Assembly (NCBI GenBank): GCA_014904985.1 | Contig: MU129122.1 | Span: forward strand, 7,216-71,215 | Length of the DNA: 64,000 bases | Direction: 5' to 3' | Source of the DNA: Hydnum rufescens UP504 | Taxonomy: Eukaryota > Basidiomycota > Agaricomycetes > Cantharellales > Hydnaceae | In this document: piece by piece, positions 1 to 64,000 of the stretch | Layout: every line of letters starts with the position of its first letter | Numbering within the stretch: the stretch's first letter is position 1 | Notes under the pieces: generated by a model | What the model was told of the DNA's origin: nothing | The model's database searches: none | What the model saw: the letters and a program-made list of their open reading frames with translations, nothing else | Made by a program: the position numbers and the translations under genes

Positions 1-59
1 GCAAAACAGAGCTAGCTCGTACTCTTTTTCGCCGTTTGTACCCTAAAATGGAAACTTAC
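1..59 (-). other. partial intron with H2-type hairpin, cut by window edge
   Basis: Read on the minus strand, a GTAAGT donor lies at 59-54 directly after an exon-like segment. Bases 1-36 hold a degraded version of the A-rich/T-rich intron hairpin (H2) found in the introns further right. This places the window edge inside the first intron of a minus-strand arm diverging from the fold-back element at 291-748. Confidence 0.5.
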
Positions 60-285
60 CTTATGACGCACACACCCGCCAGCAGCGGGGGTGTGGTTGC
101 GGGGTCGAGGGTCGTGTGGGTGGTCATGTGTGTCCGCCTTAGGATGTGGCTGCGTAGTTTGCAAAATCTCAATGCCGGCAACTGCCGGGATACTCTCAAG
201 AAGCGCCCAAGGCTGGCGCTACAAGCACAGTACATCATTAATAGTAAGCATGGTAGGGATGCAAAATAAAATACTATATAATAAA
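60..285 (-). other. exon-like segment of the left, divergent arm
   Basis: The segment contains an H1 hairpin (CACACCCGCC...GGGGGTGTG, 69-98) just upstream of a splice donor, as in the plus-strand arm. Its reverse complement aligns with 780-980: shared landmarks include GACTGTGCTTGTAG-like and GGGCGCTTCTT strings in the same order. It is therefore the mirror copy of the first exon-like segment on the other side of the fold-back element. No convincing protein is encoded. Confidence 0.5.
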
Positions 286-290
286 ATATT

Positions 291-748
291 TGGTCCAATA
301 AAATTCTAAGAAGAAGAACGATAATGAGTCAGAGCTCAATAAGCGTGATATGGCTAAATTGCACAAGTGGATCTTGGGCATTTCTCTATGCATCAGACAT
401 GGCTGAATTTGAATATTTGTCTTATCGGCTATATATGCACTCTACGATGGACGACATTATATTGGACGTTCTGCATTTTCAATTCTTTCACGCCGTCCAA
501 TTCCCTAAATAGGGATATTCGCCAAGGCGTGAAAAATTGACAACAATGCCAGAAGTCCAATACTTTATACTCGCTCGTCCATCGGGGAGGACGTCGCCAT
601 ATAACCATCCGAACTTCGACTATTCAAATTTCAGCCAATTCTGATCATAGAAAAAGTGGCCAAGTCCAACTTTGCCATTACCCATATCACGCCTTCATGA
701 GCTTCCTGACCTCTTATCCTTCTTCTTCTTAGAATTTTATTGGACACA
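291..748. mobile_element. 458-bp fold-back (MITE-like) element with 5-bp target duplication
   Basis: The ends are inverted (TGGTCCAATAAAATTCTAAG at the left; the reverse complement of the right end reads TGTGTCCAATAAAATTCTAAG). They are flanked by ATATT at 286-290 and 749-753. Pairing continues inward almost to the centre: GCGTGATATGG near 340 pairs with CCATATCACGCC near 687, and the segment near 445-495 pairs with that near 525-590. The whole element can thus fold into one long imperfect hairpin. No transposase is encoded, so it would be non-autonomous. Its position between two divergent exon/intron arms is notable, because the inverted symmetry continues outside the element. Confidence 0.75.
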
Positions 749-753
749 ATATT

Positions 754-980
754 CGTACTCACTATTGAGTACTGTTATCTTCGCATCTACAGCTTAGCTA
801 TTAATGCTGTGGGACTGTGCTTGTAGGCGTCAGCACTGGGCGCTTCTTACAATACATGGCAATGCTTTGCGTTGAGTTTGCATCTTCCCTCACATCTCTG
901 CAACCAAAACAAGCCAAACACCGCCTGGAAACGGCAGCACACGACACAACACCCGCGCTGCCGGGGTGTGGTCACAATAG
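754..980 (+). other. exon-like segment starting the plus-strand arm
   Basis: This is the mirror partner of 60-285. It ends with an H1 hairpin (945-972) followed by an ATAG/GTGAGT donor at 981. No supported ORF runs through it. If the locus is transcribed, this would be the first exon or leader. Confidence 0.45.
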
Positions 981-1098
981 GTGAGTGTTTCCCCTAGTAG
1001 ATACAACGGGGGGGTCGCAAAAAGCGCAGGCAGCGAACAGTGCTCTTTTTGCGCGCCCCTTTTTGAACTTTTACTAACATATTTGTGTATTTTTCTAG
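981..1098 (+). other. intron with H2 hairpin
   Basis: GTGAGT donor, imperfect H2 hairpin at about 1017-1056, TTTTACTAACAT branch-like site near 1069 and TTTTTCTAG acceptor. Length 118 nt. The intron call rests on signals only; no transcript data. Confidence 0.6.
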
Positions 1099-1348
1099 AT
1101 TGAACCTTGGGGTCCAGGCACAACAAAAACACGCGACAGCACGACGGGCCAAATGGCAATGCCCCAAGCACAAACAGGCATGCCAAACGACAACAACGTA
1201 CAGCAATGGCCAACGACGCCAATATGCGCCAACACCCCCAACGACCGCCTACGTACCGCGCCAACGACGCGGCATATCTGTGCCAACGATGTGACAATGG
1301 CACCAACCAACAAGTTCCCAGGAACCCACACCCTGCCACAGCGGGTGT
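1099..1348 (+). other. low-complexity exon-like segment (Asn/Gln/Arg rich)
   Basis: Between two intron-like segments lies a CAACG/CCAACGAC-rich stretch. One plus frame is open from 1107 across the segment and would give an Asn-, Gln- and Arg-rich peptide ending in an H1-encoded HPATAGVW string. The base pattern resembles the minus-strand exon 6585-6346, its counterpart in the opposite arm. H1 lies at 1326-1353. The composition looks like a short-period repeat more than a folded protein. Confidence 0.35.
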
Positions 1349-1471
1349 GTGGTCTATATATAGTTATCAGTCCCACCCAGTAGCTACAGCCACGCAAAAA
1401 GAGCAGTTTAAATGCTTTGCTCTTTTTGCTGTGGCTGTAATTCTAACTAATTTACAAGTTTATGTCTGTAG
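1349..1471 (+). other. intron-like segment with H2 hairpin, donor unclear
   Basis: H2 at 1395-1430, ATTCTAACTAAT branch site near 1440 and TCTGTAG acceptor ending at 1471. The 5' end overlaps the H1 hairpin and no canonical GTRNGT donor is visible; GTCTAT near 1348 is the nearest candidate. Confidence 0.45.
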
Positions 1472-1668
1472 GTTCGACATCCCCTGCAACACGAATACCG
1501 ACGCTACAAACCCCCCCCCATCAACCCCCCTTTCGACGCCCCGAACAACAGGGCCCCGTGCACAGCCCCCATACGACACTGCCGTACGAACTGCCGTACC
1601 GTACAGAGCCAGAGCCCATGGCTCATACCCCACACACCGCTTGCAGCGGGTGTGGTTGTACTATAACC
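1472..1668 (+). other. exon-like segment with H1 hairpin
   Basis: It starts GTTCGACATCCCCTGCAAC and is matched on the minus strand by 6237-6093 (GTCTCAATGCCCCCGCAAAC), both containing ACGAATACCGA. H1 is at about 1630-1656. The pairing supports a shared origin of the two arms. Confidence 0.4.
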
Positions 1669-1828
1669 GTACATGTTTTTTTTATTTTTTATTTCTATTC
1701 TTGTGCACAAAAAAGGCAGCATAACCGGCTGCTTTTTTGCACCTGCACTACTGTCTGCATATCATTTTTTTATGTTTATTTCTATTATTTCCTGAATTCA
1801 GAATCCTCGCGTTATTCTCTTCCATAGG
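1669..1828 (+). other. intron-like segment with variant H2 hairpin
   Basis: GTACATG donor-like start, a variant H2 (AAAAAAGGCAGC ... GCTGCTTTTTT) at 1705-1740, and acceptor candidates CAG at 1801 or TAG at 1828. The boundary is uncertain. Confidence 0.4.
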
Positions 1829-2171
1829 ATTTGTAATTGTTTTTTTTTTTTTCCGAACGAGACGTGGTCGAACCATACGTTATATTACTGAATGATATCT
1901 CCCCACATGGTATATGTTTATATGACCGACTCTCTCTTCTACATAGGATTGTGCCCAAAAGACATACCTGGTCCCTGACTGCCACTGCTGCGGACTGGTG
2001 GGTTTTGTGTGGGTACGGTGTGGTATATGCGGGCGCATGATCTGCATAACAACCATCCCTCTCTTTGGCAGCATCTCTGGGGGGGGCGGGGGATAATCAT
2101 GTATCTATTGTTTACTTAATATTCTTCTTCTACTGGTTTTAATTTCTTTACTAACAACTTTATTATTCTAG
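1829..2171 (+). other. spacer with one short intron-like tail
   Basis: No H1 or H2 hairpin is clear here. Bases 2101-2171 look like an intron without H2: GTATCT donor, TTTACTAAC branch site, TTATTCTAG acceptor. A poly-T tract lies at about 1840-1853 and a G-run near 2080. No gene recognised. Confidence 0.3.
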
Positions 2172-2333
2172 GTTATGGCTTTGTCCCAGGTGCCAACGAG
2201 GAGGCCCGACCTGCCACAAATGAGGACCTGCGGAGCAAGCCCCCCAGAACAACAAAGGAGACCGGCGAACAACAATGCCAAACGAAGGGACGAACCACAC
2301 ACCCACAGTAGTGGGTGTGTGGTTCTATACAAG

Positions 2334-2423
2334 GTATGTAAATGTACCCCGCACAAAAAGAGCAGCGACAGCTGCTCTTTTTGTGTCGCTTTTATTTTTT
2401 GAACTAATAATATTTTATTCTAG
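2334..2423 (+). other. array intron 1 (90 nt)
   Basis: AAG/GTATGTAA donor, H2 at 2352-2384, GAACTAATAATA branch region, TTATTCTAG acceptor. Confidence 0.65.
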
Positions 2424-2537
2424 GTATCGCCACAAATGAACCCGCGAAGCAAGCCAGAATGACAGCACCCCACAAACGACACACCACACGAAGAGAAACC
2501 ACACACCCGCTACTGCGGGTGTGTGGTTTTATACTCG

Positions 2538-2631
2538 GTATGTAATGTACCCCCAACGGTGCAAAAAGAGCAGCAAAAGCTGCTCTTTTTGCATCGTTTT
2601 TCATTTTTTAACTAATAATTTTTCATTCTAG
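2538..2631 (+). other. array intron 2 (94 nt)
   Basis: GTATGTAATG donor, H2 at 2560-2592, TAACTAAT branch site, TCATTCTAG acceptor. Confidence 0.65.
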
Positions 2632-2748
2632 GTATCCTCACAAATGACAACCTGCGGAGCAAGCCCACCACGCCCGCAAGGGAGACTGGCGAATGACGAC
2701 ACACCACGAACCACACACCCACAGTAGCGGGTGTGTGGTTCTATCTAT

Positions 2749-2841
2749 GTATGTAACGCACCCCGACAATGCAAAAAGAGCAGCGAAAGCTGCTCTTTTT
2801 GCGTCGCTTTTAATTTTTTAACTAATGATTTCTTATTCTAG
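2749..2841 (+). other. array intron 3 (93 nt)
   Basis: GTATGTAACG donor, H2 at about 2770-2803, TAACTAATG branch site, TTATTCTAG acceptor. Confidence 0.65.
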
Positions 2842-2969
2842 GTATTGTCACAAATGGAGACCCACAAAGCAAGCCCCCCCAGAACAACAACACCCCCGCG
2901 AACGACGACGCACCACACAAAGAGAACCACACACCCACAGTAGCAGGTGTGTGGTTCTATCTATGCAAG

Positions 2970-3062
2970 GTATGTAACACACCCCGACGACGCAAAAAGA
3001 GCAGCAAAAGCTGCTCTTTTTGCATCGCTTATAATTTTTTAACTAATGAGTTCTTATTCTAG
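2970..3062 (+). other. array intron 4 (93 nt)
   Basis: AAG/GTATGTAAC donor, a 14-bp perfect H2 stem at 2992-3023 with an AAAA loop, TAACTAATG branch site, TTATTCTAG acceptor. Confidence 0.7.
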
Positions 3063-3189
3063 GTATTGTCACAAATGGAGACCTGCGAAGCAAGCCCCCC
3101 AGAACGACAACACTCCCGCGAACGACGATGCACCACACGAAGAGAACCACACACCCGCAGTAGTGGGTGTGTGGTTCTATCTATGCAAG

Positions 3190-3283
3190 GTATGTAACAC
3201 ACCCCCAACGACGCAAAAAGAGCAGCGAAAGCTGCTCTTTTTGCATCACTTATAATTTTTTAACTAATAGTTTTTTATTCTAG
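3190..3283 (+). other. array intron 5 (94 nt)
   Basis: AAG/GTATGTAAC donor, H2 at about 3213-3245, TAACTAATA branch site, TTATTCTAG acceptor. Confidence 0.7.
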
Positions 3284-3409
3284 GTATCACCACAAGTGAA
3301 GACCCGCGAAGCGAGCCCCCCTGGAACGACAACATCACCATGAATGATGATGCGCGAACAAAGAGACGAACCACACACCCGCAGTAGCAGGTGTGTGGTT
3401 CTATACCAG

Positions 3410-3509
3410 GTATGTAATGTAGTGCACCCCCAACAGCGCAAAAAGAGCTGTGAAGGCAGCTCTTTTTGCGTTGCTTTAACTTTTACTAATCTAAAATTTT
3501 GTATTCTAG
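3410..3509 (+). other. array intron 6 (100 nt), H2 stem changed but still paired
   Basis: CAG/GTATGTAATG donor, H2 at 3437-3471 in which GAGCAGC/GCTGCTC has become GAGCTG/CAGCTC on both sides, TTTACTAAT branch site, GTATTCTAG acceptor. Confidence 0.65.
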
Positions 3510-3646
3510 ATCTTCCTTCCCCCCAAACGAGTATGTGCCCAAAAACCCCCAAACCCACTGTACGGAAAACCGGCAGTCGAGGGTACGTGACCCCGGGCAA
3601 AAACGAGTACCACACACCCACCAATGCGGGTGTGTGGTACTACAAG

Positions 3647-3759
3647 GTATTTTTTTTTTAACTTTCTACATCTACAGTGATGCCAAAGGAGCAGCGCAAG
3701 CTGCTCCTCTGGCATCACTTCGAATTTTTTTACTAATGTATGTTATCATTCCATTCTAG
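3647..3759 (+). other. array intron 7 (113 nt), strongly diverged but paired H2
   Basis: AAG/GTATTTTT donor, a hairpin at 3677-3718 whose stem GTGATGCCA...TGGCATCAC and AGGAGCAGC/GCTGCTCCT differs from the usual H2 yet pairs over 18 of 19 positions, TTACTAATG branch site, CATTCTAG acceptor. Confidence 0.65.
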
Positions 3760-4152
3760 GATCAAATTTAAAGGTCCCGAAATGACGACAGAGAGCCACA
3801 ACCCCTGAATGACCTGCACAACAGTGAACCACCAAGCCACGCCGCCCAAATGGCCACCAACAAGCTGGGCGAGCCCCCATCCAAGCCCCAAGGCAGAAAT
3901 GCCCAGTACCACATAGCCCCCTCAGCGGGGTGTGGTCTTTTATTTTTATTTTTATTTTTATTTGCAAGTGGCGCAAAAAGAGCAGCGATAGCTGCTCTTT
4001 TTGTGCTGCTTTGAATTTCCTCCTTACTGTTTTGCTGCCTGACACCCCAGCAACATGCCGCCTGAACCCGCATCTGAACACCGGATGACCCCCCATCCTA
4101 AGTCCTGAGGAAACAATGAACGGTACCACACACCTGCCCTAGTGGGTGTGTG
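3760..4152 (+). other. last plus-arm segment, two H1 hairpins and one H2
   Basis: H1 hairpins lie at about 3905-3941 and 4120-4153, H2 at about 3972-4006. A possible intron end (CACCCCAG) is at 4050, and a GTATGT donor-like sequence starts at 4153. From 4030 onward the sequence is part of the left arm of the large inverted repeat. No protein recognised. Confidence 0.4.
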
Positions 4153-4555
4153 GTATGTTTTTTTAATTGAATTTTTAAATAAATAAATACATTAGTTCAT
4201 AAGAACAAAACACGAGACTGCCAAATGAAAACAGCCCCCACCTAGTGTATATAGTGATAATGATAATAAATAAATAACTATAAATGAAACACCAGAGGGG
4301 GAATATAATAATAATTACTGGTGATTATCCCCGATAAGCCCGCATGGCCCGCTGTCCTGCAAGTCTGAGATTCTCTCCAAGTCCAGTTTCAGCCAATTTT
4401 TGGCCAATTTTTGGCCATTTCGGCCAATTCTGGTCCAGGAGGTGAAATCATAAAAAATGGCCATTTCGGCCGGAATAGTGATGGGACCTACTTAGGTACC
4501 ATTATCTGCCCCGGAAGTGGTACCTAACTAGGTAGGCTTAGGTGACTGACCAAGG
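4030..4555 (+). repeat. left arm of a large inverted repeat
   Basis: The arm runs from TTTTGCTGCC to GACTGACCAAGG and matches the reverse complement of 4951-5456 with scattered differences. It includes the mirrored H1 hairpin, an AT-rich block, and an inner dyad (GGGACCTACTTAGGTACC ... TACCTAACTAGGTAGGC). With its partner it could form a stem of about 500 bp around a 395-bp loop. No target duplication was identified. Confidence 0.8.
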
Positions 4556-4608
4556 TGGGTGTACATCCGTATTCAACTGTTCTCAAAGGCAAACCCGACA
4601 TACCAATC

Positions 4609-4968
4609 ATGGTGTCGGAATGTATGCCTAATTCAGAAAAACAACTTCGATTGTGGGGGTTTGAACGCCTCAAGGACAATCAAATCAAGCGGTTTTTGAC
4701 AATGACGAGGAGGGGCAACTCTACCAAGTCATTGGCGGCCATCGCCAGAGACCCTGAGGACCGAGAGTGCCTTCGTCAAGACATGGGATGGCTGCACTCT
4801 GGGGTGTATCAAAGGCCTTCATCTTTGGCAAGTAATCCAGTGGCATTCCCCAAGTGGAGCTTGTGGATGACAGGAAAGGAGCCGCCCCGTGTTCGCCCAA
4901 TCGAGATGTCGAACTCGAAGCGGAAGGCGACCGAGTCCATGGAAAAGGCACCTTGGTCAGTCATCTAA
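4609..4968 (+). CDS. hypothetical ORF in the loop of the inverted repeat
   Basis: The loop between the two arms (4556-4950) is the only part of this block without hairpins. It is spanned by a plus frame open from 4555, whose first ATG is at 4609 (119 residues). The predicted peptide is basic and unstructured-looking toward its end (NSKRKATES). The last six codons lie inside the right arm. I recognise no domain. An overlapping minus frame (4951-4721) is also open, so this may be a captured gene fragment or chance. There is no splice or promoter evidence. Confidence 0.2.
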   Translation: MVSECMPNSEKQLRLWGFERLKDNQIKRFLTMTRRGNSTKSLAAIARDPEDRECLRQDMGWLHSGVYQRPSSLASNPVAFPKWSLWMTGKEPPRVRPIEMSNSKRKATESMEKAPWSVI

Positions 4969-5456
4969 GCCTACCTAGTTAGGTACCACTTTTGGGGCAG
5001 ATAATGGTACCTAAGTAGGTCCCATCACTATTCCGGCCGAAATGGCCATTTTACAGTCTGCACCTTCTGGCTCAGAATTGGCCAAAATGGCCGAAAATTG
5101 GCCAAAACTGGGACTTAGAGAGCATCTCAGACTTGCAGGACAGTGGGCCATGCGGGCTTATCGGGGATAATCACCAGTATTTATTATTATATTCCCCCCT
5201 CTAGTGTTTCATTTATAGTTATTTATTTATTATCATTATCACTCACCCCGGGTGGGGGCTGTTTTCATTTGGCAGTCTCATGTTTTTTTATCAACTTATG
5301 TATTTATTTATTTAAAAATTCAATTAAAAAAACATACCACACCCGCTAGGGCAGGTGTGGTACCATCCATTGCTTCCTCGAGACTTTGGACGGGGGGTCA
5401 TCTGGTGTTCAGATGCGGGTTCAGGGGGCATGTTGCTGGGGTGTCGGGCAGCAAAA
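4951..5456 (-). repeat. right arm of the large inverted repeat
   Basis: Reverse-complement partner of 4030-4555, beginning CCTTGGTCAGTCAT and ending GCAGCAAAA. The mirrored H1 hairpin is at about 5336-5365. On the minus strand a GTATGTTTTTTT donor follows it, as in the left arm. Confidence 0.8.
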
Positions 5457-5982
5457 TATTAAGTTAAAAAACAGACCTTTTGTACCACACCCCTGCTGAG
5501 GGCAGGCTGGTCAGTCACATAGGGGACCTAATTTAGGTACCACTTTCGGGGCAGAAAATGGTACCTAATAGGTCCCCCAAACCTTACGGCCGAAATCAGG
5601 CTATTCCAATTCAGTTTTTGGGCCATCTGTTGGCCAATCCATGGCTGTGCTAGATTATATACTTATTTATTATTATTTGTTTACTATTTATTATTATTAT
5701 TATTATTACTACTATTATTATATACATATTACACTATATACATATTATCCCCCCCAGGGTCTGCCACCACAGGGGGGGATGGTTGATGCGGGTCACGCAC
5801 CTGCATATACCCACCACACCCGCTGCAGCAGGTGGGGTTCACACACCCCGATTGGGGCCGGCTCCATTTGGGCACTCCCTCAAGGGGGCCGGTTTTCATT
5901 CGCAGGCTCGTTCGTGGTTATCATTGGCGATGTCATTCAGTGGATTTGTATTTGGGAGTTCGCCCGGGTTCTGGCCTAGGAT
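5457..5982 (-). other. minus-arm exon-like segment with dyads and AT-rich tract
   Basis: It holds an H1-like half hairpin near 5484-5510, a third copy of the AGGTACC dyad (GGGGACCTAATTTAGGTACC ... GGTACCTAATAGGTCCCC, 5524-5577), an AT-rich (TTA)n tract at about 5655-5750, and an H1 hairpin at about 5810-5836. No gene recognised. Confidence 0.4.
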
Positions 5983-6092
5983 CTAAAGAAATAATTAAGG
6001 AAACATTAGTTGAATATTAATGCAGCGCAAAAAGAGCAGCTTATGCTGCTCTTTTTGCACCACAAGAAGAAATTTATAAAAATAAAACATAC
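5983..6092 (-). other. minus-arm intron (110 nt) with H2
   Basis: On the minus strand: CAG/GTATGTTTT donor at 6092, H2 at about 6025-6058, CAACTAATG branch site, TTCTTTAG acceptor at 5983. Confidence 0.65.
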
Positions 6093-6237
6093 CTGCTAGT
6101 ACCCCACACCCGCTGCGGCAGTGTGGGGTACTGAGCCCGTGTACATACGGCGGTTCCTACGGATGTCCGTCATTTGGGCGTCAATACAGGGGGCACGGGG
6201 GTTTTGCATCGGTATTCGTTTGCGGGGGCATTGAGAC
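6093..6237 (-). other. minus-arm exon-like segment with H1
   Basis: H1 (CCCCACACCCGCTGC...GCAGTGTGGGG) at about 6100-6132. It resembles plus-arm segment 1472-1668. Continued in phase from 6585-6346 it meets a TGA after 18 codons. Confidence 0.4.
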
Positions 6238-6345
6238 CTGCAAGATAAAGTTTTTAAATTAGTTAGAATCAAAAACCACGCAAAAAGAGCAGCTTTCGCT
6301 GCTCTTTTTGTGTGGCTGTAGGTACTGAGGAGGGCGGGGACTTAC
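6238..6345 (-). other. minus-arm intron (108 nt) with H2
   Basis: On the minus strand: CAG/GTAAGTCC donor at 6345, H2 at about 6280-6312, ATTCTAACTAAT branch site, ATCTTGCAG acceptor at 6238. Confidence 0.7.
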
Positions 6346-6585
6346 CTGATATAGAACCACACACCCGCCGGGGCGGGTGTGTGATTCCGTGCCCTCGTTT
6401 GGTGCGTTGCCGTGGGCTTTGGTGCGGTCGCGTCGTTGGCCCATTGCTGTGTCACATTGGTGTATCGTGTTGCCGTGTATCACGTTGCTGCATCGCGTTG
6501 CCGTGTGGCAGGTATTTGAAGGATTGGAATTGAATAATTTGGATTCATTTGAGGAGGTAGTTGGGTCCTGAAGCAGAATATACAT
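6346..6585 (-). CDS. possible first coding exon of the minus arm
   Basis: An ATG at 6585 opens an 80-codon exon that ends exactly at a GTAAGT donor and includes an H1 hairpin (about 6354-6386). The peptide is Thr/Asn/Arg-rich, with CAACACGAT-type short repeats in the DNA, and no domain is visible. The next exon closes the frame after 18 codons. A short peptide or a non-coding transcript are both possible. It faces the inverted-repeat centre, convergent with the plus arm. Confidence 0.3.
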
Positions 6586-6678
6586 AGTAGGGTTTTATCC
6601 CTCCAACAACGTTTAGAGTAATTTCATTAATACCTGTATAGGAAGGAAGATGAGATAATGTTCATGCCACTGGAATGA

Positions 6679-7873
6679 TCAGCTGCTTGCACTTTGAGTT
6701 CGAATACACGTCACATGGAGTGTTCTTGGAGAATACCCTGCATTGCCGTTGCATGGTGGTAAACCAGCATCGAAAGACAATCCACTATCCCAGTTTGTTC
6801 CAGCAACCTGTCTGGAAAAGGGGACAATAAGGCGGGGAATGAGCTCATTCCATTGCTGCGCCAACACTCCACAAGATGCTGAGCCACGTGACTTGGGCTG
6901 CTTTGCAGGTGTAGGGGCTTCGCTAATGAATAGATCGTTCAACCCATCACTCTCCAATGTCACAATAGGGTTCCAGCTGCGATTATCATCCTGCAATGAT
7001 GTAGAATCAGGACAAGTGGAGACTCCGTTATCACAATTTTCGGAAAGAACATCAGGGGCCAGGCCCACTGATGAGGCGACCTGGAGAGATGAACACGAAT
7101 GTGGGGGAGTGTGCTTAGAACCAATCATCCTATACAGCCATGTCTCACCTGAGTTGGCATCCCAATGTAGTCCGTGTTTTTCATGTAACCTGGGTTTCTT
7201 GGGCAATATAGGAGGTACACGAATGTCATGAGCCAGAATCGTATTGGGTGGGATTGCAGGGCTGGATGATGGTGCTGTCATACCAATGGATGAGAAAAAT
7301 GACGTTCCCATACTGACTTCTTCAAGGTCAGCTTGACAATCGATACCGCTGGAACAATGTGGACGTTTGCGACTTGGGCGTGGGTTTGGATGGGGAGAGG
7401 AGTTCGGTAGAGAGGCAGGTGGCAATAAATCAGATGTATTGCCAAAAAGTTCAGGATAACAAGTGGTTCAGATACAGCACCAGGGTTTTCGGCTTTCTTC
7501 TGCGATCATCGTGGCTGCCGTGGTTTCTGTGGTTTCGTTGCTGTCAGGGGAGCTGAGGAATTCATGAATGAAGGATTTTGAGACTACCTGGTGACATGCC
7601 TTGGGGATTGTTATGTGAACACAATGAAACTGTGGCTGCCTGGACCACACCCCCATGGGAAGCGACATGTGGGTTTGAGGAGCCACCAGAAGGTGGTAGC
7701 GTTGATGAATTTAAGCTCGAGGGGTGTGAGACATGGAGGATATGATTTCCATCCTGTCGACCTTGTACAAGCGATGTTGGTGGTGGATGCTGAACCGCAG
7801 GCTCCCATTCAAGAGAGTTCAAGTTTCCTATCTGTTGCCAGTGGCCTAGGCTGCATTGGGATTGGCTTTTCAT
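6679..7873 (-). pseudogene. truncated KDZ-type transposon leader (CxC1-like), probable remnant
   Basis: A minus-strand open stretch 7425-6679 (248 codons, first in-frame ATG at 7311) is preceded by a 104-codon Ser/Pro-rich ORF with a real ATG at 7873. The C-terminal part reads W-x3-IP-x-LI-x-P, then PPCNGNAGYSPRTLHVTC. In general shape this recalls the cysteine-cluster domain (CxC1) that precedes KDZ transposases in Agaricomycetes, where a W..IP..L..P helix is followed by a Cys-containing turn and an R-T/S-L-x-V-x-C strand. The frame stops just after VTCI. The rest of the cluster and the transposase core are absent, so a 5' remnant is likely. Joining the two ORFs would need one or two introns that I could not place firmly. 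A non-transposon hypothetical gene is the alternative. Confidence 0.3.
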
Positions 7874-8149
7874 TGATAGATTGTGTAGGATTTCTTATGC
7901 TCACATGAATTGACAAGCCCGCTCCAACCATAAGGGCCCTTCAACCCCACCAGATTTCTCACTGATGGGGACTGGTAGGGAGGCAGTTGAAACAACCAAC
8001 AGTATTGCTCATTCCAGAATGTCGCACATAACTAGACTAATGAACGGAGTGACAAGCATAAGGCATAAGAGGATTTTAGATGAAGCAGAAGTGGTGCGAG
8101 TACATTGACATTCCACAGATTTTGCCATCATTAGCAAATACAGCAAATC

Positions 8150-8613
8150 TCACTCAACAGCATCATCTGTAAGAAGGCTATAGAGAGTACCTATATCAGC
8201 CCGCATCTCAGACATATCCGTGTGAAGACCAGAAACTTCATTTCGAAACATGGCCATCTCCAGGCGAATGGCAGCCAGCTCGGCTCTTATGTGCTCAAGC
8301 TTCAAAATTATCTATTGTAAGAGAGATGGTGAGAAATAGTCTAGATGTGTAGAATGACGATTTGAACCTCAGATGTTTCTGGTATACCCTTTCCAGATTT
8401 GGTTGCAATGGGGTGGGAGGGAGACATCAAATCAAATTCAAACCTCACCGCGGGCTTGGATGGCGATGAAGATTTGGAGGATGATCGTGTGTTTTTCATT
8501 TGCCGGGCTGTCCGCTTTGAGGGGGAATCTGTATGAGCAGATCCCATTAGTTTTTGACTATGAACAAAGTAATGATACTGTCCCACATACTGGAGGGTGA
8601 AGGTCCCGAGCAT
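8150..8613 (-). CDS. small two-exon protein with Ser/Lys-rich start and coiled-coil end
   Basis: Exon 1 (8613-8368, 82 codons, ATG start) and exon 2 (8311-8150, 54 codons with TGA) join in phase 0 across a 56-nt intron with GTTCAA donor and ACAATAG acceptor. Residues about 25-60 are basic and Ser-rich (SPSKRT, SSSKSSSPSK), like a nuclear or disordered segment. Residues about 84-128 (ILKLEHIRAELAAIRLEM and onward) show heptad hydrophobics typical of a coiled coil. I do not recognise the family. Upstream acidic and Ser/Glu/Cys-rich frames (8786-8614) could be further exons of a longer gene, but a clean junction was not found. A corrupted copy lies at 11.6-11.9 kb. Confidence 0.4.
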
Positions 8614-8664
8614 TCAGAGCATTCAGAGCATTCAGAGTGTTCGGAGTGTTCAGAGCATTCAGAA
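8611..8664 (+). repeat. 9-bp minisatellite (CATTCAGAG variants)
   Basis: About six tandem copies of CATTCAGAG/TGTTCGGAG type units. The repeat encodes Ser-Glu-His/Cys strings on plus and Glu-Cys-Ser strings on minus. A degenerate counterpart is visible near 11915-11960. Confidence 0.8.
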
Positions 8665-9540
8665 CATGGCAAATGTCCTGAAGATCGTGAATGCGACGTT
8701 TCCTGCTCAAAGTCGGACCCATTACCCTCCACACCATCGTCGTTTGGCTCAGCTTCATCATCCTCAGCATCAGGGGGTTGCTCAGCCTATTAAATAAAAG
8801 ACATGAGTCCACTGCAAAGGGACCTGGGGGCTGCCAAAGGAGGACACACCCAAACTGAGAAGGGAAAAAATCAGACTCACGATGAATGAAGGAGAGCATG
8901 CATTCAACTTACAAAGAAAGCCACACTTGAGCCACTACCGCATGCGTAGAAACATTTGTCTCAGTTAGGGCCTTCAGCGATCACGCAGATCCTTGCTATA
9001 ACATCATAATTAGTTCAGTTTAGGAGAATAAACAGGGAAGGAGACAATACTTACCGAAAACAGAGCATTTGCACAGTGGCTTGTTGTTCCTGAACTCGAC
9101 ATTGGCTTGATTACCCACCTTCCCATGATTAGTTGGAGGTGAAGGTGAGAATTGGGGCATGGTATTTGCATCCGTACAAGCCCACAGGTAGAATATCTCA
9201 ATGGGTATGACTGGAGGATGCAGAGCAATGAGAACTTACGTGGAGTTAGATATTTGTTAGCCCAAAATGACAATGGACACCTCATTCTCTGAATCAGTGT
9301 AGGATCCACAAAGTTAGGTCCTGGGACATGGGGGAAGCATAAGTGAGGGATTGGTAGCCCCAAGGAAGGGGATGGATGACCAAGTGAGGCTGCGGCCAAA
9401 TCTGATTCCGCAGCCAGGCGGACCCACCCCTTCTGAGGATCCCACGGCCTAATTCCGGGGTCCCATGACCTAATCCAAGTGTCCCAAGGCCTAACTCAGG
9501 GCGTCCCCAGGCCAACTTTGGGTGTCCCCAGACCAAGAAC
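8665..9540 (-). other. possible upstream exons of a minus-strand gene, not resolved
   Basis: Several minus-strand splice-like signals are present: donor GTAAGT near 9233, donor GTAAGTATTG near 9054, donor GTGAGTCTG near 8880, acceptor TTTAATAG near 8787. Acidic and Pro-rich open stretches (for example 9399-9010) lie between them. They may be 5' exons of the coiled-coil gene or a separate gene. No domain recognised. Confidence 0.25.
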
Positions 9541-9845
9541 CCTGGAGCTTCTCGGGGCTACCGCCCCCGAACCCCCAGGTTTTCTGGAGGGACCCAGGGC
9601 TGAAAAATCAGCCCTGGGGAGCCCTATTTTTCAAGCAAATGAATAGGTGAGTATTCCAAGTATACCATTATAAGTTGTACCTCCGTAGGTAGGATGTGCC
9701 TATAGGGTATTACATAGCTAACTAGGTACTTAAAGGTGTTTGCCTAAGGTGTACACAATACTCCGATCGAAACATTAGATTAACTCTCAGGTACTGACTT
9801 GTCATGTATTTGGACCGCTCTTGGCCCCTCGGGAGCCTACTGCGG

Positions 9846-9878
9846 TATATAAACTAGAATTCCTCCTCCTCCTCCTCT
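9846..9878 (+). promoter_or_regulatory. TATA box and CCT microsatellite
   Basis: TATATAAA at 9846-9853 is followed by a (TCC)n run at 9860-9877, about 200 bp before the first ATG (10047) of the following broken gene. The placement suits a core promoter with a pyrimidine-rich leader. This is inference from motif and spacing. Confidence 0.4.
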
Positions 9879-10046
9879 TATTGCGTACCATATGATCTCA
9901 GAAATGGTAGGCAAGGATCGAAGCTGAACCCATTCGGCGGAATCAGATCCACCCAAGTGGAACCAGTTGGAAAAAGTGCTATAAATCCCCAGCTAGATCT
10001 AGAAGTTCCAGTATCTCACCCCCAACTTCTCTACTGCACGCTTTTC

Positions 10047-11560
10047 ATGTCACAATTTGCTGCCTCTTCAATTGCACCGCACATTGGACCTGTCGCCACT
10101 GATGCCCGACTCCTCGCGCCTTCACTCCTGCCTCGACTCGGCTTGGGACAGGGGGAACTGCCTCTGAGTTGAACACTGGACATCCAGTCCATCATGAGGA
10201 GCAAAGGGATCATGAAATGGGGAGTGGTCCACATACTGCCTCTTCGCAGCATTCTGCCCCGGAAGGGGTGAGTGACTATAGTTCAGGTTCGAGGTCTTCG
10301 GAGGGCTCTGGGGAGTCACTCGTTCTCGTTCGCGCTCTCCTCGATATCGTTCGCGTTCTCGATATCATTCGCATTCGCGATATCGTTCGCGCTCTCGATA
10401 TCATTCGCGCTCTCGTCAGTATCGTTCGCGTTCTCGGTACCGTTCGCGTTCTCCTCGAGATCGATCGCGTTCTCGATATCGTTCACGCTCTCCCCGAGAT
10501 CGTTCGCGTTCTCGCGATTCCCACTCTCGCGTTAACTATCATTCGGAGGGTGGTGATGCCTCCCGTTCTCATGCTTTTAATGCGTACAACGATCACCTTC
10601 AACATCCTGGTGATCCGTCAAATTCGTCTCATTGGTCTGTACCAGAGCAGCAACCGCAGTCTCCGCTCCGGGTCCTGGATGGGACCATGGACACTCGGTG
10701 CCTGTCTTCCAGAGAGGAAGAGGTGTATCAGCACCAGGGTCTTCTGCGAATGTGACTAACTCTGCTCATCCTAGCATGTGGCAGGGGAGTTCTCAAGTAC
10801 CGGGGAATTCTGATTGGCGAGGAGATTCTAGAGATTTTCAAGGTCGTGGTCGTGGGCACGCCATGCATGTGGATCGTGGTGGTCAGGATTATGGATCTTG
10901 GGCTGGTGTGGTTAGCGGACCCGCCATTAATGTCCCCCTACCTGAGCCACGGGTAGTGGCAGTCCCGGTACTGGCTTATGACTCGGTTCCAGTGGGTCGC
11001 TGGTTTGCCATCTTCCTGAACCCTGTCCCAGAAGGTTTCCAAGAACCTGAAGTTTGGCTGGATCTGTACCCACAAGTAATCGCAGCTCGTAGAGAGCGTA
11101 ACAAGAAGGGGTCTCAATACAGCTACTGTTGAAAAGGAGGCAGACACGTGATGAGTTGAAGGTTGTTTTGAAGGGATGGGGTGCAAAGCGCGGGGCTGAG
11201 TGTGTGGCCCACACGATTGATGAGCCAAATGCACCATCTAAGCGATACACTGGATGGAAGGATTTGGAATACCTCGATCAGGTGTATGCCCACGCTCGCA
11301 GCCAGGAGGAACTGGAGGCTCTTGTGGCCATGGCGCCTCCTTTGATCAAGGGGCACGGCGGGGCCCGGTATGGTGAATTATTCCTCAACTACGACGTGCA
11401 TCCACCCGTCGCTGGACCGCCAGTCCCCAGGGCTGAGCGCTTGCGTCATCTCCACATCGTTGACTTTGACATAGCCTGGTTGGTGCGCGGCTCGCCCAAT
11501 TGCCGCCGAAACCGTCGACCTTCCGCTGCGTCGAATGGAGATGATGATGCGTGCCCATAG
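10047..11560 (+). pseudogene. frameshifted gene with an Arg-Ser repeat domain
   Basis: Plus-strand coding signal shifts frame several times. MSQFAASS starts at 10047. An acidic/Gly-Ser stretch follows in a second frame (10169-10315). A perfect RS domain (RSRSRSPRYRSRSR and so on) lies in a third frame from about 10318 to 10520. A Gly-rich segment with RGRGRG and a globular part follow to 11130, then an Arg/Lys-rich part ends in DDDACP at 11560. RS domains are typical of splicing factors, but no RRM is visible, so function is not assigned. At least three indels are needed, either decay or sequencing error. The gene ends five bases before a 25-N gap. The long Ile/Val/Arg ORF over the RS repeat is an out-of-frame shadow. 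Confidence 0.45.
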
Positions 11561-11565
11561 GCATC

Positions 11566-11590
11566 NNNNNNNNNNNNNNNNNNNNNNNNN
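11566..11590. other. assembly gap (25 N)
   Basis: Exactly 25 Ns, the same length as the gap at 61396-61420. A fixed length suggests a placeholder set by gap-filling software and not a measured distance. Sequence quality drops sharply to the right. Confidence 0.95.
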
Positions 11591-13810
11591 TACGATAGTC
11601 AGATCTTGATCCACTCTGATGTATTTTCTGTATTACCCTTTCCAGATTCGGTGCCACGGGGTGAGAGGAGACATCGAATCAAATATCAACTTCACCGTGG
11701 GCTTGGATGGCGATTGAAGATTTGAGATGATCGTGTGTTTTTCATATTTGCCGGGCTGTCTGCTTTGAGGGGGAATCCTGTTGGCAGATCCCATTAGTTT
11801 TGACTATGGGGGAAAAAAAACACAAGTTCAAGCACTAGATACACTGATGCCCACATACTGGAGGGGGTGATAGTGTCCGATGCATGGATCAGAGTTATGG
11901 ATCTCTCCAGAGCATTCTCAGATGTAGTTTCGGTAGTGTTCAAGCATTCAGAACATGGCAGATCGTTCTGAGTTTCCTCCGTCGCATGGCGCTTCCCCTC
12001 TCCATTTGCTCATAGGTTGTAATACTGCTCTCAAAAGTTGAGACCATTAGCCCTCCACACCATCGGTCTGTGGTTGGAAGACCTACAGGGTTCTATCCCA
12101 TCGCCTAACCATCAGAGCAATCTCCGGAGAGTGGCAGGTGGCGAGGAGTCTGCTCACCTCTATTTACATTATATCTGTGGTCACAAGACACTTCGATGGA
12201 TGTGGGGGCTGATCGGTTCCCCCTAACTGCGATACAGGTGAACTAGGGGTGCTCCTGCCAAGCAGAGGACCTCAAACTGCAAGACTCAGAATAGGTTTTG
12301 ACCGCGCGCGGCATGCGGGACCGCGTGGGCCGGGTCGTGTCCGAACTTTTAGAGCGAGTGTGCACACAATAGCGTGAAGTGTACTCCGGAAGAGTATATG
12401 GATAAAAATCAGACTCACGATGAATGAAGAGTGAGATCGACGATGAGCAGGTGCCATTGGGGTCAATAATCTTACAAGAAGCCACATTTGATGTCACTAC
12501 CTGCATGCGTAGAAATCGATCATTTCTGTCCTTTGATCTCAGGTGTTTAAAACTCAAAGGTGTACGTTGTCAAGGTTCCGATGCTCTGCGATGTATACTT
12601 ATAGATAGATAGGGCGAGGAGGTTTGAGTACTAGTACCTGATGACAATAGATTCTGGAAAGTGCATCGGAGTGCACAGGGTTGAGGAGGAGAGTAGATTA
12701 AATTTTGTGATCGAGAAACGGCGAACAAAGAATGAACGATTGTGATTGATTAGCCGGAGGGACGGGGTGTAAATAGATGCTTGCACCGTGGCTTCGTTGT
12801 TCCTAGGAAGACCGCTTGAGACTGACATTTCGTCAAACCAAAGGGGTCTCTCACGCTTCGATTTTTACTTGCAGAGGCAGCGATTAATCGCATTTGGAGT
12901 AGATTAATCTTGGTAGGTGCGAGTTGATATCGTTGTATGAATTGGGGCATGGTAAGTGTCAAGGATTGCCCTGGTGAATTTGAGTACGGCTGGCATAGTC
13001 ATCGTCGTTCATATACAATAGCCCAACAGAGGTAGGTGAAGATATTATTAGTCCAAGTGTTTTCTTTCAATGGGGCCTCTAGTGGGTTTCAGTGTGGATC
13101 TTCTTAAATACCTGGATTCTTCAGCGATTCAGGTGCTGAGTGGCTACGTGCAGTAGCAAGTTGTGAGATGTAACTCCTACGTGGAGTTAGGTGTTCTGAT
13201 TATGTATGATGGTCTCTCAGGGAATCGAGAAGCGAGGTAAAGAATCGGACAATATGTGGACACTCTCATACCTCCAAGGACATCATTCCTCTGTAATTTC
13301 GCAGTCTCCCGCGTGATAATCCGCACGATAGACACAATAGATCTACATGGAGGCGTCTTTTGTGTTGTGTGAGGGGGACGGAGTCACCTAAGTGGAGGAT
13401 TGGTCTCAGGCCATAGAGATAGGAGGAAGGAGCTGAGTACTGTGTCTTTGTACCGGAATTTTGAGAATGTGACGGCTCGGCGCTTAACACTCTGATTCCG
13501 CAGCGCAGAGGCGGACCGCGATACTCCGTTAATCCTGAGTGACTCCTGCTCTGAACAGTGCCTAGATGATTCTGGTGGATACATTGAAGCAACGCAGACT
13601 ATTTGGGATTAGCAAGTGTGCAGTCATAGAGAGCCTTAACTCTCAGAGGGCGTACCGCCCTCGAGACATTAGGCCAACTTTGGGTGTCGCCCGTCAGGGA
13701 CCAAGTAGCCCTGGGCTGGGGGCTTTTCCCTACAGGGTTTGGGCTATATAGTCCAGCGACCGCGAACTCTCAGGTTTTCTGGAGGGGAGCCCAGGGCTGA
13801 AAGGACAATC
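11591..13810 (+). repeat. corrupted copy of 8.38-9.6 kb
   Basis: Collinear matches to 8.38-9.6 kb occur in order: 11630-11830 (GGGCTTGGATGGCGAT, CCCATTAGTTTTGACTATG), 11860-11960 (minisatellite remnants), 12400-12500 (GACTCACGATGAATGAA), 12775-12830, 12935-12955 (GAATTGGGGCATGGTA), 13670-13800 (GGCCAACTTTGGGTGTC). Between them, bases from a different source are interspersed. No gene should be annotated from this stretch. Confidence 0.6.
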
Positions 13811-16130
13811 TCAAGGCCGTGCGGGGGGAGGCATGTCCAGGCATACCGCACTCTTTAGCGTATTTCAATAGATATAGGAGGGCTAAGTTATAGACCAATA
13901 ATACAGAACCAGAGGCGTGCCGAGTGTTTGTGCTTAGTGTTTGCACGAGGCAATGATGGATGGTCCATCATAGCTGATCCTAGGTGTGCAATGCAATTCT
14001 CCACCGTCGCATACGTAATTGGACCAGCTCGTGCACGGGGAACACACTGATTGATGACATGCACCACATTTGCTACCCTGATTTCCGATCACGTCCCATA
14101 ACTTCTCAGAGTATGAGTATAGATTACAGTTGTCTCGCCGGCTAGTATTAGAGATTTCGGTAGGTGGGATTGGACTTGCATCAAATTCGGAATGCTTCAT
14201 CAATGGTTTCACATGGGAGGAGTCTATAGGGACTATCGGTAAAACGCTCACTAAAGGAGCTGTTTGGATCGAGGAATACAGGCTGCAATAGATCCTAGTT
14301 TCCCCGATGAGCAGCGCGGCGTGATGTTGAAGATATACCATTGCAGACAACCTGCGAATAATTGTTCGTTGCTTATCCAGTCCTTCCTCATACGCAGAAG
14401 AAGAGGACTCTCCTGACTACGCTTCAAGAACCGGAATATTAGGATTTGGTATAAAACTACGCCGCCCTTTCAAGATAGCTTCGTCTGTCTGTGAATCGCA
14501 GAGATATCCGCGACGTTTCCAGTTGGACCACTCTAAGCCAGTTTGTCTTTGCTGCCCGATGTAAAGGCAGGAGGAAAAATTGCTGATGCGAACTATGGTG
14601 ATCCCTAGGGAGACTATGAGCACCTCTTGGGCATAACACTCTATACTTCCTCGTCTTCTTTCTTTCGCACTCGGTCTTGAATATTTACTGAGGGAGCAAT
14701 GATCTCCCGACTGCGAGAGTCCACTCGAACACTACCCCTTAAGGCGTACGGCCACAGAGGCAGTGGCGAATGCGCGTTGAGTACGATACCACTCTGAGGG
14801 TGGTCGCGAGGATGGCGGGGAGCGCAGCTGGAGAGAGGGGCGAGATCCGCCTCTATCGGCCGAGAACGGTGCAACCCTTGTACGCCGCTGAGTCAGCATG
14901 AATGTCGCGTCGGGCTGTTTGGTGACTCCCACGCCGGTTTTTGTGAGAGGTGCGCTCACCCCTTTGTCATGCGAAATATAAGCTCCAATAGTATTTGACA
15001 GTGCTCAGTAGGCCCTCGCAGATAAATCCGCACACTATCACGAAGGGGAAATCGAACCGATTCGAGTTCTAATTATCGATCGAACCTGGTAAGCGCAAAT
15101 TTCTCATTTTGCCTGTCAGCGATGAAATGCGCGACCCGTCGCCCAACTCGCACAATCTATATATAGCTCCAACACTACCGCGTTCGTCCTAAAGAGGCTT
15201 CTACGGAGCTGGACGATGGACAGAGTGATCACCAGAACAGTAGGTCATCCCATTCGGCGTTTGCTGTGGTGTCCTCCGACTGCGCCTGTTTCTCTATGCG
15301 ATTTCACTGGCTCCTGGTCAGGCTCAGACAAGATATAGGGGAGTACGTGTCGCCAGGAATACCGCAGAGGACACGACCTATTTTTTCCAACACTCTAACC
15401 TCCAGGGCAGCGTGAGTGCTCGCGGAGTATAGCGCTGGACAGAAATACAAAGACTTGAACTGGGCCGTAAATTATGAGAATTGTTCGCTGACTTTTGTAA
15501 GGTCAGAGACACGCTTATTTTGCGCTTGAGATAGGTGGTACTCCTTGTCGAAGAGTTCCGTCTCGAAAGAGCGTGCTGCGAATCTGCTTCTCGGATTTAA
15601 ATCGCGCGCGGTTCGATGTCGTACGCGCGATGTCAATATACCGGAGATCCTCTGCCCTCCTCAGAGGTGAGGTTATCTATATTTATCAATGTCATATAAG
15701 TAATAGGACTCCCCGGAGTGGCGCCGTTGCATCTTGATCGCTTTATTTATCTCTACCTCGCACCCAATTGGCGTAGGTCCGCAAGTCTCTACGATAATGA
15801 TGCTGGTCATAGATTTCGGTAATGAACCCGGATGAGTCACAGTTACCACTAACGTTCAGTCGCATGCATCAGCGAAGTGCATCAACTTCTCTATCCTCGC
15901 AGAATGATGATTCCGTGTGATCCCCATTATAACGTTCATACGATAAAAGCCGGGGTAGAGAATACTTGCGTAGTATAGAGATAAATGCGAAGATGGGGCC
16001 AGATGAATTGCGTCATGAAGAACGTGGTTGGTAAGGCTAGATATTATGCGCCCTCTGCGACTCAACTTACTGAGGCAATGACCGCAGAGCGGGCCGTACG
16101 TGCGCGATCTCGTCTCGCTGATAATACTGG
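12280..16130 (+). pseudogene. corrupted plus-strand (inverted) copy of the kinase unit
   Basis: Reverse-complement landmarks of the K1/B1 unit appear in order with very many errors: 12300-12385 matches the reverse complement of about 19605-19680; 13056-13115 that of about 19155-19215; 13880-14235 the kinase amino-terminal exon (CAGAACCAGAGG, ACCACATTTGCTACCCTG, GGACTTGCATCAA, GGAATGCTTCATCAA); 15985-16045 the N-lobe (AATTGCGTCATGAAGAACGTGG). At about 16130 it joins the K1 3' region in the opposite orientation. The error level is far above that of the other copies, and fragments of the 8.4-9.6 kb copy are mixed in up to 13.8 kb. I treat it as an assembly product, although an inverted duplication could underlie it. 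Confidence 0.55.
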
Positions 16131-16190
16131 TGCTGTCATTAAAGGTAGCTACCGCAGTATCAATTTTCAACCTAGCATCCATTATGCCCC

Positions 16191-18776
16191 TTACGAAGAG
16201 CTCTGTGGTAGACCGGTAGACACCATCGATGAGTAGGGGAGGCGAAATTTCACAGAGTAATCCGTCCATTTTGAGACGTGGGGAGGGCTCTCCGATGACG
16301 ATGCATCCTTCCCCGACAGAGAGGAAGAAACATCGGAGTCATCTTCCGAATCTACCCTGACCTTAGCAGTGTTTACTTCTGTTTGAGAGTAAGACGCAAC
16401 GCACGCACCCTCCAAGTTCTGGTTATCCATCAATTCCAAGCGATAGCGCTGGTAGATCGGGACTCGGTGGAGGGAGATCCCGGAATCCACGATGATGCTC
16501 AGTCCATCGTCGTTGGCCGAGATCAACGTTGCTTGTTCGAGGCTAGGAAGGACTAAATCGAACACGCCTCCCCTGTAAACCAGTAATTTGGGTGGCATAA
16601 TCCAGTAGAGTACTGTCGGAAGAGTACGTACGATTCCTTGGTGGACGCCCAAGTTTGTTCGATAGGCACGGTACAGGCCGCGCTGTATAGTGTCATGATT
16701 AAGTTCACTGTGGCCGACTCGATCGTCGTGATCCCAGCAGCGCTTCAAGATTCGCAAAACTAAAGGAAAATGACTTCCTCCTTCGATGGTCCAAAGGGAG
16801 GCCGATGGTCCAATATAGCACGGATAAGGTGTCCCTCTTTTGAGAGTTCATGGTAGGGCTCCTGGTCAAACAAGATCTACAGTGAATGGAGGATTACAAG
16901 TTAGACAAAAGCGCAGCGTACGGCGAGAATGCCTCCCACCTGAATGCAAGTGCATCCATACGCATAGATGTCGTCCCAACAGTTCGAGTGCTTTCGTCGA
17001 GAAGTTCCGGAGCCAGAAATCGCAGTGACCCGCCGAAGTTGACGATGTATGGCCAGTAGGTCCCCCATCAAGAATGATAGACAGTCCAAAATCACAAATG
17101 CTCCCTCTTCCTCTCCATCAATCAGCACGTTCCGCTGAACATATCAATTCATCAGCGAAGCACCATCGCTCTGTGTATTCACCATACCCCTTTAAGATCA
17201 CCGTGGATGATTCGAGGCTTGTGTTCATGCAAGTACTGTAATCCTAATGCAACATCGGCACACTGTAAAGATCAAGCTCAGTTCGGGATGCCCCCCCCCA
17301 TATTTGAGTGAAACCACATCAATGTAAACGCACGATAATCTCTCGATTGACACTTGGATTCTTTTCTAGAAAGCTTAGGACATCACCGTGAACGTACGAA
17401 ATTGAAACGAGACCAGGCCCTTCGGGTTCTTCAGTATGACCTAATAATCTCACCACGTTCTCATGACGCAATTGGGCCCATATTCGCATTTCTATATGCA
17501 GATGCTACCCTATCGTGAACGGAAGATCACAGTGAAACTGTCAGATAAAATTACCTTGCGGAGTTTTCGTTGGACTGTGGACTCATCCGTATACGAAGCA
17601 TGAAGCACTTTGAGAGCGACCTACGGAATCGGTTGTTAGGAGATGCACCCTCCGGGAGCTATGAATTGAAAAGAACACCTGAAGAGTTCGGTGAGAGTCC
17701 TCGGAGGTGGCAGAGAGCAAGCTGCCTCTCCAGACTGAGGAGTACCCTCCTCTAGCCATGGGTGTTGAGCCTAAACGAACAATACGGCCAGTCAAGTTGG
17801 GAGTTTCGAAGGGACTGGCTTGAGGATTGGAAAATGGTGGGCTAGATTGTGAGCTTTGTCCCGAAGCTTCTGCGGAAGGACCTGTAATCGCAACACGTGG
17901 TAGAATGGATGTGGCTTCGTCTATTCCGGTAGAAGCCTCTTTAGGACGAGTGGGAGTTGAGGACAGATTGGCAGGTTGCACGGGCTGCCTTTCATCGGCT
18001 TGGCCAGACAAGAGGTTCCTGGTTTGGGATATTGAACGATGATTTGGATCGTAGGGTGTCGGGGATTCGATGGGCTCTGAGGCAATTACATTGGAGGCGT
18101 TAATTTCGCGACCTCGAGGGAGTGCACCACCATTCTTCTCAGCGTCCGTCGCGGCAGGAGGTACTGCACCATTCGCATTGGGCGACTGCATTGGGGGAAG
18201 TCGTGGGAGATCTTTCTCCGGTAAGGTTGGTGCTGAGCCAATAGATGCTATTTTCCCTTTCGTGCCTGCTAGGGTTACTAAATCGGCTGGTTGAGACAGA
18301 GAAGCGGACTCGTTTTTCCATCTTTTCCGGTCCGTGAGTGAGATCTTCTTCGCGTTAGGGAACTGGATAGCAAATTGGTGCTGCATGGATTCTACACCAG
18401 CCGCGTTGCTTGGGGAAAACAGATCGTTGTCCTCGAGCCAGTGTCGTGAGGGCGGTTTGACCCAAGATCCCCCGAAGCCTTGATGAAGCATTCCGAAGTT
18501 GATGCAAGTCCACCACCAAGGGTAGTTGTAGAAATCCAAGCGGGGAACTGTAATATTATTGAGAAGGTCTATGACGTGACGGAAATCCAGGGTAGCAAAT
18601 GTGGTGGCCATGTCATAATAGTGTGGTTCCCCGTGGCCGAGCTTAGAGCGATCGGTGGAGAATTGAATTGCACACAGGCTGCTATCGGACCACCTCTCTG
18701 CCCGCAACCAGACAATTGGCACCCTCTGGTTCTGGATGTGGACACTCATGAACAGATAGCTGGTCTGGAAGTTCAT
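16191..18776 (-). pseudogene. K1: TKL-type protein kinase copy, kinase core frameshifted
   Basis: Exon 1 (18776-17679, 366 codons, starts MNFQ) is fully open: an amino-terminal domain with VHIQNQRVPIVWLRAERW and WWW near residue 90, a Pro/Ser-rich linker, then the kinase glycine loop LGSTPMARGGYSSVWRG. Exon 2 (17620-17555) carries the VALKVL lysine and exon 3 (from 17504) the alpha-C glutamate in HLHIEMRIW and the LRHENVVRLLG strand. In the catalytic exon, single-base losses near 17100 and 17040 put DFG and APE out of frame, and the C-lobe (16757-16191) has further shifts. The damaged half adjoins the poor-quality region, so sequencing error is as likely as decay. Confidence 0.7.
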
Positions 18777-18917
18777 TCAGCCGCCTGGAATGCAAGGACA
18801 TGATAAACTGTGCCAACCCCGGCCAGGCACGCGATGTCTCGGACGTCCCCTGATATAAATGCATGCAGCCTACCAAAAGTCTGCGTTATTATCACTGGAC
18901 GTATTCAACAGGATGGC

Positions 18918-19100
18918 TTACGGAGACTTGGGAGAGGTAATCTCCCTATAGAAGTCAGGAAGCTTCCACTCGACTGGAGGGACCGTTTCAGCGATAGCAG
19001 CAAAAGGGTCAGTGGCATCAGTGCCGGATTCGGCGGGAGACAAGACCGTTGTACTTGGAGGTATGAGAACGGGCGACCTCGCTCTGTTTCCCTGAGCCAT
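18918..19100 (-). other. conserved upstream exon of K1 (SPVLIPP...DFYRE)
   Basis: A 60-codon open stretch starting MAQGNRARSPVLIPP and ending before a GTAAGC donor lies 140 nt upstream of the K1 start. The same element sits at the same place in every unit. It may be a 5' exon extending the kinase amino terminus, or a separate upstream ORF; joined through the nearest acceptors it does not stay in frame with MNFQ. Confidence 0.4.
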
Positions 19101-19359
19101 CAGGATCAGAAACGCGGGAATCCAACACGAGAGTCATAGCATTGAATGCTGATAATCGGTATTTAAGGAGAGATCCACACTGAAACCCACGAGGCCAAAG
19201 AACATTGGGACGAAAACTTCACGTCCATCATTAGCAGGAAATGCCAGCCGTACTCAAATCACCAGGGAATCCTTGACCTTATAAAGATAAAGCCTAAGAT
19301 TTACCTCAAGGTATTCCTCTCAAGAAACGACTAAGACTTGGGTTTGGACTGAAATTCAC

Positions 19360-21292
19360 GTGTCCGGGGATGATCTATTTACACCCCCATTCAATCCACA
19401 TCGTTTCTTTGGGCGGTTGAGCAAAAATTATCTCTTCTCCCTCAGCCCTTGCACCGTGCTTTCCCGAGCATCGCAGGTCAACTCAAACCTCCTCGCCTCT
19501 AGGGACTCAAAACCTAAGCCTACACCTTTGAGTTTTCATCACCATCAAGGAGAATGCAAGTACATATACCCAGACTGCTCCTGAACATGATATACGCGGA
19601 CACTTAGTATTGTGTCGCACATCGCTCTAAGTTCGGACACGACCCGGGCGCCGACGCGGTCCCGCATGCCGCCGCCTCAGACACTATTCTCAGTGACGGT
19701 GGAACGCGCTTGCTTTTTTCACTCTACCTGAGTAGGGAACCGGATCAGCCCCCCACTCAGAAGACGACCAAGGAAAGAATGAGCTACACTCGCACCTTGC
19801 AGCTCCGAGTTCTGATGTTGGCGGTAGGTGTCTTCGCCACCTATATATTCAGGTATGAGCAAATGAAGGGAGAATGGATGAAGAAAATACAGGGTGGGAG
19901 ATCCAAAGTCCAAACGACACCCTTGTAGGCTGAATGATAGTGAAGTACAGGGAAAACCTAAGGCACGGAAAATGGGACGGGCGTGCATCCTACAGTTTCC
20001 TGGACTCCCGCAAAGACGAAATGAATATGGAGTATGGAAGTGACACAACGGCCAAAACACGCATATATCACGTACGTTTGCCTAGATTACTGCATCGACA
20101 GAGTAAATGAGAGGCCCACTAGGCGGACACTAAGCTTCGCCCGGCTCACCTCGTAAATCTATTTCGCCGTCTTCATACGGTCAGCACAACCTGTATTGAG
20201 GAAAATAACGGCCTACCAGGACGCGAGGGGGCTTGGCTTGGAAGACGTATTTCCGATTGAAGAACAGGGTTGTACTGGTGCTAAAGGAATATCACGACCT
20301 GACGAGGCCGTCAAGTAAGAGCCAAGGTCAAGGAGCGTCTCTCCATACATCCGTATACAGCGTACCTGTACGATTTGCCGCGGGTGGTTTTCATCCTCCA
20401 CTGTGCGGGTTCATTGGACACCACGTCGTCTTTGAGCCATCACTGGAGAATAGGATGCTATGCCACAATTGAAGGACTCCGCAAGACCACTAGAGAAGCG
20501 CGACCAAGGAAAGGGATCGCAGGCGAAGGTAATAAACATCGTAGTGGTCTCCACGAAGTGTGGTGTGACGCTGTCAAGTCGCCCAAGGAGAAATGAATTG
20601 TTTGCCGTCAAATCCGCTGTTGAGCGTTCTACGTTCGGTCACAGGTCACAAAGGATTCCACGTCGCTGTCACGCATCAGCCCTCAGAATTAGATGAGATT
20701 AGAGCCAGGCTCCAACTTCCCCTCAGGATGAACTGATCTTTCCCTTAGTCGGAGCTCATTGGGGCTGGTGAAATGGTGAGCCACCCATTTTGAGCCGTCA
20801 CAAGAATTTCGTGCAAACCTTCCGTCGAAGGAGGACAGAAATCCGCACGTCAGGAACTAGATTCTTCCCAGGTGTCCGCAACCAGATGAGGTATGTAATG
20901 CAATACGTTCTTTCCTCCCGAGCCCAGCAGCTACGTTTTTTAGATGAATCGTGCACCTTCGGTTGTATCTCGATGACACGACTTCTGGGGACTCTTTTTT
21001 TTTCTCTCTTCATTTTTTTTCTTTTCCCAATTCAGGATGAGCGGTGTCGAGGGCACCCAATATTATCTGGACTTCACTGCGTCCGCCTGTGTTTATTTCT
21101 TTGCACACGGTCTTGAATAATTACTGATAACATATTGTATGCGGGCACTGGTACACTAACCCTTGCAGTATCGAGTGGGCCGATTCAGACTCTGATGTCG
21201 AGAATCACAACATACAACTCGGCGAATCGCCTCTATGGAATAGGGAATCGTCCCGTGGGGTTTTGTGAGTGCTCTGCTCTTGGGTACCGATT
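19360..21292 (+). other. module B1: conserved plus-strand gene-like module
   Basis: B modules occur head to head with each kinase. Conserved plus-strand pieces are: a segment ending SREPDQPPTQKTTKERMSYT and a hydrophobic RVLMLAVGVFATY (19710-19855); WDGRASYSFLDSRKDE (about 19980-20030); WKTYFRLKNRVVLVLKEYH (20233-20470); MPQLKDSARPLEKR (20460-20690); a short exon after a TTCAG acceptor near 21037; and a last exon after CTTGCAG at 21168 reading IEWADSDSDVENHN. B1 has lost about 30 bp in this last exon and ends early. No domain is recognised. Joints between pieces are uncertain, so it may be a spliced gene or a decayed one. Confidence 0.4.
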
Positions 21293-21559
21293 GACAGAGT
21301 GGGGTAGATTGGGAGAATGGCGGTCAAGAATCACCGGGTACAAAGCAATCATTGATGGATCCTGCACTCATGGGGGAGAACAGCTGGTGTGTCCCGCTCG
21401 CGTTCCTTTAATGCCGTTTACGTTTTTCTATATCCTCAGGGGCCCCAAAGGGTTCCATTCCACGGACAGCACGTTCATCGATTTGCGCGGAGCGTACGGA
21501 AGTTGACTAGAGAATCTGTCAAAAAGGTTAAACACCTTGGGTCGCTGATTTTTTCGCAC

Positions 21560-22133
21560 CCTCCTCGAGATTCTTGTTTCGTTCAACGTTCCGAAATTTT
21601 CGATTGCGCGTTGTTGATTTCTCGCATTAATCCCCCCCCCTCCGCAGAGATGTAAATTATCCAAGTATCATGTCCATCTGATATCCTTTCTTGCTTCAAG
21701 TCTGAATCGTACACGTACATCTGTCCGAAATCGATATCTACAATCGTAGCCCATAGATACATCATACATACACAATATGACTCCCATGAGTAAGCCAGAA
21801 GATGACGGCTGGTCGTAAGGAAAGGGATTGTGGCTAGTATCCCTGTGACTCGACTCGACCTCCAGCGAGCACGGCTGCACTCTGATACGCTCATTAAAAG
21901 CTCCAGTATCAATTTTCAACCTAGCATCCATTATACCCATTACGAAGAAGCTTTCTGGTAGGACTCGTAGGACACCATCGATGAGTAGGGGAGGCGAAAT
22001 TTCGCAGAGTACTCCGTCCATTCTGAGACGTAGGGAGGCCTCTCCGATGATAATGCGTCCTTCCCCGAGAGAGAGGAAGAAGCATCGGTGTCATCTTCCG
22101 AATCTACCATGACCTTAGCAGCGTTTACTTCTG
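21560..22133 (-). other. conserved 3' extension of K2
   Basis: Downstream of the K2 stop, the sequence is conserved in all units and contains a shifted frame that in other copies (K1, K3, K8, K9) reads as an acidic Ser-rich tail (DSEDDSDVSSSLSGKDASSSESP) followed by SKWTDYSVKFRLP. Either the kinase tail continues through an unseen intron, or this is the 3' UTR. A C-run near 21630 and an AT-rich stretch follow. Confidence 0.4.
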
Positions 22134-24501
22134 TCAGAGAGCAAGGCGCAACGCACCCTCGACGTTCTGGTTATCCATCAATTCCCAGCGATAGCGCTGA
22201 TAGATCGGGACTCGGTGGAACGAGGTCGAAGAATCCACCACAATTCTCAGTCCATCGTCGTCGACCCACATCAGCTTTCCTTTTTCAACGCCAGGAAGGC
22301 ACATAAATCGAACACGCCTCCCCTGTAAACCAATAATTTGAGTCCATAATCCAGTAGAGTACAGTCGAGAAAGAGTACGCACGATTCCTTGGTGGACACC
22401 CAAGTTTGTTCGATAGGCACGGTACAGGCAGCGCTGTATAGTGTCGATGATTAAGTTCAATGGTGGCCGACTCGATCGGTCGTGATCCCAGCAGCGCTTC
22501 AAGATTCGCAAAACCGAAGGAAAAGTGACTTCCTCCTTCGATGGTTCAAACGGAGGCTCATGATTCGATATAGCACGTATAAGGGGTGCCTCTTTGGACA
22601 GTTGGTGGAAGGGCTCCTGGTCAAACAAGATCTATGGGGAACAGAGGACCACAAGCTACATACGAAGCATGCCGCTCGGCAAGAATGGATCGCACCTCAA
22701 TACAAGCGCATCCATAGGCATATATGTCCGTCTCCACAGTTCTAGTGTTTTCATCGAGAAGTTCGGGTGCCAGAAATCGTAGCGAGCCGCCGAAGTTGGA
22801 TGATGTATGGCCAGTAGGTTCCCCATCAAGAATTATAGACAGTCCAAAATCACATATACTCCCTCTTCCTTCTCCATTGACCAGCACATTTCGCTGAGCA
22901 TGTAAATTCATCAGTAATGCACCATCGCTCCGTGTCTTCAGCCGTACCCCTTTAAGATCACCGTGGATAATTCGAGGCTTGTGTTCATGCAAGTATTGTA
23001 ACCCCAACGCAACATCGGCACACTGTGAAGTTCAAGCTCAATTGGGGAGGGCCCCATATTCGAGTGAAAGTAGACCCATGTGAACGTACGATAACCTCTC
23101 GATTAACACTTGGATTCTTCGCTAGAAAGCTCAGGACATCACCGTGAACATACGAGATTGAAACGAGGCCAGGCCCTTCGTGTTCTTCAGTATAACCTAA
23201 CAACCTCACCACATTCTCGTGATGCAATTGGGCCCATATTCGGAGTTCTACATGCAGATGCTATGCTTATCGTGAACAGAAGATCCACGGTGCAACTATC
23301 AGATAAAATTACCTTGTGGAGTTTCCGTTTCACTGTGGACTCATCTGTATATGAAACGTGAAGCACCTTGAGGGCGACCTAGGGCATCGGTTGTTAGCAG
23401 ATGCACCCCCCGGGAGCTATGAATTGAAAAGAGCACCTGAATTGATTGGCGAGGGTCGTCGGAGGTGGCAGAAAGCAAGCGGCCTCTCCAGACTGAGGAG
23501 CACCCTCCTCTGGCCATGGGTATTGAGTCTGAACGAACAATGCGGCCAGTCAAGTTGGGAGTTCTGGAGGGACTGGGTTGGGGATCGGAAAATGGTGGGG
23601 TAGCTTGTGGCTCTTGTCCCGAAGCTTCTGCGGAAGGGGTCAAAATCACGACACGTTTCAAAATGGACGTAGCTTCACCTATTCCCGTGGAAGCCGCATT
23701 CGGAGTGGGAGTTGAGGATGGATTGGCGGGTCGCACGGGTCGCCTCTCCCTGGTTCGGGATATTGAACGATGATGTGGATCGTATGGTGTCGTGGATTCG
23801 ACAGGCTTTGAGGCAAGTACATTGGGGCGGTTGATTTCGCGACCTTGAGGCGGTTGATCACCATTCTTCTCAGCGTCGGCTGCAGCAGCAGGCACAGCAC
23901 CATTCACATTGGGCAACTGCACTGGGGGAGGTCGTTGGAGATGCACCTCCGGTAAGGTTGGTGCTGAGCCAATATGTGCTATTTTCCCTTTCGTGCCTGC
24001 TAGGGTTAAATCGGATGCTTGAGACGGAGAAGCGGGCTCGTTTGTCCATCTCTTTGGGTCCCTGAGTGAGACCTTTTTCGCGTTAGGGTGCTGGATAGCA
24101 AATTGGCGCTGCGCGGCTTCTATAGAGGCCGTGTGCATTGCAAACAACGTGAGGGCATCCTTGATCCAGCCTGGTGAGGGCGGTTTCACCCAAGATCCCC
24201 CGAAGCCTTGATGAAGCGTTCCGAAGTGGATGCAAGCCCACCACCAAGAGTACGTCAAAGTCCTGGGGACTACTACATTAATATTATTGAGAAGGTCTAT
24301 GACGTGACGGAAATTCAGGGTAGCAAATGTGGTGGCCATGGTGTAATCGTCGTGTGGTTTCCCGAGCTTGGAGGGATCGGCGGAGAATTGAATAGCACAC
24401 GGGATGCTATAGGACGGCCTCTCCACCCGAAACCAGATAATTGGCACCCTCTGGTTCTGGATGTGGACACTCATGAACAGACAATCAACCTGGAAGTTCA
24501 T
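22134..24501 (-). CDS. K2: intact TKL-family protein kinase, six exons, 690 aa
   Basis: Exons: 24501-23437, 23378-23313, 23260-23090, 23022-22948, 22893-22696, 22631-22134. Every exon is a multiple of three and every intron is phase 0 (52-67 nt, GT..AG). Residues 1-310: unknown amino-terminal domain (MNFQVDYL-like start, QNQRVPI, WWWACIHFG) and a Pro/Ser/Thr-rich disordered linker. From about 320, a kinase fold: glycine loop (PMARGGCSSVWRG), VALKVL lysine, HLHVE glutamate, HGDLKG-RN catalytic loop, DFG, LAPELL, TDIYAYGC, and CWDHDRSSRP near the C-lobe end. All catalytic residues needed for phosphotransfer are visible. HGD replaces HRD, common in basidiomycete TKL kinases. The tail after the kinase domain (YRAYRTNLGVHQGIVRTL) is conserved among copies. 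The start is chosen at MNFQ because it is shared by K1, K2 and K7. Substrate and location are unknown. Confidence 0.75.
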
Positions 24502-24651
24502 TCAGCCACCTAGAATGCAAGGACGTGATAAACTATGCCAACCAAGCCCAGGTGACAGACGATGTCTCGGACATCCCCTGATATAAATGCATCCAGCCTA
24601 CCAAAAGTCTCCGTTACTATGCTGTTGCACGTATTCAACAGGATGGCTTAC

Positions 24652-24833
24652 GCAGAGTCAGGAGAGGTAACCTCCCTATAGAAGTCAGGAAGCTTCCACT
24701 CGACTGGAGGGATCGTTTCAGCGATAGCAGCAAAAGAGTCAGGGGCATCAGTGCCGGATTCAGCGGGAGACAAGACCATTGTCCTTGGAGGTATGAGAAC
24801 AGGCGACCTCGCTCTGTCTCCTTGTGCTATCAA
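24652..24833 (-). other. conserved upstream exon of K2
   Basis: The frame SPVLIPPRTMVLSPAESG ... VEWKLPDFYREVTSP ends at a GTAAGC donor (24651). There is no ATG in frame: ATAGCACAAGG replaces the ATGGCTCAGG seen in K1. So in this copy it cannot start a protein by itself unless spliced from further upstream. Confidence 0.4.
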
Positions 24834-24885
24834 GGATCAGAAACGCGGGGAATCCAATACAAGAGTCATAGCCACGTGTCCGAAT

Positions 24886-26891
24886 CGAATGATCTCCATT
24901 CAATCCTCATCTGTTCCCCTTCTCCTTCTCAGTACGCGCTTGCATGAAGCTTTCCTGAACTTGGCTGACCAACTCAAACACCTCCCTGCCTCTTCAACGA
25001 AAACTTTCAACGAACTCATAACCCCGCACCCTTGCAATTTTGTCGTCCCCGTCACGGTGAGCGGCTCACAGAATCTAAGTACATACACCCAGATTGATCC
25101 TGAACATCGTGTACACGGACACTTCCTATTGTGTGTCGTATTGTTTCAAGTTTGGACACATCTTCGTGGTATGGGTGTCGACGTGGTCTCGCAACCATCA
25201 CCTCAAGTCTTCCAACGCTATTCTCACTGAGCACAACAATGGTGGAACGCGGTTGATTTTTTCATTCTCCCTGAGTAGGGAGGCGGATCAGCCCTCCACT
25301 CAGAAGACGACCAAGGAAAGAATGATTTACACAAGCCCCTTGCGGCTCCAAGTTCTGATGCTGGCGGTAGGTGTCTTCGCCACCTATTTAGGTATGAGCA
25401 AATGAAGGGAGAGTGGATGTAAAAAATGCATTGTGTGAGATCCGAAAGTCCGAACGACGCCCTTGTAGGCTGAATGATAGTGAAAGTACATGGAAAACCT
25501 AAGACGCGGGAAATGGGACAGGCATGTGTCCTACAGTTTTCTGGACTCCCGCAAGGACGAGGCGAATCTGGAGTGTGAAAGAGACACAACGGCCAAAACA
25601 CGCATGTATCACGTACGTTTCCCTAGATTACTGCATCAACAGAGTAAATGAGAGGCTCACTGGGAAGACACTAAGCTTCGCCCGGCTCGCCTCGCAAATT
25701 TATTTCACCGTGTTCATACGCTCCACACGACCTGTATTAAGAAAAACAACGGTCTGCCAGGACGTGAGGGGGCTTGGCTTGGAAGACGTATTTCCGGTTT
25801 AAGAAGAGCGTTATACTGGTGGTAAAGGTGTATCACGAACTGACTGGGCTGTCAAGTAAGAGCCAAGGTCAAGGAGCGTCTCTCCATGCATCCGCATATA
25901 GCGTGCCTGTACGATTTGCCGCGGGTGGTTTCATCCTCCACTATGCGGGTTCATTGGACACCACGTCATCTTTGAGCCCATCACTGGAGAATACGATGCT
26001 ATGCCGCGATTGAAGGACTCTGTAAGACTACTGGAGAAGCGCGAGGAAGGAAAGGGATCGCAGATCAAGGTAATAAACATCGTAGTGGTCCCACAAGGTG
26101 CGGCGTGACGCTGTCAAGTTGCCCTGAGGAAAAATGAATTGTTTGCCGTCAAATCCGCTGTTGAGCGTTCGACGTTCGGTCACAGGTCACAAAGGATTCC
26201 ACGTCGCTGTCACGCATCAGCCCTCAGAATTAGATGAGATTGGAGCCCCGCTCCAACTTCCCCTCAGGATGAACAGATCTTTCCCTTAGTCGGAACTCAT
26301 TGGGGCTGGTGAAATGGTGAACCACCCATTTTGAGCCGTCACAAGAATTTCGTGCGAACCTCCCGTCGAAGGAGGACAGAAATCCGCACGTCAGGAACTA
26401 GATTCTTCCCAGGTGTCCGCAACCAGATGAGGTATGTAATGCAATACGTTCTTTCTTCCCCGAGCCCAGCAGCTACGTTTTTTAGATGAATCGTGCACCT
26501 TCCGTTGTATCTCGATGGCGCGACTTCTGGGGACTCTTTTTTTCTCTCTTTTTTTTTTTCTTCTCCCAATTCACGATGAGCGGTGTTGAGGGCACCCGAT
26601 ATTATCTGGGCTTCACTGCGTCCGCCTGTGTTTATTTCTCTGCACACGGTCTTGAATAATTACTGACAACATATTGTATGCGGGCACTGGTACACTAACC
26701 CTTGCAGTCTCGAGTGGGCCGATTCAGACTCTGATGTCGAGAGCCACAACAAACAACTCAACGAATCGCCTTTGTGGAATAGGGAATCATCCCGTGGGGT
26801 GTTTCGGCATATCTGGGTTGTCGGGAGGCGTTTTGTGAGTGCTCTGCTCTTGAGTACTGATGGACGGAGTGGGGGTAGATCAGGGGAATGA
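24886..26891 (+). other. module B2: most open copy of module B
   Basis: The conserved pieces are ADQLKHLPASSTKT (24940s), SREADQPSTQKTTKERM with LRLQVLMLAVGVFATY (to about 25390), THACITYVSLDYCINRVNERL (25590-25660), the WKTYFRFKKSVILVVKVYHEL piece (25774 on), and GEYDAMPRLKDSVRLLEKRE near 25990. In the last of these the other copies have a TAG in place of TAC. The last exon 26708-26891 follows CCTTGCAG and reads LEWADSDSDVESHN ... NRESSRGVFRHIWVVGRRF before TGA. A one-base shift relative to sister copies lies near 25930. Function unknown; divergent from K2 and possibly sharing its promoter region. Confidence 0.4.
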
Positions 26892-26983
26892 CGGTCCAGA
26901 ATGATTGGGTACAAAGTAATCATTGATGGATCCTACACCCAGGGGCTACTATGCCTCCCCCGGCTTGCCTCCGTAAATCTATT

Positions 26984-27512
26984 TCACCGTCTTGACATGG
27001 TCCGCACAGCCTGTGTACTCGATCGTACACTTCGGAGGGTTGCGGCACAGACTTTGAAGGCATCGATGAGCTCCATATCCCATGTCTCCTTTGCAGTATT
27101 GTCCCATAGTTTTTCCATGCCCCGGATGGGAAGATGTGACTTGTGACGGATTGCATCTATGACATCAATCACGACGCGAGCCCGCTTGTTGGCGCCCCCT
27201 TTGGTGCCTGCGATTACCGCCATAAAGGATAGCGCCTCGAATCGCAGCAAGGGGACATATTACTCGCTCTATATCTGCTTTCTCCATCCCCACTAATCTG
27301 GTTCTTGTTGGGCGTGCCGCTGTTGGAATCCACTGCCACCCACTGGCATCTGCTCCTTTCCACACCCGCATCTGAGGCTTGTCCTTACAGCATTGCAAAT
27401 ACAATGAATCGGGCACAAACGAAACTTCGTTGTCGCCTCGGAAGAATCCCCGGGCACAGTTACTGTATAATAATGGTATATGCTGATGAATATATGGAGA
27501 TACGCTTGTCAA
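26984..27512 (-). CDS. module C1, minus-strand coding candidates
   Basis: Two overlapping minus frames are conserved in sister copies. The frame 27512-27165 holds YSNCARGFFRGDNEVSFVPDS and KPQMRVWKGADASGWQWIP. The frame 27250-26984 holds ANKRARVVIDVIDAIRHKSH and GMEKLWDNTAKETWDMELIDAF. Their protein-like composition and the second frame's persistence at 52.7-52.9 kb (VVLDVTDAIRRKSHLPILGMEELWDN) support coding. An intron or frameshift near 27200 would join them. No known family recognised. Confidence 0.35.
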
Positions 27513-28654
27513 CTTTGACTCTTATTTGTTGGCGTCGTGTTCGCAACTGTCCTGCAGCACCAACATAATCCTGTTCTTAAACCGGAAACAAGTCTTCTAA
27601 GTCAAACCCCCGTTGTTTTTCTTAATCCCACAGGTGGAGACATGGAGCTCTAAAACTTTTCGTGATCTCTGAATCTCTTATGGCTGAACCAGAATGCCGG
27701 TGCGCACGTAACATATGGCTGACCTTGGCTGCTCCCATCAGAGAAAATTGTGGGCCACGAGACTGGAACGCATTCCCGACACGTCCTCGATGGTCCGGGT
27801 CTTCATAAATCCGTGCCCGATAGCGCCTCAGGCATCTCGCGGGCATCCGCCATGAGCCGTCAATCCCTCAGTGCAATCATGGGAGCTGCAAGTTTACGTG
27901 AATGCGCCCGTCCCGCGCGCAGAATGGGCAAATTTAGGGAGATCCGGGGTTTCTGGCGATTGGGTGGGAGGCGTGAGTGAGAACGGAATCGGAGAAGGGT
28001 TGGATCTAATGCGCAAGGTTTTCGAGAACGTGAAGCAGCATTGAGTCCACATTCGTTTTACTTGTCTTTCTAGGGGTAGGGCAGAATTCATAGCCGTTCA
28101 GGGGCCATGGAGGTAGTGAGAGAGACAACTCCCGATCCGTTCACAACACCCATGGTAATTCTAATCCTAGAAATGTTGCGATGATTTAGTAAACCTGGCC
28201 ACACTGCGACAAATCCTGGTGAGAATGCAGTATGTGCGGATCAGGAATACACATACAAAAATCGAGCGGGCCCACAACCCTCAAGGGTGGCACCGTGAAC
28301 ATCCGTACAGTCGAAATCAACCGACGGTCGTAAATCAAAGAACTGAAGTCAGTCCAGGGCAGGAATCTCATTTATAATTTCCTAGGGAGACCCGTCACTT
28401 ACCTGTGGATCTGAGCACGAGCCCATGAAACCGAGGACGCCCTATGCGAGTGCTGGCTACGTATAACACCGTCGAGGAGTCGAGTTGCTTTGGAATGCGG
28501 ATTGACGAACAATCTGGCATAGATGACGACAGCTCATGGAGAGTTGAAGTCTTAGATCTCGAAGCTCCAATAAAACCTTAGCGTGCTCGGGAAAGGGACT
28601 TTTGGATGAATACCCTCCAGGATAAATTTTCAGCATAACGATCGGGAATGCTCT

Positions 28655-29065
28655 TCAGTCAACCCAGTGATCAAGCCCAGTAACACTGATCGTCCCTGTC
28701 GCGGATTTTGAATTGCTAGGTGAAGGTCCAACAGACAAAACAAGGATTGGAACGAAAACACAAGGGGAAAGGGAGTAGTGATTACATAGGTGTGTGCCGG
28801 GACGAGTGAGATCTTGAGAATGGAATTTAGGGAGTGAAGAAAAAAAACCCAGAACACCTCTCCAGGTTTCGCGACGCTCGGATAGCACGAGTACTGTTGA
28901 ATTAGATGGCATCAAAACGTTCCTTGCTCGTTGTGGATGCGGTCTCTTACAAACATCATGGTCGGTAAGATGCACCTTTGGGACATTTGTATATATCGGA
29001 GTCGAGCCACATTGGCCCAATAAGGAGTCGAAATCCAGCTGGCCCACCCTGGAGGAGTTCCACAA
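28655..29065 (-). CDS. module C1, second minus-strand ORF
   Basis: A 136-codon frame (WNSSRVGQLDFDSLLGQCG ... GPSPSNSKSATG) that stays open in the copy at 54777-54364, while the competing frames acquire stops there. It could be a 5' exon of a gene continuing into 27512-26984. No domain recognised; no ATG at the assumed start. Confidence 0.25.
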   Translation of the reverse strand: MWNSSRVGQLDFDSLLGQCGSTPIYTNVPKVHLTDHDVCKRPHPQRARNVLMPSNSTVLVLSERRETWRGVLGFFSSLPKFHSQDLTRPGTHLCNHYSLSPCVFVPILVLSVGPSPSNSKSATGTISVTGLDHWVD

Positions 29066-29299
29066 CGCGTCGCACTCGCCAAGTTTTCAATGTCACTATC
29101 AAAAACGTAGGACAGACGAGGGATTGATGGATTCAATTGCAGATAGTCCATTGAGTTTGTCAACCAGTCTGAACATTGTCAGAAAGAAATACGAGCAAGG
29201 TGCGACTGAGATCGAGTACGTGGTGGTTTCACTAGCATCGGCCATCACTTGATCCCCCGAGGTCAGACCTTCAAATTAGGGAGAAGCTCAGAGCATTAG

Positions 29300-30098
29300 G
29301 GGTGGGAAGTAGTCCCGAAATTCTGTCAGGAGAGCGTTCTAGAAGCGGAGAGCACGTTCGGAATGCAAGGTGGCATCGCTAATGGTGGTCCCAATGGGGC
29401 GCAGCGGTGTCAAGTGATGTCAAGAGTGAATTGTGTGCCCATAGCCACGATACAAAGCGCGCCTTCGAGTTGTTTGGAGACTAAGCTAGCGAGAGCAATG
29501 CCATCAACTCAAGACAGTCTGTGACACGTCACCGGTCACGCTGAACGGCGCTGAGCTCCAAACTACCGACTCAGTATGACGTGATAGTCCGATGATGGGC
29601 GAACCGGCTTTGAGGTGTCCCAAGAATTTGGGGCGACTCTCGTCTAGGAGAAGGAGAAATATCCACCCACTGGACTCTTCAAGCCTCACAACCAGGTGAG
29701 ATTATATTACATGCGATATGTTCTTTCCTCCACGAGCTCGCTAGCTACATCTTTTCGTTCAACTCCGCCCTTTCAATTGTGTCCCAAGATATGGCCCTGG
29801 AACACCTTGTCTTTTCTCCCAATTCAGGATGAATGCTGTCGACTGGGCCAGAAAATATCTTGCCTCCACCGTATTCTCCTCTTTCTTTCTTTCCACTCGG
29901 TCTTGAATATTTACTGACAGCATCTGCAGGCACTCGAACACTAACCCTCAGAGCTCCGAGCAGGCTGATTCAGACTCCGATGTCGAGAATCGCGAACCAC
30001 TAGGCGAATCCCCTCTATGGAGTGCCCACTTGAATCTCCAGCGCGTCCAGGCTGTTGGGATGCGTTTTGTGAATGCTCACCCCTTGGATCCCGGTTGA
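29300..30098 (+). other. B-like remnant (3' half of a diverged module B)
   Basis: It aligns with the 3' half of module B but is more diverged: a short exon after TTCAG at 29827 (MNAVDWARKYLASTVFSSFF, a hydrophobic stretch) and a last exon 29952-30098 of 48 codons (QADSDSDVENREPLGESPLW) with TGA. The acidic DSDSDVE string matches the other B copies. The 5' half is absent. Confidence 0.4.
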
Positions 30099-30463
30099 CA
30101 GAGTGGGATAGATCAAGGGGACAACCGTCGAGTATGATCTGGTACAAACCCATCATTGGTCGATCCCACACCTAGTCCACACCCGTGCGGATGGGGGGAG
30201 AACAGTAGGTGCATCCCATTCGCGTTTCTGTGATGTCCTCTGCGCTTTTCTCTATCCTCGGCAGTCCCAAGAGTTCCGTTCCGCAGACAGCACATAAATT
30301 AATCTGCACGGAGTGTGCGGAGGTTGACTAAAGAAGCCAATAAGAATGTCGACTTTGTATGGCTCGTTTTTTTTTCATCGTCCTTGAGCTTCGTCCAACG
30401 TTCCGAAATCTTCGATTCCGCGGGTTGATTTCGCACATCAATGTCCTCCCCCAGGAATGTAAA

Positions 30464-31645
30464 TTATCTAAGTATGATGCCCGTTTGATGTTCTTTCTTC
30501 CTCCAAGTCGTCAAGTACATCTGTCTGGAATTGAGACCTATAGTCGTAGTCGCATGCATATGTACACAACATGACTCCCATAAATAAACCAGAAGATGGC
30601 GGCAGATGGTAAGGAGATGATGATTGTGGCTAGAATCCCCTGCGACTCGAGTTGACCTCCAGCGGGCACGGCCCACTCCGATACGCTCATTAAAAGTTCC
30701 AGTATCAATTTTCAACCTAGCATCCATTATGCCCCTTACGAAGAAGCTCTGTGGTAGGACCGGTAGGACACCATCGATGAGTAGGGGAGGCGAAATTTCA
30801 CAGAGTAATCCGTCCATTTTGAGACGTGGGGAGGGCTCTCCGATGACGATGCATCCTTCCCCGACAGAGAGGAAGAAACATCGAAGTCATCTTCCGAATC
30901 TACCCTGACCTTAGCAGTGTTTACTTCTATTTGAGAGTAAGCGCAACGCACCCTCGAAAGTTCTGGTTATCCATCAATTCCAAGCGATAGCGCTGGTAGA
31001 TCGGGACTCGGTGGAGGGAGATCCCGGAATCCACGATGATGCTCAGTCCATCGTCGTCGGCCGAGATCAACGTTGCTTGTTCGAGGCCAGGAAGGGACAT
31101 AAATCGAACACGCCTCCCCTGTAAACCAAGTAATTTGGGTGCATAATCCCGTAGAGTACTGTCGGGAAAGAATACGTACGATTCCTTGGTGGACGCCCAA
31201 GTTTGTTCGATAGGCACGGTACAGGCAGCGTTGTATATTGTCGATGATTAAGTTCACTGGTGGCCGACTCGATCGGTCGTGATCCAGCAGCGCTTCAAGA
31301 TTCGCAAAACTAAAGGAAAAGTGAGTTCCTCCTTCGATGGTCCAAAGGGAGGCCGATGGTCCATATAGCACGGATAAGGTGTCCCTCTTTCGAGAGTTCA
31401 TGGTAGGGCTCCTGTCAAACAAGATCTACAGTAATGGAGGATCACAAGTTAGACAAAAGCGCACGTACGGCAAGAATGCCTCCCACCTGAATGCAAGTGC
31501 ATGCATAAGCATATATGCGCGTCCCACAACAGTTCGAGTGCTTCTCATCCAGAAGTTCCGGAGCCAGAAATCGCAGTGACCCGCCGAAGTTTGACGATGT
31601 ATGGCCAGTAGGTCCCCCATCAAGAATGATAGACAGTCCAAAATC
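30464..31645 (-). pseudogene. K3: kinase fragment, C-lobe and tail only
   Basis: Kinase sequence from the DFG region through the C-lobe and acidic tail, nearly identical to K1 and K4 but with frequent single-base indels (for example within exon 6, 31422-30967). At about 31645 the sequence leaves the kinase just beyond the DFG codons and enters a copy of B/C sequence, so the N-lobe and amino-terminal domain are missing. Cannot encode a kinase. Confidence 0.7.
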
Positions 31646-34084
31646 AGAAGAGCCACAACAACAACATCAACGAATCGCCATTTGTGGAATAGGGAATCAT
31701 CCCGTGGGTGTTTCGGCATATCTGGGTTGGTCGGAGGCGTTTTGTGAGTGTCTGCTGCTCTTGAGTACTGATGGACGGAGTGGGGTAATTCAGGGGAATG
31801 ACGGTCCCCAGAATGATTGGGTACAAAGTATCATTGATGGATCACTCAACCCAGGGGCTACTATGGCCCCCCCGGCTTGCTCCCGTAAATCTATTTCACC
31901 GTCTTGACATGGTCCGCACAAGCTGTGTACTCGATCGTAGACTTCGGAGGGTTGCGGCACAGACTTTGAGGCATCGATGAGCTCCATATCCCATGTCTCC
32001 TTTGCAGTATTGTCCCATAGTTTTTCATGCGCCGGCTGGGAAGATGTGACTTGTGACGGATTGCATCTACGTGACATCAATCACGACGCGAGCCGCTTGT
32101 TGGCGCCCCTTTGGTGCCTGCGATTACCGCCATAGAAGGATAGCGCCCTCCGAATCGCAGCCAAGGGGGAACATATTACTGCGCTCTATATTCTTGCTTC
32201 TCCATCCCCACTAAATCTGGTTCATTGTTGGGCGTGCGCTGTTGGAATCCACTGCCACCCACTGGCATCTCTCCTTTCCACACCCGCATCTGAGGCTTGT
32301 CCTTAACAGCATTGCAGAATAAATGAATCGGGCAGCAAACGAAACTTCGTTGTCGCTCGGAAGAATCCCCGGGCACAGTTACTGTATACATAATGGTTAT
32401 GCTGATGAATAATATGGGAGATTACGCTTGTCAACTTTGACTCTTATTTGTTGGCGTCGTGATCGCAACTGTCCATGCAGCACCAACATAATCCTGTTCT
32501 TAACCGGAAACAAGTCTCTCTAAGTCAAACCCCGTTGTTTTTCTTAAATCCCACAGGTGGAGACATGGAGCTCTAAAACTTTTCGGTGATCTCTGAATCT
32601 CTTATGGCTGAACCAGAATGCCGTGCGCCACGTAACATATGGCTGACCTTGGCTTGAATCCCATCAGAGAAAATTGTGGGGCCACGAGACTGGAACGATT
32701 CCCCGACACGTTCCTCGATGGTCCGGGTCTTCATAAATACGTGCCCGATAGCGCCTCAGGCATCTCGCGGGCATCCGCCATGAGCCGTCAAATCCCTCAG
32801 TGCAATCATGGGAGCTGCAAGTTTACGTGAATGCCGCCCGTCCCGCGCGCAGAATGGCAAATTTAGGGAGATCCGGGGTTTTCTGGCGATTGGGTGGGAG
32901 GGCGTGAAGTGAGAACGGAATCGGAGAAAGGGTGGATCTAATGCGCAAGGTTTCGAGAACTGTGAAGCAGCATTGGAGTTCCACATTCGTTTTACTTTGT
33001 TTTCTAGGGGTAGGGCAAATTCATAGCGTTTCCGGGGCCATGGAGGTAGTGAGAGAGACAACTCCCGATCCGTTCACAACACCCATGGTAATTCCTAATC
33101 CTAGAAATGTTGCGATGATTTAGTAAACCTGGCACACTGGCGACAAATCCTGGGTGAGATGCAGTATGTGCAGGATCAGGAATACACATACAAAATCGAC
33201 GGGCCCACAACCCTCAGGGTGGCACCGTGAACTCCGTACAGTCGAAATCAACCGACGGTCGTAAATCAAGAACTGAAGTCAGGTCCAGGGCAGGAATCTC
33301 ATTTATAATTTCCTAGGAGACACGTCACTTACTGTGGATCTGAGCACGAGCCCAATGAAACCCGGAGGACGACCCTAATGCGATGCTGGCTACGTATAAC
33401 ACCGTCGAGGAAGTCGAGTTGCTTGGAATGCGGATTGACGAACAATCTGGCATAGATGACGACAGCTATGGGAGTTGAAGTCTTAGATCTCGAAGCTCCA
33501 ATAAAACCTTAGCGTGCTCGGGAAAGACTTTTGGATGAATACCTCCGGATAAATTTTTCAGCATAACGATCGGGAATGCTCTTCAGTCAACCAGTGATCA
33601 AGCCCAGTATACACTGATCGTCCCTGTCGCGATTTATTGAGATTGCTAGGTGAAGGTCCAACAGACAAACAAAGGATTGAACGAAAACACAAGGGGAAAG
33701 GGAGTAGTGATTACCTAGGTGTGTCGGACGAGTGAGATTTTGAGAATGGATTTAGGGAGTGAAGAAAAAAAACGCCAGAACACCTCTCAGGTTTCGCGAG
33801 ACTCGGATAGCACGAAGTACTTGTTTGTAATTAGATGGATCAAACGTTCCTTGCTCGTTGTGGATGCGGTCTCTTACAAACATTCATGTCGGTTAAGATG
33901 CACCTTTGGGACATTTGTATATTCGGCGTCGAGCCACATTGGCCCAATAAGGAAGTCGAAATCCACTGGCCCACCCTGGAGGAGTTCCAGCAACGCGTCG
34001 CAACTCCCGCCAAGTTTTCAATGTCAATAATCAAAGTAGGACAGACGAAGGATTGATGGATTCGAATTGCAATAGTCCATTGAA
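31646..34084 (-). repeat. module C2: indel-rich near-copy of 26.74-29.16 kb
   Basis: Collinear with 26740-29160 and nearly identical except for single-base insertions or deletions every few tens of bases, mostly in homopolymers. This is the error profile of raw long reads. It starts and ends at abrupt joints (31645; 34084). No ORF should be trusted here. Confidence 0.65.
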
Positions 34085-34237
34085 CTGGAAGTTCATTCAG
34101 CCGCCTGGAATGCAAGGACATGATAAACTGTGCCAACCCCGGCCAGGCACGCGATGTCTCGGACGTCCCCTGATATAAATGCATGCAGCCTACCAAAAGT
34201 CTGCGTTATTATCACTGGACGTATTCAACAGGATGGC

Positions 34238-34525
34238 TTACGGAGACTTGGGAGAGGTAATCTCCCTATAGAAGTCAGGAAGCTTCCACTCGACTGGAGG
34301 GACCGTTTCAGCGATAGCAGCAAAAGGGTCAGTGGCATCAGTGCCGGATTCGGCGGGAGACAAGACCGTTGTGCTTGGAGGTATGAGAACGGGCGACCTC
34401 GCTCTGTCTCCCTGAGCCATCAGGATCAGAAACGCGGGGAATCCAACACGAAAGTCATAGCATTGAATGCTGATAATCGGTATATAAGGAAAGATCCACA
34501 CCACAACCACGAGGCCAAAGAACAC
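34238..34525 (-). other. orphan upstream exon without its kinase
   Basis: This copy of the kinase-upstream exon is the longest: 95 open codons, with a hydrophobic lead-in (GLVVVVWIFPYIPIISI, then FPAFLILM) before AQGDRARSPVLIPP. Bases 34085-34470 nearly equal 18766-19140. Just downstream, where a kinase exon 1 should begin, lies module C2. The hydrophobic lead suggests that, if translated from upstream, the protein would be membrane-anchored; no ATG opens this stretch. Confidence 0.35.
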
Positions 34526-34559
34526 TGGGACGAAAACTTCACGTTCATCATTAGCAGGA

Positions 34560-36434
34560 TGTGCGGATGTGCATTAAATCCCTACTCAACTCACCAGGGA
34601 GTCCTTGAGCTTGTAAGGATAAAGCCTAAGATTGAGCTTGAGGGATTGCTCCCCAGGTCGTGGGTTTCGACTGATATTCACGTGTCCGGGATGATCTATT
34701 TTACACCCCCATTCAATCCACACGGTTTCTTTGGGCGCTTGAGCAGAAATTATCACTTCTCCGTCAGCCCTTGCACCGTGCCTTCCTGAGGATCGCAGGT
34801 CAACTCAAACCTCCTCGCCCCTAGGGACTCAAATCCTAAGCCTACACCTTTGAGTTTTCGTCACCATCATGGAGAATGCAAGCACATATACCCAGACTGC
34901 TCCTGAACATGATATACGCGGACACTTACTGTAGTATTGTGTCGCAGAAGGGAGAATGGATGAAGAAAATACACCATGGGAGATCCAAAGTCCAAACGAC
35001 GCCCTTGTAGGCTGAATGATAGTGACGTACAGGGAAAACCTAAGGCGCGGGAAATGGGACGGGCATCCGTCCTACAGTTTCCTGCACTCCCACAAAGACG
35101 AAATGAATATGGAGTATGGAAGTGACACAACGGCCAAAACACGCATATATCACGTACGTTTGCCTAGATTGCTGCATCGACAGAGTATATGAGAGGCTCG
35201 CTGGGCGGACACTAAGCCTCGCCCGGCTCACCTCGTAAATTTATTTCGCCGTGTTCAGACGGTCAGCACGACCTGTATTAAGGAAAATAACGGCCTGCCA
35301 GGACGCGAGGGGGCTTGGCTTAAAAGACGTATTTCCGATTGAAGAACAGGGTTGTACTGGTGCTAAAGGAATATCACGACCTGACGAGGCCGTCAAGTAA
35401 GAGTCAAGATCGAAAAGCGTCTCTCCATACATCCACATATAGCGTACCTGAACGATTTGCTGCGGGCGGTGTTCATCCTCCATTGTGCGGGTTCATTGAA
35501 CACCACGTCGTCCTCGGGGCCGTCACTGGAGAATAGGATGCTATGCCGCGATTGAAGGACTCCGCAAGACCACTAGAGAAGCGCGACGAAGGAAAGGGAT
35601 CGCAGATCAAGGTAATAAACATCGTAGTGGTCTCCACGAGGGCGGCGCGATCCTGTCTAGTCGCCCCAAGGAGAAATGAATTGTTTGCCGTCAAATCCGC
35701 TGTTGAGCGTTCGACGTTCGGTCACAGGTCACAAAGGATTCCACGTCGCTGTCACGCATCAGCCCTCAGAATTAGATGAGATTGGAGCCCCGCTCCAACT
35801 TCCCCTCAGGATGAACAGATCTTTCCCTTAGTCGGAACTCATTGGGGCTGGTGAAATGGTGAACCACCCATTTTGAGCCGTCACAAGAATTTCGTGCGAA
35901 CCTCCCGTCGAAGGAGGACAGAAATCCGCACGTCAGGAACTAGATTCTTCCCAGGTGTCCGCAACCAGATGAGGTAATGTAATGCAATAGGTTCTTTCCT
36001 CCGCGAGCCCAGCAGCTACATTTTTTAGATGAACCGTGCATCTTCGGTTGTATCTCGATGACGTGACCTCTGGGGACTCTTTTTCCCCCCTTCTTTTTTT
36101 TTCTTCTCCCAATTCAGGATGAGCGGTGTCGAGGGCACTCAATATTATCTGGACTTCACTGCGTCCGCCTGTATTTATTTCTTTGCACACGGTCTTGAAT
36201 AATTACTGACAACATATTGTATGCGGGCACTGGTACACTAAACCCTGCAGTATCGAGTGGGCCGATTCAGACTCTGATGTCAAGAAACACAACAAACAAC
36301 TCGACGAATCGCCTCTGTGGAATAGGGAATCGTCCCGTGGGGTTTTTCGGCATATCTGGGTTGTTGGGAGGCCTGTTGTGAGTGCGCTGGTCTTGGGTAC
36401 CGATGGACGGAGTGGGGGTATATCAGGGGAATGA
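34560..36434 (+). other. module B3
   Basis: The conserved B pieces are present, but an internal segment (the SREADQP...FATY part) is deleted near 34945. The piece MPRLKDSARPLEKRDEGKG is at 35543, the DERCRG/MSGVEG exon follows TTCAG near 36116, and the last exon 36251-36434 follows CCTGCAG and reads IEWADSDSDVKKHN ... NRESSRGVFRHIWVVG. TAG interrupts the ITGE-DAMP junction, as in most copies. Confidence 0.35.
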
Positions 36435-37225
36435 CGGCCCAGAATGATTGGGTACAAAGCAATCATTGATGGATCCTACGCCCAGGGGGGAGAACAGCTG
36501 GTGCGTCCCGCTCGCGTTCCTCTGATGCCCTTTGCGTTTTTCTATATCCTCGGAGGCCCCAAGGGTTCCATTCCGCAGACAGCACGTAAATTAATTTGTG
36601 CGGAGCGTACGGAAGTTGACTAGAGAATTCGTCAAAAAGGTTTACTTTGTGTCGCTGATTTTTTTGTACCCTCTCCGAGATTCTTGTTTCGTTCAACGTT
36701 CCGAAATTTTCAATTGCGCGTTGTTGATTTCTCGCATTAATCCCCCCCTCCCCAGAGAGGTAAATTATCGAAGTATCATGTCCATCTGATATCCTTTCTT
36801 CCTTCAAGTCTGAATCGTACACGTACATCTGTCCGAAATACAATAGTAGCCCCATACATACATCATACATACACAACATGACACCCATGAATCAGTCAGA
36901 AAATGGTGGCTGGTCGTAAGGAAAGGGGATTGTGGCTAGTATCCCTGTGACTCGACTCGACCTCCATCAGGCACGGCCCGCTCCTATGCGCTCATTAAAA
37001 GTTCCAGTATCAATTTTCAACCTAGCATCCATTATGCCCCTTACGAAGAAGCTCTGTGGTAGGACCGGTAGGACACCATCGATGAGTAGGGGAGGCGAAA
37101 TTTCACGGAGTAATCCGTCCATTTTGAGACGTGGGGAGGGCTCTCCGATGATGATGCATCCTTCCCCGACAGAGAGGAAGAAACACCGGAGTCATCTTCC
37201 GAATCTACCATGACCTTAGCAGTGT

Positions 37226-39631
37226 TTACTTCTGTTTGAGAGTAAGGCGCAACGCACCCTCCAAGTTCTGGTTATCCATCAATTCCAAGCGATAGCGCTG
37301 GTAGATCGGGACTCGGTGGAGGGAGATCCCGGAATCCACGATGATGCACAGTCCATCGTCGTCGGCCGAGATCAACGTTGCTTGTTCGAGGCCAGGAAGG
37401 GACATAAATCGAACACGCCTCCCCTGTAAACCAATAATTTGGGTGCATAATCCAGTAGAGTACTGTCGGGAAAGAGTACGTACGATTCCTTGGTGGACGC
37501 CCAAGTTTGTTCGATAGGCACGGTACAGGCAGCGCTGTATAGTGTCGATGATTAAGTTCACTGGTGGCCGACTCGATCGGTCGTGATCCCAGCAGCGCTT
37601 CAAGATTCGCAAAACTAAAGGAAAAGTGACTTCCTCCTTTGATGGTCCAAAGGGAGGCCGATGGTCCAATATAGCACGGATAAGGTGTCCCTCTTTGGAG
37701 AGTTCGTGGTAGGGCTCTTGGTCAAACAAGATCTACAGTGAATGGACGATCACGAGTTAGACAAAAGCACAGCGTAGGGCGAGAATGCCTCCCACCTGGA
37801 TGCAAGCGCATGCATAAGCGTATATGTCCGTCCCAACAGTTCGAGTGCTCTCATCCAGAAGTTCCGGAGCCAGAAATCGCAGTGACCCGCCGAAGTTTGA
37901 CGATGTATGGCCAGTAGGTCCCCCATCAAGAATGATAGACAGTCCAAAATCACAAATACTCGCTCTTCCCTCTCCATCGATCAGCACGTTCCGCTGAACA
38001 TATCAATTCATCAGCCAAGCACCATCGCTCCGTGTATTCAACCATACCCCTTTAAGATCACCGTGGATGATTGGAGGCTTGTGTTCATGCAAGTACTGTA
38101 ATCCCAATGCAACATCCGCACACTGTAAAGATCAAGCTCAGTTCGGGATGCCCCCCCATATTTGAGTGAAACCACATCAATGTAAACGCACGATAATCTC
38201 TCGATTGACACTTGGATTCTTTGCTAGAAAGCTCAGGACATCACCGTGAACGTACGAGACTGAAACGAGACCGGGCCCTTCGGGTTCTTCAGTATGACCT
38301 AATAATTTCACCACGTTCTCGTGACGCAATTGGGCCCATATTCGCATTTCTATATGCAGATGCTATCCTTATTGTGAACGGAAGATCATGGTGGAACTGT
38401 CCGATAAAATTACCTTGCGGAGTTTTCGTTGGACTGTGGACTCATCCGTATAGGAAGCATGAAGCACCTTGAGGGCAACCTAGGGCATCGTTTGTTAGCA
38501 CATGCGCCCTCCGGGAGCTATGAATTGAAAAGAGTACCTGAAGAGTTCGGTGAGAGTCGTCGGAGGTGGTAGAGAGCAAGCTGCCTTTCCAGACTGAGGA
38601 GTACCCTCCTCTGGCCATCGGTGTTGTGCCTAAACGAACAATACGGCCAGTCAAGTTGGGAGTTTCGAAGGGACTGGCTTGGGGATTGGAAAATGGTAGG
38701 CTAGATTGTGGGCCTTGTCCCGAAGCCTCTGTGGAAGGAGCTGTAATCGCAACACGTAGAATGGACGTGGCTTCGTCTATTCCGGTGGAAGCCTCTTCAG
38801 GAGGAGTGGGAGTCGAGGACGGATTGGTGGGTTGCACGGGTGGCCTCTCATCGGTTTGGCCAGACAAGAGGTTCCTGGTTTGGGATATTGAACGATGATG
38901 CGGATCGTAGGGTGTCCGGGATTCGATGGGCTCTGAGGGAATTACATTGGAAGGGTTAATTTCGCGACCTCGAGGCGGTTCACCACCATTCTTCTCAGCG
39001 TCCGTCGCGGCAGGAGGTACTGCACCATTCGCATTGGACGACTGCATTGGGCGAGGTCGTTGGAGATGTTCCTCCCGTGGGGTTGGTGCCGAGCCAATAT
39101 GTGCTATTTTCCCTTTCATGCCTGCTGTGGTTGAATCGGCTGGTTGAGCTAGAGAAGCGGGCTCATTGTTCCATCTCTCTGGGTCCGTGAGTGAGATCTT
39201 TTTCGCGTTAGGGAACTGGATAGCAAATTGGCGCTCCACCGATTCTACATGGGTCGCATAGCGTGGGAAAAGCAAGATGTTCTTCTCGAACCAGTCTGGT
39301 GAGGGCGGTTGGACCCAAGATCCCCGAAGCCTTGATGGAGCGTTCCGAAGTTGATGCAAGCCCACCACCAAGAGGAAATCGTACCCCTGGGGCCTCCTAC
39401 ATTAACCTTACTGAGAAGGTCTATGACATGACGGAAATTCAGGGTAGCAAATGTGGTGGCCAGGGTGTGATTGTCGTGTGGTTCCCCGCGGCCGAGCTTA
39501 GAGCGGTCGGCGGAGAATTGAATAGTACCCGGGCTGCCATAGGACCACCTCTCCGCCCGCAACCAGACAATTGGCACCCTCTGGTTCTGGATGTGGACAC
39601 TCATGAGCAGATAATCGAACTGGAAGTTTAT
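37226..39631 (-). pseudogene. K4: kinase copy with intact catalytic core but broken amino terminus
   Basis: The kinase motifs are all in frame: PMARGGYSSVWKG, VALKVLHAS, HLHIEMRIW, PPIIHGDLKG, RNVLIDGEGRASICDFG, LAPELLDES, TDIYAY and CWDHDRSSRP (exon 6 37729-37226, ending LTLKQK). The conserved start codon is ATA (39631-39629). A one-base loss in a C-run near 39326 shifts the amino-terminal domain between GFG and GSW. Both defects are small, so either a recent pseudogene or base-call errors. The acidic tail region lies downstream at 36900-37220. Confidence 0.65.
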
Positions 39632-39770
39632 TTAGCCGCCTGTAAATGCAAGGACATGATAAACTATGCCAACCCAGCCGTCGCCCAGGTAACACGCGAT
39701 GTCTCGGACATCCCTGATATCAATGGATGCAGCCTACCAGAAGTCTCCGTTATTATGCCGCCGCATGTAT

Positions 39771-39985
39771 TCAACAGGATGGCTTACGCAGAGTCAGGAG
39801 AGGCAACCCTCCTATAGAAGTCAGGAAGCTTCCAGACGACTGGATAGACCGCTTCAGCAATATCAGCAAAAGAGCCAGGGGCATCAGCGTCGGATTCAGT
39901 GGGAGAGAAGAGTTTCCTTGGAAGTCGGTTTGCCCTGCCAGAAGGTGGTACATCGCCCATCAGGAATCAGAAACGCAAGACTAGA
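39771..39985 (-). other. upstream exon of K4, diverged
   Basis: It retains the RKLPDFYRE-type end and the GTAAGC donor (about 39787), but the SPVLIPP part is altered and partly replaced. Weak copy. Confidence 0.3.
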
Positions 39986-41840
39986 GTCATGGCCACGTGG
40001 CCGGATCGGATGATCTGCATTCAATCCCCATTGGTTTCGCTTCTCCATCAGCGCTTGCATGATCCATATGCTTTCCTGAACATGGCTGATCAACTCAAAC
40101 CTCCCCGCCTCTTCGACGAAAACCTTCAAGGGATTCATAAGCCTACATGCTTGCAATCTTGTCGTCTCGGTCACAGTGAACGGCTCCCAGAATCTAAGCT
40201 AAGTACCTACACTCGGACCGATCCTAAACATGATGTACGTGCACACCTCTTGCTGTGTGCCATATCGCTGCAAGTCTGGTCACATCTTCATGCCCAGTCG
40301 AACCGCCATCACCTCAAGTCTTCCCATACCATTCTCACCAAGCACAACGAGGTGAACACAGCAGCTTTTTCACTATCCCTGAGTAGGGAGGCGAATCTTC
40401 CGTCCGCTCGGCAGGCAACCAAGGAAAGAATGAGTTATGCAGGCCCCTTGCGGCTTGCGGCTCTGAGTTCTGATGGTGGTGGTAGGTGTCTCCGCCACCT
40501 ATTGTGAAGTCCAAAGGACGCCCTTGTAGAACAGTACGGGAGGGAGCTAAGGCGAGTAGAATGGGACGGGCATGCATCCTACAGTTTCCTGGACTCCCGT
40601 AAGGACGAGGTGAATCTGGAGTATGGAAGTGACACAACGGTCAAAAAACGCACATATTACGGACGTTTACCTAGATTACTACATCGACGGAGTATATGAG
40701 GCTTGTGGGCGGACACTAAGCTCGCCCGGCGCACCTCGTAAATCTATTTCGCCCTCTTCATATGGTCCGCACGACCTGTATTAAGGAAAATAACGGCCTG
40801 CCAGGATGCGAGGGGGCTTGGCTTGGAAGACGTATTTCCGGCTTAAGAACAGGGTTGTACTGGTGCTAAAGGAGTATCACGAACTGACGAGGCCGTCAAG
40901 TAAGAGCTAAGGCCCAGAAGCGTCTCTCCATATATCCGCATATAGCGTACCTGTACGATTTGTCGCGGGTGGTTTTCATCCTCCACTGTGCGGGTTCATT
41001 GGACATCACGTCGTCTGGAGAATAGAATGCTATGCCCCGATTGAAGGACTCTGTGAGACCACTAGAGAAGCGTGGCGAAGGAAAGGGATCGCAGATGAAT
41101 GTAATAAACATGGCGGCCCACGAGGTGCGGCGCGACGCTGGCAAGTTGCCCCAAGGCAAAACCAATTGTTTGCGGATAAGTACGACAGCAAGTCCACTTT
41201 TGAGTTCTTTGGGGATTGCGCTAGCGTTCTACATAGATCGTAGGTTCGGGTCAACAGGTCACAAAGGATTCCTCGTCGCTGTCACGCGTCACAGGTCACC
41301 GAGAACTCGAAAAGTGCTCTCAGAATCAGATGAGATTGGAGCCCCGCTCCAACTTCCCCTCAGGATGAACTGATCTTTCCCTTTGTCAGAGCTCATTGGG
41401 GCTGGTGAAATGGTGAATTACCCGTTTTGAGCTGTCACAAGAATTTCGTGCGTCGAAGGAGGACAGAAATCCGTCCGTCATGAGCTAGATTCGTCCCAGG
41501 TGTCCGCAACCGGGTGAGGTAATGTAATGCCATACGTTCTTTCCTCCGCGAGCCCAGCAGCTACGTTTTTTAGATGAACCGTGCATCTTCGGTTGTATCT
41601 CGATGACGCGACCTCTGGGGACTCTTTTTTTCCCTCTTCTTTTTTTTTCTTCTCCCAATTCAGGATGAGTGGTGTTGAGGGCACCCGATTATCTGGACTT
41701 CACTGTGTCCACCTGTGTTTATTTCTCTGCACGCGGTCTTGAATAATTACTGACAACATATTGTATGTGGGCACTGGTACATTAACCCTTGCAGCAGCGA
41801 GTGGACCAATTCAGACTCTGATCCCGAGAATCACAACAAA
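39985..41840 (+). other. module B4, probably inactive
   Basis: The 5' part is one long open frame (39899-40507, with MADQLKPPRLFDENLQG, SREANLPSARQATKERMSY). The middle piece MPRLKDSVRPLEKRGEGKG starts at 41032 and stays open 113 codons. The last exon after GCAG (41794) carries TGA early (ENHNK then stop). The ADSDSD motif is changed to TNSDSD. Likely decayed. Confidence 0.35.
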
Positions 41841-42766
41841 TGACTCGGCGAATCACCTCTATGGAATAGGGAATCGTCCCGTGGGGTTTTTCGGCCTATC
41901 TGGGCTGTCGGGAGGGGTTTTGTGAGGGTTCTGCTCTTGGGTACCGATTGACAGAGTGAGTGTAGGTCAGGGGAATGACGGTCAAGAGTGATCGGGAGCA
42001 AAGCAATCATTGATGGATCCTACACTCAGGGGGGAGAACAGCTGGTGCGTCCGCTCGCGTTCCTTTAACGCCCTTTACATTTTTCTATATCCTCAGGGGC
42101 CCCGAGGGTTCCATTCCACGGACAGCACATAAATAAATCTGCGCGAAGAGTACGGAAGTTGACTAAAGAATCCGTCGAAAAGGTCTACTTGGTGTCGCTG
42201 ATTTTTGCGTACTCTCCTTGAGATTCTTGTTTCGTTCAACGTTCCGAAATTTTCGATTGCGCGTTGTTGATTTCTCGCATTGATCCCCCCCCTCCCCAGA
42301 GATGTAAATTATCCAAGTATGATAACCATATCCTTTCTTCCTTCAAGTCTGAATCGTACACGAACATCTGTCCGAAGTCGATATCTACAATTGTAGCCTC
42401 ATAGATACATCATACATACACAACGTGACTCCCATGAATCAGCCAGAAAATGATGGCTGGTCGTAAGGAAAGGGGATTGTGGCTAGTATCCCTGTGACTC
42501 GACCTCCAGCGGGCACGGCCCGCTCCCATGCGCCCATTAAAAGCTACAGTATCAATTTTCAACCTAGCATCCATTATACCCCTTACGAAGAAGCTCTGTG
42601 GTAGGACTCATACGACACCATCGAGGAGTAGGGGAGGCGAAATTTCACAGAGTAATCCGTCCATTTTGAGGCGTAGGCAGGGCTCTCCGATGATAATGCA
42701 TCCTTCCCCGAGAGAGAGGAAGAAGCATCGGAGTCATCTTCCGAATCTACCATGCCTTAGCAGTGT

Positions 42767-45493
42767 TTACTTCTGTTTGAGAGTAAGGCGCAACGCACCC
42801 TCAAGGTTCTGGTTATCCACCAATTCCAAGCGATAGCGCTGGTAGATCGGGACTCGGTGGAATGAGGTCGAAGAATCCACCACGATGCTCAGTCCATCGT
42901 CGTCGACCCACATCAGCTTTCCTTGTTCAACGCCAGGAAGGGACATAATTCGAACACGCCTCCCCTGTAAAACAATAATTTGGGTGCATAATCCAGTAGA
43001 GTACTGTCGAGAAAGAGTACGTACGATTCCTTGGTGGACGCCTAAGTTTGTTCGATAGGCACGGTACAGGCAGCGCTGTATAGTGTCGATGATTAAGTTC
43101 ACTGGTGGCCGACTCGATCGGTCGTGATCCCAGCAGCGCTTCAAGATTCGCAAAACCGAAGGAAATGTGACTTCCTCCTTCGATGGTTCAAACGGAGGCT
43201 CATGATTCGATATAGCACGTATAAGGGGTGCTTCTTTGGACAGTTGGTAGAAGGGCTCCTGGTCAAACAAGATCTATGGGGAACAGAGGACCACAAGCTA
43301 CATACGAAGCATGCCGCCCGGCAAGAATGGATCGCACCTCAATACAAGCACATGCGTAGGCATATATGTCCGTCTCCACAGTTCTAGTGTTTTCATCAAG
43401 AAGTTCGGGGCCAGAAATCGCAGTGAGCCACCGAAGTTGGATGATGTATGGCCAGTAGGTTCCCCATCAAGAATTATAGACAGTCCAAAATCACAAATAC
43501 TCCCTCTTCCTTCTCCATTGATCAGCACATTCCGCTGAGCATGTAAATTCATCAGTAATGCACCATCGCTCCGTGTCTTCAGCCGTACCCCTTTAAGATC
43601 ACCGTGGATAATTCGAGGCTTGTGTTCATGCAAGTATTGTAATCCCAGCGCAACATCGGCACACTGTAAAGATCAAGCTCAATTGGGAGGGCCTCATATT
43701 CGAGTGAAAGTATACCCATGTGAACGTACAATAACCTCTCGATTAACACTTGGATTCTTCACTAGAAAGCTCAGGACATCACCGTGAAGATACGAGATTG
43801 AAACGAGACCAGGCCCTTCGCGTTCTTCAGTATAACCTAACAACCTCACCACATTCTCGTGATGCAATTGGGCCCATATTCGGAGTTCTACGTGCAGATG
43901 CTACACCTATCATGAGAACAGAAGATCCATAGTGCAACTATCAGATAAAATTACCTTGTGGAGTTTCCGTTTCACTGCGGACTCATCTGTATATGGGACA
44001 TGAAGCACCTTTAGAGCGACCTAGGGAATCGGTTGTTAGCAGATGCACCCTCTGGGAGCTATGAATTGAAAAGAACACCTGAAGAGTTCGGTGAGGGTCG
44101 TCGGACGTGACAGAGAGCAAGGTGCCTCTCCAGACTGAGGAGTACCCTCCTCTGGCCATGGGTGTTGAGCCTAAACGAACAATGCGGCCAGTCAAGTTGG
44201 GGGTTTCGAAGGGACTGACTTGGGGATCGGAAAATGGTGAGGTAGCTTGTGGCCGTTGTTCTGAAGCTTCTGCGGAAGGGGCCATAATCACGACACCTTT
44301 CAAAACGGACGTAGCTTCGCCTATTCCCGTGGAAGCCGCATTCCGAGTGGGAGTTGAGGATGGATTGGCGGGTCGCACGGGTCGCCTCTCCCTGGTTCGG
44401 GATATTGAACGATGATGTGGATCGTATGGTGTCTTGGATTCGACAGGCTTTGAGGCGAGTACATTGGAGCGGTTGATTTCGCGACCTCGATGCGGCTCAC
44501 TACCAGCCTTCTGAGTGTTGGCAGCAGCAACAGGCACAGCACCATTGGCATTGGGCGACTGCATTGGGCGAGGTCGTTGGAGACGTTCCCCCGGTAAGGT
44601 TGGTGCTGAGCCAATGCCTGCTACGGTTGAATTGGCACGTTGAGACAGAGAAGCGGGCTTGTTTTTCCATCTCTCCGGGTCCCTGAGTGAGATCTTTTTC
44701 GCGTTGGGGAACTGGATAGCAAATTTGCGCTCCATGAATTCTACAACCCTCACGTAGTTTGGAGAAAACAAGATGCTGTTCTCGACCCAGTATAATGTGG
44801 GCGGTTTGACCCAAGATCCCCCCAAGCCTTGATGAAGCATTCCGAAGGTGAGGCAAGCCCACCACCAAGGGTACGGTTTTGAGTGGGGTACAGCAATATA
44901 ATTGAGAAGGTCTATGACGTGACGGAAATTCAGGGTTGCAAATGTGGTGGCTATATGGGTGTTGGAATCGTTCGAGAACTTAGAGCGGTCGGCGGAGAAT
45001 CCAATTGTACCCGGGAGGCCATAGAACCACCTCTTTGTTGGAATAAAATAAAAGGTTAATTATATAATCAGCCCGAAGTGGCAATACCCCCTATTTGGAC
45101 TTAACGCCGTATCAAGCGCGACTCCCCTACCACCCTCTTATGGTAATAATATACCTAAAAGAACATTCTATGTCCTTCTTGTTGATGCCAGTAGTATAGT
45201 ACCCGAACATTCTACTATTCTCATGTAGTTTCTTTAATATCCTGTACACAGTATAAAAGGGCGAGCTTGAGCTCGCCTACAGATCTAAGGACTCTAATAA
45301 TAATATCCTTCCTGCTAATTCACCCGAGCAACTAGGGCTCTCCGGTCTATCGAATCCGCTCACGTCTGCTTAGTAATCAGGGGAAATACATTCTCATCCG
45401 TAGCCTCACACAACTCTTCGCCCGCAACCAGACAATTGGCACCCTCTGGTTCTGGATGTGGACACACATGAGCAAAGAGGACTGGAAGTTCAT
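42767..45493 (-). pseudogene. K5: kinase copy split by an LTR and frameshifted at APE
   Basis: MNF start at 45493. Exon 1 is interrupted by a solo LTR (45036-45413) after the AERW codons. Beyond it the frame is open through the linker and glycine loop (to about 43983). HGDLKG, RNVLINGEGRGSICDFG and GGSLRFLAP are in frame, then a one-base loss near 43406 turns LAPELLDE into LAPNFLMK. Exon 6 (43270-42767) is otherwise intact with CWDHDRSSRP. Two independent lesions make this a pseudogene. Confidence 0.75.
45036..45413. mobile_element. solo LTR (378 bp) of a probable Ty1/copia-type element
   Basis: The insertion starts TGTTGGAATAAAATA and ends CCTCACACAA, flanked by CTCTT at 45031-45035 and 45414-45418. 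Sister kinase copies continue without interruption at this point (CACCTCTCCGCCCGC), giving an empty site. Inside are a TATAAAAG box near 45251, a small palindrome GGCGAGCTTGAGCTCGCC just after it, and an AT-rich U3-like part, as expected of an LTR promoter. TGTTGGAATA is a frequent start of copia LTRs. The 3' end lacks the canonical CA by one base choice; a 4-bp duplication (CTCT) with ends TTGT/ACAA is the alternative reading. Confidence 0.8.
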
Positions 45494-45642
45494 TCAGCCG
45501 CCCGGAATGCAAGGACATGATAAACTATGCCAACCCAGTGGCCCAGATAACACTCGATGTCTCGGACATCCCCTGATATAAATGCATGCAGCCTACAAAA
45601 AGTATCCGTTATTATGCAGCTGCGTGCATTCAATAGGATGGC

Positions 45643-45903
45643 TTACTCAGAGTCAGGAGAGGTGACCTCCCTATAGAAGTCAGGAAACGTCCAGGAAACT
45701 AGAGAGACCCTTTCAGCGATAGCAGCAAAAGAGTCAGTGGCATCAGCGCCAGATGTAGCGGGAGACAAGTCCATTGTCCTTGGAGGTATGAGAACAAGCG
45801 ACCTCGCTCTGTCTCCCTGAGCTATCAGGATCAGAAACGCGAGGAATCCAACACGAGAGTCATAGCATTGAATCCGATAATCGGTATTTAAGGAGAGATC
45901 CAC
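45643..45903 (-). other. upstream exon of K5
   Basis: The frame from 45903 contains FLAFLILIAQGDRARSLVLIPP and ends in DFYREVTSPDSE near the donor. Hydrophobic lead-in shorter than in the orphan copy at 34.5 kb. Confidence 0.35.
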
Positions 45904-46060
45904 ACCGCAACCACGAGGTCAGAGAACATTGGGACGAAAACTTCACGTTCATCATTAGCAGGACACGCCAGCCCTACTCAAATCACCAGGGAATCCTTGA
46001 CCTTATAACGATAAAGCCTAAGATTTACCTCGAGGGATTCCTCGCAAGAAGCGACTAAGA

Positions 46061-46284
46061 TGATGATGATGATGAATATCTCGATATTTAGCCTGCAACT
46101 ACCGGCTGCTCCCGAGGGGCGCCAAGGCAGGGGACCGAAGGTCCAGGGGGTATCGTACATACACTGAAGAGGAAATAAAAATAGAGAAGACGTCCATGAC
46201 CGCAGACCTCCAGACCCTTCGACCTGAGATACCACACCCAATACCAAACGGAGTCCTCATTTACATGGTGTCCGCTTCACACTT
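46061..46284 (-). mobile_element. 224-bp TPRT-type insertion (SINE or truncated LINE) with 14-bp target duplication
   Basis: The insert is flanked by AGAAGCGACTAAGA at 46047-46060 and 46285-46298. The homologous site in module B1 (19325-19340, AAGAAACGACTAAGACTTGGG) has one copy and no insert. The plus-strand left end is (TGA)n, so in its own sense (minus) the element ends in a (TCA)n tail, typical of target-primed reverse transcription. The body contains CCCCTCGGGAGCAGCCGG and ends AGGCTAAATATCGAGATATTC before the tail. A clear pol III A/B box pair was not found, so a 5'-truncated LINE is as likely as a SINE. Confidence 0.75.
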
Positions 46285-46299
46285 AGAAGCGACTAAGAC

Positions 46300-48397
46300 T
46301 TGGGTTTGGACTGATATTCACGTGTCCGGGGATGATCTAATCTATTTACACCCCCATTCAATCTCCATCAGTTTCTTTGGGTGCTTACAGAGCGGAAATG
46401 ATCTTTTCTTCGTCAGCCCTTGCACCGTGCTTTCTTGAGAATCGCAGATCAGCTCAAACCTCCTGGCCTCTAGGGACTCAAATCCTAAGCCTACACCTTT
46501 GAGTTTTCGTCACCATCATGGAGAATGCAGGTACATATACCCAGACTGCTCCTGAACATGATATACGCGGACACTCAGTATTGTGTCGCAGATCACTGTA
46601 GGTTCGGACACGGCCCGGGCGCCGACCCGGTCCCGCATGCCACCGCCTCAGACGCTATTCTCAGTGACGGTGGAACGCGCTTACTTTCTTCACTCTACCT
46701 GAGTAGGGAGGCGGATCAGCCCTCCACTCAGAAGACGACCAAGGAAAGAATGAGCTACACTCGCACCTCGCGGCTCCGACTTCTGATGTTGGTGGTAGGT
46801 GTCTTCGCCACCTATTCAGGTATGAGCAAATGAAGGGAGAATGGATGAAGAAAGTACACCATGGGAGATCCAAAGTCCAAACGACGCCCTTGTAGGCTGA
46901 ATGATAGTGACGTACATGGAAAACCTAAGGGGCGGGAAATGGGACGGGCATGCGTCCTACAGTTTCCTGCACTCCCGCAAAGACGAAATGAATATGGAGT
47001 ATGGAAGTGACACAACGGCCAAAACATGCATATATCACGTACGTTTGCCTAGATTGCTGCATCGACAAAGTAAATGAGAGGCTCACTGGCGAGACACTAA
47101 GCTTCGCCCGGCTCGCCTCGTAAATTTATTTCACCGTGTTCATACACTCCACACGACCTGTATTAAGAAAAATAAGGGTCTGCCAGGACGCGAGGGGGCT
47201 TGGCTTGGAAGATGTATTTCCGGTTTAAGAAGAGCGTTATACTGGTGCTAAAGATGTATCACGAACTGACTGGGCTGTCAAGTAAGAGCCAAGGTCGAGG
47301 AGCGTCTCTCCATGCATCCGCATATAGCGTGCCTGTACGATTTGCCGCGGGTGGTTTTCATCCTCCACTGTGCGGGTTCATTGGACACCACGTCGTCTTT
47401 GAGCCCATCACTGGAGAATAGGATGCTATGCCACGATTGAAGGACTCCGTAAGACTACTAGAGAAGCGCGAGGAAGGAGAGGGATCAAAGATGAATGTAA
47501 TAAACATGGCGGCTCCACGAGGTGCGGCGCGACCCTGTCAAGTCGCCCCGAGCGCGAGGCAAAATGAATTGTTTGCGGATAAGTACGACACCAAGTCCAC
47601 TTTTGAGTTGTTTAGGGATTGCGCTAGCGTTCTACATAGATCGTAGGTTCGGTCACAGGTCCCCAAGGATTCAAGTCATCGCTGTCGCTGTCACGCGTCA
47701 CAGGTCACCGAGAACTCGAAAAGTGCTCTCAGAATCAGATGAGATTGGAGCTCTGCTCCAACTTCCCCTCAGGATGAACTGATCTTTGCCTTAGTCAGAG
47801 CTCATTGGGGCTGGTGAAATGGCGAACTACCCGTTTTGGGCTGTCACCAGAATTTCGTGCGTCGAAGGAGGACAGAAATCCGCACGTCAGGAACTAGATT
47901 CTTCCCAAGTGTCCGCAACCGGGTGAGGTAATGTAATGCCATACGTTCTTTCCTCCGCGAGCCCAGCAGCTACATTTTTTAGATGAACCGTGCATCTTCG
48001 GTTGTATCTCGATGACACGACTTCTGGGGACTTTTTTTTTTTTTTTTTTTCTCTTCATTTTTTTTCTGTTCCCAACTCAGGATGAGCGGTGTCGAGGGCA
48101 CCCAATATTATCTGGACTTCACTGCGTCCCCCTGTGTTTATTTCTTTGCACACGGTCTTGAATAATTACTGACAACATATTGTATGCGGGCACTGGTACA
48201 CTAAACCCTGCAGTATCGAGTGGGCCGATTCAGACTCTGATGTCAAGAACCACAACAAGCAACTCGACGAATCGCCTCTGTGGAATAGGGAATCGTCCCG
48301 TGGGGTTTTTCGGCATATCTGGGTTGTTGGGAGGCGTTTTGTGAGTGCTCTGCTCTTGGGTGCCGACGGACGGAGTGGGGGTATATCAGGGGAATGA
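46300..48397 (+). other. module B5
   Basis: Conserved pieces are MIYADTQYCVADHCRFGHG to SREADQPSTQKTTKERMSYT and LRLLMLVVGVFATY (46525-46830), YSFLHSRKDEMNMEYGSD (about 46965-47015), WKMYFRFKKSVILVLKMYHEL (47200), MPRLKDSVRLLEKREEGEG (47428) and QNELFADKYDTKSTFELF (to 47646). A long poly-T runs near 48031-48062 before the CTCAG acceptor, and the last exon 48214-48397 reads IEWADSDSDVKNHN. The 5' end carries the TPRT-type insertion. The polypyrimidine run looks like an extended splice acceptor tract. Confidence 0.4.
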
Positions 48398-49189
48398 CGG
48401 TCCAGAATGATTGGGTACAAAGCAATCATTGATGGATCCTACACCCAGGGGGGAGAACAGCTGGTGCGTCCCACTCGCGTTCCTTTGATGCCCTTTACGT
48501 TTTTCTATATCCTCGGAGGCCCCGAAGGTTCCATTCCACAGACAGCACGTAAATTAATTTGTGCGGAGCGTACGGAAGTTGACTAGAGAATTCGTCAAAA
48601 AGGTTTACTTTGTGTCGCTCATTTTTTTGCACCCTCTTCGAGATTCTTGTTTCGTTCAACGTTCCGAATTTTCGATTGCGCGTTGTTGATTTCTCGCATT
48701 AATCCCCCCCCTCCCCAGAGAGGTAAATTATCCAAGTATCATGTCCATCTGATATCCTTTCTTCCTTCAAGTCTGAATCGTACACGTACATCTGTCCGAA
48801 ATACAATCATAGCCCCATACATACATCATACATACACAACATGACTCCCATGAATCAGTCAGAAAATGATGGCTGGTTGTAAGGCAAGGGGATTGTGGCT
48901 AGTATCCCTGTGACTCGACTCGACCTCCATCAGGCACGCCCCGCTCCCATGCGCCCATTAAAAGCTCCAGTATCAATGTTCAACCTAGCATCCAGTATAC
49001 CCCTTACGAAGAAGCTTTGTGGTAGGACTCGTAGGACACCATTGATGAGTAGGGGAGGCGAAATTTCACAGAGTAATCCGTCCATTTTAAGACGTAGGGG
49101 GGCTCTCTGATGATGATGCATCCTTCCCCGAGAGAGAAGCATCGGAGTCATCTTCCGAATCTACCATGACCTTAGCAGCTTTTACTTCT

Positions 49190-51597
49190 GTTTGAGAGTA
49201 AGGCCCAACGCACCCTCCAAGTTCTGGTTGTCCATCAATTCCCAGCGATAACACTGATAGATCGGGACTCGGTGGAACGAGGTTGAAGAATCCACCACGA
49301 TGCTCAGTCCACTGTGGTCGAGCCAGATCAGCTCTGCTTGCTCAACTCCAGGAAGGCACATAAATCGAACATGCCTCCCCTATCGACCAATAATCTAAGT
49401 GCATAATCCAGTAGAGTACTATTGAGAAAGAGCACGTACGATTCTTCGGCGGATGCCCACGTTTGTTCGATAGGTACGGTACAGGCAGCGCTTTATAGTG
49501 TCGATGATCAAGTCCAATGGTGCCCGACTTGATCGGTCATGATCCCAGCAGCGCTTCAAGATTTGCAAAAGTGAAGGAAAAGTGAGTTCCTCGTTCGATA
49601 GCTCAAAGGGAGGTTGATGATTCGATATAGCACGTATAAGGGATGCTTCTTTGGACAGTTGGTGGTAGGGCTCCTGGTCAAACAAGATCTACAGCAAATA
49701 GAGGATCACAACTGAGATACAAAGCATATCGCCCGCAGGAACGAATCGCACCTCAATACAAGTGCACGCATAAGCATATATGTCCGTCTGCACAGTTTTA
49801 GTGCTTTCCTCATTTTCATGAATAAGTTCAGGAGCCAGAAATCGCAGTGACCCGCCAAAGTTCGATGAGGTATAGCCCGTAGGTCCCCCATCAAGAATTA
49901 TGGACAGTCCAAAATCACAAATACTTGCTCTTCCTTCTCCATCGATCAGCACGTTCCGCTGAACATATCAATTCATCAGCGAAGCACCATCACTCGGTGT
50001 ATTCAACCATACCCCTTTAAGATCGCCGTGTACAATTGGAGGCTCGTGTTCATGCAAGTATTGTAGTCCCAGCGCAACATCGGCACACTGTAAAGATCAA
50101 GCTCAGTCGGGGATGTACGCCATATTCGAGTGAAAGGATATCGATGTAAACGCACGATAATCTCTCGATTGACACTTGGATTCTTTGCTAGAAAGCTCAG
50201 CACATCACCATGAACGTACGAGACTGAAACGAGTCCAGGCCCTTCGGGTTCTTCAGTATGACCTAATAATCTCACTACGTTCTCGTGACCCAATTGGGCC
50301 CATACTCGCATTTCTGTATGCAGATGCTATCCCTATCGTGAACGGAAGATCATGGTGGAACTGTCAGATAAAATTACCTTGCGGAGTTTTCGTTGGACTG
50401 TGGACTCATCCGTATACGAAACATGAAGTACCTTGAGGGCAACCTAGGGCATCGGCTGTTAGCACATGCACCCTCCGGGGGTATGAATTGAAAAGAGCAC
50501 CTGAAGAGTTCGGTGAGGGTCTTCGGAGGTGGCAGAGAGCAAGGTGCCTCTCCAGACTGAGGAGTACCCTCCTCTGGCCATCGGTGTTGTGCCTAAACGA
50601 ACAATGCGGCCAGTCAAGTCGGAGTTTCGGGGGGACTGGGTTGGGGATTGGGAAACGGTGGGTTAGCATTTGGGCCTGGTTCCAAAGCTTCTGGAGCCAT
50701 AATCACAACACCTCGCAGAATGGACGTGGCTTCGCCTATTCCGGTGGAAGCCTCTTTAGGAGACATCAGAGTCGGAGGAGTGGAGTTGATGATGGATTGG
50801 CAGGTTGCACGGGCCTCCTCTCATCGCTTTGGCCAGATAAGGGGTTCCTGGTTCGGGATATTGAACGACGATGCGGATCGTCTGCTGTCGGGGATTCGAG
50901 GGGTTTGAGGCGAGTACATTGGAGGGGTTAATTTCGCGACCTCGAGGCAGCGCACCACCATTCTTCTCAGCGTCCGTCGCAGCAGGAGGCACTGCACCAT
51001 TCGCATTGGGCAACTGCGCTGGGCGAGGTCGTTGGAGATGTTCCTCGGTTAAGGTTGGTGCTGAGCCAATATGTGCTATTTCCTTTTTGTGCCCGCTAGG
51101 GTTGAATCGGCAGGTTGAGACAGAGAAGCGGGCTCGCTTTTCCATTTCTCCGGGTCCCTGAGTGAGATCTCTTTCGCGTTAGGGAACTGGATAGCAAATT
51201 CGCGCTGTATGGATTCTACTTGGGTCGCGTAGCGTGGGGAAAACAAGATGCTCCCCTTGAACCAGGATGGTGGGGTCGGTTTGACCCAAGATCCCCCGAA
51301 GCCTTGATGAAGTGTTCCGAGGTTGATAACAGCCCACCACCAAGAGTACTCATAGTCATCCAAGCGGGGAACTGTAATATTATTGAGAAGGTCTATGACG
51401 TGACGGAGATTCAGGGTAGCAAATGTGGTGGTCATGATCTCCGGGTCGTATGGCCTCCAGAGCTTGGAGCGGTCGGCGGAGAATTGAATAGTACTTGGGC
51501 TGCTATAGAACCGCCTCTCCGCCTGCAACCAGACAATTGGTACCCTCTGGTTCTGGATGTGGACCCTCATGACCAGATAGTTGCCCTAGAAGTTCAT
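49190..51597 (-). pseudogene. K6: kinase pseudogene
   Basis: The fourth codon is a stop (MNF then TAG, 51597-51586). The amino-terminal frame is shifted near 51087, again near 50910 and near 50700. In contrast the catalytic exon is intact: PPIVHGDLKG, MLIDGEGRASICDFG, LAPELIHENEES, TDIYAYACTCIE. The C-lobe frame ends early at SQ (49419). Glycine loop PMARGG is lost to a frameshift. Multiple lesions show real decay. Confidence 0.7.
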
Positions 51598-51739
51598 TCA
51601 GCCGCCTGGAATGCAAGGACATGATAAACTATGCCAACCCTCTCCAGGTAACACTCGATCTCTCGGACATCCCCTGATATCAATGCACGCAGCCTACCAA
51701 ATGTATCCGTTATTATGCCGCTGCACGCATTCAACAGGA

Positions 51740-51950
51740 TGGCTTACGCAGAGTTAGGAGAGATAACCTCCCTATAGAAGTCAGGAATCGTCCAGATCGA
51801 CTGGAGGGACCGTTTCAGCGATAGCAGCAAAAGAGTCAGTGGCATCAGCGCCAGATTCGGCGGGAGACAGGCCCGTTGCCTTTTTAATTCGACGGATGAG
51901 AACGGGCCAGCTCGCTCTGATTTTGTTCGCCATCAGGGATCAGAAGCGTG
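51740..51950 (-). other. upstream exon of K6, diverged
   Basis: It retains SGADATDSFAAIAETVPPV and FYREVIS-type end, but VLIPP is replaced (SGRMKKATG-like). It ends at the GTAAGC donor near 51748. Confidence 0.35.
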
Positions 51951-51989
51951 GGGAATCCAATCATTGTCACGTGCACGTGTCCAGATCGG

Positions 51990-52690
51990 ATGATCTCCAT
52001 TCAGTCCCCATCGTTCGCTTCTCCATCAGCGCTTGCATGATCCATATGCTTTCCTGAACATCGCTGATCAACTCAGACCTCCCCGCCTCTTCGACGAAAA
52101 CTTTCAGGGACTCACAAGCCTACATGCACCCTTGCGATTTTGTCGTCCCGGTCACAGTGAGGGGCTCCCAGAATAATCTAAGCTAAGCACATATACCCGG
52201 ACTGATCCTAAACATGATGCACATGGACACCTCTTGCGGCATGCCATATCGCTGCAAGTTTGGACATATCTTCATGCCCTGGGCGTCGAGGTGGTTTCAC
52301 AGCCATCACCTCAAGTCTTCCCATACCATTCTCACCAAGCACAACGATGGTGAAGGTAGTTCCTTTTTCACCCCCCCTGAGTAGGGAGGTGAGTCATCCC
52401 TCCACCCAGAAGATGACCGAGGAAGAATGAGTTATGCAGCCCCTTGCCACCCCGAGCCTATTTAGCCATCAGCAACTGAGGATGGCGTAGATGTAGAAAA
52501 GCCGAAACGACGCTCTTGTACTGAATGATAGTGAAGCACATGAAAAACCCAAGGCGCGTGAAAGGGGACAATCATTGTCCTGCAGCGAATCTGGAGTATG
52601 GAGCTGACACGAACGGCCAAGACATGTACGTTTGTCTACATTACTGCATCAACAGAGTAAATGAGAGGCTCGCAGATACTAAGCCTCCCC
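51990..52690 (+). other. module B6, 5' part only
   Basis: The ADQL..PRLFDEN, TDPKHDAHGHLL and HHLKSSHTILTKHNDGE pieces are recognisable with indels. The module breaks off after CLHYCINRVNERL (about 52665), where module C3 begins. A truncated copy. Confidence 0.4.
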
Positions 52691-55256
52691 TGGCTTGCTC
52701 CGTAAAGCTCTTGAAATGTCGCACAACCTCTGTACTCGATCGTGCACTTCAGAGGGTTGCCGCACAGGCTTTGAAGACATCGACGAGCTCCATCTCCCAC
52801 CTTCCCTTGCAATATTATCCCATAGTTCTTCCATGCCCAGGATGGGGAGATGTGACTTGCGACGAATTGCATCTGTGACATCAAGCACAACCCAGCCCGG
52901 TTGTTGGCACCCTCTTTCATGGCTGCGATTGCTCCGCCATGAAGCATAGCCCCTTGAATCGCAGAAAGGGGTATTACTCACTCTATCTGCTTTCTACGTC
53001 TCCACTAATCTGGTTCTCATTCGGCGTGCCGCTATTGGAATCTGTTGCCACCCGCTCGCATTTGTTCCTCTCCACACCCGCATCTGAGGCTTGTCCTCAC
53101 AGCATCGCAAAGAAAACGAATCGGGCGCAAACGAAACTTCGTTGTGGCCTCGGAAGAATCCCCGGGCATAGTTACGGTATAATAACGGTATATGCTCATG
53201 GATAAATGGAGATATGCTTGTCAACTTTGACTCTTGTTTGTTGGCGTCGTGTTCGCAACTGTCCTGCAGCACAACATAATCCTGTGCTGAAACCGGAAAC
53301 AAGTCTTCCAAGTCAAACCCCCTCGTCTCCCGTTTTTTCTTTTTAATCCAACAGGCGGAGACATGGAGCTAAGAATTTTCAGAATCTCTGAATCTCTATG
53401 GCTGAACCAGAATGCCGGTGCGCACGTAACATATGGCTGGCCTTGGCTGCTCCCATCGGAGAAAATTGTGGGCCACGAACTGGAACACATTCCCGACACA
53501 TCCTCGATGGCTTGGATCTTCATAAATCCGTGCCCAATAGCGCCTTGGGCATCTCGCGGGCATCCGCCACGAGCTGTCAATCCCTCAGTGCAATCACGGG
53601 AGCTGCAAGTTTACGCGAATGCGCCCGTCCTGCGCGCAGAATGGGCAAATTTAGAGAGATCCGGGGTTTCTGGCGATTGGGTGGGAGGCGTGAGGGAGAA
53701 CGGAATCGGAGAAGGGTTAGATTCAATGCACAAGGCTCTCGAGAAGGTGAAGCAGCATTGAGTCAACATTCGTTGTACTTATCCTTCTAGGGCAGAATTC
53801 ATAGCCGTTCAGGGGCCATGGAGGCAGTGAGAGACAACACCCGATCCGTTCAGAACGCCGATGGTAATCCTAATCCTGGAAATGTTGGGATAATTTAGTA
53901 AACCCGGCCACACTGCGACAAATCCTGATGAGAATGCAGTATGTGCGGATCAGGAATACACGTACAAAAATCGAGCGGGCCCACAACCCTCAAGGGTGAC
54001 ATCGTGAGCATCCGTACCGTCGAAATCAACCGACGGCTGTAAATCAAAGAACTGAAGTCAGTCCAGGGCAGGAGTCTCATTTATAATTTCCTAGGGAGAC
54101 CCGTCACTTACCTGTGGATCTGAGCACGAGCCCATGAAACCGAGGACGCCCTACGCGAGTGCTGGCTACGTATAACACCGTCGAGGAGTCGAGTTGCTTT
54201 GGAATCCGGATTGACGAACAGTGTGGCGTAGATGACAACAGGTCATGGAGAGCTCAAGTCTTAGATCTCGACACCCCAATAAAACCATGGCGTGCTCGGG
54301 AAAGGGGCTTTTGGATAGATACCCTCCAGGATAAATTTTCAGCGTAACGATCGGGAATGCTACTCAGTCAACCCGGTGATCAAGCTCAGTAACACTGATC
54401 ATCCCTTTCGCGGATTTCGAATTGCTAGGTGAAGGTCCAACTGACAAAACAAGGATTGGAACGAAAACACTGGGGGAAAGGGAGTAGTGGTTACATACGT
54501 GTGCACCGGGACGAGTGAGATCTTGAGAATGGAATTTTGGGAGTGAAGAAAAAAAATCCCCAACACCTGTCCAGATTTCGCCGCGCCCAGATAGCACGAG
54601 TGCTGTTGAATTAGATGGCATCAAAATGTTCCTTGCCAGTTGGGGATGCGGTCTCCCACAAGCATCACGGTTGGTAAGACGCACCTTTTGGACATTCACA
54701 TATATCGGAGTCGAGCCACATCGGCCCAATAAGGAGTCAAAATCCAGCTGCCGCACCCTGGAGGAGTTCCACAACACGTCGCACTCGCCAAGTTTTCAAT
54801 GTCGCTTTCAAAAATGTAGGACAGACGAGGGATTGATGGATTCAATCGCAGATAGTCGATTGAGCTTGTCAGCCAGTCTGAACATCGTCAGAAAGAAATA
54901 CGAGCAAGGTGCGACCGAGATCGAGTACTAGTGGTTGCTGCACTAGCATTAGCCATCACTTGATCCCCCGAGGTCAGACCTTCAAATGAGGAAGAAGCTC
55001 GGAGCATTAGGGGTGGGAAGCAGTCCCGAAATTCTGTCAGGAGACCGTTCTAGAAGCGGAGAGCACGTTCGGAACGCAAGGTGGCATCGCTAGTGGTGGT
55101 CTCAGTGAGGCGCAGCAGTGCCGAGTGGTGTCGAGCACAGTGAATTGTTTGGGCGTAGCTAGGATACAAAGCCTGCCTTCGAGTTGTTTGGAGACTAAGC
55201 TAGCGAGAGCAATGCATCAATCAAGACAGGCTGTCACACGTCACGGGTCACGCTGA
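52690..55256 (-). other. module C3
   Basis: A clean copy of module C, diverged from C1 by substitutions more than indels. Minus frames VVLDVTDAIRRKSHLPILG (within 52981-52679), NYARGFFRGHNEVSFAPDS with QMRVWRGTNASGWQQIP (53311-52994), IGHGFMKIQAIEDVSGMCSS (53580-53221) and a 137-codon frame (54777-54364) are open. A competing plus frame 53363-53761 (132 codons) is open here but not in C1, so I consider it chance. Just after it, at about 55257, sequence jumps to the region 3' of a kinase (K7). Confidence 0.4.
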
Positions 55257-55978
55257 ACGGACCTAGTCCACACGCGGGGGGAGAACAGTAGGTGCATCCC
55301 ATCCGCGTTTCTTTGATGCCCTTTGCGCTTTCTCTATCCTCGGCAGTCCCAAGGGTTCCGCACCACATAAATTAATCTGCGCGGAGTGTGCGGAAGTTGA
55401 CTAAAGAAGCCACTAAGAATGTCTACTTTCTATGGCTCGTTTTTTTTTCACCGTCCTTGAGATTCTTGCTTCGTCCAACGTTCCGAAATCTTCGATTCTG
55501 CGGGTTGATTTCGCACATCAATGTCCTCCCCCCAGCAATGTATATTATCCAAGGATAATGCCAGTTGATGTCCTTTCTTCCTCCAAGTCGTCAAGTACAT
55601 CTGTCTGGAATTGAGACCTACAGTCGTAGCCGCATACATACATACACAACATGACTCCCATGATTAAGCCAGAAGATGACGGCCGGTTGTAAGGAAAGGG
55701 GATTGTGGCTAGTATCCCTGTGACTCGACTCGACCTCCAGCGGGCACGGTCCATTCCGATACGCTCATTAAAAGCTCCAGTATCAATTCTCATCCTAGTA
55801 TCCATTGTACCGTTTATGACGTGGCTTCATGGTAGGACTTGTAGGACACCGTCGATGAGTAAGGGAGGCGAAATTTCACAGAATAGTCCATCCATTTTGA
55901 GATGTGGGGAGGGCTCTCCGATGATGATGATCCCTCCCCGAGAGATTGGAACCGTCTTCCGAATCTACTAATACCCTA

Positions 55979-58394
55979 TCAGCTTTTCCTTGTGTTAGAG
56001 AATAAGGGAATAAGGCGCAACCCACCCTCGACGTTCTGGTTCTCCATCAATTCCCAGCGATAACGCTGATAAATCGGGACTTGGTGGAATGAAGTCGAAG
56101 ACTTCACCACAATGCTCAGTCCATTGACGTCGACCCACATCAGTATGGCCTGTTCAACCCCAGGGAGGCACATAAATCGAACACGCTTCCCCTGTAAACC
56201 AATATTTTGGGTGCACAATCCAGTAGAGTACTATCCAGGGAGTGCACATACAATTCCTCGATGGACGCCCAAGTTCTTTCGATAGGTACGGTACAGGCAG
56301 CGCTGTATAGTGTCGATGATTAAGTCCACTGATGGCCGACTCGATGGGTCATGAGACCAGTAGCGTTTTAAGACTTGCAAAACCGAAGGGAACGTGACCT
56401 CCTCATCCGATGGTTCAAAGGGAGGCCGATGGGGATCTAATATAGCACGGATAAGGGGTGCTTCTTCGGATAGCAGGTGATAGGGCCCCAGGTCAAACAA
56501 GATCTGCATTGAATACCGACTAAAAGTCAGACACAAAGCGCAGGGTATCGGCGAGAATGTATCCCACCTGAATGCAAGTGCATGCATAAGCATATATGTC
56601 TGTCTGCACGGTTCTAGTGCGTTCGTCAAGAAGTTCGGGAGCCAGAAACCGCAATGTCCCGCCGAAATTCGATGACGTATAGCCTGTAGGTCCCCCATCA
56701 AGAATTATGGACAGTCCAAAATCACAAATACTTGCTCTTCCTTCTCCATCGACCAGCACATTCGGCTGAGCATATCAATTCATCAGTAAAGCACCAGCAC
56801 TCCGTGTATTAAAGCATACCCCTTTAAGATCGCCGTGTATGATTTGAGGTTTGTGCTCATGCAAGTATTGTAATCCTAGTGCAACATCGGCACACTGTAA
56901 AGATCAAGCTCAGTTCGGGATGCGCCCCAAATTCGGGTGAGAGCCTATCAATGTAAACGCACGATAATCTCTCTATTGACGCTTGGATTCTTCGCTAGAA
57001 AGCTCAAGACATCACCGTGAAGGTAGGAGATTGAAACGAGACCAGGCCCTTCGGGTTCTTCAGTATGACCTAGCAATCTCACCACGTTCTCGTGACGCAA
57101 TTGGGCCCATACTCGCATTTCTACATGCAGATGCTAGCCCTATCATGAATGGAAGATCCATGGTGCAACTATCGGATAAAATCACCTTGTGGAGTTTTCG
57201 TTTCACTGTGGACTCGTCTGTATACGAAACATGAAGCACCTTGAGGGCGACCTATGGAGTCGGTTGTTAGGAGATGCACCCTCCGGGAGCTATGAATTGA
57301 AAAGAACACCTGAAGAGTTCGGTGAGGGTCGTCGGAGGTGGCAGAGATCAAGCTGCCTCCCCAGACTGAGGAGTACCCTCCTCTGGCCATCGGTGTTGAG
57401 CCTAAACGAACAATACGGCCAGTTAAGTCGGGGGTTTCGGGGGGACGGGTTGGGGATTGGCAAATGGTGGGGTTGTTTGTGGGCCTTGTCCCAAAGGTTC
57501 CGCTGAAGGGGCTGTAATCGCAACACGTTGCAGGATGGATGTGGCTTCGTCTATTCCAGTGGAAGTCGGAGTGGGAGTCAAGGATGGATTGGCAGGTTGC
57601 ATGGGTCGCCTTTCATCGATTTGGCCAGATAAGGTGTTCCTAGTTGGGGATATTGAACGACGATGCGGATTATACGGTGTCGTGGATTCGACAGGCTTTG
57701 AGGCGAGTTCATTGGAGCGGTTGATTTCGCGACCTCGAGGGGGTCCACCACCATTCTTTCCAGCGTCGCCGGTCGCAGCAGCAGGTGCTGCACGATTCGC
57801 ATTGGGCGACTGCATTGGGGGAAGTCGTGGGAGACCTTTCTGCGGTAAGGTTGGTGCCGAGCCAATATGTGCTATCTTCCCTTTCGTGCTTGTTAGGGGT
57901 AAATCGGATGCTTGAGACAGAGAAGCGGGCTCGTTTTTCCATCTCTCCCGGTCCCTGAGTGAGATGTTTTTTGCGTTAGGGTACTGGATAGCAAATTGGC
58001 GCTCAACGGATTCTACATCGGTCGCGTAGCTTGGGGAAAACAAGGAGCTGCTCTTGAGCCAGCCTGGTGAGGGAAATTTACCCCAAGATCCCCCGAAGCC
58101 TTGATGAAGCATTCCGAAGTTGAGGTAAGCCCACCACCGATCGTAGAGATAGCCATCTGGGTGAGGTACATTAATATTATTGAGAAGGTCTAGGACGTGA
58201 CGGAAATTCAGGGTAGCAAATGTGGTGGCGATAAAGTAATTGGGGCGTGGTTCCCCGAGCTTAGAGCGGTCGGCGGAGAATTGAATAAAACCCGGGCCCC
58301 TGTCGGACCACCTCTCCGCCCGCAACCAGACAATTGGCACCCTCTGGTTCTGGATATGGACACTTATGAACAGATAGCTGGGCTGGAAGTTCAT
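55979..58394 (-). pseudogene. K7: kinase copy with one frameshift before the glycine loop
   Basis: Exon 1 is open from MNFQPSYLF (58394) through QNQRVPIVWLRAERW, RWWAYLNFG and the linker to PPKPPT at 57423, where a one-base loss shifts the frame just before LTGRIV. PMARGGYSSVWGG (57390 on), VALKVLHVS, HGDLK, MLVDGEGRASICDFG (56759-56520), LAPELLDER, TDIYAYACTCIQ and SHDPSSRPSVD (56701-56231) are present. A further shift separates exon 6 from the tail (56218-55979). Close to functional; errors in base calling are possible. Confidence 0.65.
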
Positions 58395-58542
58395 TCAGCC
58401 GCCTGTAAATGCAAGGACATGATAAACTATGCCAACCATGCCCAGGCAACACACGACGTCTCGGATATCCCCTGATATCAATGGATGCAGCCTATCAAAA
58501 AGTCACCGTTATTATGCCGCTGCACGCATTCAACAGGATGGC

Positions 58543-58725
58543 TTACGCAGAGTCAGCAGAGGTAACCTCCCTATAGAAGTCAGGAAGCTTCCAGATGACT
58601 GGAGGGACCGTTTCAGGGATAGCAGCAAAAGAGTGAGTGGCATCAGCGCCGGATTCACCGGGAGGCGAGACTGCTGTCCTTTGACGTGTGAGAACGGGCC
58701 ACCACGCTCTGATTTTGTTCGCCAT
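58543..58725 (-). other. upstream exon of K7
   Basis: 60 open codons ending ADATHSFAAIPETVPPVIWK and LPDFYREVTSADSA at the GTAAGC donor. The VLIPP part is altered to VLTRQRT. Same position relative to the kinase as in other units. Confidence 0.4.
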
Positions 58726-58759
58726 TAGGGATCAGAAGCGCGGGGAATCCAACATCGAC

Positions 58760-60713
58760 CACGTGTCCGGATCGGATGATCTCCATTCAATCCCCATTGG
58801 TTTCAGCGCTTGCACGATCCACATGCTTTCCTGAACATGGCTGATCAACTCAAACCTCCCCGCCTCTTCGAAAACTTTCAAGGGATTCATAAGCCTACAT
58901 CCTTGCAATCTTGTCGTCTCGGTCACGGTGAACGGCTCCCAGAATCTAAGCTAAGTACATATACCCGGGCTGATCCTAAACATGATGTACGTGCACACCT
59001 CTTGCTGTGTGCCATATCGCTGCAAGTATGGTCACATCTTCATGCCCAGGGTGTCGAGGTGGTCTCACCGCCATCACCTCAAGTCTTCCCATACCATTCT
59101 CACCAAGCACAACGACGGTGAACACAGTTGCTCTTTTCTATCCCTGAGTCGGGAGGCGAATCATCCGTCCACTCAGCAGGCGACCAAGGAAAGAATGAGT
59201 TATACAGGCCCCTTGCGGCTTGTGACTCTGAGTTCTGATGTTGGTGGTAGGTGTCTTCACCACCTATTGTGAAGTCCAAAGGACGCCCTTGTAGAATGAT
59301 AGTGGAGTACAGGAGGGTGCTAAGGCGCGTAGAATGGGACGGGCGTGCATCCTACAGTTTCCTGGACTCCCGCAAGGACGAGGTGAATCTGGAGTACGGA
59401 AGTGACACAACAGCCAAAACACGTATATATCACGTACGTTTACCTAGATTACTGCATCGACAGTAAATGAGAGGCTCACTGGGCAGACACTAAGCCTCGC
59501 CCAGCTCGCCTCGTAAATTCACTTCGCCGCGTTGATACGGTCCGCACGATCTGTATTAAGAAAATAAATGGCTTATGAAGACGCGAGGGGGGTTGGCTTG
59601 GAAGATGCATTTCCGGCTTAAGAACGGGGCTATACTGGTGCTAAAGGAGTATCACGAACTGACAAGGCCGTCAAGTAAGAGCCAAGGCCCAGAAGCGTCT
59701 CTCCATACATCCGCATATAGCGTACCTGTACGATTTGCCGCGGGTGGTTTTCATCCTCCACTGTGCGGGTTCATTGGACACCACGTCGTCTTCGTCACTG
59801 GAGAATAGGATGCTATGCCCCGATTGAAGGACTCTGTGAGACCACTAGAGAGAAGCGCGACGAAGGAAAGGGAGATGAATGTAATAAACATGGCGGCTCC
59901 ACGAGGTGCGGCGCGACGCTGTCAAGTTGCCCCAAGGCAAAACGAATTGTTTGCGGATAAGTACGACACCAAGTCCACTTTTGAGTTCTTTGGGGATTGC
60001 GCCAGCGTTCTACATAGATCGTAGGTTCGGGTCAACAGGTCACAAAGGATTCCTCGTCGCTGTCACGCGTCACAGGTCACCGAGAACTCGAAAAGTGCTC
60101 TCAGAATCAGATGAGATTGGAGCCCCGCTCCAACTTCCCCTCAGGATGAACTAATCTTTGCCTTAGTCAGAATTCATTGGGGCTGGTGAAATGGCGAACT
60201 ACCCGTTTTGGGCTGTCACCAGAATTTCGTGCGTCGAAGGAGGACAGAAATCCGCACGCCAGGAACTAGATTCTTCCCAAGCGTCCGCAACCGGGTGAGG
60301 TAATGTAATTCCATACGTTCTTTCCTCCGCGAGCCCAGCAGCTACATTTTTTACATGAACCGTGCATCTTCGGTTGTATCTTGATGCCCCGACCTCTGGG
60401 GACTCTTTTTTTCTCTCTTCTTTTTTTCTTCTCCCATTCAGGATGAGCGGTGTCGAGGGCACCCAATATTATCTGGACTTCACTGCGTCCCCCTGTGTTT
60501 ATTTCTTTGCACACGGTCTTGAATCATTACTGACAACATATTGTATGCGGGCACTGGTACACTAAACCCTGCGGTATCGAGTGGGCCGATTCAGACTCTG
60601 ATGTCAAGAACCACAACAAACAACTCGACGAATCGCCTCTGTGGAATAGGGAATCGTCCCGTGGGTTTTTCGGCATATCTGGGTTGTTGGGAGGCGTTTT
60701 GTGAGTGCTCTGC
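58760..60713 (+). other. module B7, last acceptor changed
   Basis: MADQLKPPRLFENFQG (58810 on), ADPKHDVRAHLLLCAISLQVW, SREANHPSTQQATKERMSYT, WDGRASYSFLDSRKDEVNLEYGS-like piece (59330-59400), MPRLKDSVRPLER (59815), QNELFADKYDTKSTFEFF, and MSGVEGTQYYLDFTASPCVYF after TTCAG near 60440. The final acceptor is GCGG at 60571-60574 instead of GCAG, which would abolish splicing of the ADSDSDVK exon. The module is cut at about 60713 by the joint to K8. Confidence 0.4.
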
Positions 60714-61395
60714 TTCCCTGTGACTCGACTCGACCTCCATCAGGCACGGCCCGCTCCCATGCGCCCATTAAAAGCTCCAGTATCAATTTTCAACCTAGCA
60801 TCCAGTATACCCCTTACGAAGAAGCTTTGTGGTAGGACTCGTAGGACACCATGATGAGTAGGGAGGCGAAATTTCACAGAGTAATCCGTCCATTTTGAAC
60901 GTAGGGGGCTCTCTGATGATGATGCATCCTTCCCCGAGAGAGAAGCATCGGAGTCATCTTCCGAATCTACCATGACCTTAGCAGCTTTTACTTCTGTTTG
61001 AGAGTAAGGCCAACGCACCCTCCAAGTTCTGGTTGTCCATCAATTCCCAGCGAAACACTGATAGATCGGGACTCGGTGAACGAGGTGAAGAATCCACCAC
61101 GATGCTCAGTCCACTGTGGTCGAGCCAGATCAGCTCTGCTTCCTCAACTCCAGGAAGGCACATAAATCGAACATGCCTCCCCTATCAACCAATAATCTAA
61201 GTGCATAATCCAGTAGAGTACTATTGAGAAAGAGCACGTACGATTCTTCGGCGGATGCCCACGTTTGTTCGATAGGTACGGTACAGGCAGCGCTTTATAG
61301 TGTCGATGATCAAGTCCAATGGATGCCCGACTGATCGGTCATGATCCAGCAGCGCTTCAAGATTTGCAAAAGTGAAGGAAAAGTGATTCCTCTTC
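60714..61395 (-). pseudogene. K8: indel-rich fragment of a kinase 3' end beside a gap
   Basis: It matches 48900-49580 (tail and C-lobe of K6) with scattered single-base losses and stops at the 25-N gap. It begins directly after a truncated B7. Most likely unpolished sequence extending into the gap; it may duplicate K9. Confidence 0.55.
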
Positions 61396-61420
61396 NNNNN
61401 NNNNNNNNNNNNNNNNNNNN
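61396..61420. other. assembly gap (25 N)
   Basis: Second gap of exactly 25 Ns. Sequence on both sides is indel-rich and overlaps in content, as 60.7-61.4 kb and 62.0-62.7 kb are the same region. Confidence 0.95.
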
Positions 61421-62052
61421 CTTGGGTACCGATGGACGGAGTGGGGTATATCAGGGAATGACGGCCCAGAATGATTGGGTACAAAGCGATCATTGATGGA
61501 TCCTACACCCAGGGGGAGAATAGCTGGTGCGTCCCACTCGCGTTCCTTTGATGCCCTTTACGTTTTTCTATATCCTCGGAGGCCCCGAAGGTTCCATTCC
61601 ACAGACAGCACGTAAATTAATTTGTGCGGAGCGTACGGAAGTTGACTAGAGAATTCGTCAAAAAGGTTTACTTTGTGTCGCTCATTTTTTTGCACCACCT
61701 CTTCGAGATTCTTGTTTTCGTTTAACGTTCCGAAATTTTCGATTGCGCGTTGTTGATTTCTCGCATTAATCCCCCCCCTCCCCAGAGAGGTAAATTATCC
61801 AAGTTATCATGTCCATCTGATATCCTTTCTTCCTTCAAGTCTGAATCGTACACGTACATCTGTCCGAAATACAATCATGCCCCATACATACATCATACAT
61901 AACAAACATGACTCCCATGAATCAGTCAGAAAATGATGGCTGGTCGTAAGGCAAGGGGATTGTGGCTAGTATCCCTGTGACTCGACTCGACCTCCCATCA
62001 GGCACGGCCCGCTCCCATGCGCCCATTAAAAGCTCCAGTATCAATTTTCAAC
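61421..62052. other. intergenic B-to-kinase spacer, indel-rich copy
   Basis: Collinear with 48352-48980: end of the module B last exon (GGTACCGATGGACGG), the GGATCCTACACCCAGG site, a C-run near 61770 and the AT-rich 3' flank of a kinase. No gene. Confidence 0.5.
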
Positions 62053-64000
62053 CTAGCATCCAGTATACCCCTTACGAAGAAGCTTTGTGGTAGGACTCGT
62101 AGGACACCATTGATGAGTAGGGAGGCGAAATTTCACAGAGTAATCCGTCCATTTTGAGACGTAGGGGGGGCTCTCTGATGATGATGCATCCTTCCCCGAG
62201 AGAGAAGCATCGGAGTCATCTTCCGAATCTACCATGACCTTAGCAGCTTTTACTTCTGTTTGAGAGTAAGCCCAACGCACCCTCCAAGTTCTGGTTGTCC
62301 ATCAATTCCCAGCGATAAACACTGATAGATCGGGACTCGGTGGAACGAGGTGAAGAATCCACCACGATGCTCAGTCCACTGTGGTCGAGCCAGATCAGCT
62401 CTGCTTCCTCAACTCCAGGAAGGCACATAAATCGAACATGCCTCCCCTATCAACCAATAATCTAAGTGCATAATCCAGTAGAGTACTATTGAGAAAGAGC
62501 ACGTACGATTCTTCGGCGGATGCCCACGTTTGTTCGATAGGTACGGTACAGGCAGCGCTTTATAGTGTCGATGATCAAGTCCAATGGTGCCCGACTGATC
62601 GGTCATGATCCCAGCAGCGCTTCAAGATTTGCAAAAGTGAAGGAAAAGTGAGTTCCTCGTTCGATAGCTCAAAGGGAGGTTGATGATTCGATATAGCACG
62701 TATAAGGGATGCTTCTTTGGACAGTTGGTGGTAGGGCTCCTGGTCAAACAAGATCTATAGCAAATAGAGGATTACAACCAAGATACAAAGCATGCCGCCC
62801 CGTAGGAACGAATCGCACCTCAATACAAGTGCACGCATAAGCATATATGTCCGTCTGCACAGTTTTAGTGCTTTTCCTCATGCTCATCAATAAGTTCAGG
62901 AGCCAGAAATCGCAGTGACCCGCCGAAGTTCGATGACGTATAGCCTGTAGGTCCCCCCATCAAGAATTATGGACAGTCCAAAATCACAAATACTTGCTCT
63001 TCCTTCTCCATCGATCAGCACGTTCCGCTGAGCACATCAATTCATCAGCAAAGCACCACTCCGTGTATTCAAGCATACCCCTTTAAGATCGCCATGTATG
63101 ATTTGAGGTTTGTGCTCATGCAAGTATTGTAATCCCAGCGCAATATCGGCGCACTGTAAAGCCCAAGCTCAGTTGGGGTTACGTACCATATTCGAGCGAA
63201 AGCATATCGATGTACACGCACCATAACTTCTCGATTGATGCTTGGATTCTTCGCTAGAAAGCTCAAGACATCACCATGAAGGTACGAAATTGAAACGAGA
63301 CCAGGCCCTTCAGGTTCTTCAGTGTGGCCTAACAATCTCGCCACGTTCTCGTGACGCAATTGGGCCCATACTCGCATTTCTACATGCAGATGCTACACCT
63401 ATTGTGAACGGAAAATCCATGATGCAACTATCGGATAAAATTACCTTGTGGAGTTTCCGTTTGACTGTAGACTCATCTGTATACGGGACATGAAGCACCT
63501 TGAGAGCGACCTAGGGAATCGGTTGTTAGGAGATGCACCCTCCGGGAGCTATGAATTGAAAAGAACACCTGAAGAGTTCGGTGAGGGTCGTCGGAGGTAG
63601 AGATCAAGCTGCCTCTCCAGACTGAGGAGTACCCTCCTCTGGCCATGGGTGTTGAGCCTAAACGAACAATACGGCCAGTCAAGTTGGGAGTTTCGAAGGG
63701 ACTGGCTTGGGGATTGGAAAATGGTAGGCTAGATAGTGGGCCTGGTCCCGAAGCTTCTGCGGAAGGAGCTGTAATCGCAACACGTCGTAAAATGGACGTG
63801 GCTTCGTCTATTCTGGTCGAAGCCTCTTTAGGAGGAGCGGGAGTCAAGGACAGATTGGCGGGTTGCACGGGGCGCCTCTCATCGGCTTGGCCAGACAAAA
63901 GGTTCCTGGTTTGGGATATTGAACGATGATTTGGATCGTAGGGTGTCGGGGATTCGATGGGCTCTGAGGCAATTACATTGGAGGGGTTAATTTCGCGACC
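62053..64000 (-). CDS. K9: kinase copy, 5' end beyond the window
   Basis: From the right edge: linker (ASTRIDEATSILRRVAIT), LTGRIVRLGSTPMARGGYSSVWRG (to 63600), VALKVLHVPYTDES (63540-63450), HLHVEMRVWAQLRHENVARLLG and SYLHGDVLSFLAKNPS (63377-63200), HGDLKG near 63090, DGEGRASICDFG near 62990, then indels in the C-lobe and tail (62840-62053), where quality is low. A 5-nt loss near 63597 may disturb the linker frame. The amino-terminal domain lies outside. Intactness cannot be judged. Confidence 0.55.

Follow-up and report, generated by a model that had tools for sequence, protein, structure and literature searches.

In snoRNA host ('inside-out') genes, the exons are unconserved and each intron carries one structured RNA. 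Long inverted arms with internal tandem repeats are found in foldback-like elements such as Galileo and Tetris, multiple transposase-binding sites being described for the long repeats of Galileo (PMC3688188, available part), and many introners show hallmarks of DNA transposons (PMC9860276, available part). Among the KDZ (Kyakuja-Dileera-Zisupton) transposons, 7-bp target duplications and CA..TG ends are given for Laccaria Kyakuja-1/2_LB and 8 bp for Zisupton in the available text of PMC12730594; an 8 bp duplication is given for Cryptococcus KDZ1, and 4-8 bp for KDZ2 and KDZ3, in that of PMC12810828.

The array described here lies in a 64,000-nucleotide stretch of Hydnum rufescens DNA (contig C214; 'the window' denotes this whole stretch) and is the right arm of an interspersed, apparently non-coding DNA transposon, referred to below as the array element. 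Like KDZ transposons, this element has CA..TG ends and target duplications of 7-8 bp, and its end sequence is common to KDZ-coding elements of the same genome, but no transposase was found in it, and it contains a central palindrome as well as intron arrays. Its arms, which are long and inverted and have tandem repeats inside them, recall Galileo and Tetris, whereas here the arms hold spliceosomal introns and the ends match KDZ elements. Introners are likewise mobile DNA carrying splice signals (predicted in the array element), but the introns considered here are internal parts of a larger element, and none of four isolated copies of the intronic hairpin, H2, lies in an ordinary gene. The combination of unconserved exons with one structured unit per intron (H2, predicted) is that of snoRNA host genes, although the array element is mobile, its exonic hairpin, H1, is conserved, and no Rfam match at gathering score was obtained. 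Non-autonomous DNA transposons, arms of the foldback type and introns that derive from transposons are already known; an element that encodes no protein, has a palindromic core and bears selected intron arrays in its two arms was not found among the titles and abstract openings of the open-access literature.

An earlier note had described seven consecutive exon-plus-intron units at 2172-3759. The seven units are real, and donor, H2, branch site and acceptor are present in every intron at the junctions then proposed (Table 1), but the extent was drawn too narrowly, further units lying on both sides. Six of the seven introns start with the donor GTATGT and the last with GTATTT, the branch ACTAAT and the terminal TTCTAG being present in all seven; Tandem Repeats Finder (TRF) reports 2215-3509 with a period of 221, 6.0 copies and a score of 1261. 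Homology with most complete copies elsewhere starts at about 2120-2136, and a breakpoint near 2132 cuts the unit to which the acceptor at 2171 belongs.

Table 1. Features of the array element and neighbouring fragments in the window (position 1 is the first nucleotide of the window).
Feature	Position	Strand	Basis or remark
Degraded central palindrome of window copy	198..848	.	76% self-complementary
Left arm, inverted relative to complete copies	849..1809	+	Copy comparison; weak units near 1017, 1394
Weak left-arm units, near 1017 and 1394	about 949-1440	+	Unit-model and H2-site matches
Truncated first right-arm unit, branch and acceptor (acceptor at 2171)	2133..2171	+	Read; copy comparison
Array of seven exon-plus-intron units, right arm	2172..3759	+	TRF period 221; junctions read; aligned to copies in L009-L028
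H1 preceding intron 1	2292..2325	+	Read; inverted repeat I18
Intron 1	2334..2423	+	GTATGT..ACTAAT..TTCTAG; 90 nt
H2, intron 1	2354..2383	+	H2 pattern search
H1 preceding intron 2	2497..2528	+	Read; inverted repeat I19
Intron 2	2538..2631	+	94 nt
H2, intron 2	2562..2591	+	H2 pattern search
H1 preceding intron 3	2708..2741	+	Read
Intron 3	2749..2841	+	93 nt
H2, intron 3	2772..2801	+	H2 pattern search
H1 preceding intron 4	2924..2957	+	Read
Intron 4	2970..3062	+	93 nt
H2, intron 4	2993..3022	+	H2 pattern search
H1 preceding intron 5	3144..3177	+	Read
Intron 5	3190..3283	+	94 nt
H2, intron 5	3214..3243	+	H2 pattern search
H1 preceding intron 6	3368..3401	+	Read; inverted repeat I14; exon folded
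Intron 6	3410..3509	+	100 nt
H2, intron 6	3439..3468	+	H2 pattern search, 3 mismatches
H1 preceding intron 7	3607..3640	+	Read
Intron 7	3647..3759	+	Donor GTATTT; 113 nt
H2, intron 7, diverged	3677..3718	+	Read by eye; looser pattern at 3682; folded
H1/H2 copy without recognisable donor	about 3905-4060	+	Read by eye
Outermost right-arm H2	3974..4003	+	No GTRNGT donor by eye; branch and acceptor pattern match
Right terminal repeat of window element, ending CCAAGGTG at 4557	4454..4557	-	Inverted repeat I2; element ends
Right-end fragment, second copy, reversed	4949..5463	-	Inverted repeats; copy comparison
Left-end fragment of a copy	5503..6415	+	H2 at 6028-6057, 6281-6310; splice signals on minus strand
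Minus-strand units	about 5975-6340	-	Pattern matches

A search of the genome (63.2 Mb, 539 contigs) with the array as query returned at least 347 matches (best 40 of 1500 candidates), and 20 loci were examined first and 11 further loci later, the KDZ loci and isolated H2 sites being among the total. Across the 20 loci, the better copies consist of a left terminus, window 1809-1 reversed, and window 2133-4557 with the right terminus, a complete copy thus running from the left terminal repeat through a short minus-strand array, a long central palindrome and a long plus-strand array to the right terminal repeat. Target duplications flank six end pairs (7 bp in L010, L012 and L016; 8 bp in L019, L021 and L023), the elements so delimited being 4432-7739 bp long with CA..TG termini; the right terminus occurs at 357 places genome-wide at no more than 2 mismatches, and the left/right end pattern at 117 exact places. 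A free-standing satellite, one of the possibilities raised earlier, is not supported: the array forms one arm of a transposon of 4.4-7.7 kb that is bounded by terminal repeats and flanked by target duplications. Neither the central palindrome nor the outward direction of the two arms nor the KDZ-like ends figured in the earlier description.

The window copy itself is rearranged: its core and left arm are inverted, their junction with the right arm falls within an intron, and pieces of other copies lie beyond it (Table 1). Between the two facing right ends, a 391-bp segment (4558-4948), an open 140-codon stretch with no Pfam match, matches the interior of the KDZ-coding locus L035 (6588-6977) at 97.4% identity. 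Elsewhere in the window, long open stretches (17586-18776, 23344-24501, 57426-58394 (minus)) share a similar start, MNFQ..SVHIQNQRVPI, have no Pfam match and are a predicted local gene or pseudogene family; a tandem repeat at 10326-10514 (period 18/39/57) falls within long open frames, including one with many RSRS-like residues.

The affiliation of the array element was sought at its ends. KDZ domains give at least 154 matches in the genome (best 150 of 584 candidates), and at L034 a 981-codon ORF with a KDZ domain (E 8.2e-56) has its stop about 0.6 kb from a terminus. With this one L034 terminus set against both ends of the array element, identity is 83% over 71 bp for the left end (E 1.5e-14), 83% over 69 bp for the right end of L010 and 81% over 70 bp for the right end in the window. 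The first 100 bp of the KDZ end recur at 22 places at 95% identity or more, among at least 41 matches (best 40 of 338 candidates); at 10 of the 22 (C499, C300, C1, C424, C146, C309, C67, C299, C157 and C131; lists compared by eye) a KDZ domain lies about 1.5 kb inside and faces the end, at C191 it lies on the outer side in the other orientation, and at the other 11 there is no KDZ domain nearby among the matches listed. A second subfamily (L021, L023) has just its first 12 bp in common with the L034 end, which weakens its link to KDZ. These comparisons show, at the level of sequence, a mobile element with KDZ-type ends.

H2 is absent from both KDZ loci, L034 and L035 (9 kb each), and no transposase gene was found in the array element, judged by ORF length in copies with both ends: the ORFs of at least 170 codons wholly inside such copies have 204 (L016), 182 (L021) and 171 codons (L023), others overlapping an end, and stop-free stretches of 170-240 codons exist in some copies. 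Given KDZ-like ends and no transposase gene found, the array element is filed as most likely a non-autonomous KDZ-type element. Membership of the hAT superfamily, first suggested by a CAGG start and 8-bp duplications, was set aside as less probable on the KDZ link and the 7-bp duplications; none of 90 hAT dimerisation matches in the genome was tied to array-element ends in a by-eye comparison. A P-type or Galileo affiliation, prompted by the 7-bp duplications, was likewise set aside in view of the KDZ link. Upstream of the transposase gene, tandem repeats also occur at L034 (7243-9001, period 324, 5.5 copies) and L035 (4764-6036, periods 117 and 243), unrelated to H2 as far as seen.

Palindromic cores of 642-964 bp with arms 87-98% alike are present in L009, L010, L012, L016, L017, L023 and L028; L032 has a core of 650 bp (86%), L040 one of at least 347 bp (96%), L030 one of only 138 bp, and the window copy one of 704 bp (76%). 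When palindromes of at least 400 bp with at least three H2 nearby were taken and H2 within 1.7 kb counted, 19 such cores were found in 18 of 24 loci, and the splice signals around them point outward in 126 cases and inward in 2, with 17 lacking an assigned direction; both inward cases come from L018, which has a neighbouring core at a distance of 2.6 kb. The arms are thus long and inverted and contain tandem repeats in opposite orientation, as in foldback-like elements. On C4 (L038, L040), a more diverged family with a core that differs for the most part and one exon without H1 keeps the order H1, donor, H2, branch, acceptor.

Conservation of the splice signals was assessed in repeat units drawn from the first 7 kb of the window and 24 loci. 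Among 944 hits, 288 were close to full length without overlapping; removal of 11 with scores below 60, including the two weak window units at 949 and 1321, gave 277, and the 95 less similar ones among these were kept (mean pairwise identity 65%). The branch and acceptor pattern CTRAY..YAG occurs in 87 of the 95 units (dinucleotide shuffles: mean 5.4, maximum 15; antisense: 0), the donor GTRNGT in 62 (mean 10.9, maximum 22; antisense: 5), with 33 units lacking it, and both together in 55 (mean 0.6, maximum 5; antisense: 0). As the unit model had been built from window units including their splice signals, the test was repeated with sites found by H2 only: CTRAY..YAG is present on at least one strand at 288 of 322 (8 on both strands; mononucleotide shuffles: mean 57, maximum 74) and absent at 34, a donor accompanying it at 253 (mean 6.8, maximum 19). 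Across the genome, CTAAC is found 1120 times at 16-20 nt beyond the H2 arm, and its scramble CATAC 143 times, a control probably contaminated by the donor read backwards and hence conservative.

Outside CpG columns, mean conservation in the 95 units is 0.95 for the acceptor, 0.93 for H2, 0.91 for the branch, 0.91 for H1 and 0.80 for the donor, the last being no higher than the T-rich linker between H2 and branch (0.79); the H1-donor linker (0.69), the branch-acceptor spacer (0.66), the donor-H2 linker (0.53) and the exon (0.47-0.49) are less conserved. Variation within the signals is that tolerated by the spliceosome: the donor has A63/G28 at +3, T46/A42 at +4, G80 at +5 and T82 at +6, the last branch base is C56/T35, and the base preceding AG is T88/C6. 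Such alignments show donor, branch and acceptor to be, by all signs in the sequence, selectively conserved with spliceosomal degeneracy (GTRNGT, CTRAY, YAG) while exons drift, and the proposal that splice signals and hairpins rather than protein are maintained is upheld. At 236 sites, measured with the last donor before H2, the intron has a median length of 102.5 nt (86-130 nt), and the branch A lies a median of 19 nt from AG (5-95% range 14-23 nt), ranges typical of fungal introns. A foldback-type DNA array whose splice-like motifs arose by chance or belong to a DNA-binding site would account for palindromes with near-symmetric stem changes (see below) and for the long inverted arms; it is improbable in the face of those typical spacings and of variation that obeys GTRNGT, CTRAY and YAG, with antisense counts of 5, 0 and 0 of 95.

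As the earlier note had claimed, the reading frame is lost after splicing. In 18 arms spliced in silico no frame is kept: the longest stop-free stretch is 83-222 codons and in none exceeds the maximum of that arm's own 200 shuffles (177-352), intron and exon lengths in this test being off where the donor rule took GTGTGT inside H1. First-exon ORFs of 77-130 codons in L010, L011, L017 and L018 are closed in most other copies. Spliceosomal introns usually belong to coding genes, the one argument for a decayed protein-coding gene with many introns; with no spliced arm above its shuffles, first-exon ORFs that vary between copies and exons that are the least conserved part of the 95 units, such an origin is hardly credible.

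H2 itself occurs at 6162 places genome-wide at no more than 3 mismatches, 2112 of them exact (backwards control: 0), and a scan of viral contigs gave no match. So many places, with a complete intron in every unit, could be read as an introner-like element whose H2 introns multiply and insert into ordinary genes. The target duplications, however, flank the 4.4-7.7 kb element and not the intron, making the former the mobile unit; all four isolated H2 sites that were read of the 6162 (two on C2, one on C1, one on C4) sit in array-type units, none in an intron of an ordinary gene; and the nine H2 of the window at no more than 3 mismatches all fall within 2354-6310, with 0 in 100 shuffles. The spread of introns by tandem duplication of an introner, as once suggested, is accordingly not supported, and an introner is very improbable, though with so small a sample of isolated sites an occasional H2 intron may sit in a host gene. 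In a pattern test, donor, branch and acceptor were found at three of the four isolated sites and the donor only at L037, where branch and acceptor are plausible by eye.

Whether H1 and H2 act as RNA or as DNA bears on a further alternative, the strongest one: an inside-out gene in which the product is the H2 hairpin RNA, one per spliced intron, and the exons are mere carriers. One H2 per intron and exon sequence unconserved apart from H1 are in keeping with such a gene, as are the predicted RNA folds, those of five of the seven introns and one exon each being more stable than all of their own 200 shuffles. The H2 loop is GNRA in 42 of 84 units on the spliced strand vs 2 of 84 antisense, and at 131 vs 4 of 264 raw H2 sites on the spliced and the other strand; no H1 loop is GNRA (0/83). 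Changes at the loop-closing H2 pair, in CpG context, went to G.U 41 times vs 5 times to A.C, and one of the outer H2 pairs reads G.U in 30 of 95 units, with a single unit showing A.C. From the GNRA loops and the G.U excess at the loop-closing pair, H2 could work as RNA; these biases may partly reflect CpG decay or shared ancestry.

Against the inside-out gene, the H2 stems show little RNA-type G.U excess outside CpG. Watson-Crick pairs are kept in 1147 of 1281 cells of H1 and 1390 of 1605 of H2, with some double changes, for example from A-T to C-G (8 units), and on a tree of 277 units changes from Watson-Crick outside CpG went to G.U vs A.C 27 vs 17 times in H1 and 24 vs 21 times in H2; at H1 CpG pairs, 60 changes led to G.U and 67 to A.C. 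Pairing in a one-strand RNA should favour G.U, so that the near-symmetric changes make the palindromes look mainly like double-stranded sites, and H1 and H2 may be double-stranded DNA sites. The exonic H1 is conserved as well, and the window has no Rfam match at gathering score, and matches below the cut-off in L010 were discounted as generic hairpin families. An inside-out gene is on these grounds unlikely. In array units of L009-L033, stem CpG positions decay to TG/CA equally on both sides; C-to-T decay at CpG points to methylation, which suggests that the host methylates array elements. In minimum-energy folds of five introns, branch and acceptor stay unpaired in four and the donor in three, and with the splice sites mostly free in these predicted folds H2 may shorten the effective intron.

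Among the readings offered earlier, a multi-intron non-coding RNA fits best. The reading preferred here, and judged moderately probable as a whole, is that the array is the right arm of a non-autonomous KDZ-type transposon with spliced, outward-running non-coding transcripts. Transcription would start near the palindromic core, whose symmetry would provide two mirror-image start regions, and run outward through each arm; the H2-bearing introns would be spliced out of the arm transcripts, the products being non-coding RNAs that end near the terminal repeats. Selection on the splice signals makes it highly likely that the arms are spliced when transcribed, and action of a KDZ transposase in trans on the array element is likely; for a promoter in the core and outward transcription, to which the orientation of the splice signals points, the balance tips only slightly in favour.

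Splicing signals in nearly every repeat, pointing outward, suggest that splicing matters to the spread of the element or to its escape from silencing. Stalled spliceosomes have been reported to set off small-RNA silencing in Cryptococcus (Dumesic 2013, as cited in the available part of PMC6643885). It can tentatively be proposed that H1 and H2 are repeated double-stranded DNA sites for transposition, which could, for example, be bound by the transposase, and that the introns keep transcripts harmless or the arms active: an intron around each H2 would keep transcripts properly spliced, no stalled spliceosomes would feed RNA silencing, and the arms would stay transcribed. Possible but doubtful is a class of transposon with splicing-dependent spread, protein-less, transcribed outward both ways and with introns kept by selection, in which the spliced non-coding RNA or the act of splicing would shield the element from silencing or keep its ends accessible. 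If true, a cut-and-paste transposon without any coding capacity would require splicing in cis.

With its right end at hundreds of places (357), this protein-less transposon appears to keep about a dozen introns per copy in predicted working order despite exon drift. Selection on splicing without coding is unusual, and is here measurable on many replicate introns; it bears on how fungi distinguish transposon RNA from their own RNA.
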